Assembly: GCF_007362775.1 (NCBI RefSeq)
Contig: NZ_CP041692.1
Coordinates: 1,922,001 to 1,986,000 of the forward strand
Origin: Microlunatus elymi
GTDB lineage: Bacteria; Actinomycetota; Actinomycetes; Propionibacteriales; Propionibacteriaceae
Direction: 5' to 3'
DNA: 64,000 nucleotides
The notes below the pieces were generated by a model. That model was not told the origin of the DNA. It made no database searches and saw nothing but the letters and a program-made list of their open reading frames with translations. The first letter of the stretch is position 1; the number at the start of each line of letters is the position of its first letter. Made by a program: the position numbers and the translations under genes. Shown here one piece after another: positions 1-64,000 of the stretch.

Positions 1-587
1 GTGTCGCCGATCCGGAGCAACTGCTGACGATGATCATCGCGGTGCACAAGATCAGCCCGGCGCTGGTCGGCGTGGTGCAGGAAGATGATCTTGAGATCGA
101 GCAGCGCCGCACGCTCGAGGCCGTGTTGTCGAAGCAACGTCGGGGCAGTGGACCGTTCGCCGAGGACTTCGCCGAGTTGGTGATCCAGCACCGACAGCCG
201 ATCGAGAAGGCCTTGCAGGGCTGCGATCGGATGGCTGCAGAGCAACGTGGCGACAAGGGATCCTGGGTGATTACTCACGGCGAGGCGAAGATCAACAACA
301 CCATGATCACCGCCGACGGCCCGGTGCTCATCGACTGGGACACCGTACGCGTCGGGCCGCCCGCTCGGGACGTCTGGATGCTGCCGTCGGCACAGGAGTA
401 CGCCGCTCGGACCGGACGATCCGTACCGCAGCAGCACCTTGACCACTATCGGCTGGTCTGGGATCTGAAGGACCTGTGCAGCTACGCCGGCTGGTTCGCC
501 GGTGATCATGAACGCACCGCCGACACCGAGCTGGGCTGGCAGGGTTGTCAGTTGATCTGTCAGCGGTTGGCGGACGAGTTCGGTTGA
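1..587 (+). CDS. Phosphotransferase (aminoglycoside/choline kinase-like), 5' end cut by window
   Basis: The frame is open from base 3 to the TGA at 585-587, so the N-terminal part lies outside the window. The visible ~194 residues hold the C-terminal lobe of an APH-type kinase: THGEAKINN matches the catalytic-loop pattern HGDxxxxN with Asp replaced by Glu, and VLIDWDT follows at the place of the metal-binding D-x-D/DFG segment. Proteins of this family phosphorylate small hydroxylated molecules such as antibiotics, choline or sugars; the substrate cannot be read here. The HGE variant may be a lineage feature or may lower activity. The gene ends 52 bases before the next gene on the same strand. 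Confidence 0.75.
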   Translation, partial: VADPEQLLTMIIAVHKISPALVGVVQEDDLEIEQRRTLEAVLSKQRRGSGPFAEDFAELVIQHRQPIEKALQGCDRMAAEQRGDKGSWVITHGEAKINNTMITADGPVLIDWDTVRVGPPARDVWMLPSAQEYAARTGRSVPQQHLDHYRLVWDLKDLCSYAGWFAGDHERTADTELGWQGCQLICQRLADEFG

Positions 588-639
588 TCTTTTTGCGTGA
601 CAGGGAATATTCGGTCCGCAACGGGGAGTTGGCAGCGAC

Positions 640-1563
640 ATGAGAGCTATCGCGTACGAGAAGTTCGGCTCCGCCGACGTGCTGCAGCCGGTCGACCTGC
701 CCAAACCGCACATCGGCCCGGACACGGTGCTGGTCAAGGTGAAGGCGGCGGCCGTGAACCCGGTCGACTACAAGATCCGCGAGGGCTACCTGCAGGGCCT
801 GATCGACGCGCAGTTCCCGGTGGTCCCGGGTTGGGACGTGGCAGGTGTGGTCGAACAACCCGGTCTGGACACGCCGGAATTCCAAGCAGGCGACGAGATT
901 CTCGCCTACGCCCGTGCCGATGTCGTGTCCGGCGGCACGCTGGCCGAGTACGTCGCCGTGCCGGTCCGGACGGCCGCGCACAAGCCGGCCGAGCTGAGTT
1001 TCGAGGAAGCCGCGGCGCTGCCGCTGGCAGGTCTGACCGCGTTGCAGTCGGTTCGTCGTGCCGGAGTGGACGCAGGATCGACCGTGCTGGTGCACGCCGC
1101 CGCCGGCGGCGTCGGGTCCTTCGCGGTTCAACTGGCCCGACACGCGGGCGCGCGGGTGATCGGCACCGGGTCACCGGACAATCACGACTTCCTCCGGTCC
1201 TTGGGCGCCGAGCCGATCGACTACCACGGCGATCTGGTCGCCTCCGCGCGGGAGCTGGCACCGGACGGCTTCGACGTGATCTTGGACTACGTCGGTGGCA
1301 CCGCCATCGACACCGTGCCGCAGTTGCTCAAGCAGGGCGGCGTTGTGGCGTCGATCACCGACGCCCGAGCTCGGGACGAGTTCGGCGGACAGTATGTCTG
1401 GGTGCGTCCCGACGCGGTGGATCTGGCAGAGTTGGCCGAACTGGCGGCCCGCGGCGTGGTCAAGATCGAGATCTCCGAGGTCTTCGATCTCGATCATGCC
1501 GCCGACGCTCATCGTGCGGTCGAGTCCGGTCACACGCGGGGCAAGGTGGTTGTCACAGCCTGA
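640..1563 (+). CDS. NADP-dependent medium-chain oxidoreductase (quinone reductase-like)
   Basis: This 307-residue cytosolic protein has the medium-chain dehydrogenase/reductase layout: a GroES-like N-terminal domain (about 1-125), then a Rossmann domain with AAAGGVGSFA at residues 153-162, the dinucleotide-binding loop of zinc-independent quinone oxidoreductases. The ending GHTRGKVVVTA is typical. No structural or catalytic zinc cysteines are visible, which favours the quinone-reductase/zeta-crystallin branch, reducing quinones or enones with NADPH. The ATG start gives the full family length. The beta-helix gene begins 22 bases downstream, so the two may be cotranscribed. Confidence 0.85.
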   Translation: MRAIAYEKFGSADVLQPVDLPKPHIGPDTVLVKVKAAAVNPVDYKIREGYLQGLIDAQFPVVPGWDVAGVVEQPGLDTPEFQAGDEILAYARADVVSGGTLAEYVAVPVRTAAHKPAELSFEEAAALPLAGLTALQSVRRAGVDAGSTVLVHAAAGGVGSFAVQLARHAGARVIGTGSPDNHDFLRSLGAEPIDYHGDLVASARELAPDGFDVILDYVGGTAIDTVPQLLKQGGVVASITDARARDEFGGQYVWVRPDAVDLAELAELAARGVVKIEISEVFDLDHAADAHRAVESGHTRGKVVVTA

Positions 1564-1585
1564 GCCCGAGCGAGGAGGAGTCCGG

Positions 1586-3730
1586 ATGACCGACCGGATC
1601 GAGATCTACGCCGGCCCGACCGGATCGGTGTACGGGGACGGGTCGCGCGGCTACCCGGTGCAGGATCTGCAGGCGGCGATCACGATCATCCGGCAGCGTC
1701 GCCAGCCGGGTCAGCGTGCCGTGGTGTGGCTGGAAAGAGGCAATTATCCGCAATCGGCACCACTCGTCCTGCGGCCGGAGGACTCGTACACCTCCTTCTG
1801 TGCAATGGATCCTGCGGACCCGCCGGTGATCGAAGGCGCGGTCCGGGTGACCGGCTGGCGCGAGATGATCATCAACGGTCGGCCGGTGCTGGCCGCACCG
1901 GCGCCGGCCGACCGCGGCCGGGCGCTGTATGTGAACGGCGTACGAGCACCGCGTCCCCGTCATCCGCAGAACGGATTTCTCCGGATCGCCTCGGTGGACG
2001 GACTCGATCCGGCGGCGGGGTTCGTGGAGACGCTGTTCGACGGCGCCGACCGGTTCGGCTTCGCCGACGGCGACGTGCCCGAGCTGGCCGAGCCGCAGCG
2101 CGTCGAGGTGGTGGTCCCGCACTACTGGGTGCAGGAACGGATGCCGGTCGCCGCAGTTGATCATGAACGCCGCGAGATCCGCAGTTCGCTGCGCAGCGTC
2201 TTCGCACTCCGCGACGACGCGGTGCAGCAGTTCGCCCGCTATTACCTGGACAACGTCGCCGAAGCGTTCGGCGAGGTGCCGGGGCAGTGGTATCTGGACG
2301 TGACCGGGCGGCTGTCGGGCGAGCACGGCCCGCAGCTGCTGTACGCACCGCGTACCGGGGAGACCGCTGACACGCTCGACGTCCGGATGCCCGTGCTCGA
2401 CCAGTTCCTGCGGCTCGACGGCACCGGTGATCATCCCGTCCGCGAGGTCCGCCTCGAATCGGTGATCTTCGACTTCGCGGACTTCGCCGACGTGCCGCCG
2501 GCCACGGCACCCTTCGGGATCCGGGAGGATCCGATGTTGCCGACCGACGTCGGCTATGCCGCCGACGTTCAGGCGGCCAGCACGGTGCCGGCGGCCCTGC
2601 AGTTCGACGGCGCCCGGTCCTGCGTCCTGCTCGACTGCACGGTCCGCCGGGTCGGCGGTTACGCGGTCAGTCTGGGACCCGGCAGCCAGGGCAATCTGGT
2701 CAGCGGCTGCCGGTTCTCCGACCTTGGTGCCGGTGCCATCCGGTCGGGCGGATCGATTGATCGCACCTCGGCGGATTTCAACTCCGACAACGAGATCAGC
2801 GACAACGAGATCGAACGCGGCGGTCGCAGCTATCCGAGCTGCGTCGCGGTCCTGCTGCAGCACGGCGCGCACAACGTCGTTGCTCACAACCACGTCCGTG
2901 ACTTCTACTACACCGCGATCTCGGTCGGTTGGGTCTGGGACTACGCCGACAGCCCGTCGCACAGCAACCTGATCATCGGCAATCACCTTCATGATCTTGG
3001 TCAGCGGCTGCTGAACGACATGGGCGGCATCTACCTGCTGGGAATCGCGCCCGGCACCATCGTCCGCGGCAACCACATCCACGACGTGCACTGCGCCAAC
3101 TACGGCGGCTGGGGCATCTACACCGACGAGGGATCCTCCCACGTGGTGATCGAGTCCAACGTGGTGCACGACGTGTCCAGCCAAGCCTTTCATCACCACT
3201 ACGGCCGCGAAGTCACGCTGCGCAACAACATCCTCGCCTTCGGCGGCGAGGGACAGATCGCGATCACCCGACCCGAAGATCAGCCGGCCCTCACCGTCGA
3301 GCGCAACATCCTGATCGGCAATCACAGCCCGGCCTTTTCCGGCGCCGGCGGTGCCCGGGACGTGCGGAACTTCCGGCTGATCAGTGACCTGAACCTGTTC
3401 CATGATCAAGACCCGCTGCCGGGCGGCATCCGCGCCGGCAACCTGCGGACGTCGCCGAATCCGCAGGATCCGCAAACACCGCTGGCCTTGGACCGGGAGT
3501 GGGCGGCGCTGGGTCATGATCGGCATTCGATCGACGCCGACCCCGGATTTGCCGATCTTGACGCCCGCGACTTCCGGATCAGGCCCGATTCGCCGGCGTA
3601 CCAGCTCGGCATCGCTGTGCCCGACGTTTCGACGGCGGGTCCACGGCCCGCCACAGAGCGCCGGCACCCGCTCGCGGCCAGGACCGTCGCCAACCAGTTC
3701 GCGCGGATGCGGGCCGCCCGGGCGCGCTGA
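1586..3730 (+). CDS. Right-handed parallel beta-helix repeat protein
   Basis: This 714-residue protein has a start chosen at ATG 1586, preceded by GAGGAGGAG. It opens with a segment like other carbohydrate-active beta-helix proteins (IYAGPTGSVYGDGSRGYP, about residues 5-22), where the first turn begins. From about residue 330 onward it has many short repeats rich in N, G, H and V, with phrases such as NVVAHNHVRDFYYTAISVGW and GTIVRGNHIHDVH, the signature of stacked beta-helix coils. No signal peptide is visible, so it is probably cytosolic. Family members are polysaccharide lyases, hydrolases or epimerases; the sugar-acid genes that follow support a role in glycan or uronate breakdown. The exact reaction is unknown. 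Confidence 0.8.
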   Translation: MTDRIEIYAGPTGSVYGDGSRGYPVQDLQAAITIIRQRRQPGQRAVVWLERGNYPQSAPLVLRPEDSYTSFCAMDPADPPVIEGAVRVTGWREMIINGRPVLAAPAPADRGRALYVNGVRAPRPRHPQNGFLRIASVDGLDPAAGFVETLFDGADRFGFADGDVPELAEPQRVEVVVPHYWVQERMPVAAVDHERREIRSSLRSVFALRDDAVQQFARYYLDNVAEAFGEVPGQWYLDVTGRLSGEHGPQLLYAPRTGETADTLDVRMPVLDQFLRLDGTGDHPVREVRLESVIFDFADFADVPPATAPFGIREDPMLPTDVGYAADVQAASTVPAALQFDGARSCVLLDCTVRRVGGYAVSLGPGSQGNLVSGCRFSDLGAGAIRSGGSIDRTSADFNSDNEISDNEIERGGRSYPSCVAVLLQHGAHNVVAHNHVRDFYYTAISVGWVWDYADSPSHSNLIIGNHLHDLGQRLLNDMGGIYLLGIAPGTIVRGNHIHDVHCANYGGWGIYTDEGSSHVVIESNVVHDVSSQAFHHHYGREVTLRNNILAFGGEGQIAITRPEDQPALTVERNILIGNHSPAFSGAGGARDVRNFRLISDLNLFHDQDPLPGGIRAGNLRTSPNPQDPQTPLALDREWAALGHDRHSIDADPGFADLDARDFRIRPDSPAYQLGIAVPDVSTAGPRPATERRHPLAARTVANQFARMRAARAR

Positions 3731-3851
3731 ACCGCATCGCGGACGCGACAGCACCCGGGCGGTCAGTGCTCGATAGGTTGATCATCGCCAACTCAACTCA
3801 TCCCGGCTCGACGCCGAGGCCGGGCCAGCACCGACGACGGCGAGGGCGCTC

Positions 3852-5000
3852 ATGGTGATCACCGGATACCGGAAGCTGTCGACCCAGTTCCGCTGGCAGC
3901 GAGCGATCGGCGACGCCAACGGCTCGATCGCGGATGCGGTCACCGAGATACCGATCGTGATCTTGCAGACCGACGACGGCCTGGAGGGCATCGGCATCGG
4001 GTCGCACGCCGACCTTGATCGACTCTTCCCGGCGATCGAGGGTGAGGATCCACGCGGTGTGTCCGCCCTGTTCGACCGGATGCTGGCGCAGGTGTTCAAG
4101 TCCGGGCATGCCGGTGCGACGTACGGCGGCATCGGCGCTCTGGATGCCGCGCTCTGGGATCTCAAGGCCAAGGCGGCGGGGGAACCGCTGTGGCGTCTGC
4201 TCGGCGGCCGGGATCGGTTCGTCCCCGGCTACGCTTCCGGTCTCGACATCGCCCTGGACGACGAGCAGTTGTACGCGTGTTACGCCAGCTTCGCCGAACG
4301 CGGCTACGTCGCCGGCAAGCTGAAGGGCGGACGTGATCTTGAAGCCGACCTGCGGCGACTCGGGATCGTCGCGGACGCGCTGTCCGGCGGCAGCCGACGG
4401 CCGGGACTGATGATCGACGCGAACGAGTCCTGGCAACTCAAGCAGGCCGTCCGTCACGTGTCCGCGCTGGAGCAGCACTACGACCTGCTCTGGGTCGAGG
4501 AACCCTTACGGCGTTGGGATGCCGACGGTCACGCCCGGCTCAGCGCCGCTGTCCGGGCCGCGGTCGCGACCGGTGAGAACCTGACCGGGATCGATCAGTT
4601 CCGGCCGTTCTTCGCCGCCGGTGCGCCGGACATCGTCCAAGCCGGCGCGGTCTGGGGTGTCACCCATCTGCATCGGCTGGCGCTGGCGGCCGATCTGCAC
4701 GATCGGCCGATCAGCATCGTCGGCCACAACGCCAATCCGGCGGTGGCGCACGTCGCGGCGGCCATCCCGAACCACCTCACCACCGAGGTCCAGGCCCTGC
4801 ACACCGCGGCCGGCATCGAGGTCGATCAGGAATTCGCCGACGGCGGCATCGTGCTCGGTGATCAACCGGGCAACGGGATCAGCGTCGACGAGACCTTGAT
4901 CATCTCCGACGGTGGCGGCGGCTGGGCCGATCCGGCAGGCCCGCACCGACGTCCCGAGCGAGCCGGACTGAGACTGCTGCTGGACGGCGCCGAACGCTGA
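3852..5000 (+). CDS. Mandelate racemase/muconate lactonizing-type dehydratase (enolase superfamily)
   Basis: This 382-residue TIM-barrel enzyme abstracts a proton next to a carboxylate, with Mg2+. Visible catalytic elements are the K156-x-K158 pair (GKLKGG), the metal ligands D189 (IDANESW), E216 (WVEEPL) and E242 (TGENLTGI), and H292 in VGHNAN, the general base of the mandelate racemase subgroup. The capping domain is residues 1-120. These features favour a sugar-acid (aldonate/uronate) dehydratase or racemase. The surrounding beta-helix, binding-protein and mannitol-dehydrogenase-family genes fit a sugar-acid pathway. The substrate cannot be assigned from sequence alone. Confidence 0.88.
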   Translation: MVITGYRKLSTQFRWQRAIGDANGSIADAVTEIPIVILQTDDGLEGIGIGSHADLDRLFPAIEGEDPRGVSALFDRMLAQVFKSGHAGATYGGIGALDAALWDLKAKAAGEPLWRLLGGRDRFVPGYASGLDIALDDEQLYACYASFAERGYVAGKLKGGRDLEADLRRLGIVADALSGGSRRPGLMIDANESWQLKQAVRHVSALEQHYDLLWVEEPLRRWDADGHARLSAAVRAAVATGENLTGIDQFRPFFAAGAPDIVQAGAVWGVTHLHRLALAADLHDRPISIVGHNANPAVAHVAAAIPNHLTTEVQALHTAAGIEVDQEFADGGIVLGDQPGNGISVDETLIISDGGGGWADPAGPHRRPERAGLRLLLDGAER

Positions 5001-5006
5001 CCGATC

Positions 5007-5049
5007 GTCGACCACGATCGCGAAGGAGTCGACCACGATCGAGAAGGAG
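5007..5049 (+). repeat. Tandem 21-bp duplication containing the Shine-Dalgarno of the next gene
   Basis: Two adjacent copies of a 21-base unit (period 21, one variable base) start at 5007 and 5028. Each contains GTCGACCACGATCG followed by GAAGGAG. The second GAAGGAG (5043-5049) is the ribosome-binding site for the ATG at 5060; the first is a duplicate 21 bases upstream. Confidence 0.75.
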
Positions 5050-5059
5050 AACGGCATCC

Positions 5060-6178
5060 ATGTTTCGTGGACTCACCTGGGATCATCCCCGCGGTCGGCA
5101 CGCCCTCGAACGCGCCGCAGCGGCGAGCCAGGGCAAGGATGGCAGACCGCTGATCCAGTGGGAGGTGCAACCGCTGGAGGGATTCGAGTCCGCGCCGATC
5201 GAACAACTCGCAGCGCAGTACGACGTCATCATCCTTGATCATCCGCACCTCGGCGATGCGCTGCGGCATCATGCCCTGCGACCCTGGGATGATCTTGTGC
5301 CGTCATCGAAGCTGGACGCGCTGGCTGACGACTGCGTCGGACCGAGCCTGGCCTCGTACCGGATGAACGGGCGGACCTGGGCGCTGCCGCTGGACGCGGC
5401 GACCCAGGTGTCGGTTCGGGTGCCGGAGCTGGTCGGCGACTCTCCGGCCGATTGGGCGCAGGTGGCGAGCCTCGAGGTCCCGGTCGCCGTCTGCCTGGCC
5501 GGTCCGCATGCGCTGATGAACTTCACGTCGCTGTGCGTCGGACTCGGCGTCGAGCCGAACCCTCAACCAGGACAGGGATTCGTCGACAAGCCGGTCGCTC
5601 TGGCGGCCTACCGGTTGCTGGCGCGACTGGTGTCGGCGATGCCGGCAGACGTGGGTGCACTGAACCCGATCGCCATCCTGGAACGGATGCGCCGGCGCCG
5701 CGACATCGGCTACCTGCCGCTGGTCTACGGCTACGTCAACTACGCCCGAGATGATCACCGCGATCCGCCGCTGATCTTCGACGACGTGCCGAGGCTGCTG
5801 CCGGGAGGTCGGCTGGGTTCGACCATCGGCGGCACCGGGATCGGGATCTCCGGTCGGTGCACGCCGAGCCAGGAGTTGATCGATCACCTGCTCCGGCTGC
5901 TGTCGCCGTCGGTGCAAGCCGGCTTCATCCCGGACAACGACGGGCAACCGAGCCTGCGGAGCGCCTGGACCGACGGCCGTGTCAACTCCGCATCAAGCGA
6001 CTTCTACCGGCGGACGCTGGCCAGCATCGAGGACTCCTGGATCCGGCCCAGAATGGCCGGCTACCCGGGCTTCCAGACCGACGCCTCGGCATTGCTCCGA
6101 AGCGCCCTGTTGGAGCGGAAGCCGGCCGGGCCGACGATCATGGAACTGAACCGGCGCTACGAAGAGCTGGGCAACTGA
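5060..6178 (+). CDS. Extracellular solute-binding-like protein lacking a signal peptide
   Basis: This 372-residue protein resembles group 1 sugar-binding proteins of ABC transporters (DHPHLGDALRHHALRPWDDL early, YLPLVYGYVNYAR and the substrate-lobe pattern later). It begins MFRGLTWDHPRGRHALE, with no hydrophobic export segment and no lipobox. The start ATG 5060 has a strong GAAGGAG 10 bases upstream, so the missing signal peptide is not a start-site error. It follows the dehydratase gene by 59 bases. Such cytosolic binding-protein homologues recur beside sugar-acid and CoA-enzyme genes; their role is not settled. No permease or ATPase gene is adjacent. Confidence 0.75.
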   Translation: MFRGLTWDHPRGRHALERAAAASQGKDGRPLIQWEVQPLEGFESAPIEQLAAQYDVIILDHPHLGDALRHHALRPWDDLVPSSKLDALADDCVGPSLASYRMNGRTWALPLDAATQVSVRVPELVGDSPADWAQVASLEVPVAVCLAGPHALMNFTSLCVGLGVEPNPQPGQGFVDKPVALAAYRLLARLVSAMPADVGALNPIAILERMRRRRDIGYLPLVYGYVNYARDDHRDPPLIFDDVPRLLPGGRLGSTIGGTGIGISGRCTPSQELIDHLLRLLSPSVQAGFIPDNDGQPSLRSAWTDGRVNSASSDFYRRTLASIEDSWIRPRMAGYPGFQTDASALLRSALLERKPAGPTIMELNRRYEELGN

Positions 6179-6182
6179 CAAC

Positions 6183-7673
6183 TCAGCCGTTGGCGAGTCG
6201 CTTCACCGTCGCCTTGGCGCCGTAGGTGTGCAACGAGCGCAGGGTTTCGACGTAGGGATCGGTGAAGCGTGGATCCTCGATCAGGTCGCCGAACAGTTCG
6301 CGGTTGGTGAGGAAGCCGAGTTCGTCGGCGTCCGGCCCGACCTGCTTGGCCGCGTACGCCTTCAGGGCGTCGGCGATCCGGTCGTTGATCTCGATCGGCT
6401 CGCCGTCCTCGTCGACCGCCTCGCAGTAGCGGGCCAGAGAGGCGATGATCGCGGCGGCCAGCCGGACCTCGCGGCCGGCGTCGAGCTGGGCCCGGACCAC
6501 CGGCAGCACGAACTTCGGAATCCGGTCCGATGCCTCCAGGCAGAGCCGCTGAACCTGATCACGGACGTACGGGTTGGCGAACCGCTCGATCAACGTGTCC
6601 TTGTAGTTCTCAAGATCAACTCCGGGCACCGGCCGCAGTGTCGGGGTGCCCTCGTTGTCCATGTAGGCACGGACATAGCGGGCCAGGTCGTGATCTTGCG
6701 CCGCATCGTGCACCAGCCGATAGCCGGACAGGTAGCCGAAGTAGGCGAGCGCCTGATGGCCCGCGTTGAGCAGTCGCAGCTTCATCAACTCATACGGCAG
6801 CACGTCGTCGACCACCTGCACGCCGGCGTCCTCGTACGGTGGCCGGCCGAGCGGGAAATGATCTTCCAGCACCCACTGGTCGAAGTCCTCGCAGACCACC
6901 GGCCAGCCGTCGACCACACCATGATCGCGTTCGATCGCGGAGATGTCGTCGGGCGTGGTGGCCGGGGTGATCCGATCCACCATCGAATTGGGGAAGGCGA
7001 CCTCGGTCTGGATCCAACGGGCAAGATCAGAATCAACCATTGCGGCGTACGAGCTGAAGGTGTGCAGTGCGGTGGATCCGTTGCCCTGGATGTTGTCGCA
7101 GGACATCACGGTGAACGGGGCGATCCCGCGGTCGCGCCGCCGACGCAGCGCCTCGACCACCAGACCGTAGACGGTGTGCGGCAGTTCGTCGGAGGACGTC
7201 TCGGCGACGATCTCCGGATTGCTGCGGTCGAAGCTGCCGGCCACCGCGTCGATGTTGTAGCCGCCCTCGGTGATCGTCAGTGAAACGATCTTGGTCTGCT
7301 CGCTCGCCAGTTTCTCGATCACCGCATCCGGATCGTCCGGGGCGAACAGATACTCGATGATCGAGCCGATCACCTTGACCTGCTCCTGCCCGTGCGGTGG
7401 TCGTTCGACCAACGTGTACAGGCAGTCCTGCGCCGCCATCACGTCCCGCATCCGGGCGTCGTGCGGCAGCACCCCGACCCCGCAGATCCCCCAGTCGGTC
7501 CTGCCCTCGCGGAGCAGCCGATCCAGATACATCGCCTGGTGCGCTCGGTGGAAGCCGCCGACGCCGAAGTGCACGATGTGCGGCTTGAGCTTGCTTCGGT
7601 CATAGGCCGGCAACTCGACACCTTCCACGCTCGCCGGCAGCGGCTCGGTCAGACTGATCGCGGGTCCGGGCAT
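6183..7673 (-). CDS. Mannitol dehydrogenase family protein (mannitol 2-dehydrogenase / fructuronate reductase)
   Basis: This 496-residue polyol dehydrogenase of the long-chain type carries the N-terminal Rossmann motif IVHFGVGGFHRAHQAMYLDR (about residues 33-52) and the family pattern SLTITEGGYNID. In the C-terminal domain PYELMKLRLLNAGHQALAY contains the conserved K-x(4)-N-x(2)-H catalytic set. It oxidises mannitol, or reduces fructuronate or tagaturonate, with NAD(H). It is convergent with the binding-like protein gene, only four bases apart, and probably serves the same sugar-acid pathway, in which fructuronate reductase is the natural partner of a dehydratase. Which polyol is used is uncertain. 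Confidence 0.88.
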   Translation of the reverse strand: MPGPAISLTEPLPASVEGVELPAYDRSKLKPHIVHFGVGGFHRAHQAMYLDRLLREGRTDWGICGVGVLPHDARMRDVMAAQDCLYTLVERPPHGQEQVKVIGSIIEYLFAPDDPDAVIEKLASEQTKIVSLTITEGGYNIDAVAGSFDRSNPEIVAETSSDELPHTVYGLVVEALRRRRDRGIAPFTVMSCDNIQGNGSTALHTFSSYAAMVDSDLARWIQTEVAFPNSMVDRITPATTPDDISAIERDHGVVDGWPVVCEDFDQWVLEDHFPLGRPPYEDAGVQVVDDVLPYELMKLRLLNAGHQALAYFGYLSGYRLVHDAAQDHDLARYVRAYMDNEGTPTLRPVPGVDLENYKDTLIERFANPYVRDQVQRLCLEASDRIPKFVLPVVRAQLDAGREVRLAAAIIASLARYCEAVDEDGEPIEINDRIADALKAYAAKQVGPDADELGFLTNRELFGDLIEDPRFTDPYVETLRSLHTYGAKATVKRLANG

Positions 7674-7758
7674 CTGGACGTCATCCTCCTCGAGACGGAA
7701 CTTGCTTCATCGTAGGACGTCGTCTGTTCTCAGTGCATGGGCGAGTAGGTTCACCACC

Positions 7759-8634
7759 ATGGCATCGCTGCCGGTCGATTTTCACATTGATCAACTTGCC
7801 GCTCGTCCCGAGCTGATCGAACAGGTCGGCACGCTGCGCTGGATCGAATGGGCGTACGGAGACAGCGATCCCGCCCGCTTCATCGACGTGACTCGGGCGG
7901 AATCCGGCGACGGGGTGAGCCTGCCGATGACCTTCGTGGCGATCGACGCGTCCAAACGAGCCGTCGGAGTTGTCGGGCTCGGCGAGATCGACGACGAGCT
8001 CAGTGCCGACGAGCGATCGGGCCGTACGCCGTGGATCCTCGGCATGGTGGTCGCGCAGGATGTGCGCGGACGCGGTGTCGGCCGCCTGCTGCTCACCGGG
8101 CTGCAAGCGACGGCCCTGGACCTCGGTCACGCCCACACGTGGGTCGCGACCGGCAACCAAGCCGTCGGGTTCTATCGACGCTGCGGCTGGCAACCCGTCG
8201 AACGGTTGCGTCTGCAGTCGACCGGGATCATGACCACGATCTTGTCCAACCCGACCGCGATCCAAGGGGTCGACGAGGACGCGTCGACGTCGATCCGGCT
8301 CGAGTTGGATCGACCGGTCGCCGCGGCGGGCGAGGACGTCGAGCACGTCGTCGTCAACGACACCGACGACGAGTTGGTGTTCGGTCTCGAATACGGTCTG
8401 GAGCAGTTCACCGGCGAGGGCTGGCAGCCGATCACGATCACCGACGTGTTCTCCGCAGCCGCGCTCGGCGTCGGTCCGCATCGGCGGAGCCACCCGATGA
8501 CGGCGACGATTCCGAGCGGCGCCGCACCCGGGCGGTATCGGATCCTGAAGACGGTTCAGCCGCCCGGCCCGGACGACTCTCCGGTCGGTGGGATCCGGAT
8601 GCGCATCCAGGCGGAACTTGCAGTTCGCGGTTGA
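7759..8634 (+). CDS. GNAT acetyltransferase fused to a C-terminal Ig-like domain
   Basis: The start is set at ATG 7759 (MASLPVDF), giving 291 residues. Residues about 1-155 are a GNAT domain: the acetyl-CoA loop is DVRGRGVGRLLLTGL, and AVGFYRRCGWQ matches the C-terminal GNAT signature. Residues about 175-290 (SIRLELDRPVAAAGEDVEHV, then LEYGLEQFTGEGWQPI and PGRYRILKTV) form a beta-rich domain resembling bacterial Ig-like domains usually found in secreted proteins. No export signal is present. The pairing is unusual and its substrate unknown. A TAGGTT hexamer just before the start may allow leaderless expression. Confidence 0.78.
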   Translation: MASLPVDFHIDQLAARPELIEQVGTLRWIEWAYGDSDPARFIDVTRAESGDGVSLPMTFVAIDASKRAVGVVGLGEIDDELSADERSGRTPWILGMVVAQDVRGRGVGRLLLTGLQATALDLGHAHTWVATGNQAVGFYRRCGWQPVERLRLQSTGIMTTILSNPTAIQGVDEDASTSIRLELDRPVAAAGEDVEHVVVNDTDDELVFGLEYGLEQFTGEGWQPITITDVFSAAALGVGPHRRSHPMTATIPSGAAPGRYRILKTVQPPGPDDSPVGGIRMRIQAELAVRG

Positions 8635-8755
8635 TCATGGTGTGCGGTTGATGATCTTTGGCGGTCGCCTCACGAGTTGATCAAGATCTGGTTGCGCGGC
8701 GGTCACGTTGTCGCTGCGACCGTCCAGAGTTCTGTCGGTCTGTCAGCATGTCCTG

Positions 8756-10108
8756 GTGTCCCGACGTCTGTTGATCTTGCTGGTGGCAGCACTGGTCGTC
8801 GTGGCCGCGGTGCTGATCGTCTGGCGTCCTTGGGATGGCTGTGACGCACCGGACGAGTTGTGCAACGCCGTGGACGAGGTCGAGAAGTCCTCCGACGTTG
8901 TCGCCGCGGCGGTCAGCTACGACGTCACCCGGGCGGATCCCAAGGACGGCGACGGCGCCATCGCCGGGTGGACCGTACGCCTCGCCGACGACCTGACGCC
9001 GTACCGGGCAGGTGCGGCCGCGCAGCGGGCCGACGCGATCATTCGTCGCCAGCACGTCCCGGGTGTCGAGCTCCATCACTTCATCGACCTCGTCGCCGGC
9101 GAGCCCGAACAGCGCACCGGGAAGGTGCTGATCTATCCCGTGGACGTCAACCCCGGTAGCGATCCCGCGGACCGGACGACGCGGGCGTTCGACCTGTGGC
9201 AGCACGGAGCAACCCGGGTATCGACCGGTGCCGCCGAAGCCGCCGATCTCGACGGCTTGTCTGCTCTTGCCGCCTACGCCGCGGCGCGTGGCTATCCGAC
9301 GTCGCTGGCCACGACCGACGGATCGGTGCGGTACGAGACCACGGCACCGGTGGCGGTCGAGCAGGTACAACTCGTGCTTGATACCGCCAGGTTGAGCGAC
9401 GTGGCCACCGTGGTCCGCTACAACACCGGCCAGCTCAGCGTGCACACCACCTCGCCCGACGGCTCGACAGGCACCGAGGCAATCAAACGCTGGATCGAGC
9501 AGCGCCGTCCACCGGGCGGCGATCCGATCCCGTACACGCTGACCTCACCCGGGTACGCCGACGTGCAGGAAGGCTGGGTCGGCAACGTGCGCCCGCCCGC
9601 GCCGAAACCGCACCCGGTGCCCCTGCCGGCCGGTGTCCGTCCCTGGCCGAAGGGCGCATCGGCTCCGACCTGCACCGGCACCGATCTGAAGATCACTCTG
9701 AGCGGTCCTGACGCCGCCTCAGGGAGGCGGTTCCTGGCGCTCTTCGCCCGCAACGTCTCGGACCGACCCTGCGCGGTCAAGGGCGTGCCGACCGTTCGGT
9801 TCTTTCAGGCCGACGGGGCACAACAGACCGATGTGACCACCGTCGATTCGACTCCCGGCGTGGTTGCGACGCGCGTGGTGGTGCCGCCGGGAGAGGAACT
9901 GATCGCGACGCTGGAGTGGGGCGCAACGTCGATCATCGACGATGCCGACGCGACCGCGTCGCTGCGGGTCACCGCCGTACCGCACTCGCGTCCGACCCGT
10001 CTGGTGCCGCGAGACGACCGCGGCCCGACCACGCTGGACCTGGCCGACGGCGCCCGGGTGCAGATCAGCCCGTGGGCCCAAGCGGCGGAGGGTTGGACGA
10101 AGCGCTGA
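8756..10108 (+). CDS. Membrane-anchored protein with DUF4232 C-terminal domain
   Basis: The chosen start is GTG 8756 (VSRRLLILLVAALVVVAAVL), which makes a short basic N-terminus followed directly by one transmembrane anchor; an in-frame TTG at 8708 would add 16 residues. The middle (about residues 40-290) has no recognised family. The last ~140 residues hold CTGTDLKITL, PCAVKGVPTVRFF and PPGEELIATLEW, the pattern of DUF4232, a beta-sandwich common in actinobacterial envelope proteins. The protein is probably exposed outside the membrane. Its last 44 bases overlap the convergent histidine-kinase gene. Confidence 0.75.
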   Translation: MSRRLLILLVAALVVVAAVLIVWRPWDGCDAPDELCNAVDEVEKSSDVVAAAVSYDVTRADPKDGDGAIAGWTVRLADDLTPYRAGAAAQRADAIIRRQHVPGVELHHFIDLVAGEPEQRTGKVLIYPVDVNPGSDPADRTTRAFDLWQHGATRVSTGAAEAADLDGLSALAAYAAARGYPTSLATTDGSVRYETTAPVAVEQVQLVLDTARLSDVATVVRYNTGQLSVHTTSPDGSTGTEAIKRWIEQRRPPGGDPIPYTLTSPGYADVQEGWVGNVRPPAPKPHPVPLPAGVRPWPKGASAPTCTGTDLKITLSGPDAASGRRFLALFARNVSDRPCAVKGVPTVRFFQADGAQQTDVTTVDSTPGVVATRVVVPPGEELIATLEWGATSIIDDADATASLRVTAVPHSRPTRLVPRDDRGPTTLDLADGARVQISPWAQAAEGWTKR

Positions 10109-11381
10109 CCTGCTCCGGGATCGGGAACGTCAGCGTCACCTGCGCGCCGCCGGTCGGAGAGCTGCCGAGCTGCAGCTCACCGCCGACCCTGACGGCGGCG
10201 CTGCGGGCGATGTCCAGACCCAACCCGGACGAGCCCTTGCCACCGGTGCCGCGATCGAGCAGCGCGTCCGGATCGGTGGCGAAGCCCGGGCCGTCGTCGC
10301 TGACCTCCAGCCGGACCCCGCTGGTGTCGCGCCGAAGCTTGACGGCGAAGGCGGTTCCGTCCGGGGTGTGGGCAAACACGTTGCCCAGCAAGGCATCGAC
10401 GGCCGCCTCCAGCTCATCGGCCGGCAACGCGACCGTGATCGGTGCGTCGGGCAGGTCGACGCTCATCCGGCGGTCGGTGTCCTCGGCCAGCGCGGACCAG
10501 AAATCGAGCCGGGTACGAACGATGCGGCCGGCCTCGCAACCGGCCGCCGGCTCATCGGGCCGCCGGGTTTCGGCGATCACCCGGGAGACCGCGCGTTCCA
10601 GGCGGTCGACGTCGTCGCGGATCCGGTCGCCGTCCGGGCCGGCAGGCAGCGCCTCGGCGTCCAGCCGCAGCGCGGTCAACGGCGTACGGAGTCGATGCGA
10701 CAGATCCGCCGCGGACTCGCGTTCCTCCCGGAGCAACTGGCGGATCCGTTCGGCGAGGTGGTTCAGCGCCGTCGCGACGTCGCGGATCTCGGACGGCCCG
10801 GCCGGGGTCGCCCGGGCGGAGAGGTCGCCGCGGCTGAGCCGCAGCGACACCCGGGACAGTTCGGTGATCGGCCGGACCATGCTGTGTGCGAGCCGATCGG
10901 CGACGAGCACGCCCGCCCCGATCAGCAGCAGGCCGAGACCGGTCAGAATCAGCCAGGCATGCAGCACACCGCGATGCAGGTCGTGATCGGTGACGAACGC
11001 GGCAATGAGCGCCGGACCGTCGGGTGCGCCCTGGACCGAGACCAGGACCTGGCGGCCGTTCGCCGTGTCAACGCTGAAGCTGCGTCCGGCCAGGCCGAGC
11101 TCGACCGCCGCGTTGGGCCGAGCCGGTCCGGCCTGGGTGCCGTCGGACCAGAACACCGTGACCTCGGCGCCGTTGCCCGCGCTGACCTGATCGACCGTCA
11201 GACCCACCGTCGACCGGTCGCTGGCAGCGACCACCGACACCAACGACTCGGCCCGCAGGGTTGCCGCGCTGACCGCTCGATACTCGGCGACCATCTGCAC
11301 CAGCAGCGCGAGGGGGATCAGGAATGCCAAAGTCACCAGCGAGGTGGTCGCGACCACCAGCAATGCCAGACGCTTGCGCAC
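10065..11381 (-). CDS. Sensor histidine kinase (HAMP-HisKA-HATPase)
   Basis: This 438-residue transmembrane kinase has TM helices at about 5-30 and 142-163 flanking a ~110-residue extracytoplasmic sensor, then HAMP (164-215), the phospho-acceptor segment DLSHRLRTPLTAL with His229, and an HATPase domain with GNVFAHTP (N box), VSDDGPGF (G1) and GGKGSSGLGLDIAR (G2). All catalytic boxes are present, so the kinase should work. Its start (GTG) lies 6 bases after the stop of the response-regulator gene upstream. That partner is broken, so the kinase is orphaned unless it phosphorylates another regulator. Confidence 0.9.
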   Translation of the reverse strand: MRKRLALLVVATTSLVTLAFLIPLALLVQMVAEYRAVSAATLRAESLVSVVAASDRSTVGLTVDQVSAGNGAEVTVFWSDGTQAGPARPNAAVELGLAGRSFSVDTANGRQVLVSVQGAPDGPALIAAFVTDHDLHRGVLHAWLILTGLGLLLIGAGVLVADRLAHSMVRPITELSRVSLRLSRGDLSARATPAGPSEIRDVATALNHLAERIRQLLREERESAADLSHRLRTPLTALRLDAEALPAGPDGDRIRDDVDRLERAVSRVIAETRRPDEPAAGCEAGRIVRTRLDFWSALAEDTDRRMSVDLPDAPITVALPADELEAAVDALLGNVFAHTPDGTAFAVKLRRDTSGVRLEVSDDGPGFATDPDALLDRGTGGKGSSGLGLDIARSAAVRVGGELQLGSSPTGGAQVTLTFPIPEQVSASSNPPPLGPTG

Positions 11382-11387
11382 GATCGG

Positions 11388-12088
11388 CTATCCGTCCTCG
11401 CCCTCGGGCATCGGGGCAGTGAGCTTCACCCCGACACCCCGGACGGTGTGCAGATAGCGCGCGGTCGCAGCCGTCTCGCCCAGTTTGCGCCGCAGCCAGG
11501 CGAGGTGGACGTCGACGGTCTTGTCCGCGCCGCCGTACGGAAGTTGCCACACCTCGGTCAACAACTCGCGCTTGCTGACCACCGTGCCGGCCCGCTCGGC
11601 CAGATAGTGCAGCAACTCGAACTCCCGCGGCGTGAGCTCCAGCCTGCTGCCGTCCAACCGGGCTTCCCGCGATCGGGCCTCGATTCGCAGCCCACCGACC
11701 TCGATCGGAGCGTCGCGATTGGCTCCCTCTGCGGCCCGCCGGAGCACCGCCCGGATCCGTGCATCCAACTGGGCGGCACTGAACGGTTTGGTCAGCTAGT
11801 CGTCGGCGCCCCGGTCGAGCAGGTCGACGATGTCGGTCTCGGTGTCCCGGGCGGTGGCCACGATCACCGGTACGGCGCTGACCGCGCGCAACATTCGCAG
11901 CATCTCGCTGCCGTCGACATCGGGCAGACCGAGATCGAGGACGACCAGATCGGGCCGGTCCCTGGTGGCCAGTTCGAGTCCGCTCATCGCGGTCGCGGCC
12001 GAGGGATTGCATGACCGCGTTCGGACAGTCGACGGATCAGCGCCGACCGGATCGTCGCGTCGTCCTCGATCAGCAGCACCTGCGCCAT
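11388..12088 (-). pseudogene. OmpR/PhoB-type response regulator with a frameshift and an in-frame amber stop
   Basis: The gene starts at ATG 12088 with AQVLLIEDDATIRSALIRRL (acidic pocket E-D-D), but about 24 codons in it loses frame near 12000-12015. One missing base would rejoin the frame reading TAMSGLELATRDRPDLVVLD (with the phosphorylated Asp) to LPDVDG. The receiver then reaches GADD followed by TAG at 11796-11798, where the family has GADDYLTKPF; translation would resume LTKPFSAAQL. The DNA-binding winged-helix domain (11388-11768, with LELTPREFELLHYL and TVDVHLAWLRRKL) is intact. Two independent lesions make a pseudogene more likely than error. It is the partner of the adjacent kinase. 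Confidence 0.85.
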
Positions 12089-12122
12089 CGGTGGCACTCC
12101 TGTTCGGTGGTCGAATGGCTCC

Positions 12123-12144
12123 TTAGTGTGCCGTTAATGTCCGG
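12123..12144. promoter_or_regulatory. Candidate response-regulator box (11-bp-spaced direct repeat)
   Basis: TTAG at 12123 and TTAA at 12134 are spaced by 11 bases between the divergent response-regulator and 160-residue genes. OmpR/PhoB-type regulators bind direct repeats with this period. A similar repeat lies upstream of the DUF4956 gene. This is inference from spacing and similarity only. Confidence 0.35.
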
Positions 12145-12162
12145 CCGGGCATACTCGCACCC

Positions 12163-12645
12163 GTGGCTGCTCCCCGATTTCCGCGTACGCCCCGGTCGCG
12201 GTCGTTGCTGACGATCGGCGGCTGGTTGGTCGCGGCGTCCGCCGCGACCGCGGTGGGTGCGCTGGCCGTTGAGGCGATCGGCTCGGGCATCGCGGGGACA
12301 GGTGCCGAACCGTTGAGCATGGCCGAGATCGAGCAGCAGCTGGCCACCGCGCCGGCGGCTGCCAGTCCGATCCCATCGCGTACGCCGTCGCCCGGGGAGG
12401 GGGCGTCGTCCGACGTCAGCCAGGTGATCGGCACCGACGGCGGAACCGTGCTGGCGCGCTGTTCCGACGGTCTGGCCGAGTTGATCAACTGGAGCCCGCG
12501 ACAGGGGTACGAGACCGATGACGTACGACGTGGCCCGGCGACCGTGGCGAACATCCAGTTCGAAACCGATGACCTGGAGATCAACGTACGGGTCAGCTGC
12601 GTGAGCGGTGTGCCGACCGGCCGGGTGACCAGGGTTCACGACTGA
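12163..12645 (+). CDS. Secreted or membrane-anchored hypothetical protein
   Basis: This 160-residue protein starts at GTG 12163. Residues about 13-38 (SLLTIGGWLVAASAATAVGA) form a signal or anchor segment after a basic N-terminus. A low-complexity A/P/S linker (about 60-85) leads to a small C-terminal domain with two cysteines (ARCSDGLAELINWSP and RVSCVSG) that could form a disulfide. Similar small proteins often lie beside OmpR-type two-component genes in actinobacteria, and this one is divergent from one. CATACT at 12150-12155 lies 7 bases before the start, which suggests a leaderless transcript. Function unknown. Confidence 0.65.
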   Translation: MAAPRFPRTPRSRSLLTIGGWLVAASAATAVGALAVEAIGSGIAGTGAEPLSMAEIEQQLATAPAAASPIPSRTPSPGEGASSDVSQVIGTDGGTVLARCSDGLAELINWSPRQGYETDDVRRGPATVANIQFETDDLEINVRVSCVSGVPTGRVTRVHD

Positions 12646-13451
12646 CACAACCCGAAGTAGCGGCGAACGACCGGCTGCCAACGGCTCGCGTTCCGACCGT
12701 TGAGCAGGGCCGCCCCGATGCAGTACTTGCTAAACTGCACGGGCCGGATTCCCAACCTGGACAGGGAATCCGTCGCCGGATTGCGACCGGTCGGCGACTT
12801 GACCTCGACGATCAGATGATCTTGTGGGCCGACCGCGCGGCCGGCGGCGGAGACGTATTCGAGTCCGGCGTCACAGGTGATCCGGGCCGGCACCTCGGGC
12901 AGCACCAGCGTCGTACGCCGATAATGCAGCCGCTGCACGGCACGCAATCCGGTCGGGATCACAAGATCATGGTCGAGCAGCACGTCGGCCAGTCATCGCC
13001 GTGCCGCATCCGTCAGACGGTCCCGGAAGTCAACGGGGTAAGGCATCCGCTCCTTCACAGTGGTGTCCCGGCGGCCCTCCAACTTCACCTCGAAGACGCA
13101 CTCGTCCGTGTCGGTGTAGGTCCGCGTTCTGATCTTGAAACGACGGCGCCGGCCCTGCCGGTGCTGCCGGAACGTGAGCAGATCGGCGGTGTCGAAGTAG
13201 GTCGACTCGTAGCCGAACGTCCGGCGTCCCGCGATCTGCAGCACCTGTACGGACCCATCGAGAAGGTGCAACCAGTGATCGAATCGCTGCACCGGCAGGA
13301 GATACTTCCGATCGATCCGCTGTTGCAGTTCGGCGGTTGCTTGTACCTCGGCGAGGGTGATCGGCGGCAGGTCTGCTACTGCCGCACCGACCGCATCGTC
13401 GTGGCTGTTGATCGGAAGTTGGATCGTCGCGTCGGACGAGCGGGCGATCAT
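12636..13451 (-). pseudogene. VTC-domain (polyphosphate polymerase-like) protein with in-frame TGA
   Basis: The gene starts at ATG 13451, overlapping the DUF4956 stop as ATGA. The first part holds the VTC core: QQRIDRKYLLP, YESTYFDTADLLTFRQHRQG, RRFKIRTRTY and CVFEVKLEGRRD, basic and acidic tunnel residues of polyphosphate polymerases. At 12993-12995 an in-frame TGA follows AARR; the frame continues unchanged into LADVLLDHDLVIPTGLRAVQ and ends with HLIVEVKSPTG and FSKYCIG, both conserved in the family. The stop is probably a CGA-to-TGA change and removes the last third. VTC proteins make polyphosphate from ATP at the membrane; this copy should be inactive unless the stop is read through. Confidence 0.82.
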
Positions 13452-14029
13452 CGGACCGGTTCCATCGCGCGACTGGCGTGCGAGGCCGTACGGAAGCGGA
13501 CCTCGCAGACCGTCACCTCGCGTACGTAGTCGACCTCGGTGATGGTGCAATCGACCAGTTCGGCGCCGAGCCGTCGCTCCAGGTCGGCGCACAGACTCGG
13601 CCGGTCGAAATGCACCACGTCCAGCACCACTGTTTGGGACTGGATCCGCCTTCTGGAGGGGCGATCCAGCGCAAACATCACTCCCACCAAGATCAGGTCG
13701 AGGGTGATCATGATCGGCGGTTCGCGGATGCCCAACCCGTTGACGAGCCCCAGTGTCAAGGCGATGAAGTAGTAGCCGACCTCGATCTGACTGATCGCGC
13801 TCGACCGCAGCCGGACGATCGACAGGATGCCGAACAACCCGAAGCCGAGCGCGATCCCGCCCTGTTGAACGGAGAGCATGCTGACCGCGGCGAACACGCC
13901 GACGTTCAGCGCGACGAATGCCAACGCCAGATCCCGCCGCCGATGCCGGCGGTAGTAGATCACGTAGCTCAACGCGGCGATCGCAATAGCGTCAATTCCT
14001 AATGCAGCAAGAAGATTGGCGTACGACAT
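13448..14029 (-). CDS. DUF4956 membrane protein
   Basis: The start is ATG 14029 (MSYANLLAALG), with AGGAG 7 bases upstream; 193 residues. Residues 1-125 contain four hydrophobic helices with the conserved GIALGFGLFGILSIVRLRSS and FIALTLGLVNGLG; the C-terminal ~65 residues are cytosolic (VVLDVVHFDRPSLCADLERR). DUF4956 proteins are encoded almost always beside VTC-domain genes and are thought to form the membrane partner. Here the stop overlaps the VTC start (ATGA), so the two are translationally coupled. The gene itself is intact although its partner is interrupted. Confidence 0.88.
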   Translation of the reverse strand: MSYANLLAALGIDAIAIAALSYVIYYRRHRRRDLALAFVALNVGVFAAVSMLSVQQGGIALGFGLFGILSIVRLRSSAISQIEVGYYFIALTLGLVNGLGIREPPIMITLDLILVGVMFALDRPSRRRIQSQTVVLDVVHFDRPSLCADLERRLGAELVDCTITEVDYVREVTVCEVRFRTASHASRAMEPVR

Positions 14030-14087
14030 GGTTGGCTCCTGATCTCGACGACAGTGCCCCAACCGTGCCGCGCCGGCCGCTAGCGCT

Positions 14088-14111
14088 GCGCTGTCAGCCG
14101 GCTAACAGCGC
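14088..14111. promoter_or_regulatory. 24-bp palindrome and direct repeat upstream of DUF4956
   Basis: A 24-base palindrome (arms GCGCTGTCAGCC and GGCTAACAGCGC, one mismatched pair) lies 59 bases upstream of the DUF4956 start. On the minus strand it overlaps an 11-bp-spaced direct repeat of TTAGC (complement of GCTAA at 14101 and 14112). It is a candidate operator for the DUF4956-VTC operon. Confidence 0.5.
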
Positions 14112-14190
14112 GCTAAGGCCTGGCCAGATGCCGGCACCGTCGCAGAGCACCGCGTGCCTGGTGCATGGCTCGTTCGGTGGCAACCCCAGC

Positions 14191-14212
14191 GTCCTGAGCC
14201 TGTCGAAGGACC
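14191..14212 (+). repeat. Dispersed CTGAGC(C/T)TGTCGAAGG repeat
   Basis: GTCCTGAGCCTGTCGAAGGA, extended by CC, is one copy of a short repeat found seven times in this window, in both orientations. It is intergenic here. Confidence 0.75.
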
Positions 14213-14864
14213 GTGAGCGTGCCCACCAGCAGGGAAGGCTACCGGCCCTTCGGCAGCACATGGCGTCGCCGATGTCCTCAGATCGTGCGGACTGCCCGAG
14301 CCGGTGGTGGTCACCGGAAAGTGTTACGAATCTTCTTGCAGGGTTGGAGTTTAGGGCCATGTTCTGTCGGACCCGGTCTGTCTCAGTGTGGAGCAGGCCG
14401 GCCTGGTCGACGCCGCCGTCGCCGACTATGTCGGTCGGTTGGGCCGGGCGGCCCTGATGCGCCTGGTGGAAGCGAAGATCATCGAGGTCGACGCCGACCG
14501 GATCGCCGCCGAGGCCGAACGCCGCCAACGCGAGAAGGGCGTCTGGGTCGGCCAGGCGACCGAACACGGTTGCAAGACCGTGTTCGCCCGGGCCGATGCC
14601 TGTGATGTGATCTGGTTCGACGCCATGGTCGACCGGTTCGCCGACCTCCTCGGACGCCGCGGTGACGACCGGACCAAGGACGAACGCCGCGCGGCCGCGA
14701 TCGGGATCCTGGCCAACCCCGCCTACGCCCTGCGGCTGCTGGCCGAGGACGAGGCACCCTCCCTGTTCGACCCCGCACTGGACGATGAGGAGCTGCCCGA
14801 GGGTGATCATGATCCGGTCGTCGAGGGTCTGCCGGTCGAGTCGGGCGCGGATGGTCGGGTTGAC

Positions 14865-14887
14865 GGTCCTTCGACAAGCTCAGGACC
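14865..14887 (+). repeat. 23-bp palindromic repeat, copy in HNH gene (forward)
   Basis: The copy is the exact reverse complement of the one at 14961-14983; core CCTTCGACAAGCTCAGG. The two lie 73 bases apart as a perfect 23-bp inverted repeat and could fold into a long stem. Confidence 0.9.
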
Positions 14888-14960
14888 CTGGGCCGGCTCA
14901 TCCGACCGGGCCGAGTCCGCCACCGATGATCCGGCCGGCGAGCACCCAGCCCAGCCCGCG

Positions 14961-14983
14961 GGTCCTGAGCTTGTCGAAGGACC
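14961..14983 (-). repeat. 23-bp palindromic repeat, copy in HNH gene (reverse)
   Basis: The copy is the exact reverse complement of 14865-14887. It is read in frame as GPELVEGPE. Confidence 0.9.
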
Positions 14984-15824
14984 AGAGACCCAACCCGGCC
15001 GCGATCATCCGGTCCGCTATCCCCGGTTCGATCATGATCACAACCTGGCCCGGGCCGCGATCCGGGCGATCAGCCAACTCGACCCCGCGAAGTTGCGGCC
15101 CGACGCCACCCTCTACCTGCACATCGCCCACGAAACCCTGCAACACGGACTCGGCGTGGTCCGGGTCGAGGACATCGGGCCGGTCGTGTCCAGCCTGGTC
15201 GCCGACTGGCTGCACGGCTGCCAGGTCACCGTCAAGCCGGTGATCGACCTGAACGCCGACCTGCTTCCGGTTGACGCCTATGAAATCCCAAGGCCGATGC
15301 GAGAACGGATGTTCCTCAAACGCCCCGGCAGCGACTTCCCGTTCTCCACCTCCACCGGCCCACATCTCGACCTGGACCACAGCGACCCCTACCGACCCGG
15401 CCGCACAGGACAAACCCGAGAGAACAACCTCGGCCCCGAAGCCCGACCCGAACACCGAGTGATCACCCACGGACTGTGGAACCGACGACAACCCGAGCCC
15501 GGAACCGTCCTGTTCCGGGCGCCGTACGGCAGAGTCTTCCTGGTCAATTCGACCGGAGCCCACGATCTCGGCGAAGGACCCTTCGCCCACCACATCTGGC
15601 AAGCCGCCGCGCCCACACACGACTGACCCACCACGACTCAGGCACGACACTGATCAGCGGCCATCAGCAGGTGTGCCGGATCCCGCTTGGTGTTCGGTGC
15701 TGTGGGGAATGTGCCGACGAGATGGCTGCAAGTTCGGCGGGTCATGGTGCATCTCGCCGGCAGATTTCTGGGTGAGCCGTGTCGGGAAGAACTGGAAAAG
15801 TCACCGTGGATCGGTTGCGTTATC

Positions 15825-15845
15825 GCCCTTCGACAGGCTCAGGGC
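15825..15845 (+). repeat. Dispersed palindromic repeat copy
   Basis: GCCCTTCGACAGGCTCAGGG followed by C is a variant of the repeat seen in the HNH gene, in the same orientation as 14865-14887. Confidence 0.75.
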
Positions 15846-16018
15846 CCTTCGGACGGGTCCTCGAATCGGCACGGCCGCGTTGCCCTCCAACATGAAGGGC
15901 CTGGTGCCGATCATCGACGGCCCCGACCGGACCGCACCCGACTCTGCAGCCGTGCGACACAGTCAGGGCCTTGCGTTGAGTTGCGCGGTCGGGCCACGGC
16001 CCCGACCGCAACCAAGTC

Positions 16019-16042
16019 GGCCCGTCGACAGGCTCAGGGGCC
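16019..16042 (+). repeat. Degenerate dispersed palindromic repeat copy
   Basis: GTCGACAGGCTCAGG lies between GGCCC and GGCC; it is a diverged copy of the same family. Confidence 0.6.
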
Positions 16043-16080
16043 TTGCAGCGAGTCCGTGGAATCGGACAAATCGGACCGGG

Positions 16081-18783
16081 TCAGCTGACGTCGGTGAGGA
16101 GCTTTCCTCTCGCTTCGCGGCGGTGACGTTGTTCGACCGGGTCGGGGACCGGGACGGCGGCGATCAGCCGCTTGGTGTAGTCCTGTTGCGGGTCGTTCAG
16201 GACCTGGTGCGCGGGTCCGATCTCGACGATCTCGCCGTACTGCATCACGGCGACGCGATGGGCCAGCGAGTCGACGACGGCGAGGTCGTGACTGATGAAC
16301 AGGCAGGCGAACTGCAGCTCGGACTGCAGCTCGTCGAACAGCTCCAGCACCCGCGCCTGCACGGACACGTCCAGCGCCGAGGTCGGCTCGTCGGCGATCA
16401 GCAGCTCCGGATCGAGCGCCAGCGCCCGCGCCAGGCTGACTCTTTGTCGCTGCCCGCCGGACAACTCGTGCGGATACCTGTCGGCGTAGTTGCCAGGCAA
16501 CTGCACCCGATCAAGCAGTTGGCGCACCTTGGCCCGCTGCTCGCCGGCCGACAGCCGACCTTGTACGTGCAGCGGTTCGGCGACGCAGTCGGTGATGGTC
16601 AGATGCGGGTTGAGCGATGCTGCCGGATCCTGGAAGACGAAGCCGAAGTGCCCGCGATGCGTACGGAGCTGGGCGTCGGTCAGCTGGGAGATCTCGGTAC
16701 CGCTGACGGTCACCGACCCGGACGTCGGCTTCTGCAACCCGACCGTGGTCCGGCCGACCGTCGACTTGCCCGAACCCGACTCGCCGACCAGGCCGAGCAC
16801 CTCGCCCCGTCGGATCTCGAAGCTGACCCCGTCCACCGCGCGGAAGGACGGCTGCCCGAGCCGGCCGGGGAATTCCACCACAAGATCATCGACGGTGAGC
16901 ACAATCTGCTCTTGTGTCTGGGCGGCCGGTGTAGCAGCGACACCCCGACCCAGATGCGGCACGGCGTCCAACAGCCGCTGAGTGTACGGATGCTGCGGTG
17001 CAGCGAAGAGCGCATCGACCGGCGCCTCCTCAACCACCCGGCCCTGGTACATCACCACCACCCGGTCGGCGACGTCGGCGACCACCCCCATGTTGTGAGT
17101 GATCAACACGATCGCGGTGCCGAGCCGATCTCTCAACGACAGCAGCAACTCCAGGATCGCGGCCTGCACGGTGACGTCCAGTGCGGTGGTCGGCTCATCG
17201 GCGATGATCACGTCCGGTTCGCAGGAGATCGCCATTGCGATCACCACCCGCTGCTTCTGCCCGCCGGACAGCTGATGCGGGTAGTAGTCGACCCGGCGCT
17301 CCGGGTCCGGCAGCCCGACGAGCTCCAGCAACTCGATTGCCCGCTGGCGCGCCTCCTTGCGGCTGATCTTGCGATGCGCCCGGATGCCCTCACAGATCTG
17401 CCAGCCGACGGTGTAGACCGGGTTCAGCGCGGTGGACGGCTCCTGGAAGATCATCGAGACCTGATCACCGCGAATCGGCCGCAACGCTCGCGGCGACAAC
17501 CCGAGCAGCTCGCGGTCCCGTAACCTGGCCGAGCCGGTCGTATGCGCGGTCGACGGCAACAGCCCGAGCATCGCCCGGCTGCTGACCGACTTGCCGGAGC
17601 CGGATTCGCCCACCACGGCGACGACTTCGCCTTCCTCGACAGCAAAGCTGACCCCGTTGACAGCGTGCACGATGCCGGCGTCGGTGTCGAAGCGGACGGT
17701 CAGATCCTGCAGGCTCAACGTCGCCACCCGTTGCCGCTTCTCCGCATCGACGACCACCGGTTCGGTGATCTCGGCCGGGTCCTTGATCTTGGTCGCAGCA
17801 CCACCGGCGGCATCAGCGGCGTCGGGTCCGGCAACCGAGTCCGTCGAGACCGCCGCCTCGAACTCCCCGGCCACCTCCTTCTCGTCGGCCGACGCACCTC
17901 CGCCGGCGCGGGTCCGCAACAGGGGATTGAGCACGTCGTTCAGGCTCTCGCCGACCAGGGTGACGCCGAGCACCATCAGCACGATCGCCAGCCCGGGGTA
18001 GAGCCCGGTCCACCAGATCCCGTTGGTCGCATCCGACAGTGCCCGGTTCAGGTCGTAGCCCCACTCCGCGGCGGCCGACGGCTCGATTCCCAGCCCCAGG
18101 AATCCCAACGCAGCAAGGGTGAGGATGGCCTCGGAGGCGTTCAGGGTGGCGATCACCGGCAGGGTGCCGGCGACGTTGGAGAGGATGTGCTTGAACAGGA
18201 TCCGCGGGGTTCGGGCGCCGACCACTCGGGCTGCATCGACGTACGGTTCGACCTTCACCGCGACGGTCGCGTTGCGGACCACTCGGAAGTACTGCGGGAT
18301 GAAGACCACGGTGATCGAGATCGCCGCCGCCATGATCCCGTTGACGGCACCGCTCTGGCCGCCACCGATGATGATCGACACCACGATCGCCAGCAGCAGC
18401 GAGGGAAACGAATACATCGCGTCCATGATCAACACCAGGCCACGGTCCAGCGCACCGCCGATGAAACCGGAGATCAACCCGATCGGAACACCGACCACGA
18501 TCGAGATGATCACCGCGACGATGATCACGATCACCGCGGTCCGGGCGCCGTAGATCACCCGAGACAGCACGTCCTGCCCGCCGACCGTGGTGCCGAACCA
18601 GTGCTGCGCCGACGGATGTTGCAGGGTGCCGAAGACGTCGTTACCGACCCGGTCGGCGTTGAACCCGTACGGCGCCAGCAGCGGCGCGAAGATCGCCAGC
18701 ACGATGAAGAACAGCACGATCGCGAAGCCGGCGAACAGCATCACCCGCTGCAGACCACGGGTCTTCCGGATAGTGGAGAGCAT
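16081..18783 (-). CDS. Dipeptide/oligopeptide ABC transporter: permease fused to two ATPase domains
   Basis: A single 900-residue chain joins three parts usually encoded by separate genes. Residues 1-290 are a DppC-type permease ([21 protein letters not shown], about six TM helices). A ~60-residue A/E-rich linker follows. ATPase 1 spans about 350-620, with Walker A GESGSGKS (392-399), [12 protein letters not shown] and [11 protein letters not shown]. ATPase 2 spans about 640-890, with Walker [25 protein letters not shown] and [11 protein letters not shown]. All ATP-binding motifs are complete. The start ATG 18783 has AGGAG six bases upstream. With the permease and binding protein behind it, it completes a peptide/nickel-type importer. 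Confidence 0.9.
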
Positions 18784-18954
18784 GATCAACTCCTAGGAGG
18801 GTCGTGCCGAACGACGGCCGTAGCGAGCGGCGTCCGGGTGCGTGCTGTGGCGTGGCGGAGGCGGTGCGCATGCCGGGTGCATGTAATCCGACGACAACGC
18901 GGCACAGTGCGTGCCCGGGCGTCGCGCAGTAGGTCGGCGTTCGACACGACCCTC

Positions 18955-20046
18955 CTAGAACCGGACCCGCGGGTCGACCATGGCGACGATGAAGTCGATC
19001 ACCACCGAGGCCACCGCGACGATCAGCGCGAACACGGTGACAATCCCTTGTACGGCGATGAAGTCGCGTTTCAACAGGTACTGACCCAGCGTGTAGCCCA
19101 GCCCCTGCCACTCGAACGTGGTCTCGGTCAGCAATGCACCACCCATCAGCATCGCGATCTGCATGCCCATCACCGTGACCACGGGCACCAGCGCGTTGCG
19201 GAACGCGTGCTTGGACTGCACCCGCCGCTCGGGCACACCGCGAGCCCGGGCGGAGATCACGTAGTCCATCCGTAACGTCTGCAACAGATTGACTCGGACC
19301 AGCCGCAGGAACACACCGCCGGTCAGCAGGCCGAGCGCGATCGCCGGCAGCACCGCGTGCTGCAGCACGTCCAAGATCAACTTCGGATCACCCCAGAGGA
19401 TCGCGTCGACCAGCATGATGTTGGTCTTCGGGTGCACGTTCTGCAGGGTCAGCTCGGTCGCCGTACTGGCTCGACCGGCCACCGGCCAACCGAACGGGGA
19501 GAAGATCAACTTCAGCAACAGGCCGACGAAGAACACCGGTGCGGCGTAGACCAAGATCGCGAACAGCCGCAGCGCGACGTCGGGAAGACGATCACGGTAG
19601 CGGGCCGCCAACCGGCCCAACGGAATGCCGATCAGGAACGCCACGATCAACGCGTAGATGGACAGCTCCAGGGTGGCCGCACCGTTGACCTTGAGGATGT
19701 CGGAGATCTCCCGGTGATCGGTCAGCGTGGTGCCGAAGTCCAGATGCAGCACACCCCACAAATACTGGCCGTACTGCACGATCAGCGGCTTGTCCAGCCC
19801 GGCGGCAGCCTTGCGTACGGCAATCTGCTCCGGACTCAGTCGGCCGCCCAGGGCGGCACTGATCGGATCGCCGATCACCCGCATCAGCAGGAAGACAACG
19901 GTAAGCAGGATCCACAGCATCGGGATCACCAGTCCGATCCGGACCAGCATGTAGCGAAGCAGCGGCGGCATTGACCCACGTCGTGCCCCAGCCGGGGCCG
20001 CAGAAGTGGGCGGTTCGGCGGGAGCCAGTAGTTCCGTGGTGGCCAT
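18955..20046 (-). CDS. Peptide ABC transporter permease (DppB-type)
   Basis: The start is ATG 20046 (MATTELLAPAEPP), with GGAGGA upstream; 363 residues. After a ~30-residue cytosolic leader it has the DppB layout: first TM PLLRYMLVRIGLVIPMLWIL, the periplasmic ALGGRLSPEQIAVRKAAAGL and LDKPLIVQYGQYLWGVLHLD, and the EAA loop SARARGVPERRVQSKHAFRN that contacts the ATPase. It lies between the fused permease-ATPase gene, 171 bases downstream, and the binding protein gene upstream, forming one operon. It translocates short peptides together with its fused partner. Confidence 0.92.
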   Translation of the reverse strand: MATTELLAPAEPPTSAAPAGARRGSMPPLLRYMLVRIGLVIPMLWILLTVVFLLMRVIGDPISAALGGRLSPEQIAVRKAAAGLDKPLIVQYGQYLWGVLHLDFGTTLTDHREISDILKVNGAATLELSIYALIVAFLIGIPLGRLAARYRDRLPDVALRLFAILVYAAPVFFVGLLLKLIFSPFGWPVAGRASTATELTLQNVHPKTNIMLVDAILWGDPKLILDVLQHAVLPAIALGLLTGGVFLRLVRVNLLQTLRMDYVISARARGVPERRVQSKHAFRNALVPVVTVMGMQIAMLMGGALLTETTFEWQGLGYTLGQYLLKRDFIAVQGIVTVFALIVAVASVVIDFIVAMVDPRVRF

Positions 20047-20182
20047 GGAAATCTCCTCCACGCAGCCGACGGCGGGCCAGGCTGATGATCGCCGGCCCGC
20101 CGTCCTTGCTGCTGTTGATCGGGACTGCTGTCGAACTGGACTGCTCAGCGTCCGGGGCTGCCGATCGGCTCGGCAGTACCCG

Positions 20183-21783
20183 CTACTTCGACAGCGACGT
20201 GAAGCGGAACTTGAAGCTCGGATCCAGAGTGTTGTCCACGCCCTTGATGTCGTTCTTGGCGATGGCAACCTGGGCGCCGGTCAGCAGCGGCAGGATCGGG
20301 ATCTGCTCGGCGGCCAGCTTCTGAATCTTGGCCAGGGTCTTGAGCCGGTTGGCTTTGTCACTGTCGGTCCGCTCGGAGTCCAGCAGCTTGGTCATCTGGG
20401 GATCGGAGTAGTGAGCGTGCACGAAGTTGTCCGGCGCGAAGAACGGGGTCAAGTAGTTGTCCGGGTCGGGGAAGTCCGGGAACCAGCCGAGCTGATAGAT
20501 CGGGTAGCTGTCCTTGACTCGTTCGGCGTTGTAGGTGGTCCACTCCGCCGACTGCAGATTGACCTTGAACAGCCCGGTCGCCTCGAGCTGTCGCTTGACC
20601 TGGTTGTACTCGTCTGCCGAGCTGGAGCCGTAGTGATCGGGGTTGTACCAGAGGTCGAGTGAGACCGGGGTGGAGACGCCCGCGTCCTGCAAGTATTGGG
20701 CCGCCTTGGCCTTGTCGGGTTTGCTTCCGTACAGGTCCTTGAACGGCGTGGTCGCGCCCAGCTGGCCTTCGGGGATCGGCGAATACTCGGGGGTGAAGGT
20801 GCCCTTGTAGACCTCGTCGGCGATGGCCTGCCGATCCAGCGAGGACGCCATTGCCTTGCGGATGGCGAGCTTCTGCGCGTCGTTCTTGCCCGGCATGGTT
20901 TTCAGGTTGAAGACGATGTAGCGGGACTCGCCGCCCGGCCCGGTGTGCACGGTGATGCCCTTGACCGTCTTCAGATTGTCGATGTCGGTCGGAGTGAGCG
21001 AGCGGTAGGCGACGTCGATGTTCTTGTTCTGGATGTCCAGCTTCAAGTTGTTCGGGTCGGTGTAGTACTTCATCGTCACCGTGTCGATCTTGGCCGCGCC
21101 GTAGGTGCCGTTGTAGTTCGGGTTCTTCTTGAACTCGGCCAGTTGATTCTTCTGGTAACTGCCGATCGTGTACGGGCCAGAGGTCCCTTGGACTTGACCA
21201 CCTCGTCGTCGCTGAGCACCTTGTCGGCGGGGTAGACCTCCTCGTCCACGATCGGGCCGGCGGAGGTGACCAACACCTGCGGGAAGGTCTGATCGTTGGG
21301 CGCCTTCAGGGTGAAGACGACCTTGTTGCCATCGGCCTTGACCGACTTCATGTTGCCCAGCAGCGATGCCGGACCGTTCGGGTCGTTGATCTTGACGATG
21401 CGTTGGAAGGAGAACGCGACGTCGGAGGCGGTCAGGTCATGGCCGTTGGCGAATTTCAGCCCGTCCTTCATCACGCAGGTGTAGATCGTCGGCTTCGTGA
21501 AATCGCAACTCTTTGCCGCGTCCGGAGTCGGCGTCGTCGACCCCTCCGGGAAGTTCAGCAGGTACTGATACACCTGCGTCTGCACATTCAGCGAGCCGTT
21601 GTCGTACGATCCCGCGGGGTCGATCGAGACGACCTTGTCCGTGGTGCCGACGATGATGCCGTTCGAACTGTTGCTGGCTTTGTTGTCGGATCCGGTGCCG
21701 GGGTTTCCGGCGCCACATCCGGCGATGACGACGGACAAGGCACCCAGCCCTGCAACGAGGGCGGCTGCGCGCATGCGTTTCAA
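20183..21783 (-). pseudogene. Family 5 (peptide) ABC substrate-binding lipoprotein, frameshifted
   Basis: The gene starts MKRMRAAALVAGLGALSVVI and has the lipobox VIAGC, then the family 5 pattern (IIVGTTDKVVSIDPAGSYDN, FANGHDLTASDVAFSFQRI). The frame is lost in a G run read on the plus strand as CCC at 21185-21187: the sequence goes VVKSKG and then out of frame, while the next frame continues TSGPYTIGSYQKNQLAEF and TVTMKYY to the normal end SFKFRFTSLSK. One extra G would restore a 533-residue protein of usual family length. This is a single homopolymer lesion, so sequencing error or recent mutation are both possible. Without it the peptide importer lacks its receptor. Confidence 0.85.
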
Positions 21784-21924
21784 CTCACGTCTCCTGATGT
21801 CGATGTGTCCCCGACGGCGGATCCGACGGCCCCGGCGATCGCCCCGGTCGGTGCGTCGCTGCGGTCATCGGCAGTGCCAAGAACCCCGCGGAACGGGTGT
21901 TCTGCAGCACGAAGTTGCTCGAAT

Positions 21925-21937
21925 TGTCCCGGGGACA
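21925..21937. promoter_or_regulatory. 13-bp palindrome upstream of the peptide ABC operon
   Basis: TGTCCC-G-GGGACA is a perfect odd palindrome 142 bases upstream of the binding-protein start. It is a candidate operator; no matching regulator gene is adjacent. Confidence 0.3.
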
Positions 21938-22067
21938 CTAACACTTTGCTCTAACGGCGATGCCCGGGTTGATTCAGTCGTAACCATCCCGCGACGTGGG
22001 ATTGAGCCGTTGCTGCGGCAGAAACGCGATGTCCGATCGCCGCCAGGTTGTGTCCGAGGATCGCGCC

Positions 22068-22640
22068 ATGATGGTGCCCATGACCACCAAGCTGTCGACC
22101 GCATCCGCTCCGACCGACGACGGAAGAATCGCGCGCGGAGCGTTGCGTACGCCGGTCGGGGTGATCGGCGTGGAAGCCTCCGACATCGGCCTTCGCCGGG
22201 TCGGCTGGCGTCGCGACCGGACTCCGTACGAGGTCTCCGGCGAGGACGCCGCCGCACAGTTGGCGCACCGCGCGCTCAATCAGCTGAGCCGCTACTTCGC
22301 CGGCGAACTGACCGAGTTCGACCTGCCGCTGGACCTGCCGGAGCTGGGCGTCTCCACCCGGGCGGTGCTGATGGTGCTGAAGGACACCGTCGGCTACGGC
22401 CAGACCATCACGTACGGGGAGTTGGCCGACCGCAGCGGCGCGCTCGAGGATGCCGCGGTGCCGGCCCGGGCCATCGGCTCGATCATGGGCAGCAACCCGG
22501 TGCCGATTGTCATCGCGTGTCATCGCGTGGTCGCCTCGGACGGGCTCGGCGGCTACTCCGGCGGCGAGGCGGGCCGCGGTCGCGAGACCAAGACCTGGCT
22601 GTTGGAGCACGAAGGTGCTCTGCCGCCCACCCTGCTCTGA
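22068..22640 (+). CDS. ogt: Methylated-DNA-protein cysteine methyltransferase
   Basis: The start is ATG 22068, with CGAGGA seven bases upstream; 190 residues. It removes alkyl groups from O6-alkylguanine onto its own cysteine. The active-site segment reads VPIVIACHRVVASDGLGGYS: the acceptor Cys, His and Arg are present, but the usual PCHR is ACHR. The helix-turn-helix DNA-binding part (TVGYGQTITYGELADRSG) and the Asn hinge region (SNPVPI) are present. The N-terminal domain is short, as in Ogt rather than Ada. The Pro-to-Ala change occurs in some alkyltransferase-like proteins, so activity is likely but unproven. Confidence 0.82.
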   Translation: MMVPMTTKLSTASAPTDDGRIARGALRTPVGVIGVEASDIGLRRVGWRRDRTPYEVSGEDAAAQLAHRALNQLSRYFAGELTEFDLPLDLPELGVSTRAVLMVLKDTVGYGQTITYGELADRSGALEDAAVPARAIGSIMGSNPVPIVIACHRVVASDGLGGYSGGEAGRGRETKTWLLEHEGALPPTLL

Positions 22641-22690
22641 TTGCCCAGCTCTGATTGCCCTGCTCTGGATTGCCCCGCTCTGGATTGTCG
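22634..22690 (+). repeat. Four tandem copies of a 14-15-bp unit
   Basis: GCTCTGATTGCCCA, GCTCTGATTGCCCT, GCTCTGGATTGCCCC and a fourth diverged copy run head to tail. The ogt stop codon is inside the first copy, so the repeats fill the space between ogt and the SNF2 gene. This looks like slippage expansion. Confidence 0.75.
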
Positions 22691-22775
22691 GTGCTGCTCT
22701 CTAGGATGCGAAGCGGGCCGGAGCACCGGCCCGATCGACGTCCGGCCCGGCACCGGGCAGCAAGGGGTGCGTTGC

Positions 22776-25700
22776 ATGATCGATCTGTCCGACGACGCGA
22801 TCGGCAACCTGGTCGGTTGGAATTCGCTCTTCCACGGGCTGGAGTATGCGGAGTCGGGCCGGGTCGAGAGCGTTCGGTGGTCGCAGGGGCAGAGTGTGCT
22901 CGACGGCGTGGTGTACGGCACCGCCAGCAAGCCGTATCGGGTCAACATCCTGTTCAACGGCGGCCAGGCCTCTCGGCCGACCGTTGGGGTGTGCTCCTGC
23001 CCGGTGCATCTGAACTGCAAACACGTCGCGGCCACCCTGGTGACTGCCCGGCAGCCGACCATTGTCGACGACGCGACGGCCACGATCGACGCCCGGCCGC
23101 CGTCCTGGGAGCAGCTGCTGGAACCGCTGGTCCGGGCGGGCGGTGTGCCGAGGACGAGACTCGCGCTGCAGTTGGACTTTCGCCCGCGCGCACACGAGTC
23201 GCTGCGCGGCCGGCCGGTGTCGCGGGGCAAGAGCGGCCGCTGGATCCGCGGCGACACCGGCTGGCACCAGTTCTCCGCGATCCCACCGCTCGGCGACGTG
23301 GATCCGGTCCAGCATCAGGTGCTGGCCGCGATCCGTGGACTCGGCCGGGATCAGTGGAGCAGCCAGCAGAACTGGAAGCGGCTGGACGACGTCTCCAGTA
23401 CGGCCTTGTGGGCGCTGCTGGCGGATGCGCGACGGGCCGGGCTGACCATGATCAGCGACGAGTCGGGCGCGCCGGTGATCATCGAGGACAACCCGATCAC
23501 GGTGCATCTTGAGGCCCATCGGGATGATCAGGAGTTGGTCCTCGAGCCGGTGTTTGATCACGGGCTCGGAGTGCTCGATCCGACCAAGATCAACATCGTC
23601 GGGCTCCCTCAGCAGCTGACCGTCCGCCGTGACGACGATGGTGCGTTGCGACTGGCGCTGTTGGCGCAGCCGCTCCAGCCGGCGCTGGCCCGGCTGATCA
23701 CCACCGGCCGGTCGCTGGTGGTTCCGGCCGGCGACGAGCAGAAATTCCTCGACGACTACTTCCCGCAGCTGCGCACCTCGATCGCCGTCCGTTCCAGTGA
23801 CCACAGCTGGCAGCCGCCCGCGCCGCGGGAACCGGTGCTCGCACTGGAGTTGCGGCCTCGCTCGGATCACCGGATGGAGCTGCGCTGGGACTGGTGGTAT
23901 CGGCGCGGACCCGACGACCCGGGCGAGCGCTACTCACTCCTGATCGGCGCCGGGGCCCAACATCGGGATCTCCCGGCGGAGCAGGAGATCCTGCACCGCC
24001 TCGACCTCAAACGCTTCGACGTGCTGCTGGACAAGTCGGTGTCCCGATCGCTGCTGGCGCGCAATCTGCTCGGGCCGGACGACATGATCGAATTCGTCTC
24101 CCAGGTGTTGCCGCAACTGGATGATCAGCCCGGACTGGTGATCATCTTCGAGGGTCAGCTGCCGGACTACGCCGAGGCCAAGCGTCCGCCGTTGATCAAG
24201 GTCCGGACCGAGCACATCCGCGGCGAACGGGACTGGTTCGAGCTGTCGGTGACGATCGAGGTGGACGGCGAGAAGGTGCCGTTCACCGAGCTGTTCAAGG
24301 CGCTGGCCAAGGGCGACGTGACGATGATCCTGCCCGGTGGCACCTACTTCCGGCTGGACAAGCCGGAATTCCGTGAACTGGCCGAGCTGATCGCCGAAGC
24401 GCGCGCGATCGGTGAGCCGCGGGCGGACGGGGTCAAGATCAGCCGCTACCAGGTCGACTGGTGGGAGGAGCTGGAGAAACTCGGCGTCGACCTCGAGCAG
24501 GCGGCCGAGTGGCGGTCCGCGGTGGCCGGGTTGGGGCGCGACGGAATTCCGGAGCGGATCGAACCGCCCGCCGGGTTCACCGCGACCCTGCGGGACTATC
24601 AGCGCGACGGCCTGGACTGGCTGGTCTTCCTTCATGATCATGGCCTGGGCGGGGTGCTGGCCGACGACATGGGGTTGGGCAAGACCCTGCAGGCGTTGGC
24701 GCTGATCTGCCATGCGCGGGAGCGAAGGACGGGGTCGCCGGCGCCCTATCTGGTGGTGGCGCCGACCAGTGTGGTGGGCAACTGGGCCGCCGAGGCCGCC
24801 CGGTTCGCGCCCGGTCTGCGGGTGGTCGCGATCACCGAGACACAACGCAAGTCCGGGGTGACACTGCGGCAGCAGGTGGCCGGCGCCGACGTGGTGCTCA
24901 CCTCGTACACGTTGCAGCGGATCGATCAGGAGAACTACGCCGCGCTGGACTGGGCCGGATTGATCTTAGACGAGGCCCAGTTCGTGAAGAATCATCAGTC
25001 CCGTGCCTATCAATGCGTACGGATGCTGCAGGCGCCGTTCAAGCTGGCGATCACCGGAACGCCGATGGAGAACAACCTGATGGAGCTGTGGTCGATGTTC
25101 TCGATCACCGCGCCCGGGCTGTTTGCTGGACCGATCGCCTTCCGCGACGACTACGCCAAGCCGATCGAACGCAACCATGATCAAGTTCTGCTCGATCGGC
25201 TGCGCAGCCGGATCCGGCCGTTCATGCTGCGCCGGACGAAGGATCAGGTGGCCGCCGAGCTGCCGCCGCGGCAGGAGCAGGTGATCGCGCTGGATCTGCT
25301 GCCCAAGCATCGAAAGGTCTACCAGACCCATCTGCATCGTGAGCGGCAGAAGATTCTGGGCCTGCTGGATGATCTTGACGCGAACCGGTTCGAAGTGTTC
25401 CGGTCGCTGACCCTGTTGCGGCAGCTCAGCCTGGACGCGTCCTTGCACGACGACGCGTACGCCGACATTCCGTCCACCAAGTTGGAAGCGTTGGGCGATC
25501 TGGTGACCGAGATCCTGGCCGAAGATCATCGGTTGTTGATCTTCAGCCAGTTCACCGGATTCCTGACCAAGGTCGCAGAGCAGCTTTCTGCACAAGGGAT
25601 TCCGTACGCCTACCTTGACGGCCGGACCAAGGACCGGGCGCGGGTGATCGACGGCTTCAAGCAGGGGCAGGCGCCGATCTTCCTGATCAGTCTCAAGGCC

Positions 25701-25976
25701 GGCGGGTTCGGGCTGAACCTGACCGAGGCCGACTACTGCATCCTGCTCGACCCCTGGTGGAATCCGGCCTCCGAGCAGCAGGCGATCGACCGGATCCATC
25801 GGATCGGCCAGACCCGCAGCGTGATGGTCTATCGGCTGGTGGCCAAGGACACCATCGAGGAGAAGGTGATGGCGCTGAAGGCGGACAAGGCCAAACTGTT
25901 CGCCAGTGTGATGGACGGCGCCGCCACCGGTGGCAGCCGACTCAGCGCCGCCGAGATCCGCGAGTTGATCGCTTGA
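22776..25976 (+). CDS. SNF2-family DEAD/DEAH-type helicase with SWIM zinc finger
   Basis: This 1066-residue protein starts at ATG 22776 (MIDLSDDAIGNL). An N-terminal SWIM finger is seen in VCSCPVHLNCKHVAAT (CxC...CxH), then a long beta-rich bacterial SNF2 N-terminal region. The motor spans about 600-1066: motif I DDMGLGKT, motif II (DExx) LDEAQFVKN, motif III TGTPMENN, and motifs V/VI SLKAGGFGLNL and QAIDRIHRIGQTR. It is an ATP-driven DNA or nucleoprotein translocase; the bacterial class is often linked with repair or transcription recycling. It follows ogt closely. The substrate is not deducible. Confidence 0.92.
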   Translation: MIDLSDDAIGNLVGWNSLFHGLEYAESGRVESVRWSQGQSVLDGVVYGTASKPYRVNILFNGGQASRPTVGVCSCPVHLNCKHVAATLVTARQPTIVDDATATIDARPPSWEQLLEPLVRAGGVPRTRLALQLDFRPRAHESLRGRPVSRGKSGRWIRGDTGWHQFSAIPPLGDVDPVQHQVLAAIRGLGRDQWSSQQNWKRLDDVSSTALWALLADARRAGLTMISDESGAPVIIEDNPITVHLEAHRDDQELVLEPVFDHGLGVLDPTKINIVGLPQQLTVRRDDDGALRLALLAQPLQPALARLITTGRSLVVPAGDEQKFLDDYFPQLRTSIAVRSSDHSWQPPAPREPVLALELRPRSDHRMELRWDWWYRRGPDDPGERYSLLIGAGAQHRDLPAEQEILHRLDLKRFDVLLDKSVSRSLLARNLLGPDDMIEFVSQVLPQLDDQPGLVIIFEGQLPDYAEAKRPPLIKVRTEHIRGERDWFELSVTIEVDGEKVPFTELFKALAKGDVTMILPGGTYFRLDKPEFRELAELIAEARAIGEPRADGVKISRYQVDWWEELEKLGVDLEQAAEWRSAVAGLGRDGIPERIEPPAGFTATLRDYQRDGLDWLVFLHDHGLGGVLADDMGLGKTLQALALICHARERRTGSPAPYLVVAPTSVVGNWAAEAARFAPGLRVVAITETQRKSGVTLRQQVAGADVVLTSYTLQRIDQENYAALDWAGLILDEAQFVKNHQSRAYQCVRMLQAPFKLAITGTPMENNLMELWSMFSITAPGLFAGPIAFRDDYAKPIERNHDQVLLDRLRSRIRPFMLRRTKDQVAAELPPRQEQVIALDLLPKHRKVYQTHLHRERQKILGLLDDLDANRFEVFRSLTLLRQLSLDASLHDDAYADIPSTKLEALGDLVTEILAEDHRLLIFSQFTGFLTKVAEQLSAQGIPYAYLDGRTKDRARVIDGFKQGQAPIFLISLKAGGFGLNLTEADYCILLDPWWNPASEQQAIDRIHRIGQTRSVMVYRLVAKDTIEEKVMALKADKAKLFASVMDGAATGGSRLSAAEIRELIA

Positions 25977-25985
25977 ATCTCCGAG

Positions 25986-26029
25986 TTGTCAGCGTCAGAA
26001 GGCGCTATAACGACGTGTAACGCTGACAA
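25986..26029. terminator. Bidirectional hairpin between convergent genes
   Basis: Perfect 10-bp arms TTGTCAGCGT (25986-25995) and ACGCTGACAA (26020-26029) flank a 24-base loop, immediately after the SNF2 stop and immediately before the LacI-family stop. The position fits a shared terminator; there is no long U tract. Confidence 0.5.
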
Positions 26030-26030
26030 G

Positions 26031-27071
26031 TCAGCTGCTCTCTCGGACGATGAGTTCGCTGACGATGCCCTGGCAGTCGCCGGCCGCCGTGCCGGAGAGC
26101 TGCGCGACGAGTTGCCGGGCGACCGCGGCGCCGTAGTCGAAGGCGTCGCGGGCCACGGCGGTCAGGGTCGGGGTGGTGATCTCGCAGACGGGCGCGTCGT
26201 CCCAAACGACCAGGGCAAGGTCCTCGGGCACGGGGCGTCCGAGATCCTTCAACGCGAGCAGGGTTTGGCAGGCCCGGTCGGCGCTGTCGCAGATCAGTGC
26301 CGTCGGCGGATCCGGTTCGGCCAGCAGCACGCGAAGTTGTGCCGTCGTCTCGACCCGGTTCGGTGCGGCGGTGAGGTTGCCGTCGGCGCGCAACCCGTGC
26401 TCGGCCAGATAGTCCTCGAAGGCCGCTGCCCGTTGCTCCGCGTGCAGATAGTGCGGGTTGTCACTGAACCGGACGATCCGTCGATGTCCCTTGCTCAGCA
26501 GGTGATCCAGGGTCATCGTCATCGCCGCGGCATCGTCGGTCCAGACGCTCGGCACCGGCGAGTGGCCGCGTACGTCGCCGGCGATCACGGCCGGGATCTC
26601 CAGCTTCTGCACCAGGTCGAGACGTGCGTCGTCGCGTCGTACGTTGGTGATCACGAAACCGTCGACCCGCCGCTGGCTGGCCCAGGACCGGTACACCTCC
26701 AACTCGCTCTCCGCCGAGTCGACCGTGGTCACCAGCATGGCCCGGTCGTCGGCCGCGAGCTCGGTGTTGATGCCGTTCACGAAGCGCATCATGTAGTCGC
26801 TCAGACTGCGCTGTGCGGGCCCGTCGACGGCGAACACCAGTCCCACCACCCGGGTCCGCTGGCCCTGTAGTGCCCGCGCGGTGTGGCTGGGAACCCAACC
26901 GAGCTGCTCGGCGGTCCGCACCACCAGGGCCCGGGTCGCCTCGCTGACGCCGGGTTTGCCGTTCAGCGCGTACGAGGCCGCGGACAGCGAGACCCCCGAG
27001 GCGCGTGCAACGTCGACGATAGTGGCGCGGCGCTGCTGCCGCGGTCGCCGCTTTCTGGTCTGATCTGCCAC
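26031..27071 (-). CDS. LacI-family transcriptional regulator
   Basis: The start is taken at GTG 27071 (VADQTRKRRPRQQ), with AAGGA five bases upstream, giving 346 residues, the usual LacI length; an in-frame GTG at 27161 would add 30 residues. The HTH and hinge helix are ATIVDVARASGVSLSAASYA, LNGKPGVSEATRALV and PSHTARALQG. The periplasmic-binding-like sensor follows (VVGLVFAVDG, DGFVITNVRRDD, ALICDSADRACQTLLALKDL). It is divergent from a sugar ABC operon and almost certainly controls it in response to its sugar. Confidence 0.92.
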   Translation of the reverse strand: MADQTRKRRPRQQRRATIVDVARASGVSLSAASYALNGKPGVSEATRALVVRTAEQLGWVPSHTARALQGQRTRVVGLVFAVDGPAQRSLSDYMMRFVNGINTELAADDRAMLVTTVDSAESELEVYRSWASQRRVDGFVITNVRRDDARLDLVQKLEIPAVIAGDVRGHSPVPSVWTDDAAAMTMTLDHLLSKGHRRIVRFSDNPHYLHAEQRAAAFEDYLAEHGLRADGNLTAAPNRVETTAQLRVLLAEPDPPTALICDSADRACQTLLALKDLGRPVPEDLALVVWDDAPVCEITTPTLTAVARDAFDYGAAVARQLVAQLSGTAAGDCQGIVSELIVRESS

Positions 27072-27175
27072 GGGCGTCCTTGATCTTGAGCTCGGTCGGC
27101 CGACGGGTGTCGGTCGCTGTTCGGTTACGGAACGATTTTCGGTCTTGCCAGCGGAGACCACCGTCGCTAAGGTCC

Positions 27176-27187
27176 ATTAAACGTTTC
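27176..27187. promoter_or_regulatory. Weak LacI-type operator candidate
   Basis: ATTAACGTTTCA has the central palindrome AACGTT with a CG core typical of LacI-family sites, and sits between the regulator and the binding-protein gene 33 bases before its start. Only the inner six bases are symmetric. Confidence 0.3.
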
Positions 27188-27219
27188 AGCATCGTGGATT
27201 GCAACGAAGGAGTCTGCAC

Positions 27220-28725
27220 ATGTCCGGACGATTGAACCGACGACTCTTCATCGGCGGCGGGGTCGCATCCCTGGCCACCTTGGCCGCCTGCCGGGGCCCG
27301 GCCGACACCGGTAGCGGCGGCGCCGGATCCGGCGGCGGTGGCGGTGGCGACGGTGCCAAGGGCACCATCAGCTACTGGGACTTCTGGCAGTCCCAAACCC
27401 CGTGGGTCGAGAACGAGATCAAGCTGTTCCAGCAGAAGAATCCGGGCCTGACCGTTGATCGGACCCAGCAGCAGACCGGTGCCTACACCAACCTGCTGAC
27501 CCTCGGCGCGAAGAGCGGCAACCTGCCGGACGTGCGCTTGCTCGGCAACGACCCGACGATCAACGTCCAGGTGTCCAACGGCTGGCTGGCTCCGCTGAAC
27601 GACTACCTCACCGACGACTTCGTGAAGGGGCTGCCGCCGTACACGTTCGTCGAGGGGAACAACATGTTCGACGGCAAGATCTACAGCATGCCGATCAGCG
27701 GCAACACCGATCCGGGCTTGTTCCTCTTCGTCAACAACAAGGTGTTCAAGGACGCCGGCGTCGTGGATGATCAAGGAAACGCCAAGGTGCCGAAGACCTG
27801 GGACGAGGTGACCGACGCTGCGGCCAAGATCACCGCTGCGGGCAAGGGCAAGGTGCACGGTCTCGGCTTCGGCAACTCCGCTTTCGACCTGCTCAGCTGG
27901 TGGGTCTCGGTGTTCTGCCAGGCCGATTCGGTCACCCACGGCCTGGCGATGGACATGCGGACCGGCAAGTACACGATGGGAAGTGATCAAGTACTGGCCG
28001 ACTTCTGCAACCTGATGCGGCAGTGGAAGCAAAAGGGCTACATCTTCCCGTCGGCGATGTCGATCGACGACGAGACCGCCCGGGTGCAGTTCGCGCGCGG
28101 GGCGTTCGGTATGACGGTCGGCGGTGCCTGGAACATCCCCGGCTGGAAGACCGACGGCTTCACCGACTACACGATGACCACCCGGCTCAGCCAGGCCGGC
28201 AGTCCGAAGTACTTCTACTACAGCGCTCCCGGCGGCACCACGTTGGTGCTGAATTCCAAAGCCAGCAACAAGAAGAACGGTGCCGAATGGCTCACCTGGC
28301 TGAACGGTCCGGAGGCCGGCAAGCGCTGGTCGTTGGAATACAACAACGCCATCTCGATCTATCCGGAGGCCAATGATCCAGCCGGTGCGAAGGATCCGAA
28401 CTTCAAGAACTACCTCGAGGTGATCCAGGGCCAGACCCTGCCGGGCCCGTCGGCCGGTGTCAGGAATCCGGACACCGCGAACGTTCAGCCGGCGCCGGTG
28501 ACGCCTGCCGCCGGAGACGTGCTGGCGGGCATCTACACCGGGCAGTTGAAGGACATCGGCAAGGCGTTCTCCGAGCTGGAGAAGCGGTCCAACCTGACCC
28601 AGACCAAGGCGATCGCGGCGGCCAAGAAGAAGGGCGCCAAGGTCTCCCAGGACGATTACGTCTTCTCCGACTGGGATCCGACCAAGCCGTACAAGTACGA
28701 CATCCCGGAGTATCCGACACTGTGA
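27220..28725 (+). CDS. Sugar ABC transporter substrate-binding lipoprotein (group 1)
   Basis: The start ATG 27220 has AAGGAG seven bases upstream; 501 residues. The export signal RLNRRLFIGGGVASLATLAA carries twin arginines and ends in the lipobox LAAC. A Gly/Ser-rich linker follows, then the binding fold (TISYWDFWQSQTPWVENEIK, YSMPISGNTDPGLFLFVNNK, SKASNKKNGAEWLTWLNGPE). It captures an oligosaccharide or sugar acid outside the membrane for the two permeases that follow. Its stop overlaps the next start (GTGA), so translation is coupled. Confidence 0.92.
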   Translation: MSGRLNRRLFIGGGVASLATLAACRGPADTGSGGAGSGGGGGGDGAKGTISYWDFWQSQTPWVENEIKLFQQKNPGLTVDRTQQQTGAYTNLLTLGAKSGNLPDVRLLGNDPTINVQVSNGWLAPLNDYLTDDFVKGLPPYTFVEGNNMFDGKIYSMPISGNTDPGLFLFVNNKVFKDAGVVDDQGNAKVPKTWDEVTDAAAKITAAGKGKVHGLGFGNSAFDLLSWWVSVFCQADSVTHGLAMDMRTGKYTMGSDQVLADFCNLMRQWKQKGYIFPSAMSIDDETARVQFARGAFGMTVGGAWNIPGWKTDGFTDYTMTTRLSQAGSPKYFYYSAPGGTTLVLNSKASNKKNGAEWLTWLNGPEAGKRWSLEYNNAISIYPEANDPAGAKDPNFKNYLEVIQGQTLPGPSAGVRNPDTANVQPAPVTPAAGDVLAGIYTGQLKDIGKAFSELEKRSNLTQTKAIAAAKKKGAKVSQDDYVFSDWDPTKPYKYDIPEYPTL

Positions 28726-29687
28726 CCAGCACAACGGTTCCCGGCCGTGCGACGCGCCGCAACGCGTCGCACGATCGCCGGCGGGTTTCTTCGCACGGCT
28801 GGAAGGTGCGCTGGTCCTACATCTACCTGCTGCCGTTCATGATCTTGGTCGCGTTGTTCACGATCTATCCGATCATCGCCTCGATCGGCTACTCGTTCAT
28901 CAAGTGGGACGGGCTGACCGCACCGGACGGCTTCGTCGGGCTGCAGAACTTCGTCCAGATCGCCACCGATCACTTCTTCTGGCTGTCGGTCGCACATTCC
29001 TTGTGGTACGCGGCTTTCGTGGTGCCGATCCAGTTGTTCATCGCGCTGATCCTGGCGTTGATCTTGAACCGGCCGAAGTTCAAGTTCACCTCGATCTACC
29101 GATCGCTGTTCTTCCTGCCGGCGGTGATGTCGCCGGCGATCCTGGCGGTGGTGTTCCGGTTGCTGATCTCCGCTCTCGGCGTGGACTGGCTCGGCGATCC
29201 GGACGTGGTGATGTGGGTGATCATCGTGATCGGCATCTGGCAGACGCTGGGGTACAACCTGGTCTACTTCCTGGCCGGGCTGCAGACCATCCCGTACGAG
29301 TTGTACGAGGCCGCCGAGGTCGACGGCGCCGGTTGGCTCGGCCGGTTGCGGCACATCACCCTGCCGGGGTTGAAGAACATCTCCGTGGTGATCCTGCTGA
29401 TGGCGATCCTCGGCTCGCTGAACGTTTTTGATCTTGTCATGGTGCTGACCGGTGGCGGACCCTACTTCGCCTCCAGTGTGACCAACACGTACATCTATCA
29501 ACTGGCGTTCGGAAACTTCTACTCCGGCGCCGGTGCGTCCAGCAACGTCGAGCAGAACGTCGGCCTCGCCTCGGCCGGTTCGGTGTTCTACGGGATCATG
29601 CTGCTCGGGTTGACGTTGATCCAGTTCGTCGCGCTGGCACGGATCCGGAAGAAGACCGCCGAGCAGAATCAGGGGGCGATCGGATGA
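28722..29687 (+). CDS. Sugar ABC transporter permease (MalF-type)
   Basis: The protein has 321 residues and starts at a GTG that overlaps the previous stop. Six TM helices follow a basic cytosolic leader (first: YIYLLPFMILVALFTIYPII). The EAA loop, YELYEAAEVDGAGWLGRLRH, contacts the ATPase. FDLVMVLTGGGP is typical of this permease type. It is the inner-membrane channel subunit of the sugar importer; its stop overlaps the next permease start (ATGA). Confidence 0.95.
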   Translation: MTSTTVPGRATRRNASHDRRRVSSHGWKVRWSYIYLLPFMILVALFTIYPIIASIGYSFIKWDGLTAPDGFVGLQNFVQIATDHFFWLSVAHSLWYAAFVVPIQLFIALILALILNRPKFKFTSIYRSLFFLPAVMSPAILAVVFRLLISALGVDWLGDPDVVMWVIIVIGIWQTLGYNLVYFLAGLQTIPYELYEAAEVDGAGWLGRLRHITLPGLKNISVVILLMAILGSLNVFDLVMVLTGGGPYFASSVTNTYIYQLAFGNFYSGAGASSNVEQNVGLASAGSVFYGIMLLGLTLIQFVALARIRKKTAEQNQGAIG

Positions 29688-30601
29688 CCGCGAGTACACT
29701 CTCGGCGATCAGCACCGCCGCCGATCAAGATCAACTCGGTGCCGCTGCCGGTGCCGGCGGGCGGCGATCCCGCAAGTGGGTGCGCCATCTGCCGGTGCAC
29801 GTCGTGATGGCTGCGCTCGGGCTGGTCTGGGTCTATCCACTGTTGTGGGCGCTGACCAGTTCGTTCAAGACCAAGATGGACATGTTCGGTGACGGGCCGT
29901 CGGTACTGATCCGCAGCATGCCGCAGTTCCAGAACTACCTCGACGCCTGGACCCAGGCGAACTTCGGCCGCTACTTCTTCAACAGCGTGGTGATCACCGT
30001 GCTGACGGTGGTCTTCACCGTGGTGTTCACCGCAATGGCAGGTTATGCGCTGGCCCGGACACACTTCCCGGGCCGGAAGGTGATCATGGTCGTGGTGGCG
30101 ATCACCATGTTCCTGCCGCGCGGCTACACGCTGATCCCGGTCTTCGACCTGGTCTATCAGCTGTACCTGCTGAACACGATCTGGGCGGTCGTGGTGGTGC
30201 AGGTCGCCGGCGGAATGATCTTCAGCACCTTCCTGTTCATGGGGTACTTCATGAGCGCCAACAAGGAGTTGGAGGAGGCTGCTCGGGTCGACGGCGCCGG
30301 CTTCAACCGCACCTTCCTGTACGTGATGTTGCCGACCGCGCGACCGATGATCGCCACCGTCGGGCTGTTCAGCTTCATCAGCTCCTGGAACGACTTCATC
30401 ATCCCGCTGGTGTTCACCCTCGGCCGTCCGGATCTGCGGACGATCCCGGTCGGCGTCGCCGCGCTGACCGGCGGCAGTGCCGGCACCGACTGGCCGGTGT
30501 TGTGTGCGGCCAGCGTGATGGCCCTGCTGCCGATCGTGATCGTCTTCGTGGTCGCGCAACGGCACATCATCGACGCATTTGCCGGCGCCGTGAAGGGCTG
30601 A
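29684..30601 (+). CDS. Sugar ABC transporter permease (MalG-type)
   Basis: The protein has 305 residues and starts at ATG 29684 inside an ATGA overlap. The N-terminus is cytosolic and A/G-rich to about residue 35, followed by six TM segments (HVVMAALGLVWVYPLLWALT first) and the EAA motif NKELEEAARVDGAGFNRTFL. It pairs with the MalF-type permease. No ATPase gene is present in the operon, so a shared MsiK-type ATPase encoded elsewhere must energise it (family knowledge). Confidence 0.95.
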   Translation: MTASTLSAISTAADQDQLGAAAGAGGRRSRKWVRHLPVHVVMAALGLVWVYPLLWALTSSFKTKMDMFGDGPSVLIRSMPQFQNYLDAWTQANFGRYFFNSVVITVLTVVFTVVFTAMAGYALARTHFPGRKVIMVVVAITMFLPRGYTLIPVFDLVYQLYLLNTIWAVVVVQVAGGMIFSTFLFMGYFMSANKELEEAARVDGAGFNRTFLYVMLPTARPMIATVGLFSFISSWNDFIIPLVFTLGRPDLRTIPVGVAALTGGSAGTDWPVLCAASVMALLPIVIVFVVAQRHIIDAFAGAVKG

Positions 30602-30735
30602 GGCACTATGAAACAAATTTGCAGGAATGGTCGTGGATCTCTGGAAATGCGGTAATCTCTTGCGAGTCGCCGTCGATCAGCCCGGTGCCGATTCGGGCTC
30701 GAGCTGTGAAGCGACGGCGGCAGAGGGAGTACGAC

Positions 30736-31674
30736 GTGGTGGGCCGGAGTGCGGACCGAACAGCCCGGGGCCTGCGCGCGGCAGAGCACCGGGTGCAATC
30801 GCGCGATCCGCTGCAGTTGGTCAGCGATTCGATCCCGCGGTTGCGGGGCGCCACCGCGAGGGTGGCCGAGCTGATCCTCGCGGCGCCCGATCGCGTCGCG
30901 TCCGGCTCGATCACCCGGTTGGCCGCCGACGCCGAGACCTCCCCGGCGACGGTGACCCGGTTGGCGAATCACCTGGGCTTCGACGGCTTCCCGGCCCTGC
31001 GAACCGCGATCGCGATGGAGACCGGACGGGCCGCACAAGCAGGCTGGCAGCGCGACATCGGCTCGGCGATCGCGGTCGGTGACTCGCCGGAGCAGGTGCT
31101 GAACGTGCTGGCCGCGACCGAGGCCAACGCCTTGCGCAGCGCGCTGGCAGCTGTTGATCTTGATGCCGCAGGTCGGGCCGCGGACGCGATCGCCGCGGCC
31201 GGTCGCGTACACATCTACGGCGAGTGGGGCGACGCGCCGCCGGCCCAGGAGCTCTACTTCCGGCTGCTGCGGATCGGGGTGCCGGTCTGGTTTCACGACG
31301 GCCCCCGGTCCGCCCAGGTCGGCGCCCGGCAGCTGACCTCCGGTGACGTCGGCATCGTCGTGTCCCGATCGGGCGACAATCCGGCAGCCGCACAATTCCT
31401 CGAGACTGCCACGAACGGCGGCGCACTCGGCGTGCTGATCACCGGCGAACCCGATTCCACGGCAGCAGGACTGGGCGCCGTCGTCCTCTACACGGGCACC
31501 CGCAACGGGCCGGACTGGACCGGCTTCTTCGCCGGCCGCGCCAGCGACGTACTCACCGCAGGACTGCTCTTCGTGCTGGTGGCGCAGCGGTTGCCGCTGC
31601 GACCGGCCGCCACCGGAGCTGAGCCCGATCACCCGTTTTCGACCGATCACCCACAGAACGGAAGCCCGCGATGA
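30736..31674 (+). CDS. MurR/RpiR-family transcriptional regulator
   Basis: The start is GTG 30736, with AGGGAG six bases upstream; 312 residues. The N-terminal RpiR helix-turn-helix is RVAELILAAPDRVASGSITR and DAETSPATVTRLANHLGFDG; the C-terminal SIS sugar-phosphate-binding domain is about 130-270 (GRVHIYGEWGDAPPAQELYF, GIVVSRSGDNPAAAQFLE). SIS-domain regulators sense phosphosugars. It lies inside the sugar operon, overlapping the oxidoreductase start by ATGA, giving the cluster a second regulator besides LacI. Confidence 0.9.
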   Translation: MVGRSADRTARGLRAAEHRVQSRDPLQLVSDSIPRLRGATARVAELILAAPDRVASGSITRLAADAETSPATVTRLANHLGFDGFPALRTAIAMETGRAAQAGWQRDIGSAIAVGDSPEQVLNVLAATEANALRSALAAVDLDAAGRAADAIAAAGRVHIYGEWGDAPPAQELYFRLLRIGVPVWFHDGPRSAQVGARQLTSGDVGIVVSRSGDNPAAAQFLETATNGGALGVLITGEPDSTAAGLGAVVLYTGTRNGPDWTGFFAGRASDVLTAGLLFVLVAQRLPLRPAATGAEPDHPFSTDHPQNGSPR

Positions 31675-33899
31675 AGATCGAATCCGTACGCAGCGACGTC
31701 ACTGTGATCGGCGGCGGCCTGGCCGGGGTCTGCGCCGCGATCGGCGCGGCCCGCAACGGCGCCGAGGTCGCGCTGATCCAGAACCGGCCGGTGCTCGGCG
31801 GTAACTCCTCCAGCGAGGTCAGGGTCTGGGTCTGCGGTGCGACCGCGCACGGCGTTCAGCACTACGCCCGGGAGACCGGGATCATGGGCGAGCTGTTCGT
31901 GGAGAACCAGTTCCAGAACCCCGACGGGAATCCGTACTACTGGGACTTGGTGATCACCGAAGCGGTCAAGGCCGAGCCCAAGATCAAACTTTTCCTGAAC
32001 ACCGACGTCCGTGAGCTCTCTGCGGACGGGCCTGGTGACGATCGCAAGATCAGCTCCGTCACCGGCTGGCAGATGGGGTCGGAGAAGTTGATCACGTTCA
32101 GCAGTGATCAGTTCATCGACTGCACCGGCGACGGGCTGGTCGGTCTGCTGGCCGGCGCCGAGTATCGCACCGGTCGCGAACCGCGATCGGAGTTCGGCGA
32201 GTCCTGGGCTCCGGAGGTGCCGGACAACAACACGTTGGGCAGCACGATTCTGTTCTACAGCAAGGATCTGGGCCGGCAGACCAAGTTCGTACCACCGCCG
32301 TTCGCCAAGGACATCGTGGCCGCCGGTATCCCGGAGCATCGGGTGATCCGCACCGACCTGAACGGTTGCGCCTTCTGGTGGATCGAGTGGGGCGGTGAGC
32401 TGGACGTCGTCGACGACAACGAGCGGATCCGCGACGAGCTGCAGTCGGTGGTCTACGGCATCTGGGACTACGTCAAGAACTCCGGCAACTTCGACGCCGA
32501 CAACCTCACCCTGGAATGGATCGGTTCGGTGCCGGGCAAGCGCGAATACCGCCGATTTGTCGGTGATCATGTGCTGACCCAGCAGGACGTGCTCGGCCAG
32601 ACCGAGTTCGATGATCGGATCGGCTTCGGTGGTTGGTCGATCGACCTGCATCCGCCCGGTGGTGTCTACGCGACCGAGCACGGTTCGAAGCACTGGCATC
32701 CTGACGGCAACTACCACCTCCCGCTGCGTTGCCTGTATTCGATCAACGTCGGCAATCTGTGGATGGCCGGCCGCAACATCAGCGCATCCCACGTCGCCTT
32801 CGGCACCACCCGGGTGATGGCGACCTGTGCAGTGCTCGGCGAAGCCGCCGGCGTGGCAGCCTCGATCGCTGCGCTGCAAGGGTTTTCTCCGCGCCAGCTG
32901 GGACACGAGGAGTTCGACCGGGTCCGGCATGCGCTGGTGCGCGCCGACGCGTCGGTGCTCGGCGTGGAGAACACCGATCCCGATGATCTTGCTCGCGCCG
33001 CGACGGTCAGCGCCTCCTCGACGCGGCGCCGCGTTGCGGTCGAGGAGCCGGCCGATCGCCGGCGACTCGATGATGCGTTCGGCATGGTGTTGCCGGTGCG
33101 CGGTCGGCTGGACGGGCTGGAGGTCCTGCTGGACGCCGATCGGGCCGGCGAGATGATCTTGGAATTGCACGACCCGGTGAAGCCGCAGAACTACCTGCCG
33201 CTGAAGTTGATCAAGACCGTCAGCGCGGCGGTCGAGGCGGGGGAGAAGCAGCGGATTCGATTTGACCTGGACTGGGCGCCGGAGCAGCCGCAGAACGCGT
33301 TCCTGGTCTTCCGTGTCGACCCGGCGATTTCCCTGCATACAGCCGATCGCTCCACTGTCGGCACGATCTACTTCGACTACCGTGAGCCGGCTCCGGACGA
33401 GAAGTTCGCCGAACAGTTCCGGCACTGGAAGCAGACTCTGCAGCATCAGGGGTTGTGCTTCCGGCTGACCGAGCCGACCGACGTGTACGCGGCCGATCAG
33501 GTGGTCGGCGGCTATGCCCGGCCGTACGGGGGACCGCAGCTGTGGTCCTCGGAGTCGCTGCTGGTCGATCCGGAGCCCTGGTTGGAGTTGACCTGGGACG
33601 AGCCGCAGACGATCGGCGAGCTGTCGTTGATCTTCGACGACGACCTGGACGAGGACCTGATCAACCTGCATCACCACCGGACGCCGTACGAGGTGCTGCC
33701 GAGCCTGGTCCGTGACTACCGGGTCGAGGCCATGATCAACAACGACTGGCTGCCGATCGCGTACGGACGGGACAACCGGCGGCGCCGCTGCGGCCACCGA
33801 CTGGATCATCCGGTGACCACCGACCGGATCCGGCTGGTGATCACCGCCACCAACGGCGCCGCGGAAGCGCACGTGGTCGCGGTACGCGCCTACTCCTGA
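31671..33899 (+). CDS. FAD-dependent oxidoreductase with C-terminal beta-rich region
   Basis: This 742-residue protein opens with the FAD-binding Rossmann motif VTVIGGGLAGVCAAIGAARN (residues 10-29) and NRPVLGGNSSSEVRV. The flavoprotein core runs to about residue 420 and contains GRNISASHVAFGTTRVM, the second FAD contact of this family. The remaining ~300 residues are beta-rich (LPVRGRLDGLEVLLDADRAG, then PQTIGELSLIFDDDL) and resemble carbohydrate-binding folds. The family's substrates are mostly unknown. As the last gene of the sugar operon it may oxidise the imported sugar or a derivative. Confidence 0.85.
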   Translation: MKIESVRSDVTVIGGGLAGVCAAIGAARNGAEVALIQNRPVLGGNSSSEVRVWVCGATAHGVQHYARETGIMGELFVENQFQNPDGNPYYWDLVITEAVKAEPKIKLFLNTDVRELSADGPGDDRKISSVTGWQMGSEKLITFSSDQFIDCTGDGLVGLLAGAEYRTGREPRSEFGESWAPEVPDNNTLGSTILFYSKDLGRQTKFVPPPFAKDIVAAGIPEHRVIRTDLNGCAFWWIEWGGELDVVDDNERIRDELQSVVYGIWDYVKNSGNFDADNLTLEWIGSVPGKREYRRFVGDHVLTQQDVLGQTEFDDRIGFGGWSIDLHPPGGVYATEHGSKHWHPDGNYHLPLRCLYSINVGNLWMAGRNISASHVAFGTTRVMATCAVLGEAAGVAASIAALQGFSPRQLGHEEFDRVRHALVRADASVLGVENTDPDDLARAATVSASSTRRRVAVEEPADRRRLDDAFGMVLPVRGRLDGLEVLLDADRAGEMILELHDPVKPQNYLPLKLIKTVSAAVEAGEKQRIRFDLDWAPEQPQNAFLVFRVDPAISLHTADRSTVGTIYFDYREPAPDEKFAEQFRHWKQTLQHQGLCFRLTEPTDVYAADQVVGGYARPYGGPQLWSSESLLVDPEPWLELTWDEPQTIGELSLIFDDDLDEDLINLHHHRTPYEVLPSLVRDYRVEAMINNDWLPIAYGRDNRRRRCGHRLDHPVTTDRIRLVITATNGAAEAHVVAVRAYS

Positions 33900-33923
33900 T
33901 CTGTTGCCGGTACGCGGGAGGAG

Positions 33924-34958
33924 TCAGAGGCGCTGGAGGTAGGGGCTCAGGTCGTCCAGCAGGGAACCGATGCTGAGCGCGGTCGGGATGTTGTACGCGG
34001 TCACCCAGGTCAGGTCGACCTGATCGGCGGTCTTGTTCTTGACCGGAGTGAGCTGGCGGAAGATCGGATCGTCGGCCAGCTTGCCGGCCAGGTCCTTGTC
34101 GCTGGAACCCATGATCACCAGGTCGACGTCGTTCAGATCGGTGAAGCGTTCCTTCGACAACACCACGCGCGGCTCGGAGCCGGCGCCGGGCAGTTTCGCC
34201 AGCTTCAGCCCGAGGCTGCGCAGGAAGAGTGCGGACGAGGTCTGATCGCTGTTGGTGCAGACGAACTCGGACGCACTGAGGAAGTTGCCCAACTGGAACG
34301 TCTTGCCGGCGATCTGCGGGTTGTCCTTCTTCACCTGTTCGATCTTGCCGTTGACCGACGTGATCACCTGCTCCGCCTGCGCGGCGTGGCCGGTGGCCCG
34401 GCCCAGGTCGCGGGCGTTCGACTCCCAGGCAGGAGTCTGCGAATCCGGATCGGCGTTCACCGCGAGCACAACGGTCGGCGCGATCTTGCTCAGCTTCGCG
34501 TACGTCGCCGTGTCGACCAGATAGTCGCTGCCGACGATCAGGTCCGGCGTCAGTGCCGCCACCTTCTCCGCCGGTACGCCGTCGGCCATCGGGATCGAGA
34601 AGACCGAGCTGTCCTTCTGATTGATCTTGCCGTCGGCCCAGGGGCCCAGCGGCGTGGTCGGGGTCGGCGCGCCGACCGGCGTGACGCCGATCGCGGCCGC
34701 CGTCTCCACCAGCTGATCGGTGAGCAGGACCACCCGCTGCGGCTGCTTCGGGATCGTCACCGCCCCGTTGATCGTGTCCACGGTCGTCGGGAAGGCGGCT
34801 GGGTCGGAGCCGGCGCGGGAGCCTGAGGTCGCGTTGGGCCCGGCCCCCGATTCCGAGCCGGCCGCCGGCTGTGCGGATTCCGGTGTCGATCCCGCGCCGC
34901 TGCTGCACCCCGCGACCAGCAGCAACACACCGAGCACCAGCACAGCGAGTCGATCCAT
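33924..34958 (-). CDS. Iron-siderophore (FepB/BtuF-type) ABC binding lipoprotein
   Basis: This 344-residue exported lipoprotein has the signal VLVLGVLLLVAGC, with lipobox LVAGC, then a low-complexity S/G/A linker to about residue 55. The class III periplasmic-binding core follows: TINGAVTIPKQPQRVVLLTD, VAALTPDLIVGSDYL, NDVDLVIMGSSDKDL. These proteins bind ferric siderophores, heme or cobalamin. An IdeR/DtxR-type box 28-46 bases upstream indicates iron repression and favours a siderophore. No permease or ATPase gene is adjacent, so it works with a transporter encoded elsewhere. It is convergent with the oxidoreductase gene. Confidence 0.9.
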   Translation of the reverse strand: MDRLAVLVLGVLLLVAGCSSGAGSTPESAQPAAGSESGAGPNATSGSRAGSDPAAFPTTVDTINGAVTIPKQPQRVVLLTDQLVETAAAIGVTPVGAPTPTTPLGPWADGKINQKDSSVFSIPMADGVPAEKVAALTPDLIVGSDYLVDTATYAKLSKIAPTVVLAVNADPDSQTPAWESNARDLGRATGHAAQAEQVITSVNGKIEQVKKDNPQIAGKTFQLGNFLSASEFVCTNSDQTSSALFLRSLGLKLAKLPGAGSEPRVVLSKERFTDLNDVDLVIMGSSDKDLAGKLADDPIFRQLTPVKNKTADQVDLTWVTAYNIPTALSIGSLLDDLSPYLQRL

Positions 34959-34985
34959 CTGCGCCCCCCCTCAATCAAGATCAAT

Positions 34986-35004
34986 TTAGGTTGCCCTAAC
35001 CTAA
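34986..35004 (-). promoter_or_regulatory. IdeR/DtxR iron box
   Basis: TTAGGTTGCCCTAACCTAA matches the IdeR/DtxR consensus at all outer positions; only the variable centre differs. It lies just upstream of the siderophore-binding lipoprotein gene, where a repressor loaded with Fe2+ would block transcription. Confidence 0.85.
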
Positions 35005-35132
35005 CACAAGCGTTGTTGGTGCCTCGGGCAGATCCCACGCCACCCGCACGCGTCCGAAGCCGATCTCGTTACCTCAACCGTCCCGGCTACATCAGCCGCA
35101 CGCGCTATCGACTGCCGCGCGCGAAATACCCG

Positions 35133-35210
35133 GTGCGGGAGAAGATTTCCCGCGCGGCTGTGGTCGGGCCGGGCGATATTGGGTGCGGGAGTAGATCTTG
35201 CGCGCGGCTG
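35133..35210 (+). repeat. Two 28-bp imperfect direct repeats, 50 bp apart
   Basis: GTGCGGGAGAAGATTTCCCG at 35133 and GTGCGGGAGTAGATCTTGCG at 35183, each followed by CGCGGCTG, are 24/28 identical. They are intergenic. Confidence 0.6.
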
Positions 35211-35641
35211 GGCCGGACCGGGGGATGGATGGCGCGGGGGTAGTTCCTCGGGCGCTGCTGTCGAGGTGGTTGGCGCCGCAGCAACCACGGCCCCAGATCC
35301 CAACAGACACAGGGATTCAGGGGCCGATGTGATCTGCGTGACAGTGGCCGATCCCAGCTTGATTCGTCAACTATTTCGCCCCTAACATTTCGGCGTCGAG
35401 ATCGATCGCACCTCTGGCGAACACGGGCGACAAACTCCCGGCCGCAACGCCGGTTTCACCACCGCCTCCGGGTCGCCCGGAGAACCACACACCGAAGCCC
35501 GATCGGGCAGCGCGTACTCCTGCGCCGTCCTTGCCTGGGTGCGCACTTCTGCTGCGCCCACGCGAGTCACGGTGCGGATCAGTGCGCCCTGCTCACCATG
35601 ATCAACTTCACCACCGTGTCCACCGTTCGTCGGCCACCAAC

Positions 35642-36385
35642 GTGGCAGAAAGCAAGATCGAAGTGATCGTCGATGTCCTCGGCTGGACGGCCGCCGTCTA
35701 TGGCGCCGTCGTCGCCGTACCGCAGATCGCACGCGTGCTCAAATTTCGCAGCACCGCCGGCATCTCCCGCCTCGCCTGGCAGTCCAGTCTGGCCAGCAAC
35801 CTGTCCTGGGTCTCGTACGGAGTGATGACCCACCACCTCAACCTGTGGTTCCCGTGCCTGCTCGTCGGCCTCTGCGCAGCCTGGATGCTGATCATGATCG
35901 AACGCGATCGCCGGCCGGGACACGACCCGTTACGGGACCGGCGCGGCACCTCGATCACGCTGCTGCGTACGTTCGCGTTGCCGATGGTGGTCGCGACGCT
36001 GGCGTTCACGATGGCCGCGACGATCGGCTCGCTGGCCTTCTCGGTGTTGGTCTTCATCGCCGCCGCCGTCGCCCAGCTGCTGCAGCTGCGCAGCCTGATG
36101 ACCTGCCGGGACATCTCGGCCGTCTCGGTGCCGTACCTGGCGATGGGCGTTGTCGGGCAGGTGCTCTGGTTCAGCTGGGGCATGCTCGCTCACGACAGCT
36201 CCAACCAACTGGTGGCCGGTTTCCTGATCGTGCTGACCGCAGCCAACCTCGGCTGCTACACGTTGCGCCGGTCGGAGTTGCTGCAGCCGCGGCGGATCGA
36301 CATCGCCTTGCCCCGTTGGGTTCCGGCGCCGCAGCCGCGTCCGGTGCGGATTCGTACCCGGCCGATCGACCCGAACCGCTACTGA
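35642..36385 (+). CDS. PQ-loop (SWEET/SemiSWEET-like) membrane protein
   Basis: The start is GTG 35642 ([15 protein letters not shown]); 247 residues with about seven hydrophobic helices. The first half has the PQ-loop motif [20 protein letters not shown]; the second half has a diverged copy, [20 protein letters not shown]. Two three-helix bundles in one chain resemble a full SWEET rather than a bacterial SemiSWEET half. The C-terminal tail is basic and proline-rich. The family moves sugars or cystine, or acts as a lysosomal-type transporter. Substrate unknown; no operon partner is evident apart from proA, 74 bases downstream. Confidence 0.72.
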
Positions 36386-36459
36386 TCGGTAGCCCGATGG
36401 CCGATCGGCGTTTGCGAGATCGATGCCCACGGCCGGATGCCGCCCGCGATAATCGTCGG

Positions 36460-37713
36460 GTGAGCGAACAGATCCCGACCCCCGTCGCCGAACTGGCCCG
36501 ACGTTCCCGTACTGCCGGTCGCACCCTGGCCAAGGCCACCCGCGACGTCAAGGATCGCGCCCTGGAGGAGATGGCCAACGCGCTGGGCAAGGCAGAGGAC
36601 CAGGTGCTGGCCGCCAACGCCCAGGACGTCGCCGCGGCCGAGGAAGCCGGCACTGCGCCGGGGATGATCGACCGGTTGCGACTGACCTCTGACCGGGTGG
36701 CCCAGATGATGGACGGCCTGCGTTCGCTGGCCGGGCTGCCGGATCCGATCGGTGACGTCGTACGTGGTTGGACCAATCCGAACGGCGTTCAGGTCCGGCA
36801 GATCCGGGTGCCACTCGGCGTGGTCGGCATCATCTACGAGGCCCGGCCCAATGTCACCGCGGATGCGGCCGGCATCTGTCTGAAGTCCGGCAATGCGGCG
36901 CTGCTGCGGGGATCCTCGTCCGCGGCGCATTCCAATGCCGCGATCGTGGCTGCGTTGCGGGCCGGGATCGCGGCCGCCGGACTGCCTGCCGACGCCGTAC
37001 AACTGGTGCCGGGACCGCGTTCGGTGACCGACGAGTTGATGGCCGCCCGAGGCCTGGTCGACGTGCTGATCCCGCGTGGCGGCGCCGGACTGATCGATCA
37101 CGTCGTCGGCAACAGCCAGGTGCCGGTGATCGAGACCGGAGTCGGCAACTGTCACTTGTACGTGGACGCCGACGCCGATCCGTGTACGGCGCTGGAGATC
37201 ATGATCAACGCGAAGGTGCAGCGGCCCAGTGTCTGCAACGCGATCGAGACGCTGCTGGTGCATCGGGAGATCGCGGAGGACTTCCTGCCCGAGGCGATGC
37301 GGCAGCTGGCCGCAGCCGGTGTGACCGTTCACGGGGACGAGCGCGTGGCCTCGTACGGAGACGTGGTGCCGGTCACCGAAGCCGACTTCGCCGCCGAGTA
37401 CAACACGCTCGACCTGGCCGTGGCGGAGGTCGACTCGATCGACGCAGCGCTCGAGCACATCCACCGCTACAGCACCGGACACTCGGAAACGATCGTCACC
37501 GATTCCCAGTCGGCCGCGCAGCGGTTCGTCGCCGAGATCGACGCCGCAGCCGTGCTGGTGAACACCTCCAGCCGGTTCGTCGACGGGGGAGAGTTCGGCT
37601 TCGGTGCGGAGATCGGCATCTCCACCCAGAAGCTGCACGCCCGCGGTCCGATGGGGCTGCCCGAGATGACCAGCACCAAGTACGTGGTCAGCGGCTCCGG
37701 CCAGATCCGCTGA
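36460..37713 (+). CDS. proA: Glutamate-5-semialdehyde dehydrogenase (gamma-glutamyl phosphate reductase)
   Basis: The start GTG 36460 gives 417 residues, the standard length. The enzyme reduces gamma-glutamyl phosphate to glutamate semialdehyde with NADPH, the second step of proline synthesis. Family motifs are [34 protein letters not shown] and [20 protein letters not shown] with the catalytic cysteine, and [20 protein letters not shown] near the end. proB is not in the window. It begins a typical actinobacterial run: proA, a small membrane protein, nadD, rsfS, a phosphatase. Confidence 0.97.
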
Positions 37714-37741
37714 TCAAGAGCAGGTCCGGTAGGCTGCCGCC

Positions 37742-37900
37742 ATGATGCTCGGCCTGGTGACTCCGATCGCGCAGCAGATCGCGGCAATGGAGACCGAACT
37801 GCCCGTTCCTCCGATCGTGTTCGGGATCATCGCCTTCTGCTGCCTGCTGGCGATGATGGCCATCGTGCTCTCGATCGGCAAGGGCCGGCCGCACAGCTGA
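37742..37900 (+). CDS. Small conserved membrane protein between proA and nadD
   Basis: A 52-residue frame starts at ATG 37742. Residues about 27-46 ([20 protein letters not shown]) form one transmembrane helix, followed by SIGKGRPHS, an ending that recurs in short proteins at this position in actinobacterial proA-nadD clusters. Conserved position and pattern support a real gene although it is short. Function unknown. Confidence 0.75.
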
Positions 37901-37958
37901 GCCCATCACGTGCCCTGTGCGGGCCGATGGTGCTCTGAGAAGGAATGCACGAATCGAC

Positions 37959-38699
37959 GTGACCGAACGCAGCGCCGGGCTGGCGCGAGATCCGCGCCGG
38001 CGGCAACGGCGTCGCTACCGCCTCGGCGTGATGGGCGGCACCTTCGATCCGATCCACCACGGTCACCTGGTGGCCGCCAGCGAGGTGGCCAGCCGGTTCG
38101 AATTGGACGAGGTGGTGTTCGTACCCACCGGACGGCCGTGGCAGAAGGGGCATCGCGACGTCTCCGCGCCGGAGGACCGTTATCTGATGACGGTGATCGC
38201 CACCGCCTCCAATCCGCGTTTCACGGTCAGTCGGGTCGACATCGACCGGCCCGGCCTCACGTACACCGTCGACACCCTGCGTGATCTGCGGCGCGAACGC
38301 GGCGAGGACGTCGACTTCTTCTTCATCACCGGCGCCGATGCGCTGTCCCAGATCCTCACCTGGCGTGGATTCGAGGAACTGTTCGAGCTGGCGCATTTCG
38401 TCGGGGTGACGCGGCCGGGTCACGATCTGAACGAGCCGCCGATCGGGCAGTTGCCGGCCGGCAGCCTGACCCTGATGGAGGTGCCGGCGCTGTCGATCTC
38501 GTCCACGGGCTGCCGGGATCGGGTCGAGGCGGGCGAGCCGATCTGGTACCTGGTGCCGGACGGGATCGTGCAATACATCGCCAAACGCGGGCTCTACCGC
38601 GAGGAACACACCGAGGAGTCCATCACCGGTGCCAGTTCGCTGCCGGCAAATCGGCTTCCCGACATCAGCAAGTTCGTCGAAGATGACCTGTACGACTGA
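37959..38699 (+). CDS. nadD: Nicotinate-nucleotide adenylyltransferase
   Basis: The start is taken at GTG 37959 ([11 protein letters not shown]), giving 246 residues. The nucleotidyltransferase motif [12 protein letters not shown], with the T/HxGH signature, sits at about residues 25-36, and [11 protein letters not shown] is the second conserved ATP-binding motif. It adenylates nicotinate mononucleotide in NAD synthesis. The C-terminal ~30 residues (after YIAKRGLY) are an extension. The cluster order with proA and rsfS is standard. Confidence 0.95.
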
Positions 38700-38769
38700 C
38701 GGGTCCGCGTGATCGATCCGACGCTGTAGGTTCGACTACAGCAGCAAGCACCAGAGGGAAGAGGACATC

Positions 38770-39141
38770 CTGACTGCCACCGAACGTGCCATCGCACTGA
38801 CCCAGGCAGCCGCCGAGGCGGCATCGGACAAACTGGGCACCGACATCGTCGCTTACGACGTGTCCGATCAACTGGCGATCACCGACGTCTTCCTGGTGGT
38901 CAGCGCGACCAACGAGCGCCAGGTCGGTGCCGTCGTGGACGGTATCGAGGAACGGCTTCGTGATCTTGATGCCAAACCGGTACGGCGTGAGGGTGACCGG
39001 GAACTGCGCTGGGTGCTGCTGGACTATCTCGATCTGGTGGTGCACGTGCAGCACACCGAAGAACGCACTTTCTACGCCCTGGAACGGATCTGGCACGACT
39101 GCCCGCAGATCGACCTCGATCTGGACGAGACGGCGCGATGA
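38770..39141 (+). CDS. rsfS: Ribosome silencing factor, apparent CTG start
   Basis: RsfS binds ribosomal protein uL14 on the large subunit and blocks subunit joining in starvation. The core DIVAYDVSDQLAITDVFLVV, NERQVGAVVDGIEERL and DLVVHVQHTEERTFY is complete. No ATG, GTG or TTG lies in frame between the stop at 38710 and GTG 38860, yet conserved residues (TATERAIALTQAAAEAASDK) begin at 38773. The start is therefore probably CTG 38770, preceded by GAAGAGGA. Starting at 38860 would remove 30 conserved residues. The next gene overlaps by ATGA. Confidence 0.93.
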   Translation: MTATERAIALTQAAAEAASDKLGTDIVAYDVSDQLAITDVFLVVSATNERQVGAVVDGIEERLRDLDAKPVRREGDRELRWVLLDYLDLVVHVQHTEERTFYALERIWHDCPQIDLDLDETAR

Positions 39142-39773
39142 GCGCAGAGCGGTTGATTATCTGGCGGCACGGCCGGACGCCGTGGAATGCGACCGGCCGC
39201 TATCAGGGTCAGGCCGACATCGGTCTTGATGATCTTGGACGCCGGCAGGCCGAGGCGGCCGCGAAGATGATCAAGGAACTGAAGCCGACGGCGATCATCG
39301 CCAGCGACCTGTCCCGGGCAGCCGACACCGCGGCCGCGCTGGCGGCCCAGACCGGGCTGGAGGTTGCCTACGATCAACGGCTGCGGGAGATCCACGTCGG
39401 CGGTTGGGAAGGACTGACGGTCGAGGAGGCGCGCGAGATCGATCCGGATCGGGTCGATGCGGTGGCCGCCGGGATCGACGTACGGCGTTCGGAGACCGGT
39501 GAGCTGACCAGTGAGGTCGCGCACCGGGTAGCCGAGGCCTTCGCCGACATCGTCGAACGGGCCGAGGACGGCGCCACCGTGGTCATCACCATGCACGGGC
39601 TGGCCGGCCGAGTCGGCATCGCCGAGTTCCTCGGCGTCGAACACACCGCGCTCGGCGGTCTGCGCAACTGTGCCTGGGTGATCCTGGACCGTCATCCGCG
39701 GGGCCACTGGTACATCGGCGGCTACAACCTGCAAGCCGAGCTCAGCGTCCCCGACGACGACCGCGTCGCCTGA
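39138..39773 (+). CDS. Histidine phosphatase family protein (phosphoglycerate mutase-like)
   Basis: This 211-residue branch-2 histidine phosphatase has the phospho-acceptor motif IIWRHGRTPWN (His at about 10), the second-arginine segment SDLSRAADTAAAL, GGWEGLTVEEA with the acid, and TMHGLAGRV with the second His. The start overlaps the rsfS stop by ATGA, an arrangement common in actinobacteria. Members dephosphorylate sugar phosphates, phosphoserine or other small molecules; the substrate here is unknown. Confidence 0.9.
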   Translation: MSAERLIIWRHGRTPWNATGRYQGQADIGLDDLGRRQAEAAAKMIKELKPTAIIASDLSRAADTAAALAAQTGLEVAYDQRLREIHVGGWEGLTVEEAREIDPDRVDAVAAGIDVRRSETGELTSEVAHRVAEAFADIVERAEDGATVVITMHGLAGRVGIAEFLGVEHTALGGLRNCAWVILDRHPRGHWYIGGYNLQAELSVPDDDRVA

Positions 39774-39814
39774 CCCTGCCGCAGCCCCCAGCTTGGTCGG
39801 CCCGGCGGCAACGA

Positions 39815-39837
39815 GGGCCCCGAGCTTGTCGAAAGGC
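39815..39837 (-). repeat. Dispersed palindromic repeat copy
   Basis: CCGAGCTTGTCGAAAGGC is a diverged copy of the repeat found in the HNH gene. It is intergenic, between convergent genes. Confidence 0.65.
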
Positions 39838-39851
39838 AGTAACCGAACCCC

Positions 39852-39874
39852 GGGGCCTTGGGCTCGTCGAAGGG
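39852..39874 (-). repeat. Dispersed palindromic repeat copy
   Basis: CCTTGGGCTCGTCGAAGGG is a second diverged copy, 14 bases after the previous one and in the same orientation. The pair fills the gap between the phosphatase and SGNH hydrolase ends. Confidence 0.6.
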
Positions 39875-39880
39875 CGGACG

Positions 39881-40543
39881 CTACTCGCCGAGAATTGATC
39901 GCACCTTGTCGGCCAACGCCGTACCAAGATCACGATTGTTCTGCTCGGTAAAGTGCACCCCGTCCACGCCCAGGTCGCTGATCAGGCTGCCCGCATCGAA
40001 GAACTCGACCCCGGTGAAGTCGGCGAGCGCCGAGTAGGCCGCGGCCAGTTGCCGGGACTTCTCTCGGCCGCCGGCCCAGGTGAGCTGCCACCACGGATGG
40101 ATGACCTCGGTGATCGGCGGTGGTGCGACCAGCAGCAGCTTCGGTGCCGGGTAGAGGGTGCCGACGCCGCCGGCGGATCCGGTGACCTGGCCGACCAAGA
40201 TCGACATCGCGGCGCCGATGTCTGCCGGATCCCTGTGCAGGAAGGCTTTCGTGTCGTTGGTGCCCAGCATCATGATCACCAGATCCAGCGGGAGATGAGT
40301 CGCCAACGCAGCCGGTAGGTAGTCAGCAGCGGCCAGCCGGGGATCGGTGTAGTCGCCGCCGACAGTGCGGCCGCTGAGCCCTTCTTCGATGATCACGTGA
40401 TCTGAGCCGAGGACGTCGGCCAGCACCCCCGTCCAGCGAATATCTGCGGCGTATCGCTCGCTCGGCGCGCCACCCTCGACCGGGATCCACCCCCAGGTCA
40501 ACGAATCCCCGAAACACAAAATCCTGCGTACCTCGCCCGGCAT
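39881..40543 (-). CDS. SGNH/GDSL hydrolase
   Basis: The start is ATG 40543 (MPGEVRRILCFGDSLTWGW), with AGGAG close upstream; 220 residues. The four SGNH blocks are visible: GDSLTWG (nucleophile Ser), EEGLSGRTV (Gly), LGTNDTKAF (Asn) and DGVHFTEQNN (Asp-x-x-His). No signal peptide is seen, so it acts in the cytosol as an esterase or lipase, perhaps deacetylating sugars. It stands alone between the phosphatase and the tRNA. Confidence 0.88.
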   Translation of the reverse strand: MPGEVRRILCFGDSLTWGWIPVEGGAPSERYAADIRWTGVLADVLGSDHVIIEEGLSGRTVGGDYTDPRLAAADYLPAALATHLPLDLVIMMLGTNDTKAFLHRDPADIGAAMSILVGQVTGSAGGVGTLYPAPKLLLVAPPPITEVIHPWWQLTWAGGREKSRQLAAAYSALADFTGVEFFDAGSLISDLGVDGVHFTEQNNRDLGTALADKVRSILGE

Positions 40544-40596
40544 CCGGCTCCTCCTTGTGCGTCGTCGCAACGCCCCAGCGGCGCTGCTCGCACGCT

Positions 40597-40678
40597 AGCG
40601 GTAAAGATGTCGGACGGGATCGCTCCCACCCGCGCTATCGACCGGGTTCGGGCCATCCCGTCCGACGTTCTTACCGCT
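40597..40678. repeat. Long imperfect inverted repeat upstream of tRNA-Ala
   Basis: Arms 40597-40620 and 40655-40678 pair at 21 of 24 positions; the left arm begins AGCGGTAAAGATGTCGGACG. The loop is 34 bases. It is in the space between the SGNH gene and the tRNA promoter and could fold as a hairpin RNA or be a small repeat element. Confidence 0.6.
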
Positions 40679-40712
40679 CGGATCGCCCGCCGCGACCCGC
40701 TGCAGACCCGAT

Positions 40713-40742
40713 TTCACATCCGCCGCCCGGGCACGCTAAGAT
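40713..40742 (+). promoter_or_regulatory. Promoter for tRNA-Ala
   Basis: -35 TTCACA (40713-40718) and -10 TAAGAT (40737-40742) are spaced by 18 bases, about 50 bases upstream of the mature tRNA start. Confidence 0.55.
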
Positions 40743-40791
40743 CGCATCCGCTGTTCACGACAGGGACACCTGAGGCGGGCAGCACCCATTT

Positions 40792-40864
40792 GGGGCTATG
40801 GCGCAGTTGGTAGCGCGTTTCCATGGCATGGAAAAGGTCAGGGGTTCGAATCCCCTTAGCTCCA
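40792..40864 (+). tRNA. tRNA-Ala (anticodon GGC)
   Basis: The 73 bases fold as a complete cloverleaf: acceptor GGGGCTA with TAGCTCC and discriminator A at 40864; D arm GCGC...GCGC; anticodon stem TTTCC/GGAAA with loop ATGGCAT, anticodon GGC; T arm GGGG-TTCGAAT-CCCC. CCA is not encoded in full (ACCG follows). The 3' end is the left attachment site of the genomic island. Confidence 0.96.
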
Positions 40865-40865
40865 C
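40844..40865 (+). repeat. Left attachment repeat (attL) in tRNA-Ala 3' end
   Basis: These 22 bases (T-arm TTCGAAT through the acceptor stem) recur exactly at 55006-55027. Identity ends sharply on both sides. This is the usual core site for tyrosine-recombinase integration. Confidence 0.85.
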
Positions 40866-40923
40866 CGATCTGACGAGGGCTTTCGTCTTCTGTCCGCTTC
40901 TCGGGTCTGACCCTGGGTGAGTA

Positions 40924-41085
40924 CGACCGCGGATTTTGATCTTGGAACAGCCGATCCATCACCGTTGCGCCGGTCTGCATCACCGGCCTGAGCTGATGCC
41001 GATACACGACCTCCGTCACCGTCGTCCCGCGGTGTCCGACCAGTCGCGAGATCTCCTCGAGCGGCACGCGCTCCTCGCCTTGAAC
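40924..41085 (-). pseudogene. C-terminal remnant of a tyrosine recombinase (phage-type integrase)
   Basis: The minus-strand frame reads ERVPLEEISRLVGHRGTTVT and EVVYRHQLRPVMQTGATVMD, ending RLF. This is the C-terminal catalytic segment of tyrosine integrases: LGH with the conserved His, then the Tyr in the E-x-x-Y-R-H pattern. The N-terminal arm-binding and core domains are absent upstream. Its position right after the tRNA and its orientation match an island integrase. It cannot be functional. Confidence 0.75.
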
Positions 41086-41133
41086 CTGAGGGGTCCCAGC
41101 TCGTGACTGACGTTCAGCGTTCAGTCGGCTCAA

Positions 41134-41562
41134 CTACGTCTGCGTCGTCAGTCGCGGCGCCGCGGTGTGCGGGGTGAGCAACCTCGCCGGGAACTGGCCG
41201 GGCGACGATCGAAGATGCAGGAGGACGATGCCCTCAACGACCTCAGTTGGGTAGCTGCGCAGACGGGCCGAGGATCCGGGCGCGAGATGGCGCCCGGCCT
41301 CGAGGTCGAACTCCCAACCGTGCCATGGACGTTGCAGGATCTCACCTTCGCGGCCGTACTGGTATTCGTACACGTTGGTGGTGAGCATGGTGCCGGTGAT
41401 GTTGCCGCGGCAGACGGATGCGGCCAGGTGCGGGCAGTGATTGCGCCACGCTCGAACGGTGTCGCCGACACGGTAGAGGCCGATTTCCAGGTCACCTAGG
41501 GTGACGAGCAGGACGCCGCGGTCGGAGACGTCGGCCGGGCGCGCGATCTCGTAAGCGGTCAT
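41134..41562 (-). CDS. Rieske [2Fe-2S] ferredoxin-like protein with a missing cluster cysteine
   Basis: The start is ATG 41562 (MTAYEIARPADVSD); 142 residues. A single Rieske domain is visible, with the first ligand pair CPH in RNHCPHLAASVC. The second pair, normally CPWHGW, is RPWHGWEFDLEAG: codon 41339-41341 is CGT (Arg) where TGT (Cys) is expected. With one of four ligands lost, the iron-sulfur cluster should not assemble normally. It may be a decayed oxygenase ferredoxin. No oxygenase large subunit is adjacent; an amidohydrolase stump lies 3.6 kb away in the same island. Confidence 0.72.
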   Translation of the reverse strand: MTAYEIARPADVSDRGVLLVTLGDLEIGLYRVGDTVRAWRNHCPHLAASVCRGNITGTMLTTNVYEYQYGREGEILQRPWHGWEFDLEAGRHLAPGSSARLRSYPTEVVEGIVLLHLRSSPGQFPARLLTPHTAAPRLTTQT

Positions 41563-42055
41563 TCGGCTTGGTCGGCGGGTAGCACGCTGGCAATCGTCCG
41601 AGGGTGAGCTGGATGGTAGAGCTCGGCTGCGGTGCGTGATCCGCCGGCGCATTCCGGGCTCGAGCCGCCGCGGTATGAATCGCGGCCAGTCGTCGGACGA
41701 AACTGATCATGGCCAAACGCCGAACGAGATGAGCCTGCCCGCAGCGGCCGGACCGACGTTGCCTCGGTGCCGAGGTCATCAAAGATCATCGGACCGGTCC
41801 GCTGGTCGGCGCCCCAACAACCTGGCGTGTGCTCCCCGGTGCCAGCCTTGTGAGCAGGGTGGCTGCCGTGGCTTCACGGAAGAACCGGAGTCGATTCTCC
41901 TCGCTGGTTGTCGGGACTGTCGAAGCCGACGGTCTGTTTGGCGACCAGTGTCCTGCCCGACTCCGCCCCGGAGGTGACTCGGAACCATGCGACGGCGTTG
42001 CGCCGGCCTTCTTCGGACATCCGGGTGATCATCTTCTGGGAGGAGATAATCGATC
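41563..42055. other. About 490 bases without a supportable gene
   Basis: No family is recognisable on either strand. A 48-codon minus-strand frame (41874-42020, starting MSEEGRRNAVAWFRV) has codon-like composition but no other support. GGGAGGAG near 42036 is the ribosome-binding site of the GrpB-like gene. Confidence 0.4.
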
Positions 42056-42604
42056 GTGCGCTTGGATCGAATTCAAATCGAGGACTACGACCCGAACTGG
42101 CCGCGGCTGTTCGAGCAGCAGGTGCGGATTGTGACGCCGACGTTGGCTGACTGTCTGCTCATGCCGATTGAGCACATCGGTAGCACTTCCGTTCCCGGGC
42201 TACCGGCCAAACCGATCATCGACATGCTCGGCGTAGTCGACAGCTACGACGCCGTTGCAGCGGCCCTGTCGGGGCTGGCCGATGTCAACTGGCTCCTCGC
42301 TCCCGAGCCGGGAGACGAGACTGCTCGCAAATACTCGCTGTGCTACCCGTCCATCGAGTTACGCACCCACCACCTACACATCGTTGAATCGACTTGGGGT
42401 TGGCAGGACCTTCTGGTCTACCGGGACTACCTGCGAACCCACCCGGATGCAGTTGCCGCCTATGCCGGACTCAAGCGACGTCTGGCTGCGGCCAACGACC
42501 AGGACCGCCCGCGGTATCGAGCGGCCAAGGCGCCCTTCATCCAAGAGACCCTCGTCGCGGCGAGACAGTGGCACGCAGCAGGTGCCAATCCCACGGATCA
42601 ATAG
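42056..42604 (+). CDS. GrpB-family (UPF0157) nucleotidyltransferase-fold protein
   Basis: The start is GTG 42056, after GGGAGGAG; 182 residues. Conserved phrases EDYDPNWPRLFEQQ, MPIEHIGSTSVPGLPAKPII (the G-S-T-S-V motif of the nucleotidyltransferase fold) and ELRTHHLHIVE identify the GrpB family. RDYLRTHPDAVAAYAGLKR is also typical. The fold resembles minimal nucleotidyltransferases; some actinobacterial and plant homologues are fused to CoaE. The function is not established. It appears intact, unlike its neighbours. Confidence 0.85.
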   Translation: MRLDRIQIEDYDPNWPRLFEQQVRIVTPTLADCLLMPIEHIGSTSVPGLPAKPIIDMLGVVDSYDAVAAALSGLADVNWLLAPEPGDETARKYSLCYPSIELRTHHLHIVESTWGWQDLLVYRDYLRTHPDAVAAYAGLKRRLAAANDQDRPRYRAAKAPFIQETLVAARQWHAAGANPTDQ

Positions 42605-42641
42605 GCAGGTGCCCGGATATGGATCCCTCTACTATGCATCA

Positions 42642-43063
42642 GTGACATACCCTGAACAGGTCGTCGCCCAGTTCCTCACGCGATCAACCGGCGCGGAGTC
42701 GATCTACTACCAGACTGGGTCGCCGACGACGTCGTGGACCACAACAAGATCATCCATGGCGAGCCGGACAAGCCTGGCGCTGCATTTGCCGCATTCGAGC
42801 AGCAGTTCGCGGCGTTCGATCCGCTGCAGGTGACGGCCGAACAGACGATCACGCCGGGTGACGTCGTGGTCGAACGACTCCGCGTTGCAGGCAGGCACAG
42901 CGGATCGCATCCGCGAATGCTCGAACCCACGGGCAAGTCCTTCGACGTGAAGCAGGTCTGGATCTTCACTGTCCAAGACGACAAGATCACCGAAATCCGT
43001 GCAGTCAGTGACCGACTCGGCATGTTCCTTCAGCTCGGCTGGGACTGGCCGACTGGCGACTGA
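42642..43063 (+). pseudogene. SnoaL/NTF2-like protein, frameshifted near its start
   Basis: GTG 42642 opens VTYPEQVVAQFLT, then the reading shifts near 42678. The following frame reads AINRRGVDLLPDWVADDVVD, HNKIIHGEPDKPG and TAEQTITPGDVVVERLRVAG, ending FTVQDDKITEIRAVSDRLGM. This is the pattern of SnoaL-type ester cyclases or polyketide-cyclase-like proteins. One missing base would restore about 140 residues. A start at GTG 42734 would leave only the second half of the fold. A single lesion could be a sequencing error. Confidence 0.55.
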
Positions 43064-43211
43064 GACCCACACCATTCACCAGGGATGGAGGACACTGCGA
43101 CAGTACTCGGCGCAGCTGCGCCAGCTGTCCCGACAGATTGCGGCCGACGTCATCCGACCGTCCCGATGCGATCCCTTGCAGATACGGTCGGAACGCTCCG
43201 CTCGGTATCCG

Positions 43212-43562
43212 GTGAGGTTGTCTGGCGGGCCTGGTGCAGGTCTAGTGCGGGCGTTGGAATATTGGCAGCGTCGCGTTCTGCCCGACCGTGGACGCCGGGT
43301 CGTGGTACGTGCCACCGGTCTGAGCGAGGTCGAGCAGCGGTATGCGGAGGTGTTGGCCCGCGGTGCAGTGACTCGATCCGACTCCGGCCGGGGCAGCCCC
43401 AAGCCGCGGCCGACGTTCGATCTCGGTGATCTGATGGGTCGCCTGGTCCGGCTCGAGGTTGTCGACCCCGCAGGCCGTACGCTGGCCTGGATCGCAGTTT
43501 CGTCGTTTGCCTGGAACCACTTCGGTGTCCCTGACGCGGCGGAGGCGCTGCGCTACCGATAA
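43212..43562 (+). CDS. Hypothetical protein
   Basis: The frame is open from 42999, and GTG 43212 gives 116 residues; the start is uncertain. It contains VRALEYWQRRVLPDRGRRVV, LSEVEQRYAEVLARG and DLGDLMGRLVRLEVVDPAGR, ending AWNHFGVPDAAEALRYR. Codon use is coding-like. I do not recognise a family. It may itself be a truncated gene, given the decay around it. Confidence 0.4.
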   Translation: MRLSGGPGAGLVRALEYWQRRVLPDRGRRVVVRATGLSEVEQRYAEVLARGAVTRSDSGRGSPKPRPTFDLGDLMGRLVRLEVVDPAGRTLAWIAVSSFAWNHFGVPDAAEALRYR

Positions 43563-43790
43563 TGGCTCCGTCCTCAGCTGCACTTCACGACTCAGCAGTG
43601 GCGCTGCGGGCCTCGTTCGCGACAAGTTGCGCATCATCGGCTCACGGTTTCTGCTGGGACGATGATGCGCGGCAACGGGGAACCGGGCGCCGGCCGACCG
43701 CGGACGGCACATCATCCACACGGGTGGCGATCACGCCTCCCGCCTGCAGCTACCGGGAAGCCCTGCGGTCAGGTCTCGGCGCCCAGAGCC

Positions 43791-44819
<1,029 letters not shown>

Positions 44820-44872
44820 GGCTCCATCCTGCCGGAAACCCGCTCGGTGGATTCAGCCGGGCGGCACTCGAA

Positions 44873-45130
44873 CTACATCCACTTGCGGCGTTTGAAGATG
44901 ACGTACAGGCCGATTGCGAAGGCGACCGTGAGGGCGACCGCGAGCGGGTAACCGAACACCCAATGCAGTTCGGGCATGACGTCGAAGTTCATGCCGTAGA
45001 TCGCTGCGATCAGGGTGGGTTCGAAGAGGATCGCAGCCCAGCCGGAGATCTTCTTCATGTCCTCGTTCTGCCGCTGGGCGACGAGGGTGGCGTTGACGTT
45101 GAGGATCTGCGTGCGGTCACCCAGCTCGGT
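44873..45130 (-). pseudogene. C-terminal stump of a CorA Mg2+/Co2+ channel
   Basis: The frame reads LNVNATLVAQRQNEDMKKIS, then WAAILFEPTLIAAIYGMNFD, and a second TM ending VIFKRRKWM. The GMN selectivity loop between the two TM helices is diagnostic of CorA. The ~250-residue cytosolic funnel is missing: similarity ends near 45130, where an amidohydrolase fragment begins in the opposite direction. Confidence 0.85.
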
Positions 45131-45696
45131 CTGACGACCGCCGCTTCGACGTGCTGTGGGATCGCGCCCAGTCGCTCGACGTACCGCTCTACCTGCATCC
45201 GTCCAACGGTGTCGATGTCGCCGACGTGCTTTCCGGCCACCCCGAGTTGATCGGACCGATGTGGAGCTGGGGCATCGATACGTCCAGCCATGTGCTGCGG
45301 TTGATTTTCGGCGGAGTGTTCGACCGTTTCCCGACGGCGAAGCTACTGGTCGGCCATATGGGGGAGGGGCTGCCGTACGCGTTGTGGCGGTTGGACTCGC
45401 GATGGGACTTCCACCATCACCACGGTGTCGAACTGTCGCTCGGTCATCCGTCGGCCTACCTCCGCAGGAACCTGTGGGTCACCACCGGCGGCGTTTGTGA
45501 CGTGCCACCGCTGCGCTGCGCGATCGACGCCCTGGGTGCCGACCGGGTGCTGTTCGCGACCGACTACCCGTTCGAATCCATCCCGGTGGCCACCGAATTC
45601 CTCCGCTCGGCGCGCATCTTCGAGGCCGAACGGGAGATGATCAGCCACGCAAATGCCGAGCAGCTGCTGCAGATCGACCCCGTTCCGGTCGGCTGA
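45130..45696 (+). pseudogene. C-terminal part of an amidohydrolase (ACMSD/gamma-resorcylate decarboxylase-like)
   Basis: Similarity begins at DDRRFDVLWDRAQSLDVPLY with LHPSN, and continues through LIFGGVFDRFPTAKLLVGHM, HHHGVELSLGHPSAYLRRNL and ADRVLFATDYPFESIPVA (the metal-binding Asp). The first ~130 residues of the barrel, including the metal-binding H-x-H, are missing. The family decarboxylates aromatic or related acids. The break coincides with the end of the CorA stump, so both genes were cut by one rearrangement. Confidence 0.8.
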
Positions 45697-45747
45697 GACG
45701 CAGGGCTGCGCCGGCCAGTGGGCCTCGGCCCTCGTCGACCTTGCGGC

Positions 45748-46157
45748 TCAGCCGGAGGTCGAGTCCGCCGGATTGCCGACCGGGCGGAACAGGTCGGCGT
45801 GAAACCGGTACGTGTCTGGTTGGGAGGTCTGCCGGCGCACGGGTGTGTGAACTCGTACCAAGGAGGCAGAAGATCCCCAAGCCGGTGGACGACTGAGGCG
45901 GTCTGGCCAGAGACCACGACCTGCGGCTGCTCGCCGATCGGTCGGCTGTTGGTGGCCGGCCATGCCGCGCGCAGATATTGCAATGGAGTAATTCCCGCGA
46001 AGGGGAGTGAGTACACGCCGTGGCGGACTCGTTGGAGCGTGCCTCCGGTCGCTTGCTGTACCGCGCGGCTTTGTACCGACGGCTTCGCGGGACCAGCTGT
46101 AGGGCCGTTGGCATCGGTCGACCGGCCGGGGCAACCCAAAGAGCCGAAGACCGTCAT
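45748..46157 (-). pseudogene. AbiEi-type antitoxin/regulator remnant, frameshifted
   Basis: From ATG 46157 the frame contains GGTLQRVRHGVYSLPFAG (winged-helix end of AbiEi-type antitoxins) and VVSGQTASVVHRLGDLLP with PWYEFTHP. At a TG run (45844-45849) the frame changes; the next frame continues PVRRQTSQPDTYRFHADLFR, the following part of the same domain, and then stops at 45748. The C-terminal half and any AbiEii toxin gene are missing. AbiE systems are type IV toxin-antitoxin and phage-abortive modules; this is a relic. Confidence 0.5.
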
Positions 46158-46186
46158 CGGGTGATCGATGGTCGCGCGGCCCAGTC

Positions 46187-47542
46187 CTACGCCGTACGAG
46201 TCGCGCGGCCGGCTCGACGGGTGACCGGTGGCGGCCAGGCGGCGAAGGTGGCGGTCGCTGATTCGTCGGCGGCGATTTCCAGTAGCCGGTTGTATTTTGC
46301 GGTCCGTTCGCCGCGTGCCGGGGCGCCGGACTTGAGTTGGCCGCAGCCTGCGCCGACGGCGAGGTCGGCGATGAAGGTGTCGTCGGTCTCGCCGGAGCGG
46401 TGCGAGACCATGGCCCGCCAGCCGGCCCGATAACACTGCGCTATTGCTTCCAGAGTTTGGGTCACGGTGCCGATCTGATTGACCTTGATCAGGGCGGCGT
46501 TGGCGGTGCCGTTGCCGATGCCGCGTTTGATCAGCTGGGGATTGGTGCAGAAGATGTCGTCGCCGACGATCTGGATCCGGCTGCCGAGCCGATGGGTGAG
46601 CAACGACCAGCCGTCCCAGTCGTCCTCGGCCAGGCCGTCCTCGACGCTCCAGATCGGATAACGCTCGATCAGCGATGCGTAGTAGTCGATCAATCCGCCC
46701 GCCTCGTAGTGCTCTCCACAAAGGTCGTATCCGCCGCCTTCGTGGTGGAAGCCGTTGGCGGCTGGGTCGAGTGCGATCGCGATCTGGTTGGGCCCGGGTG
46801 TGTAGCCGGCCGCCTCGATCGCGCGGACCAGCAGGTCCAGGGCCACGGTCGGATCATCGATCCGCGGGGCGAATCCGCCCTCGTCGCCGAGTCCGGGCGG
46901 GTCGCCGGACTCGATCAGAATCGCGTGTAGTCGGTGGTAGATCTCTGCTCCGGCTCGGACCGCGTCGGCGAAGCTGGGCGCGCCGAGTGGGGCGATCATG
47001 AACTCCTGGAAGGGAAGGTCGTTGCTCGCGTGCGCTCCGCCGTTGATCACGTTGAAGTGCGGCACCGGCAATCGGGGTGCGTGCTCGGCGGCTCCGATCC
47101 GGTCCACGCGTTCATTGAGCACGTCGTGCAGCAGCTGCCACAATGGCTGCTTGTGGAGGGTGGCTATGGCGCGAGCGGCTGCCATTGAGACACCGACGGC
47201 CACGTTGGCGCCGAGGTGGGCGAATCGATCGGTGCCGTCGAGGGTCGTCAGTTCGGCGTCCAGTGCCGCCAGATCCGATGGTTCTTGGAGTGGGCGTCCG
47301 GCGAGTCGGTTGTTGAGCTCGGCTTCCGCGTTGTGGGCGACGGTCCGGACGCCGCGGCCCAGGTAGCGGTGCGACTCGTCGTCGCGGAGTTCGACGGCTT
47401 CCCGCCCGCCGGTCGACGCGCCGGAGGGGACCCGCGCGATGGCCGTGGTGCCTTGGTCCAGCCGCAGATTCACCTGGACGGTCGGGTTGCCTCTGGAGTC
47501 CAGGATCTCGATGATCTTGATCCGTTGCAGTTGCGCCACCAT
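46187..47542 (-). CDS. eno: Enolase (second copy, island-encoded)
   Basis: This 451-residue protein is a full enolase, interconverting 2-phosphoglycerate and phosphoenolpyruvate. Active-site segments are intact: VPSGASTGGREAVELRD, GGAHASND, FQEFMIAPLGA, GDEGGFAPR, IALDPAANGF (metal Asp; the usual S-E-F is N-G-F), SVEDGLAEDDWDGW, IVGDDIF, LIKVNQIGT (catalytic Lys), SHRSGETDDT and GAPARGERTAKYN. It is the last gene of a tightly packed operon, 6 bases after the phosphatase gene. Sequence drift suggests a specialised paralogue rather than the housekeeping gene, which is not in the window. Confidence 0.93.
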   Translation of the reverse strand: MVAQLQRIKIIEILDSRGNPTVQVNLRLDQGTTAIARVPSGASTGGREAVELRDDESHRYLGRGVRTVAHNAEAELNNRLAGRPLQEPSDLAALDAELTTLDGTDRFAHLGANVAVGVSMAAARAIATLHKQPLWQLLHDVLNERVDRIGAAEHAPRLPVPHFNVINGGAHASNDLPFQEFMIAPLGAPSFADAVRAGAEIYHRLHAILIESGDPPGLGDEGGFAPRIDDPTVALDLLVRAIEAAGYTPGPNQIAIALDPAANGFHHEGGGYDLCGEHYEAGGLIDYYASLIERYPIWSVEDGLAEDDWDGWSLLTHRLGSRIQIVGDDIFCTNPQLIKRGIGNGTANAALIKVNQIGTVTQTLEAIAQCYRAGWRAMVSHRSGETDDTFIADLAVGAGCGQLKSGAPARGERTAKYNRLLEIAADESATATFAAWPPPVTRRAGRATRTA

Positions 47543-47548
47543 CGCCGA

Positions 47549-48259
47549 TCACCTCGTCGTCTGCGGTGGGCTGATCACCGCGTCGGCGGTGTCCTCTCCC
47601 TGTTCGTCGCTCGTCGACCACGTCGACACCCGGTCCGATTCGGCCCACCGATACCGGTTGACCGCCACCGGCCGCCATCGGGACGGCTCGAGCAAGATCA
47701 GATTCCAGCACGCCGTGTGTTGCTCGATCGGTCCGTCGTCCGTTCCCTGCAACAGATCCGCCAGCAGGGTGCGGTTGACCGCGTCGTGTGACACCAGCAC
47801 CACGCACCCCTCACCGAGCAACGGGCGTTGATCCTCCAGCACCCGCCGAGCCCGCCGGCTGACGGAGGCCGACGGTTCGACGTCCGGCACCCGATCGAGG
47901 CTGCCGTAGTGGTCGATCAGTTCCGCTTCCCGGTGACCGGACCAGGAGCCGTAGTCGCGGTCACTCAGGCCGGCTGCGGTGCGGACGCCGGCCTCGGCCA
48001 CCGAGCCGCCGTGTCGGTCGACGATCATCCGGGCCGTTTGCTGCGCCCTGGTGAGCGGGCTGGCCAGCACCCGAACGATGTTCTTGTCGGCCAGGAACGC
48101 GGCCAGCCGGCTGACCTCTCGTCGGCCTTCATGATCAAGTTCCGGATCGAGCCGGCCACGGATCCGGCCGTCGGCGTTCAGAGCAGTACGGCCGTGCCGG
48201 ACCAAGATCACGGCATTGGCGCGTGGGATTCGCACGTCAGCAACCGCTGGCTGGATCAT
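47549..48259 (-). CDS. Histidine phosphatase / phosphoglycerate mutase-like enzyme in the MutS operon
   Basis: This 236-residue branch-2 histidine phosphatase has the acceptor motif ILVRHGRTALNADG, arginine segment ASPLTRAQQTARM, DYGSWSG near the acid, and LVSHDAVNRTLLADLL with the second His. The N-terminal ~10 and C-terminal ~40 residues are unmatched extensions. Its start overlaps the MutS-like stop by four bases and the enolase follows by 6 bases. Mutase and enolase are consecutive glycolytic activities, so it may make 2-phosphoglycerate, but phosphatases of this branch often hydrolyse other substrates. Confidence 0.88.
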   Translation of the reverse strand: MIQPAVADVRIPRANAVILVRHGRTALNADGRIRGRLDPELDHEGRREVSRLAAFLADKNIVRVLASPLTRAQQTARMIVDRHGGSVAEAGVRTAAGLSDRDYGSWSGHREAELIDHYGSLDRVPDVEPSASVSRRARRVLEDQRPLLGEGCVVLVSHDAVNRTLLADLLQGTDDGPIEQHTACWNLILLEPSRWRPVAVNRYRWAESDRVSTWSTSDEQGEDTADAVISPPQTTR

Positions 48260-49752
48260 CGCAGGCTCCCTTCCATCACTCGTTGGTAGATGTCCTTGCC
48301 GAAGCTGGTCGGCAGTGGTTCGCCGGGAAGAACCCGGTAGGTCCGGGCGCCGTCGTCGCGGCGCTGGGCGCGTAACGCAATCGTGTCTGGCAGCTCGGCG
48401 CGCAGCCGGCGGGCCAGGTCGTAGTTGTGCGTGACGAACACGAAGCCGACGTCACGATCGGCGAACGCCTGCAGGAATTCGGTGCCGAGATCGGCGGCTT
48501 CGCGAGCGTCGGTGGAGGCCAGCGATTCGTTCATCAGGATCAGCGCTCCGGGACCGATCGCGTCCACGATCTTGCCCAGTCGGATCAGCTCGTCGTCGAA
48601 CCGACCGCTGGACATCGTACTGTCCTCCTCACGGATGAAGTGACTGCACACATCCGTTCGCACGGAGCAGCAGAAGTCGTCGGCTGCCACAAACATGCCG
48701 CACTGGGCCATCAGTTGCGCTGTTCCCAAGGTACGAAGGAAAGTTGACTTGCCGCCGGAGTTGGCGCCGGTGATGATCACGCCATTGGCCGAATCAGCGT
48801 CAAGATCATTCGGCACCACCTGCGCAGGGTGATCGGACAACGCCAAGCACGGCTCGTAGAGCCCGTGGCCGTGCCAGCGGCGCCGGTCGTGTTCGGCGAC
48901 CTCGGGCATCACCACCGAACGGCCGCGGTCGGCCAGTCGGCGCCGCAGGTTCAGGCAGCCGAGATAGAAGCCGGTCTCGCGACGCAGGGCACGGAAGTAG
49001 TCGACCAGGAAGTCCGCAGCCTGGCCGGCCGCGTCGGCCACGTGGTTGACGGCCCGATCACGCAGGTCCTCCAGCGCCTGGGCGCCGGCGTCGTCGCGGG
49101 CCGGGATCTGGACGGACACCGAGGAGCCGTGCGACAACCCGACCCGTTCCAGCAGCGGTTCCTTCTCCGACGGGTGCAGCAGGTCGTCGACGCCGGTGTT
49201 GGCCTGACCCAGGTGCTTGCCGATGATCACTCCGTCGGGGAACTGCAACAACCGCAGTTGCTGCCGGGCCGCGGCGAAGAACTCGTCGTCCAGGTCGGCC
49301 AGGATGCCGCGATGCAGGGCAGACAAACCGGGCGAGGTGACTGAGTCGACCTCCGTGGCGGCGATGTTGTGTAGTCGATCAAGGAACGGCAACAAGGCCG
49401 ACAGGACGTTGATGGCACGGTGCAGCACCAGGCTGGGGTGGTATCGGACGAAGCCGACGTAGATCTTGCGCTCGGCCGCGACAGCCTGGCCGGCGAGGGT
49501 GTAGATGTCGGCGATGGCGTTGGGTCGCCGGATGCAGTCGTTCAGCACCTGCTGGCGGTGTCGGATCTCGGCGACGCTGCGTAGGGGTGCCAGCAGCGCG
49601 GAGCGGACCACGTTGTACAAGAAGCGGTCGTCGCCACTCATCGCCTCGAAGATCGTTTCCAGTTGCAGATCCTGGACCAGATCGTCGGCCAGCAGCGAGG
49701 GGTACGGGGTGATCGGAAAGGACCGATCGGCGAACATCAACTGAACCTTCAT
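48256..49752 (-). CDS. MutS-like ATPase B
   Basis: This 498-residue protein keeps the MutS lever (III) and ATPase (V) parts and lacks the mismatch-recognition and connector domains. Residues about 1-300 are helical; the ATPase has Walker A ITGANSGGKSTFLRTLG, a signature-like REEDSTMSSGRFDDELIRLG, Walker B LILMNESLASTDAREA (Asp replaced by Asn before the Glu) and the His switch FVFVTHNYDLARRL. It overlaps the other MutS-like gene by four bases and the phosphatase gene by four bases. It probably works as a dimer with its neighbour. It is not a canonical mismatch-repair MutS. Confidence 0.88.
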   Translation of the reverse strand: MKVQLMFADRSFPITPYPSLLADDLVQDLQLETIFEAMSGDDRFLYNVVRSALLAPLRSVAEIRHRQQVLNDCIRRPNAIADIYTLAGQAVAAERKIYVGFVRYHPSLVLHRAINVLSALLPFLDRLHNIAATEVDSVTSPGLSALHRGILADLDDEFFAAARQQLRLLQFPDGVIIGKHLGQANTGVDDLLHPSEKEPLLERVGLSHGSSVSVQIPARDDAGAQALEDLRDRAVNHVADAAGQAADFLVDYFRALRRETGFYLGCLNLRRRLADRGRSVVMPEVAEHDRRRWHGHGLYEPCLALSDHPAQVVPNDLDADSANGVIITGANSGGKSTFLRTLGTAQLMAQCGMFVAADDFCCSVRTDVCSHFIREEDSTMSSGRFDDELIRLGKIVDAIGPGALILMNESLASTDAREAADLGTEFLQAFADRDVGFVFVTHNYDLARRLRAELPDTIALRAQRRDDGARTYRVLPGEPLPTSFGKDIYQRVMEGSLR

Positions 49753-51377
49753 GCTTCGGCTCCTCGGCTCGGCGCGGTGGACTCTTGGCGGGGCGACGGC
49801 TCTGGTTGCGCGGGCCGGCTCAGGCGCCGGACGATCTCGGCGCGTGTGAGCCGGTGTTTGGCCGCCAGTGCCAGCGCGTGGGCGGTGCCCTGCGGCGGCA
49901 TCCGGTCCACGTGAAAGGTGCGTACGGCAGGATCCTCCGGCAGCGTTCGACTCACCATGCTGACCGCGCCAGGTGCCGAGGCGAGTTCCTCGACGAAGGT
50001 GACGTAGACGGTGATCGTGTCGGACCTGCCGATCTTGGCCAGCACCGCACCGCCCAGATACTGGGCGTCGTCGATGGTGGTGGAACTGAACATCTCGTTG
50101 ATCACCAGCACCGAGCGGCCGGTGGACTGCTGCAATATGTCGCGGATGCGAATCACGTCGTCTTCCAACTTGCCTCCCTCGGTGTCCCGATCACGATCCT
50201 CGACCCGTTCGAAGTGGGTGAAGATCCGATCCATCAGATGGAGCCGCGCATGCGACGCCGGTACCGGAAATCCCAACCCAGCAAGGTAGAACACCTGTCC
50301 GACCATCCGGGCGAACGTGGTCTTACCGCCCTGATTCGGACCCGACAGCACCAGCGCCCGTTCGTCACCTTCGAGCGTGGCGTCGTTGCAGACGAGCCGC
50401 CCGGGATCGATGTTCAGTCCGAGCGCCAGGTCGAACCCGGACCGGACGTCCAGTGCGGGCGGATCGGTGAATTCGGGCAGCGCGAACCGCAGGCCCGCCG
50501 CCCGGAGCGGATCGGTGATCGCCAGATATCCCAGGCACACTTGCAGTTCGCGATCGAACCGGCTGATCACCGCATCGATGAAGGTGGCGTGTCTGCGGCA
50601 ATGTTCGGCGAGCCGGCCGAACAGGTCGGCGTTCAGCTTGGCCAGGCAGCCGAGGATCTGTTCGTCGACGTGGGTGAAGCTCGGCGGCCCGAGCTTGATC
50701 AAATGGGAGTCGACGTCCGATTGCTGAAACCGCTCGAAGGTCGCCGTCACCACCTTGCTGAAGTCCTGATCGCTGCGTTCGCTGGTGACGGTGACCTTGG
50801 GGCCGCGGATACGTACGGCATAGTGCAGCGACGCCAGCTCGTTTTGGAGTCGACGATTGTCCTTGCCGAGTTCGACGAACCGCTCGGAAGCGACGTACTC
50901 GTCCAGGTATTCCATGATCGACTTCAGTGCGTTCGATCGCGGCCCGACCTGTTGGAGCAACTCACGCAACGAAGCCAGCGCGGTCAGGTAGCGGTGGATG
51001 GCCTCCAGTCGGCAGCCCTGTCCGTAGCGGCGGTACGAGGTCTTCTCCGCCGCCGACTGCCAGCGCCGCATGACGCGCATCGCCTCGGCGAACTCCTCCA
51101 GGCCGTGCCGAAGTTGATCATCGGCCAGGTCATCGAAGACGGCTTGTCGATAGCGAACCGCCGCCACCGTCGGAAGCGGGGTCCACAGATACGGCGCGAG
51201 GTCGTAGGGCTCGCGTTTCGCGGTGAGGGAGGCGACGATCTGATCAAGATTGAGATCGGCGAACGCGTCCGGAGGTCGGTCCGCAAGCTCGATTGCCGTC
51301 AGCTCGGCGGGGAACAGCAAGCTGGGTTGCCGATGTGTCTCTTTGCTCGTCGGCCGGATCGGCAACGTGTCGGTCAT
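49749..51377 (-). CDS. MutS-like ATPase A
   Basis: This 542-residue protein is the first gene of the operon. Its architecture resembles the neighbour but the sequences are quite different, so they are not a recent duplication. Walker A is LSGPNQGGKTTFARMVGQ, followed by PVPASHARLHLMDRIFTHFE (matching the LPADHA region of MutS) and EGGKLEDDVIRIRDIL. Walker B is VLVINEMFSSTTIDDA, again with Asn in place of Asp, and the end TAHALALAAKHRLTRAEIVR matches the MutS dimer helix. No mismatch-binding N-terminus is present. The ribosome-binding site lies inside a hairpin (51383-51410). Confidence 0.88.
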   Translation of the reverse strand: MTDTLPIRPTSKETHRQPSLLFPAELTAIELADRPPDAFADLNLDQIVASLTAKREPYDLAPYLWTPLPTVAAVRYRQAVFDDLADDQLRHGLEEFAEAMRVMRRWQSAAEKTSYRRYGQGCRLEAIHRYLTALASLRELLQQVGPRSNALKSIMEYLDEYVASERFVELGKDNRRLQNELASLHYAVRIRGPKVTVTSERSDQDFSKVVTATFERFQQSDVDSHLIKLGPPSFTHVDEQILGCLAKLNADLFGRLAEHCRRHATFIDAVISRFDRELQVCLGYLAITDPLRAAGLRFALPEFTDPPALDVRSGFDLALGLNIDPGRLVCNDATLEGDERALVLSGPNQGGKTTFARMVGQVFYLAGLGFPVPASHARLHLMDRIFTHFERVEDRDRDTEGGKLEDDVIRIRDILQQSTGRSVLVINEMFSSTTIDDAQYLGGAVLAKIGRSDTITVYVTFVEELASAPGAVSMVSRTLPEDPAVRTFHVDRMPPQGTAHALALAAKHRLTRAEIVRRLSRPAQPEPSPRQESTAPSRGAEA

Positions 51378-51382
51378 GGTAC

Positions 51383-51410
51383 GGCTCCTGTCGTGTGATC
51401 AACAGGAGCC
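51383..51410 (-). promoter_or_regulatory. Hairpin covering the Shine-Dalgarno of the MutS-like operon
   Basis: GGCTCCTG (51383-51390) and CAGGAGCC (51403-51410) form a perfect 8-bp inverted repeat with a 12-base loop. In the mRNA the downstream arm contains AGGAG, seven bases from the ATG at 51377, so folding would hide the ribosome-binding site. It may act as a translational switch or, as DNA, an operator. Confidence 0.6.
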
Positions 51411-51467
51411 ATCAGCCCGTGGGCAATCGTGCCGGCGAGCCCCATCGCCGCCGCCCATGTTACCCGA

Positions 51468-52709
51468 TCAGGCCTCGCCGCCACTCGAATCCGCCTCCGA
51501 CGGTGTGAGACGACGGCGGGCCGCCAGGATGAACGGGATCGCGGCCAGTTCGGCGGCGATCGCGAAGACGACCACGGCGATCAGGGACAGGTTGAACAGG
51601 GCACCGATGGCGGTGCTGCCGGCGAACCAGGCGATGCCGTAGACGCTGGTGAACAGGCCGTACGCCCCGGCGCGGCGATCGGCCGGCACCATCGGCGCGA
51701 CGGCGGCCGGGATGATCGATTCGTGCACGCCCATGCCGAGTCCCCAAATGCAGACGCCGATCAGGCTCGGCCAGAATCCGCCGAGAAACGCCAGCGGCGC
51801 ATAGGCGGCGCTGACGACGGTCAGCGGGATCAGCAGCCCGATCCCGGTCCGGTCGAACAGCCGACCGAACGCCAATGAGCCGGCTCCGGAGACGGCCATC
51901 GCCGCGGCGTAGAACACCGGCACCAGGTCGGCCGGCACCGTCGTGCCCTTGCTGAAACCGAACGCGATGATCGGAAAGTCGGCGAACCCGGCGGCCACCA
52001 GGGCGGCGGCGATCAGATAGATCCAGAACGCCCGCGGGTAACGCGAACGCCGACTCGGCGACGGCGGCGCCGGCTCGAGATCCTGCGGCCGGGGGTAGAG
52101 CAGGCGGGCAACCACCAGCAGGCTCAGCATGATCGCGGCCGGGATGGCCAGCGCGGCGAAGGCGAGTCGATAGTCGTCCTGGTGGGTCGCGAGGATCACC
52201 GCCACCAACAGCGGGCCGACCATGGCACCGAACTGGTCCAAGGCCTCGTGCACGCCGAAGCCCCAGCCGTACCCCATCTGCTTGGCGGCGTGGGACAGCA
52301 TCGCGTCCCGGGGCGGGTTGCGGATCGCCTTGCCGATCCGTTCGGCGATGATCAACACCGCCGCGGCCGGCCAGTTGCCCGCCAGCGCCAGCAACGGCAC
52401 CACCGACATCTGCAGGACGTAGCCGCCTATCGTGATCGGCCAGTACAGCCCGGTCCGGTCGGCACTGCGCCCAGAGACCAGCCGCAGCCCGTAGCCGACC
52501 AGTTCGCCGAATCCGGTGATCATGCTGATCGCCAGCGCACCGGCTCCCAAACTGGCAAGGAACGGACCGATGATGGAGCGCGAGCTCTCGTAGGTGAAGT
52601 CGGCGAAGAAGCTCATCACACCGACCATCAGGACGAACTTCAGCGCCGTCGATCGGATGCCCGTTCGTCCGTCGTCACCCGTCGACGCATGGTCGGCGTC
52701 ATCGCTCAC
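51468..52709 (-). CDS. Major facilitator superfamily transporter
   Basis: This 413-residue, 12-helix transporter has a cytosolic loop at the centre (YPRPQDLEPAPPSPSRRSRY). The first helix region FVLMVGVMSFFADFTYESSR and the A-loop LVSGRSADRTG identify an MFS exporter of the kind often annotated as drug or sugar-analogue efflux. IRNPPRDAMLSHAAKQMGYG is also typical of this subgroup. It precedes the MutS-like operon on the same strand, with 90 bases between. A palindromic operator candidate lies 58 bases upstream. Confidence 0.88.
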   Translation of the reverse strand: MSDDADHASTGDDGRTGIRSTALKFVLMVGVMSFFADFTYESSRSIIGPFLASLGAGALAISMITGFGELVGYGLRLVSGRSADRTGLYWPITIGGYVLQMSVVPLLALAGNWPAAAVLIIAERIGKAIRNPPRDAMLSHAAKQMGYGWGFGVHEALDQFGAMVGPLLVAVILATHQDDYRLAFAALAIPAAIMLSLLVVARLLYPRPQDLEPAPPSPSRRSRYPRAFWIYLIAAALVAAGFADFPIIAFGFSKGTTVPADLVPVFYAAAMAVSGAGSLAFGRLFDRTGIGLLIPLTVVSAAYAPLAFLGGFWPSLIGVCIWGLGMGVHESIIPAAVAPMVPADRRAGAYGLFTSVYGIAWFAGSTAIGALFNLSLIAVVVFAIAAELAAIPFILAARRRLTPSEADSSGGEA

Positions 52710-52766
52710 TGGTCCACACCTCGGATCGGCCGACAGCCCGTTGAGTGTCCATCGTCACGTTACTGC

Positions 52767-52782
52767 AATAACGGTCGTTATT
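52767..52782. promoter_or_regulatory. 16-bp palindromic operator candidate upstream of the MFS gene
   Basis: AATAACGGTCGTTATT has 7-bp perfect arms around a 2-base centre, 58 bases upstream of the MFS start. AT-rich palindromes of this shape are typical TetR or MarR sites. No such regulator gene remains nearby. Confidence 0.55.
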
Positions 52783-52798
52783 TTGGTGGGCCGTGATC

Positions 52799-52814
52799 CG
52801 TAGGTCGTCCTACG
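52799..52814. repeat. Short inverted repeat
   Basis: CGTAGG-TCGT-CCTACG forms a 6-bp stem with a 4-base loop. It lies 17 bases beyond the operator candidate. Confidence 0.4.
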
Positions 52815-53099
52815 TGGGGACCTAGCGAGCGACGAGGCGATTACGGTCGGGGCCATCTGGCGGAGCCCGCTCGAACCGAACGACCATCAGGTCGGGGAGC
52901 TGCTGGACTCTGAGCCGATCGGTTTGAGACCACTGGCGCTCTTGCGGTTCGCTCCGAATGATGGACCCGCGGCTGGCTTCCGGCACCAAACGGGGCGCCT
53001 TCGCCAGCGTCGATCCGGTGCTTGGCCTCGACCTCCGCCGACTCGTCGGAGACCTGTGTCGAGCTGACGGCCCCTGCAGACCAGCAACGGGAGCCGATC

Positions 53100-53303
53100 A
53101 TGACCGCTGCACCTCAACACCACGCGGCCAACGGACATCGCTACGGCAGAGCGTTGCCTGCCTACACCGCGTCCGCCGACCGCACGGCGGCGGCGCGATG
53201 GCGAATCTGGCTCGGCGCGAGCACCTACGGTGCCGCTGCCTCCGTCTTGTTCCAGGTGATCCCCGAACTGACCGAACGCCGTGGCGAATCGATCATCTGC
53301 TGA
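53100..53303 (+). CDS. Small hypothetical protein
   Basis: A 67-residue frame starts at ATG 53100, with GGGAG about 8 bases upstream. It reads MTAAPQHHAANGHRYGRALP and later WRIWLGASTYGAAASVLFQV, possibly a weak membrane-associated helix. No family is recognised. Support is limited to the ribosome-binding site and coding-like third positions. Confidence 0.4.
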   Translation: MTAAPQHHAANGHRYGRALPAYTASADRTAAARWRIWLGASTYGAAASVLFQVIPELTERRGESIIC

Positions 53304-53362
53304 TATCGGCCCGGCAACAGCGAGCGCTTGTGCCGGTTGCAGCGATCTTGATCCTGCGGAGA

Positions 53363-53899
53363 TCAGGCTTGGCTCGCCGCTCTCTCCCACGGCAGCGGAC
53401 GGTCCGGGGCAGTTGGTGAAGTAGGGACGACGACCACCGGGCGCCACTGTCGATGAGCGAGATGGACGGCCACAGATGTGCCGAGAAAGTCTTGGATGTT
53501 GGCGCGTAGCCCGCCCGCGCGGCTGCCGACCACGATCACTTCGGCGTTGAGGATCTCTGCCTCTTCACGCAGCGCGATGGAGGTATCTCCCGCCAGTTGG
53601 CGGAAATCTACCGAGAGATCCGCCGGTACGAGAGCGAGAATGTGGTCACGTAGCTGCGGATCGAAGTCGTCCGGATCGTCGGCAAGGTCGGGGTCTATGG
53701 GTTCCGATTCGAACGTGCCGTCAGGCAACTCGCGGATGGGGAAACGGCTGGTGTCAACATGAGCGCAGATCAGCGTGACCCCGAACAGTGCGGCCAGCTT
53801 CGCGGCCACCAGAATCACGACGTCCTTCTGTTGCGGCTTGACGCCGACCAACACACACGGCGACGGCGCCCCTGGGGCAGGTATTCCCGATTCGGTCAT
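53363..53899 (-). CDS. Universal stress protein family
   Basis: This 178-residue protein has a single Usp domain. The N-terminal strand CVLVGVKPQQKDVVILVAAK leads into a helix; the ATP-binding loop is EVIVVGSRAGGLRANIQDFL with GTSVAVHLAHRQWRPVVVVP, a version of the G-x-x-G-x(9)-G-S/T pattern. An unusual acidic insert (SEPIDPDLADDPDDFDPQ) lies in the middle. Usp proteins bind ATP and accumulate in growth arrest. It stands alone in the island. Confidence 0.88.
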   Translation of the reverse strand: MTESGIPAPGAPSPCVLVGVKPQQKDVVILVAAKLAALFGVTLICAHVDTSRFPIRELPDGTFESEPIDPDLADDPDDFDPQLRDHILALVPADLSVDFRQLAGDTSIALREEAEILNAEVIVVGSRAGGLRANIQDFLGTSVAVHLAHRQWRPVVVVPTSPTAPDRPLPWERAASQA

Positions 53900-53934
53900 C
53901 TCGTACTCCCGGGATCAGTAGGGAGCAGGAGTCG

Positions 53935-54258
53935 TCAGCCGGCCGGCGGTTCGAGAAGGTTCTCTCGGGCGGACGCCGTCGCCCAACCGATATTCAACCG
54001 TGCCGCGGCATCGACGACAAGTGCTGAGGCGACCCGTGCGTTGGCTCCCATAACGGTGTCCGCAGTACGGCGATGGGACTCGCCGGGCCCGAGCGGGCCG
54101 ATGTGCTGAGCGGCTGATGGTCCCTGCAATGTGAGGCAGGTGATCGTCGTGACACGTTCCGGCCAGGTGAGGTCGCTCCTCTTGATCATCGAATCGGACC
54201 ACGGCCACCCGCCGACACCAGCCACCGACCGGATGAGGTCACTCGCAGACGTGATCAT
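53935..54258 (-). CDS. Hypothetical protein
   Basis: A 107-residue frame starts at ATG 54258, with GGAG about 9 bases upstream. It contains PERVTTITCLTLQGPSAAQH and TADTVMGANARVASALVVDA. No family recognised and the start is uncertain. It is divergent from the toxin-antitoxin pair. Confidence 0.35.
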   Translation of the reverse strand: MITSASDLIRSVAGVGGWPWSDSMIKRSDLTWPERVTTITCLTLQGPSAAQHIGPLGPGESHRRTADTVMGANARVASALVVDAAARLNIGWATASARENLLEPPAG

Positions 54259-54319
54259 CGGGCAGCTCCATCGGGCACCAGCCTCAACGCGCAGCCGGGT
54301 GCCGGGCACGCACTTCGCT

Positions 54320-54339
54320 TGTAGACTGATGAATCTACA
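54320..54339. promoter_or_regulatory. Inverted repeat upstream of toxin-antitoxin pair
   Basis: TGTAGA (54320-54325) and TCTACA (54334-54339) form a perfect 6-bp inverted repeat with 8 bases between, 18 bases before the antitoxin start. Antitoxins of this kind repress their own promoter, so this is the likely site. Confidence 0.6.
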
Positions 54340-54356
54340 GAGACTACGATGGTGCC

Positions 54357-54554
54357 ATGTCCGACACGACAACGATCCGGATCAGCCGGACCACTCATCA
54401 CGAGTTACGGAGGCTCGCCCACCAACGGCACCAAACAGTCGCCGACACGGTCGCTCGAGCTGTCCGACTGCTGCTCCAAGACGACATCGGCCACGACCTC
54501 TCTGCACCGCTGACCGACGAGGAAACTTCCTGGCTCGATGCTGACGCAGGGTGA
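54357..54554 (+). CDS. Antitoxin of a MazEF-type module (ribbon-helix-helix-like)
   Basis: This 65-residue protein begins SDTTTIRISRTTHHELRRLA, the beta-strand/helix start of a ribbon-helix-helix DNA-binding domain, then HQTVADTVARAVRLLLQDD. The acidic C-terminus (PLTDEETSWLDADAG) is the flexible toxin-neutralising segment. It overlaps the toxin gene by 17 bases. It binds the toxin and represses the operon. Confidence 0.85.
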   Translation: MSDTTTIRISRTTHHELRRLAHQRHQTVADTVARAVRLLLQDDIGHDLSAPLTDEETSWLDADAG

Positions 54555-54876
54555 TGTCGTCGAACTCGATCTCGGCACACCATCTGGGTCGGAGGCCGGA
54601 CTGTTCCGGCCGGCTGTCGTCGTGACCGCGGCCCGGATCCTGCGTGGCGGCCCGAACGTGGTGCAGGTCGTCCCGCTGACCCGCACGCTTCGAGACAGCG
54701 GTGCCGAAGTGGTGATCGAACCGGATGATCGAAACGGACTCCGCGCACCGTCGTCCGCTCAATGCCAGCACGTGCGCGCAGTGGCCACCGGCAGGATCGC
54801 AGCGCACACCGGCAACGTCGGCCCGGTGGTGCTCCAGCAAATCCGCAACGTTCTCGCAGCCATGTTCGACCTCTAA
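54538..54876 (+). CDS. MazF/PemK-family endoribonuclease toxin
   Basis: This 112-residue protein has the MazF core: GDVVELDLGTPSGSEAGLFR, PAVVVTAAR, VVQVVPLTRTLRDS and a final VGPVVLQQIRNVLAAMFDL. The catalytic Arg (FRPAVVV) and Ser/Thr (PLTRT) are present. MazF toxins cut single-stranded mRNA at short sequences. The pair sits 130 bases inside the right attachment repeat, an addiction module that would stabilise the island. Confidence 0.9.
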   Translation: MLTQGDVVELDLGTPSGSEAGLFRPAVVVTAARILRGGPNVVQVVPLTRTLRDSGAEVVIEPDDRNGLRAPSSAQCQHVRAVATGRIAAHTGNVGPVVLQQIRNVLAAMFDL

Positions 54877-55005
54877 CGGTGAGCGCGGATCACTTCAGCC
54901 GAACGGTGCGGCGCGGCCGAGCGGTCTGATTCGATAGAGGTTGGGTTCGGTCGATGCGGCGGCTGTGGTTGCTATCGACGATGCTTTCGGCGCTACTCTC
55001 ATGAT

Positions 55006-55027
55006 GTTCGAATCCCCTTAGCTCCAC
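55006..55027 (+). repeat. Right attachment repeat (attR), partial tRNA-Ala 3' end
   Basis: An exact 22-base copy of 40844-40865, without the rest of the tRNA. It marks the far boundary of the island. Confidence 0.85.
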
Positions 55028-55344
55028 GGCTCGATGACGGCGCCTTGTGAGATGTCGGCGATAGGCAGGTGTGACAGGCCCGTCGAGCGTTCGGCGCCGC
55101 CGGTGGTGTTCGCCAACTCGCGGTGAACGTGTACCAGTGTCCCCGGACGTGAGTGAATTCCGGTTTCGAAGTCGCTCGCATCTACGTTTGTCGGGATGCC
55201 CTCGGGTAGGTATGCGAACCCGGCATTGTCGAACAGACCCGAGCCGAGAGCGTCGTAGAAGACGTACCCGTTCGGAACGGTGCCGCAGAGTTCGACGCGG
55301 TAGCGACCCAGGACCGAAGGGCAGTCGGCCGGGAAGTCTTCCAT
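55018..55344 (-). CDS. Hypothetical protein ending in the att repeat
   Basis: The 108-residue frame starts at ATG 55344. It reads RYRVELCGTVPNGYVFYDAL and GFAYLPEGIPTNVDASDFET, and looks like a real globular protein of unknown family. Its last codons and the TAA stop (55018-55020) lie in the att sequence, that is, antisense to the tRNA 3' end. Before integration the gene would have ended in the tRNA gene itself. Confidence 0.5.
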   Translation of the reverse strand: MEDFPADCPSVLGRYRVELCGTVPNGYVFYDALGSGLFDNAGFAYLPEGIPTNVDASDFETGIHSRPGTLVHVHRELANTTGGAERSTGLSHLPIADISQGAVIEPWS

Positions 55345-55789
55345 GCCCGTTGGGGTCGGAGGACCGGCAACGCGGACTGCGGCGTCGAAGGTTGACTGGC
55401 TCAGTCGGAATCGGCGCGGCCCGCGCAGGTCTGATCATGCGACCTGTCGACCACCGCCCATCAGCGATCGTCCGGGAACTGCCCGGTCGCCGGATCTTGC
55501 CGCATATCAAGGGCAACGCGCTCCACTGCACGGGACGGTGATCCGAGTTCGTGCAGAAGGTTGTGGGCGTGTTGGTCGACCTCAAGGACGTGTCGGGCGC
55601 GTCCTACCGGTTCGGGTTGCTCGTGCCATGCCACTGAGAGGCCGGCCCAGGCGACGGTCCACTGCAGCAGCCGATCGATGCTGATGCCTGTGCTGTCACT
55701 GATCCCGCTACCCGCAAGCCCGGTGAATGCTCCTGCTGTGCGACGGGAAGTGGCATCGGGCGCCGGTGCCCCTTCCCGTCGACCATGGG
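55345..55789. other. About 445 bases with only weak coding signal
   Basis: A minus-strand frame ending at 55461 contains RLLQWTVAWAGLSVAWHEQP and VLEVDQHAHNLLHELGSPSR and may be a short hypothetical gene, but no good start or family supports it. Confidence 0.35.
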
Positions 55790-56164
55790 TCAGGGCTCCA
55801 AGCTGATCGAGTTGATCGGAGTCAGGTTGTAGTCGGTGTAGTAGTACTGGTTGATCCGAAAGACCGGGGAGCGACCGTTGTAGCCCTTGTTGAGGGTGGC
55901 GTACCAACCGCCGTACTGGTTGTTGAACACTCGGTGTACGCCGTACTGGTTCGACAGGTTGTGCGGGCCCCGGCTCCAGAACACTCCGCCGGATTCGGGA
56001 TGACCGCCGTTCCAGCCCTTGTTCGCCGGGTAGACGCAGACCGCGCCGTACGGACAGCCTTCGTAGGTGCCGCTCGCGTGTGCCGCGGGGGCTGTGATCA
56101 GCGAGGTGCCGACTGCCGCCGCCACGGTTGCGGCGCCGATGCCGATTCTGGTGATGTTGCGCAT
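55790..56164 (-). CDS. Secreted cysteine-containing protein (peptidase-inhibitor I36-like)
   Basis: The start is ATG 56164 (MRNITRIGIGAATVAAAVGT), with AGGAGG upstream; 124 residues. A signal peptide ends at about AAHASG (cleavage after AHA). The mature part has GCPYGAVCVYPANKGWNGG, FWSRGPHNLSNQYGVHRVFN and YNGRSPVFRINQYYY, a small beta-rich secreted fold with one disulfide, like actinobacterial inhibitor-family I36 proteins. It is exported; its target is unknown. Confidence 0.8.
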   Translation of the reverse strand: MRNITRIGIGAATVAAAVGTSLITAPAAHASGTYEGCPYGAVCVYPANKGWNGGHPESGGVFWSRGPHNLSNQYGVHRVFNNQYGGWYATLNKGYNGRSPVFRINQYYYTDYNLTPINSISLEP

Positions 56165-56476
56165 TCTTGGATGTCCTCCTAGATCGATGCCGTTGCCGGC
56201 CGGTGATCGCGAATCGATTCGCACCCAATTGGTTGTGATGTTCAGCGCGCATCAGTGAGTTTGCTCGCGCAGCAGGTCACCGGACCCGTGTCTCTGGCTC
56301 GACAGAGTGCCGATCGACCCGTCCGGATCAGGCCGCATTCAGGCCGGTGGACTCGCAACGTGATATCGGCCCGGTGCACATTGCACCAGCACTCTGAGCA
56401 CGGTGGGCGCGTTGAGTACGCCGGAGAACAACAGCTCCACGTTCCCGGACGGCGGCCACGCTGGCAGTATCAACGC
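56165..56476. other. About 310 bases between divergent genes
   Basis: It contains the promoter region of the secreted-protein gene, a 14-bp palindrome at 56209-56222, and CAGTAT at 56465-56470, 6 bases before the flavin-reductase-like start. No gene is supported. Confidence 0.5.
56209..56222. promoter_or_regulatory. Perfect 14-bp palindrome
   Basis: GCGAATCGATTCGC lies 45 bases upstream of the secreted-protein start and is a candidate operator. Confidence 0.45.
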
Positions 56477-56983
56477 ATGACGATGCGACCGCTTTCGACC
56501 GAGGAGTTCGACGAATTCGTCGAGGACTTGGACTACCCGCTGTTCGTTGTCACCGCCGACGACGGCACGGAGCGCGGCGGCTGCCTGGTCGGGTTTGCCA
56601 CCCAGGTCAGTATCGATCCTCCGCGGCTGCTGGTCTGTCTGTCCGAACAGAACCACACCCTGCGGATCGCAGCGGGCGCGGAGTTCTTGGCCGTACATAC
56701 GCTGGGCGACGACGACCACGGGCTGGCAGAGTTGTTCGGCGGTGAGACCGGTGACGAGATCGACAAGTTCGCCCGGGTCCGTTGGCATCCGGGTCCGGGC
56801 GGAGTCCCGTTGTTGGACGACCTGCCACGGTATGTGGTCGGCCGAGTGCTGCAGCGGCTGCCACTCGGTGATCATGTCGGCCAGCTGCTGATGCCGGTCG
56901 CTGCGGAGGCTCGCAAGGGCGCCGACGATGAAGCCCTGACGGTGCAGGACGTCGAGGACCTGGAGCCGGGTCACCCGGCCTGA
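56477..56983 (+). CDS. Flavin reductase-like (FMN-binding) protein
   Basis: The start is ATG 56477 (MTMRPLSTEEFDEFVEDLDY); 168 residues. The FMN-binding split barrel is visible in PLFVVTADDGTERGGCLVGF, ATQVSIDPPRLLVCLSEQNH and FLAVHTLGDDDHGLAELFGG. Family members reduce flavin with NAD(P)H or bind FMN or heme. It is convergent with the CDGSH/iron-redox pair (9 bases between), which may be functionally linked. A -10-like CAGTAT ends 6 bases before the ATG, consistent with a leaderless mRNA. Confidence 0.83.
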   Translation: MTMRPLSTEEFDEFVEDLDYPLFVVTADDGTERGGCLVGFATQVSIDPPRLLVCLSEQNHTLRIAAGAEFLAVHTLGDDDHGLAELFGGETGDEIDKFARVRWHPGPGGVPLLDDLPRYVVGRVLQRLPLGDHVGQLLMPVAAEARKGADDEALTVQDVEDLEPGHPA

Positions 56984-56992
56984 AAGGACCGG

Positions 56993-57253
56993 TCAGGGCG
57001 TTGCGGTGTCGCGGTCGCGGCGCTGCAGCAGCTTGTGCATTCCGTCGCACCACGGTGGATGAGTTGTCGTGCCACAACGGCAGACGGCGACAACGGGCCG
57101 CAGAACAGAGTGTTCACGTCCCTGATCGTCGATCAGGAGTTCGGCTCCGCGGACCAGCAACGGACCGTCCGGACTGAGGATCAATTCAATCCTGCGCGAA
57201 CCGATGCACCGAAAGCACGCGTCGGAAGCGTCGATCCGACGGGAGTTGATCAC
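56993..57253 (-). CDS. CDGSH iron-sulfur domain protein
   Basis: This 86-residue protein starts at a GTG overlapping the previous stop (GTGA). The cluster-binding motif is CRCGTTTHPPWCDGMH: C-x-C, then P-x-C-D-G-x-H, with Met where Ser/Ala/Thr is usual. The three cysteines and the histidine that hold a labile [2Fe-2S] cluster are present. It is translationally coupled to the heme-oxygenase-fold iron enzyme. Confidence 0.9.
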   Translation of the reverse strand: MINSRRIDASDACFRCIGSRRIELILSPDGPLLVRGAELLIDDQGREHSVLRPVVAVCRCGTTTHPPWCDGMHKLLQRRDRDTATP

Positions 57254-58293
57254 GGGGTCACCGCGAGCGCTCGATCGGAGGCGGGCGGATCGACCAGATG
57301 GCCGCCACGCTTCCATGTCTCCAGAAGCGGGACGGCTGCACCGGCGTCGAACCTCAGGCACGCCGCGGCGCCGATCGCGATGTCGCGTTGCAGCGTACGG
57401 TCTTCGGCGAGAAGGGCGGCACAGATTACGCGTACCGCGAGCTGCTCGTGAACGGCGTCGGCCTCGACGTGTTCGTCGAAGTACTGTGCGACGGGATCGC
57501 CCAGTCCGACCCGTCGGATGCCGGCCGCATAACGCCGGCAGGGCACCGAGCTGGTGGCCTCGAAGGCGGCGAGGTGGCCCATCGCCGCTCCCCTGCGGCG
57601 GCGATGCAGACCGAACAAGGACATGACGTTGCTGATCGCCAATACCTCGGCCGGCACGACTCCGACATGGGCGCCATAGCTGGGATCCAGATCCGCTGCC
57701 TGTAAGGCCTTCGCGAACAGGCGCTGATGGATCCGATCGCCGTCGCCGTCGCCGTACTCGTCGTACTGGAGTTCGACCAGCCCGGCCTTCGCGGCACCGT
57801 TGAGCCGGGGGAGGACGAAGCTGTGCGGATCTGCCTCCTTGAGGTGGTAGATGCTGCGGTGCATCAGCAGCTCTCGAACCTGATCGCGGTCGGCGTGCCG
57901 CTGCACGTACTCGGCCAGCGATGGTCCGGGGTACGTGTCGACGAACTCGAACAGACGGTCGGGTACATCCTGTGGGGCGGCCGTGGCCAGCGGGCCGATG
58001 AGATCAGCGCACGCCTGCTCGACGCCGGCGTCGAACACGGCCTCCAGACGTCGCCGTACCGCCAGTAGTTCCGGCGACCATTCGGCGTCGTCCGCGGCGT
58101 CTTCGAAGGATCGATAGTGGAGCTCGTACAACATCCAGAGACTCAATTGAAGATCAACATCGGTCAGCGTCTCGGCCGGTTCAGCCGACGAATCGATCAG
58201 GTCCGCGGCGAGCTTGCTGTCTGCGGCCTCCGGTGCCCGCAGCCAGGCGCCCACGGCGCGACTCAGGTCCCCCCGCGGCTGTGGTATCAGCAT
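57250..58293 (-). CDS. Iron-containing redox enzyme (heme-oxygenase-like diiron fold)
   Basis: This 347-residue all-helical protein has the spaced Glu/His pattern expected of diiron enzymes: WMLYELHYRSFED, LMHRSIYHLKEADPHSF, ELQYDEYGDGDGDRIH and QYFDEHVEADAVHEQLAVRV. The heme-oxygenase-like diiron family performs N-oxygenation, C-C cleavage and related oxidations. It is followed with a four-base overlap by the CDGSH protein, a plausible electron donor. A methyltransferase gene is divergent. The substrate is unknown. Confidence 0.85.
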   Translation of the reverse strand: MLIPQPRGDLSRAVGAWLRAPEAADSKLAADLIDSSAEPAETLTDVDLQLSLWMLYELHYRSFEDAADDAEWSPELLAVRRRLEAVFDAGVEQACADLIGPLATAAPQDVPDRLFEFVDTYPGPSLAEYVQRHADRDQVRELLMHRSIYHLKEADPHSFVLPRLNGAAKAGLVELQYDEYGDGDGDRIHQRLFAKALQAADLDPSYGAHVGVVPAEVLAISNVMSLFGLHRRRRGAAMGHLAAFEATSSVPCRRYAAGIRRVGLGDPVAQYFDEHVEADAVHEQLAVRVICAALLAEDRTLQRDIAIGAAACLRFDAGAAVPLLETWKRGGHLVDPPASDRALAVTP

Positions 58294-58408
58294 GGGTGAC
58301 TCCTCTGGGCCGGGCCGGTGGATCCGGACGACGATGCTGGATTACCCGAAATCGCCGCCCGAAAACGTCACACTCCACCCCTGTCGGGCGCGTGCTATAC
58401 GTACACCG

Positions 58409-59170
58409 GTGAGGAAGCGTTGGGCCCGGTTCGGGCCGTTGACGATCGAGTTCAGCGACGAGGTGTTGCAACCGCGGCCCTGGACGCTGGAGCAGGCACG
58501 CTGGGCGGCCGAGCTGGCCGATACGGCCCCGGACGGCCGGATCGTCGAACTGTGCTGCGGCGTGGGTCAGATCGGATTGGCCTTCGGGCGGATGTGTGTC
58601 GATCGTGGGCGTCCTCGGGACCTGGTGTTGGTGGACGCCGACACACAAGCCTGTGGTTTCGCGCGGGCCAACGCGGCTCGTACCGCACTGGGCACGGACG
58701 TCGAGGTCCGAGAATCCCTTGTGCAGAAGGCGTTCCGGCCGGATGAGACTTTTTCCGTCATGGTCGCCGACCCGCCATGGGTGCCGAGCGGCAGCACGGG
58801 CCGCTACCCCGAGGATCCGCTCTGGGCCATCGACGGTGGACCTGACGGGCTGGATATCGCGCGGAGCTGTCTCGCAAGCGTCGCACGCCATCTACAGCCC
58901 GGGGGATCGGCTGTGCTGCAACTCGGAACCGACGCGCAGATCAATGCCCTCATACCTGAGCTCGATGAAACGCTCGAGGTCGCAGAACGCAGGAGCATCC
59001 CCGGCGCGAATGGGATACTGGTCCGGCTGGTGCTCCGACCTCCGGCCGATCAGGGGCCGCACTCTTGGCAGGCCCCGGAGGCTGGTCCGCCGGGTGACAA
59101 CAGATCGCGACCGATCGGTCCCAGCACGTTCGATGACGAAGAGGCGGACACTACATGCACGGATCACTGA
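58409..59170 (+). CDS. Class I SAM-dependent methyltransferase (HemK/RsmC-like)
   Basis: The start is GTG 58409 (VRKRWARFGPLTIEFSDEVL); 253 residues. SAM-binding motif I is IVELCCGVGQIGLAFG; motif II has LVLVDADTQACGFARANAAR; the catalytic motif VADPPWVPS (D-P-P-W) is the N/D-P-P-Y/W type that methylates amide or base nitrogens. A YPEDPLWAIDGGPDGLDIAR segment is like HemK-type enzymes. CTATAC 8 bases before the start suggests a leaderless transcript. Its last 16 bases overlap the ADP-ribosylglycohydrolase gene. Confidence 0.85.
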   Translation: MRKRWARFGPLTIEFSDEVLQPRPWTLEQARWAAELADTAPDGRIVELCCGVGQIGLAFGRMCVDRGRPRDLVLVDADTQACGFARANAARTALGTDVEVRESLVQKAFRPDETFSVMVADPPWVPSGSTGRYPEDPLWAIDGGPDGLDIARSCLASVARHLQPGGSAVLQLGTDAQINALIPELDETLEVAERRSIPGANGILVRLVLRPPADQGPHSWQAPEAGPPGDNRSRPIGPSTFDDEEADTTCTDH

Positions 59171-60522
59171 ACCAGCGAGATCTGCTCCGGGCCGAGCTCA
59201 GCCAGCGCGATGAAAGCGGCTTCGAGACCTCGGGTGTGCGGGTCCAGATCGAGCGGTTGGGCGGCTTGAACTCCCTGGATCCGGCCGGTGCAGATGGTCT
59301 GTTGGCGGAGCTGGACGATCTTCCCAGGTCAGCGGAGTGGCCGTTCGTCGAGCCGGAGGGTTTGGACGAGATCAGAGCGGCCGGCGACTGGCCCGAACCG
59401 GTGCCGTTCGACCTCGACGACGGCTATGCAGAAAAGATCAACCGGGCCTGGACGGGACGGATCGCCGGCAACATGCTGGGCAAACCGGTCGAGTCGGGTG
59501 ACGAGTGGACACCGAAGGCAATCCGAACCTTCCTCGAGGCGAACGCGGCTTGGCCGCTGGTCGACTACTTCCCGGCGATGACCGACACCGGTGCCGAGCA
59601 TCCGGATTATCGCGAGAACTGGGTGGAGTCCACGGCCGGGCGGGTCGACGGATCGTCGCGTGACGACGACGTGGACTACACGATCCTCAACCTGCACGTG
59701 TTGCGTCGCGTTGGTCCGGCCTTCAGTACGGGCGACGTGGCGACGGCGTGGCTCACGATGCTGCCGTTTCTGCAGACCTACACGGCCGAGCGGGCCACCA
59801 TCCGCAATCTGATCAAGGGCATTGCGCCCGGTGGAGCGGCCCGGCATCGCAATCCGTACCGGGAGTGGATCGGCGCCGCAATCAGGGCTGACATCTTCGG
59901 CTACTGCTGCCCGGGTGATCCCGGACGAGCGGCCGAGCTGGCCTACCGCGACGCGGTGCTGTCCCACACGGCGAACGGGGTCTACGGCGAAATGTGGTGT
60001 GCCGCGTTGATCGCCGCCTCGTTCACCGCACCCAGCGCCGCTGCCGCTCTGCAGACCTCGTTGCAGGTGGTGCCCACGGGATCTCGCTTGTCGAAGGCGA
60101 TTCGGGACACGATTGCGTGGCATGCCGAAGGGCTGACCTGGCAGCAGACGCGGGATCGGATCGAGGAGGCATTCGGTCATTACGGCTGGGTACACACGAT
60201 CAACAACGCTGCTGTGTTGGCTGCCGGTCTGCTGTATGGGGACGGCAGTTTCGACCAGTCGATCGGGCTGACTGTTTGTGGGGGCTGGGACACCGACTCC
60301 AACGGCGGCACGGCCGGCTCGGTAGCTGGGATCCTGGCGCAGCGTATCGATGATCACTGGGTCGCGCCGTTGCATGATCATGTACGCAGCGCGGTGTTCG
60401 GCTACGACGGGACCTCCATCGGATGGCTGGCCGACCAGACCGTCCAGGTGGCGCGGTCGCTCCGTGCCGGCTCGAGCGAGCCGATCGATCCCGCGCCAGG
60501 CATCCCCTTGGATTCCTGGTGA
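59155..60522 (+). CDS. ADP-ribosylglycohydrolase family protein
   Basis: This 455-residue protein is all-helical. GRIAGNMLGKPVE (start of the catalytic fold, about residue 102), SSRDDDVDYTILNL (first acidic metal pair, in place of T-D-D-T) and CGGWDTDSNGGTAGSVAG (second metal motif D-T-D-S) are the magnesium-binding signatures of the ARH/DraG superfamily. The N-terminal ~95 residues are an extra domain of unknown type. Enzymes of this family remove ADP-ribose from proteins or nucleic acids, or cleave related nucleosides. It overlaps the methyltransferase gene, so the two are coexpressed. Confidence 0.88.
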   Translation: MHGSLNQRDLLRAELSQRDESGFETSGVRVQIERLGGLNSLDPAGADGLLAELDDLPRSAEWPFVEPEGLDEIRAAGDWPEPVPFDLDDGYAEKINRAWTGRIAGNMLGKPVESGDEWTPKAIRTFLEANAAWPLVDYFPAMTDTGAEHPDYRENWVESTAGRVDGSSRDDDVDYTILNLHVLRRVGPAFSTGDVATAWLTMLPFLQTYTAERATIRNLIKGIAPGGAARHRNPYREWIGAAIRADIFGYCCPGDPGRAAELAYRDAVLSHTANGVYGEMWCAALIAASFTAPSAAAALQTSLQVVPTGSRLSKAIRDTIAWHAEGLTWQQTRDRIEEAFGHYGWVHTINNAAVLAAGLLYGDGSFDQSIGLTVCGGWDTDSNGGTAGSVAGILAQRIDDHWVAPLHDHVRSAVFGYDGTSIGWLADQTVQVARSLRAGSSEPIDPAPGIPLDSW

Positions 60523-60714
60523 ACAGCGGATCGTGAACCTGTATGGGTTTGCTCAAACCGAGAGGTAAAGATTGTGGGGCGGCGGCATCGACCACGGCGA
60601 TGCAGCGAAAGCCGTCCCACTCCGCGTCTGGAGCGCCGGCTGCGCCCGCGGGAAGAGGTGTACACGATGGCGATCCTGGGTTGCAGGCCGCGGTCCGGGG
60701 AGAGTTCAGACGAG

Positions 60715-61005
60715 CTAACGCCGATGTCGCTGGTGCCCACGGCGCACCACCCACACGATTGCCACCGCCAGGATCAGCACTCCGGCAGCGATCGCGACGG
60801 CCGGCGTCAACCAGAGGATCGCCGTCAGCAGGATGGCGGCCGGGATCCAGACCAGGGCCAGGACAACCCGCCGCAACCAGGACCGTCGTCGCCGCTCGGC
60901 GCGTCCAGTCCGAGCCAGGCTGGAGGCCAGGCGGAGCAGGGTCGGATCGTCGGCCAGTTCACGCTCGATCTCGACGAGTCGGCGTTCCTCGTGCGGCGTC
61001 AGCAT
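60715..61005 (-). CDS. DUF3040 membrane protein
   Basis: The start is ATG 61005 (MLTPHEERRLVEIERELADD); 96 residues. The first 20 residues are the conserved DUF3040 helix; a basic stretch leads to two closely spaced TM helices (VVLALVWIPAAILLTAILWL and PAVAIAAGVLILAVAIVWVV). Such proteins are widespread in actinobacteria, with unknown function. An upstream in-frame start (61071) would add 22 non-conserved residues. Confidence 0.82.
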   Translation of the reverse strand: MLTPHEERRLVEIERELADDPTLLRLASSLARTGRAERRRRSWLRRVVLALVWIPAAILLTAILWLTPAVAIAAGVLILAVAIVWVVRRGHQRHRR

Positions 61006-61290
61006 GGCCAACTTCTTCCCACGTGAGCGGATTCGAAAGCATGGGTCACCGTCGTGGCTCATCGGTGGCATACCCCCGCGCGCACTGTTGCAACCGGCAA
61101 TCCGGCGATCGCGTCAGCTCGGCGGCCGGCGTCCGACGACTGGAGCTCGAGCCGGCCGGCGATCGGCGTGGTTTCGGCGCCGGGTGCTGGGGTACGGCGG
61201 CCTCACAACAGGGCCATCCGGGGCGCGCACAAGTGACCGTCTGACTGGGCGGGCCGACCGGTCTGCTCAGCGACCGAAGGAGAGCGTTCG

Positions 61291-61530
61291 ATGATCAACA
61301 AGCTACGTGAGATCGGCGTCAAGAGCGACTACGCCTACATCGGCGCGGTCGCGTCGATCGGGCTGGCCTACCTGAGCCACTACAGCAGTCGACTGCGCAA
61401 GAACAGCGACAAGGCGCAGGCCGACCGCTGGGGAATCTTCGTCGGCACCTGGGCGCCGACCCTGTTCGGACTGGGAATCGCTCTGCGGCTCGAGGAGCTG
61501 CACGACGATACGCCGGCTGCCAAGAGTTAG
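61291..61530 (+). CDS. Small conserved membrane protein
   Basis: This 79-residue protein has a strong ribosome-binding site (GAAGGAGAG). Residues 15-31 (AYIGAVASIGLAYLSHY) and 49-67 (IFVGTWAPTLFGLGIALRLE) are two hydrophobic helices around a basic loop. Similar short proteins occur singly in actinobacterial genomes. Function unknown. Confidence 0.7.
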   Translation: MINKLREIGVKSDYAYIGAVASIGLAYLSHYSSRLRKNSDKAQADRWGIFVGTWAPTLFGLGIALRLEELHDDTPAAKS

Positions 61531-61611
61531 TGGGGCCGGCAGACCCGAGACCGGCACCGTCGGGCGGCTCGATCGCTGGTTCTGCCGGTCTGCCGGGCGT
61601 ACCGAAGCTCG

Positions 61612-62139
61612 ATGAGAAGCGGATCGAGGCCGTACGTGCTGTTGGTCTCGGCGAGTGTCGGCTCCGGGCACGGTCGAGCGACCGCTGAGCCTGGCCGTCG
61701 GCTCCGCGAAGCCGGCTGTCGTACCAGTTCGGTCGACGTCGTCCACTCGGGCGCCGGCGACGGTCGCCGACTCAGCCACCGTTACGCCTGGATGCTGCGC
61801 TATGCGCCTGTTGTGTACGACCTGGCGATGCGATTCTGGGAACGCTGGCCGTCACCGTTGGAACACCTCGTCGCGGCCGGTGCACACGGGGTCGTCTTCG
61901 TCCTGCAAGCCGGCGCATTGTCGACCGGTGAGGTTTCCGAGGCGCAGCCGTTGCTGGCCCTGGAACTGCCCGTCACGCTGCTGGTCGCATCGCGGGTGTT
62001 TCACCGGCATCTCCACCGTCGTGACTGGGCGGCGATCACCGCGATGGCAGCAGGGATGAGTGCGTTCCTCTTTGCGGTGCGGCCCAGTGGTGGGCATCCG
62101 GCAGCGGTGAGTGCGCTGGCCCGGATCCTGAGCATCTGA
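61612..62139 (+). pseudogene. Chimera: diacylglycerol glucosyltransferase N-terminus joined to a DMT transporter fragment
   Basis: One open frame of 175 codons joins two unrelated pieces. Residues 1-86 (YVLLVSASVGSGHGRATAEP, then YAWMLRYAPVVYDLAMRFWE) match the N-terminus of MGDG-synthase/diacylglycerol beta-glucosyltransferases. From about residue 87 (61870) it reads GAHGVVFVLQAGALSTGEVS, AQPLLALELPVTLLVASRVF and FLFAVRPSGG, the start region of EamA/DMT transporters, and then stops. Both are incomplete, so this is a deletion-fusion product, probably not functional. Confidence 0.65.
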
Positions 62140-62190
62140 TCTCCTTCGGCGAGAAGACTCAGGTCGTACCGATGCTCTGCACTGCGGCGA

Positions 62191-63075
62191 CTATCGCAGG
62201 CAGCCGCCCTCCTTGTCCGGTCGCGAGTGGGCGCGGTGCAGATCCTCGATTCCCTTGTACGCGTAGGGATCCTCGCCGGCGACGAGCACGATGTCTCGGC
62301 TGTCATGTTCGGCGACGCCGACTCCGTCGGGCACCCGATGCCAGGGCAGCAGCGATTCTGCGCTCATGTAGTGATTGGCCAGCGCCCGCCGATACCCGTG
62401 CTGTCCCGAGTTCTGCAGCGATCGGTGCAGCAGGTAGCCGTTGAAGATCAACGCCGTGCCGGCCGGGATCTCGACCGGAACCGCATCCTCGTCCCGATAG
62501 GGGAATCCGTACGCCTCGGTGGTGCAGTCGAAGCGTGGATCGTCCTGTTCGCGATCGGGGTAGAGGACACCGCGGCGATGCGAGCCGGGCAGCACCCAAA
62601 GGCAGCCGTTCTCGACGGTCGCGTCGTCCAGGGCGATCCACACAGCGGTCAGCGATCGGTCCCGGGTCGGGATGAAGTGTTCGTCCTGATGCCAGGCCTG
62701 GCCGGGCTTGCCCTCGGACTTGATGAACAGCATCGATTGCATCGCCTTGACGTTCGGCCCGATCACCGTGGTCAGCACGTCCACGATCCGCGGAGCGGTC
62801 AACGCGTCGTACGCGAGTTGGGAGATCTTGTGCGGGAAGTGGATGCACAGGAAGCTGCGCAGGACGTCGGCATCGGCGGCATCGGCGGCGAGGTCCGCAC
62901 CGCCGGAGACTGCGCCGAGTTCACCGCGGCAGATCCGTACCGCCTCGGCGTTCAACCCGGCGACCTCGTCGGCGCTCAGCGCATCGGGCAGCACGACGAA
63001 GCCGTCGCGTTGGTAGTCCTGCCGGACGAGCTCCGGGTCGGTGATCGACGGTTCGACGGCGTTCAAGACGGTCAT
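62191..63075 (-). CDS. Phytanoyl-CoA dioxygenase family protein
   Basis: The start is ATG 63075 (MTVLNAVEPSITDPELVRQD); 294 residues. It is a cupin-fold Fe(II)/2-oxoglutarate oxygenase: metal ligands H-x-D in AWHQDEHFIPTRD and the distal His in FNGYLLHRSLQNSG, with the 2-oxoglutarate Arg in HGYRRALANHY. WVLPGSHRRG is typical. Members hydroxylate fatty acyl-CoA, compatible solutes or secondary metabolites. It is divergent from the AraC regulator, its likely controller, with 66 bases between. Confidence 0.9.
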   Translation of the reverse strand: MTVLNAVEPSITDPELVRQDYQRDGFVVLPDALSADEVAGLNAEAVRICRGELGAVSGGADLAADAADADVLRSFLCIHFPHKISQLAYDALTAPRIVDVLTTVIGPNVKAMQSMLFIKSEGKPGQAWHQDEHFIPTRDRSLTAVWIALDDATVENGCLWVLPGSHRRGVLYPDREQDDPRFDCTTEAYGFPYRDEDAVPVEIPAGTALIFNGYLLHRSLQNSGQHGYRRALANHYMSAESLLPWHRVPDGVGVAEHDSRDIVLVAGEDPYAYKGIEDLHRAHSRPDKEGGCLR

Positions 63076-63129
63076 GGCAGAAGTCTGTCGGCTCCGGCCG
63101 CCGTCGGGCCATGCCCCAAGAGAGCAAGC

Positions 63130-63135
63130 TAATAT
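63130..63135 (+). promoter_or_regulatory. -10 element of the AraC-family gene
   Basis: TAATAT lies 6 bases before the GTG start at 63142, so transcription would begin at or next to the start codon (leaderless). No clear -35 is seen. Confidence 0.5.
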
Positions 63136-63141
63136 CCGATT

Positions 63142-63996
63142 GTGACATCCGGCCGAGCCGACGTCCCGTACGCATCGCGTTTTGCGACCGTCGCGACATA
63201 TCCGTCTGCTGCATCGTACGGACCTCGAACGCTGGTTGACGAGTACGAGTTCGTCTGGCTGATCGAGGGCACTGCCGACTGGCGGGTCCGCGACGCCGCC
63301 GGGCTGTCCTGGCGGACGTCGCTTCCGCCCGGAAGTATCGCGTTGGCGCGACCCGGTGATCGTGATCAGTTCGGCTGGGATCCGCGGCGGAGGACGCGAC
63401 ATGGCTACGTGCACTTCCGCCTGGCGAATCACCCGGACAGTTCGTTATGGCCACGGGTCCGGGACAGCATGGCGACGCCGCTGTTGCGGTCGTTGTGCGA
63501 CCATCTGGTCGGTCTCGGTCTGGAACAGGAACGGTTGGCCGAGCACAATCGACTGCTCGGGGTGCTGCTCGAGGTGTTCCTGGCCGATCCCATCAGCCGG
63601 GTCCCGGACTGGCCGCAGCCCCTGCTGGCCATGGTCGAGCACATCGCGACGCGCTGGCGTCGGGACGGATTGTGTCTACTCCCGGTCGCGGAACTGGCGG
63701 CCGCGGGCCACGTCTCGGTCGGTCACGCGTCCCGGCTGTTCCACAGCCAGTTCGGAATCGGCCCGGCGGCCGCCCTCGAGCGCGTCCGGCTGGCGCGGGC
63801 GGCGACCGCACTGCAACGAACCAACTCGACCCTGGCCGAGGTTGCCCTCGCGACGGGCTACCACAACCCGTTCCATCTGTCGCGGCGCTTCAGCCAACTT
63901 CACGGGCTGCCTCCGGCCCAGTTCCGGCGCTCGGCGGCCGATCCGTTGGCACCGCTCAACGGCAACCTGCGAGTCCTCGCCGAGCGGATTCTCTGA
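63142..63996 (+). CDS. AraC-family transcriptional regulator
   Basis: The protein has 284 residues and starts at GTG 63142. Residues 1-150 form a cupin-like sensing domain (YEFVWLIEGTADWRVRDAAG). The DNA-binding part at about 170-265 has two helix-turn-helix units: LPVAELAAAGHVSVGHASRL with FHSQFG, and STLAEVALATGYHNPFHLSR with RFSQLHGLPPAQFR. It is divergent from the dioxygenase gene and probably activates it in response to a small molecule. It ends four bases before the window edge. Confidence 0.93.
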   Translation: MTSGRADVPYASRFATVATYPSAASYGPRTLVDEYEFVWLIEGTADWRVRDAAGLSWRTSLPPGSIALARPGDRDQFGWDPRRRTRHGYVHFRLANHPDSSLWPRVRDSMATPLLRSLCDHLVGLGLEQERLAEHNRLLGVLLEVFLADPISRVPDWPQPLLAMVEHIATRWRRDGLCLLPVAELAAAGHVSVGHASRLFHSQFGIGPAAALERVRLARAATALQRTNSTLAEVALATGYHNPFHLSRRFSQLHGLPPAQFRRSAADPLAPLNGNLRVLAERIL

Positions 63997-64000
63997 CCGG

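Follow-up and report, generated by a model that had tools for sequence, protein, structure and literature searches.

Four adjacent genes of Microlunatus elymi, encoding two MutS-like ATPases, a histidine phosphatase and an enolase, very probably form a fluoride-inducible tolerance operon, a reading to which we give a probability of roughly 93%; most likely it is a fluoride-tolerance operon of an already known kind. The genes lie in the window, by which we mean the whole stretch of 64,000 nucleotides analysed (NZ_CP041692.1, positions 1,922,001 to 1,986,000), and they stand behind one of three fluoride aptamers found inside 2.7 kb at this locus. A sequence-only reading of the same DNA had the gene list right, including the tight packing of the four genes with overlaps of 4 bases and a gap of 6, but had overlooked the regulatory RNA upstream, a fluoride riboswitch (RF01734). 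The features are as follows, in window coordinates.

46187-47542, minus strand: eno, second enolase, 451 aa
47549-48259, minus strand: histidine phosphatase (branch 1), 236 aa, 6-base gap to eno
48256-49752, minus strand: MutS-B, MutS4B-like ATPase, 498 aa, 4-base overlap
49749-51377, minus strand: MutS-A, MutS4A-like ATPase, 542 aa, 4-base overlap
51383-51410, minus strand: hairpin of 11 bp in the expression platform, its arms at 51410-51400 and 51393-51383
51396-51458, minus strand: fluoride riboswitch aptamer (Rfam RF01734), immediately before MutS-A
51468-52709, minus strand: MFS transporter gene (Pfam MFS_1)
53363-53899, minus strand: universal stress protein gene (Pfam Usp, 3.1e-10), preceded by a fluoride riboswitch of its own
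53919-53992, minus strand: fluoride riboswitch (RF01734) ahead of the universal stress protein gene
54060-54133, plus strand: third, divergent fluoride riboswitch-like aptamer (R1 model)

Fluoride riboswitches and expression platform

With the Rfam model the aptamer upstream of MutS-A scored 33.7 bits (E 4.8e-6), which is 0.3 bits under the gathering threshold of 34 and counts against the fluoride reading. With our own model of fluoride aptamers, R1, from whose training the window was excluded, it scored 42.0 bits (E 3.9e-12), and all six of six pseudoknot pairs were present (best of 18 registers, G-U allowed). The adjoining hairpin pairs the 3' strand of the aptamer with the Shine-Dalgarno sequence AGGAG (51389-51385) of MutS-A; the RNA of 51370-51470 folds at -49.6 kcal/mol (z -3.46), and the fold is weaker once the shared strand is blocked. 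One strand is common to the hairpin that hides the Shine-Dalgarno and to the aptamer pseudoknot, so that the two pairings are mutually exclusive. Judged by an aptamer together with an exclusive platform, the operon would be under the control of a fluoride riboswitch.

The aptamer of the universal stress protein gene is above gathering in Rfam (35.2 bits), scores 36.9 bits with R1 and has five of the six pseudoknot pairs. The third one has all six and reaches 33.9 bits with R1 (E 2e-9) but only 23.4 bits with Rfam (E 0.011); no recognised intact gene follows it, and the open frames tried in the stretch behind it and in 52710-53362 had no Pfam match. A scan of the 5.12 Mb genome, in which 150 of 7314 first-look candidates were scored, gave four aptamer sites at E <= 1.6e-7 and four more at only E 0.07-0.86; the fourth of the strong sites precedes tandem crcB genes.

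Enolase and phosphatase

The enolase is complete, with its active-site residues in place, as had been claimed: Pfam finds Enolase_N (2.2e-39) and Enolase_C (2.5e-105), the protein passes the NCBIfam phosphopyruvate hydratase model TIGR01060 with 501.4 bits against a cut-off of 300, and 11 of 11 residues checked are present, at active-site positions that we take to be those of yeast numbering. Since these residues are unchanged, there is no sign in the sequence of an enolase made fluoride-resistant by an altered active site, which counts against the fluoride reading. The expectation that this is not the sole copy in the genome was also borne out, by a second full match at C1:4475087-4475929; the only other match is weak and partial (22.4 bits). 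In the enolase tree, which has two label changes, the window enolase falls in a group of six island enolases (support 100/100), apart from its own housekeeping copy. Among the three island-type enolases of relatives, an aptamer lies immediately before two (L124 and L125), and aptamers flank the third (L126). Downstream of eno lie the remnant of a CorA C-terminus and a fragmentary amidohydrolase, and it is there that the earlier description of decayed neighbours holds.

The phosphatase matches Pfam His_Phos_1 (3.2e-36). It was considered as a phosphoglycerate mutase and rejected, with 37.5 bits against the pgm_1 cut-off of 81.7 and sub-cut-off scores for the other listed mutase models as well; two consecutive glycolytic activities are therefore not demonstrated, as the phosphatase passes no phosphoglycerate-mutase cut-off. 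Homologues of 46-48% identity occur in three of 10 loci searched, directly after an RF01734 match in two (L014, L015) and after an RF01734 match plus a universal stress protein gene in the third (L019).

Linkage across genomes

For comparison we used 79 loci picked by similarity to MutS-A, which are not fully independent, two pairs being more than 90% identical in MutS-A. MutS-B is adjacent to MutS-A in 78 of them; stop and start of the pair overlap by 4 bases in the window, and overlap in 66 of these 78 other pairs. A fluoride riboswitch at E <= 0.01 was found anywhere in the fetched stretch at 68 loci (none at the remaining 11), and at 55 it lies on the same strand no more than 1 kb upstream of MutS-A. 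None of 36 control loci, consisting of 27 ordinary enolases from the M. elymi genome and relatives and nine MutS1 or MutS2 genes, had such a riboswitch at that threshold (best E 0.044). The linkage extends across phyla: loci of Klebsiella, Burkholderia, Rhodococcus, Rubrobacter and M. branderi combine the MutS pair with fluoride aptamers, and the first three of these also have enolase and either CrcB or pyrophosphatase. Homologues of the MFS transporter occur in 12 of the 79 loci at 45-69% identity and in five more at 24-30%, and this transporter type is present in fluoride islands of other phyla; the transporter gene likely belongs to the cluster.

Of the 79 loci, 19 have an enolase, and in three (one of them a short match) it follows MutS-B at no more than 500 nt. 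The pair together with enolase and a phosphatase-like gene (29-33% identical) occurs in four (L044, L060, L061, L077), and the exact order of the four genes in none. Co-occurrence, which the sequence-only reading had proposed as its check, thus stands for the MutS pair and not for the exact order. Among 57 genomes of relatives, five (M. elymi included) have a MutS-A match, four of them strong, and this rarity counts against the fluoride reading.

The MutS-like pair and alternative explanations

Both proteins matched Pfam MutS_V (PF00488; 7.9e-14 and 6.2e-14) and nothing else of MutS, with no domain I or II at E <= 0.01, in agreement with the earlier description of MutS-like ATPases without mismatch-binding domains. 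We take MutS4 to denote MutS ATPases that lack domains I and II, an absence stated for many prokaryotic subfamilies, and the pair fits MutS4A and MutS4B. Published MutS4 primers had no DNA match at up to 3 mismatches in L019 or L067, and in one translated frame MutS-B of these loci agrees at five of six residues as against four of six for MutS-A, a weak indication, the other frames discriminating poorly. MutS-A keeps Walker A, has Asn-Glu at Walker B and Phe at the H-loop; MutS-B also has Asn-Glu and keeps the H-loop His. The Walker-B change from Asp to Asn is found in 50 of 50 aligned MutS-A rows and 46 of 47 MutS-B rows, whereas six MutS2-like references have the canonical Asp-Glu.

Three named identities were rejected. 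Neither protein qualifies as a MutS mismatch repair protein, lacking a MutS_I match and having Asn-Glu instead of Asp-Glu at Walker B, nor a MutS2 (TIGR01069, 72.4 and 44.7 bits against 400; no Smr match). The KamC model gave 25 matches in six genomes, none over cut-off, and those whose motifs were inspected looked like MutS1 or MutS2 proteins or like the MutS4 pair; none of the KamB/KamC literature matches listed was on the subject by its title.

What the MutS4 pair does may be explained in two ways. One, which we hold tentatively and at rather less than even odds, is that it is a DNA clamp that alters recombination or repair, its fluoride control reflecting DNA or replication stress under fluoride. 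AlphaFold models of both proteins have the MutS fold (pLDDT 84.5 for MutS-A, 85.7 for MutS-B), and by E-value their best structure matches are MutS or MSH proteins bound to DNA. When M. smegmatis carried the MutS4 operon of M. yongonense, there were 55 as against 22 rifampin colonies, 27 of 36 as against five of 16 sequenced colonies had recombined, and the tracts were longer (PMC5742357); Weinberg 2010 proposed a DNA-damaging stress (PMC2864571, as far as its available text goes). Yet the published recombination effect comes from a single heterologous construct, the mismatch-recognition and connector domains are without a match, and the Walker-B Asn is nearly invariant, while in E. coli MutS both ATPase activity and repair suffer when residues 693-696 are altered. 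Nor is there a net positive charge in the part before Walker A (-1.44 per 100 aa over 48 rows and -0.12 over 47), a weak argument, as the charge is negative in the three MutS1 references too.

The other explanation, which we regard as possible to the same limited degree, is an ATP-driven remodeller of a non-DNA target, such as collided ribosomes or fluoride-locked enzymes, modelled on MutS2, which acts on collided ribosomes, and on KamC, named a lysine aminomutase reactivase. The pair resembles MutS2, whose ATPase splits ribosomes, in having no match to domains I and II; MutS-B scores best with the MutS2 and KamC models of NCBIfam (72.4 and 65 bits, far under the cut-offs); the MutS-A model matches the MutS2 core with the highest TMt of the 50 rows listed (0.63, a score that favours short targets); and fluoride-inhibited metal enzymes are among the neighbours. 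Against this, it is MutS1 models that give MutS-A its best score (69.7 bits), the pair lacks the KOW and SMR domains that recruit MutS2 to collided ribosomes, MutS4 mostly occurs without enolase in the comparison loci, and the six genomes offered no KamC over cut-off for a motif comparison.

A wider conjecture, which we think unlikely as a whole, is that MutS4A-MutS4B is a fluoride-stress ATPase of bacterial and archaeal assemblies, misnamed mismatch repair, whose Walker-B Asn, with one H-loop His lost, would permit the heterodimer to work or to switch where magnesium-fluoride traps ordinary P-loop enzymes, and which would free arrested ribosomes, DNA machines or metal enzymes.

That only chance put the MutS pair beside the enolase and phosphatase genes, without any role in common, would accord with the scarcity of the full gene set among the 79 loci; it is very improbable, given that MutS4, the island enolase and the phosphatase family are each separately linked to fluoride aptamers and that the genes overlap or nearly abut behind a single aptamer. 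An anti-phage defence system, for which speaks the mobile setting in relatives, with 90 plasmid records matching MutS-A (45 over at least 80% of its length), can practically be dismissed, as PADLOC gave only weak partial ATPase matches (best E 0.0004), none of 11 phage records matching MutS-B covers 80% of it, viral contigs had no MutS-A relative in a single-protein scan that detects close relatives only, and fluoride RNA is near MutS-A at most loci.

Comparison with known systems

The suggestion that no function had been described is correct only in part. The GI3 operon of Enterobacter cloacae FRM, ppaC-uspA-eno-gpmA-crcB-orf5249, lies on a genomic island, and its deletion abolished fluoride resistance (PMC5533749, 2017, in the text available). 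It shares with the present locus an RF01734 riboswitch, an extra enolase and a universal stress protein, and has a pyrophosphatase, a phosphoglycerate mutase and crcB inside the operon; in contrast, the window operon has a different phosphatase, begins with the MutS4 pair and has crcB elsewhere. MutS goes unmentioned in the available part of that paper. The same RNA class ahead of mutS genes, then called crcB motif RNA, was printed in 2010 (Weinberg, PMC2864571), before fluoride was known as the ligand, with no MutS subfamily or pair given and with "enolase" absent from the main text, as far as available. MutS4A and MutS4B of M. yongonense Type I, described in 2017 from an island that carries an enolase as well, are likewise adjacent, with stop and start overlapping, but were read as recombination genes, and "fluoride" is absent from the available main text (PMC5742357).

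The Klebsiella plasmid pKp_SB61170_1 (L017) shares the MutS pair, enolase, universal stress protein and fluoride riboswitches (two there, above gathering); it differs in having the enolase on the opposite strand to the pair and in adding an antiporter, crcB, an annotated phosphoglycerate mutase and a Mn pyrophosphatase. MutS2 of Bacillus subtilis is like the pair in having core-lever, clamp and ATPase but neither domain I nor domain II, and unlike it in its KOW and SMR domains (PMC10897456, available text). Literature searches returned no paper on an operon of MutS with enolase and histidine phosphatase, none joining fluoride riboswitch, MutS, enolase and crcB, and, for fluoride, riboswitch and MutS, none on the subject by title.

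Proposed mechanism of fluoride tolerance

We suggest that intracellular fluoride would bind the aptamer (read 51458-51396), if this copy responds as its class does. The aptamer pseudoknot would then take the strand GGCUCC, otherwise paired with the MutS4A Shine-Dalgarno, which would be freed, and MutS4A would therefore be translated together with the coupled MutS4B, phosphatase and enolase. Enolase being a classic fluoride-inhibited enzyme, the extra copy would add phosphopyruvate hydratase while fluoride inhibits the housekeeping enolase, and the phosphatase probably aids phosphate or phosphoester balance. The two MutS4 proteins may join into a heterodimeric ATPase clamp and rescue a nucleic-acid or protein complex that fluoride has arrested, while CrcB, encoded elsewhere under the fourth switch copy, would expel fluoride. 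Of the defence, stress or metabolic sensing module once proposed, it is stress that survives, backed by the fluoride riboswitches here and at most MutS-A loci; defence found no full-length match in the PADLOC, viral-contig (MutS-A) and phage-record (MutS-B) searches, and metabolic sensing is not needed for the gene mix, because enolase is itself inhibited by fluoride.

Implications

Fluoride would be the common denominator that resolves the puzzle of DNA-clamp ATPases beside glycolysis. Why cells meet it with a MutS-like pair is a question to which, since 2010, we know of no answer. The operon joins three strands that, in the available texts, are silent on each other, namely crcB RNA with mutS (2010) and the enolase fluoride operon and MutS4 recombination (both 2017). 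If the MutS4 family is one of fluoride response, labels like "DNA mismatch repair protein MutS" on plasmid genes mislead, and, if the family does belong there, its fixed Walker-B change would offer a direct experimental handle on why a MutS-like pair is part of the response to fluoride.

Fluoride aptamers in the window

The four minus-strand genes lie where the sequence-only reading had placed them, separated by 6 bases at one junction and overlapping by 4 bases at the other two. That reading overlooked a fluoride riboswitch, the aptamer directly 5' of MutS-A. Three such elements were detected:

51396-51458 (-), fluoride riboswitch, its end 18 bases 5' of the MutS-A start codon; permissive Rfam search, 33.7 bits (gathering score 34)
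53919-53992 (-), fluoride riboswitch before the universal stress protein (Usp) gene; Rfam, gathering threshold
54060-54133 (+), fluoride riboswitch-like aptamer; permissive Rfam search, weaker, 23.4 bits

A model of our own, trained on 24 fluoride aptamers taken from elsewhere, with the window left out, scored these at 42.0 bits (E 3.9e-12), 36.9 bits (E 1.9e-10) and 33.9 bits (E 2e-9), respectively, the next match in the 64 kb having an E-value of 0.31. Across the 5.12 Mb genome, where scoring covered 150 of the 7314 candidates from a first look, four sites had E <= 1.6e-7: the three in the window and another lying 118 kb from the operon. Four further sites had E-values between 0.07 and 0.86. 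The distant site (C1:2094204-2094274; L110 6205-7189) stands directly before two tandem genes of crcB, the fluoride exporter family.

The pseudoknot joining the P1 loop to the 3' strand has 6/6 pairs in the mutS aptamer, 5/6 in the Usp aptamer and 6/6 in the third (best of 18 registers, G-U allowed). The 3' strand of the mutS aptamer that serves this pseudoknot can alternatively form an 11-bp hairpin (51410-51400 with 51393-51383), which buries the Shine-Dalgarno motif AGGAG (51389-51385). Judged from its sequence, this layout is that of a translational on-switch, which would respond to fluoride. The third aptamer points away from the operon, has no recognised intact gene downstream and is possibly the leftover of a lost fluoride gene.

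The four genes and their surroundings

Pfam finds just the MutS ATPase domain in both MutS-like proteins, in agreement with the claim that they lack mismatch-binding domains. The enolase is complete, as proposed: both N and C enolase domains are matched, it scores above the phosphopyruvate hydratase cut-off, and all 11 active-site residues checked (yeast numbering) are kept. It is not the sole copy, since the genome holds another full enolase, 48% identical, as well as a weak partial match. Only part of the phosphoglycerate-mutase-like label stood, as the phosphatase belongs to branch 1 of the histidine phosphatases (Pfam) but falls below every mutase cut-off.

Decay near the operon was also borne out, by a C-terminal remnant of a CorA magnesium transporter (-) and an amidohydrolase fragment (+) at 44876-45696. 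The Usp and MFS genes are separated by about 650 bases (52710-53362) in which no gene was recognised, with a small palindrome-like site ahead of the MFS gene at about 52765-52785. The MFS transporter itself (51468-52709, -) is 61-69% identical to copies in three other loci (L057, L093, L094), which follow fluoride aptamers of the same orientation; it is a candidate fluoride-regulon transporter.

Linkage of the MutS pair to fluoride aptamers

MutS-A matches occurred in five of 57 genomes (our own included), four of them strong, and an aptamer at E <= 0.001 in 17 of the 57, including all four with strong MutS-A. Among 72,556 plasmid records 90 had a MutS-A match, which in 45 covered 80% or more of the query; annotated examples come from Klebsiella, Rubrobacter, M. 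branderi, Rhodococcus and Burkholderia, and a Caballeronia record is without annotation. In three same-genus relatives and six plasmids, Rfam placed fluoride aptamers above the gathering score in 9/9 loci.

A MutS-A alignment scan with one genome per species gave at least 592 pattern matches, with 572 relatives among the matches listed, and from the best 80, picked by protein similarity, we obtained 79 loci (one, L023, overlaps a training locus of the aptamer model, L013, and two pairs exceed 90% identity in MutS-A). Their record titles cover numerous bacterial phyla as well as some archaeal MAGs; for the latter, binning errors are possible. MutS-B adjoins MutS-A in 78, the exception (L078) stopping at a contig edge. 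At E <= 0.01 an aptamer lies within 1000 nt upstream of MutS-A on the same strand in 55/79 loci and anywhere in the fetched stretch in 68, the 11 stretches with none at this threshold including some short contigs. In contrast, none of 36 control loci (27 ordinary enolases from our genome and relatives, nine MutS1 or MutS2) had one at that threshold (best E 0.044), although the control stretches were shorter, 156 kb in all versus 1.23 Mb.

Because few protein queries were used, neighbour counts are lower bounds: enolase in at least 19 of the 79 loci, crcB types in at least 13, the MFS type in at least 12 (45-69% identity; five more at 24-30%), pyrophosphatase in at least 10 and a phosphatase-like gene (29-43% identical) in at least eight. 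The pair, enolase and a phosphatase-like gene meet in 4/79 loci, and the exact four-gene order was seen in none.

Beyond our own, island-type enolases were found in three of 40 genomes searched (G012, G014, G022); those of G012 (L124) and G022 (L125) have an aptamer directly upstream, and that of G014 (L126) has aptamers on either side, none pointing into the gene. A 52-sequence enolase tree joins six sequences in one group (support 100/100): the operon copy, the three just named, and one copy each from a Rhodococcus plasmid and an actinomycete island. The housekeeping copy falls within a group of the order's 26 ordinary enolases (100/99). The island-type label requires two changes, the exception being L127 (G036) beside L091; as ordinary enolases of other phyla are not in it, the tree is silent on the number of origins of island enolases.

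The MutS pair

Predicted structures are confident (pLDDT 84.5 for MutS-A, 85.7 for MutS-B) and match MutS, MSH and MutS2 structures. In MutS-A (window plus 49 of the 79 loci) Walker B reads Asn-Glu and the H-loop His is replaced by Phe in 50/50 rows; in MutS-B (window plus 46 loci) Asn-Glu occurs in 46/47 rows, the remaining row reading Asp-Glu, and all 47 retain the His. Nine references from five of the genomes, assigned by motifs to MutS1 (three) or MutS2 (six), all have Asp-Glu and Thr-His. According to a review, altering residues 693-696 of E. coli MutS comes at the cost of ATPase activity and repair, and its structure table includes a D693N mutant, also present in the PDB listing of our structure matches; going by the motif, D693 would be the position of the Walker B Asn here. 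An unannotated 7.7 kb phage record from human faeces (MT837116.1) has two places similar to MutS-B and may be mislabelled bacterial DNA.

The subfamily is likely MutS4, since the two genes are neighbours and the stop of the first overlaps the start of the second (window and 66/78 other pairs), as described in 2017 for mycobacterial MutS4A/B (PMC5742357). Published MutS4 primers had no match at up to three mismatches in the DNA of L019, a Mycobacterium branderi plasmid, or of L067. The 2017 paper locates mycobacterial MutS4A/B on an island whose other genes include enolase, NADH dehydrogenase and hydrogenase, and describes increased recombination in M. smegmatis with MutS4 (55 versus 22 colonies; 27/36 versus 5/16 sequenced colonies recombined). 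Whether the pair works on DNA or remodels something other than DNA, each is a tentative reading, and we hold the two about equally probable.

Relation to known fluoride operons

By title, we found no paper on MutS together with the fluoride riboswitch in the open-access literature. Baker 2012, reportedly the main fluoride-riboswitch paper, may name MutS. Weinberg 2010 (PMC2864571) already placed a crcB RNA upstream of mutS, its ligand then unknown; enolase in fluoride riboswitch operons is covered by a review, and an Enterobacter cloacae operon that includes eno and uspA, among other genes, was demonstrated through knockouts (PMC5533749). The M. branderi plasmid locus carries four aptamers above the gathering score together with NADH-quinone oxidoreductase, hydrogenase(-like), Usp and phosphatase genes and the MutS pair, which makes it quite plausible, by analogy, that the MutS4 island described in M. 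yongonense is likewise a fluoride island; the word "fluoride" is absent from the main text of that report (PMC5742357). For the M. elymi operon, we consider a role in fluoride tolerance very probable (about 0.93); such operons are of a known kind, and the arrangement of genes here is new.
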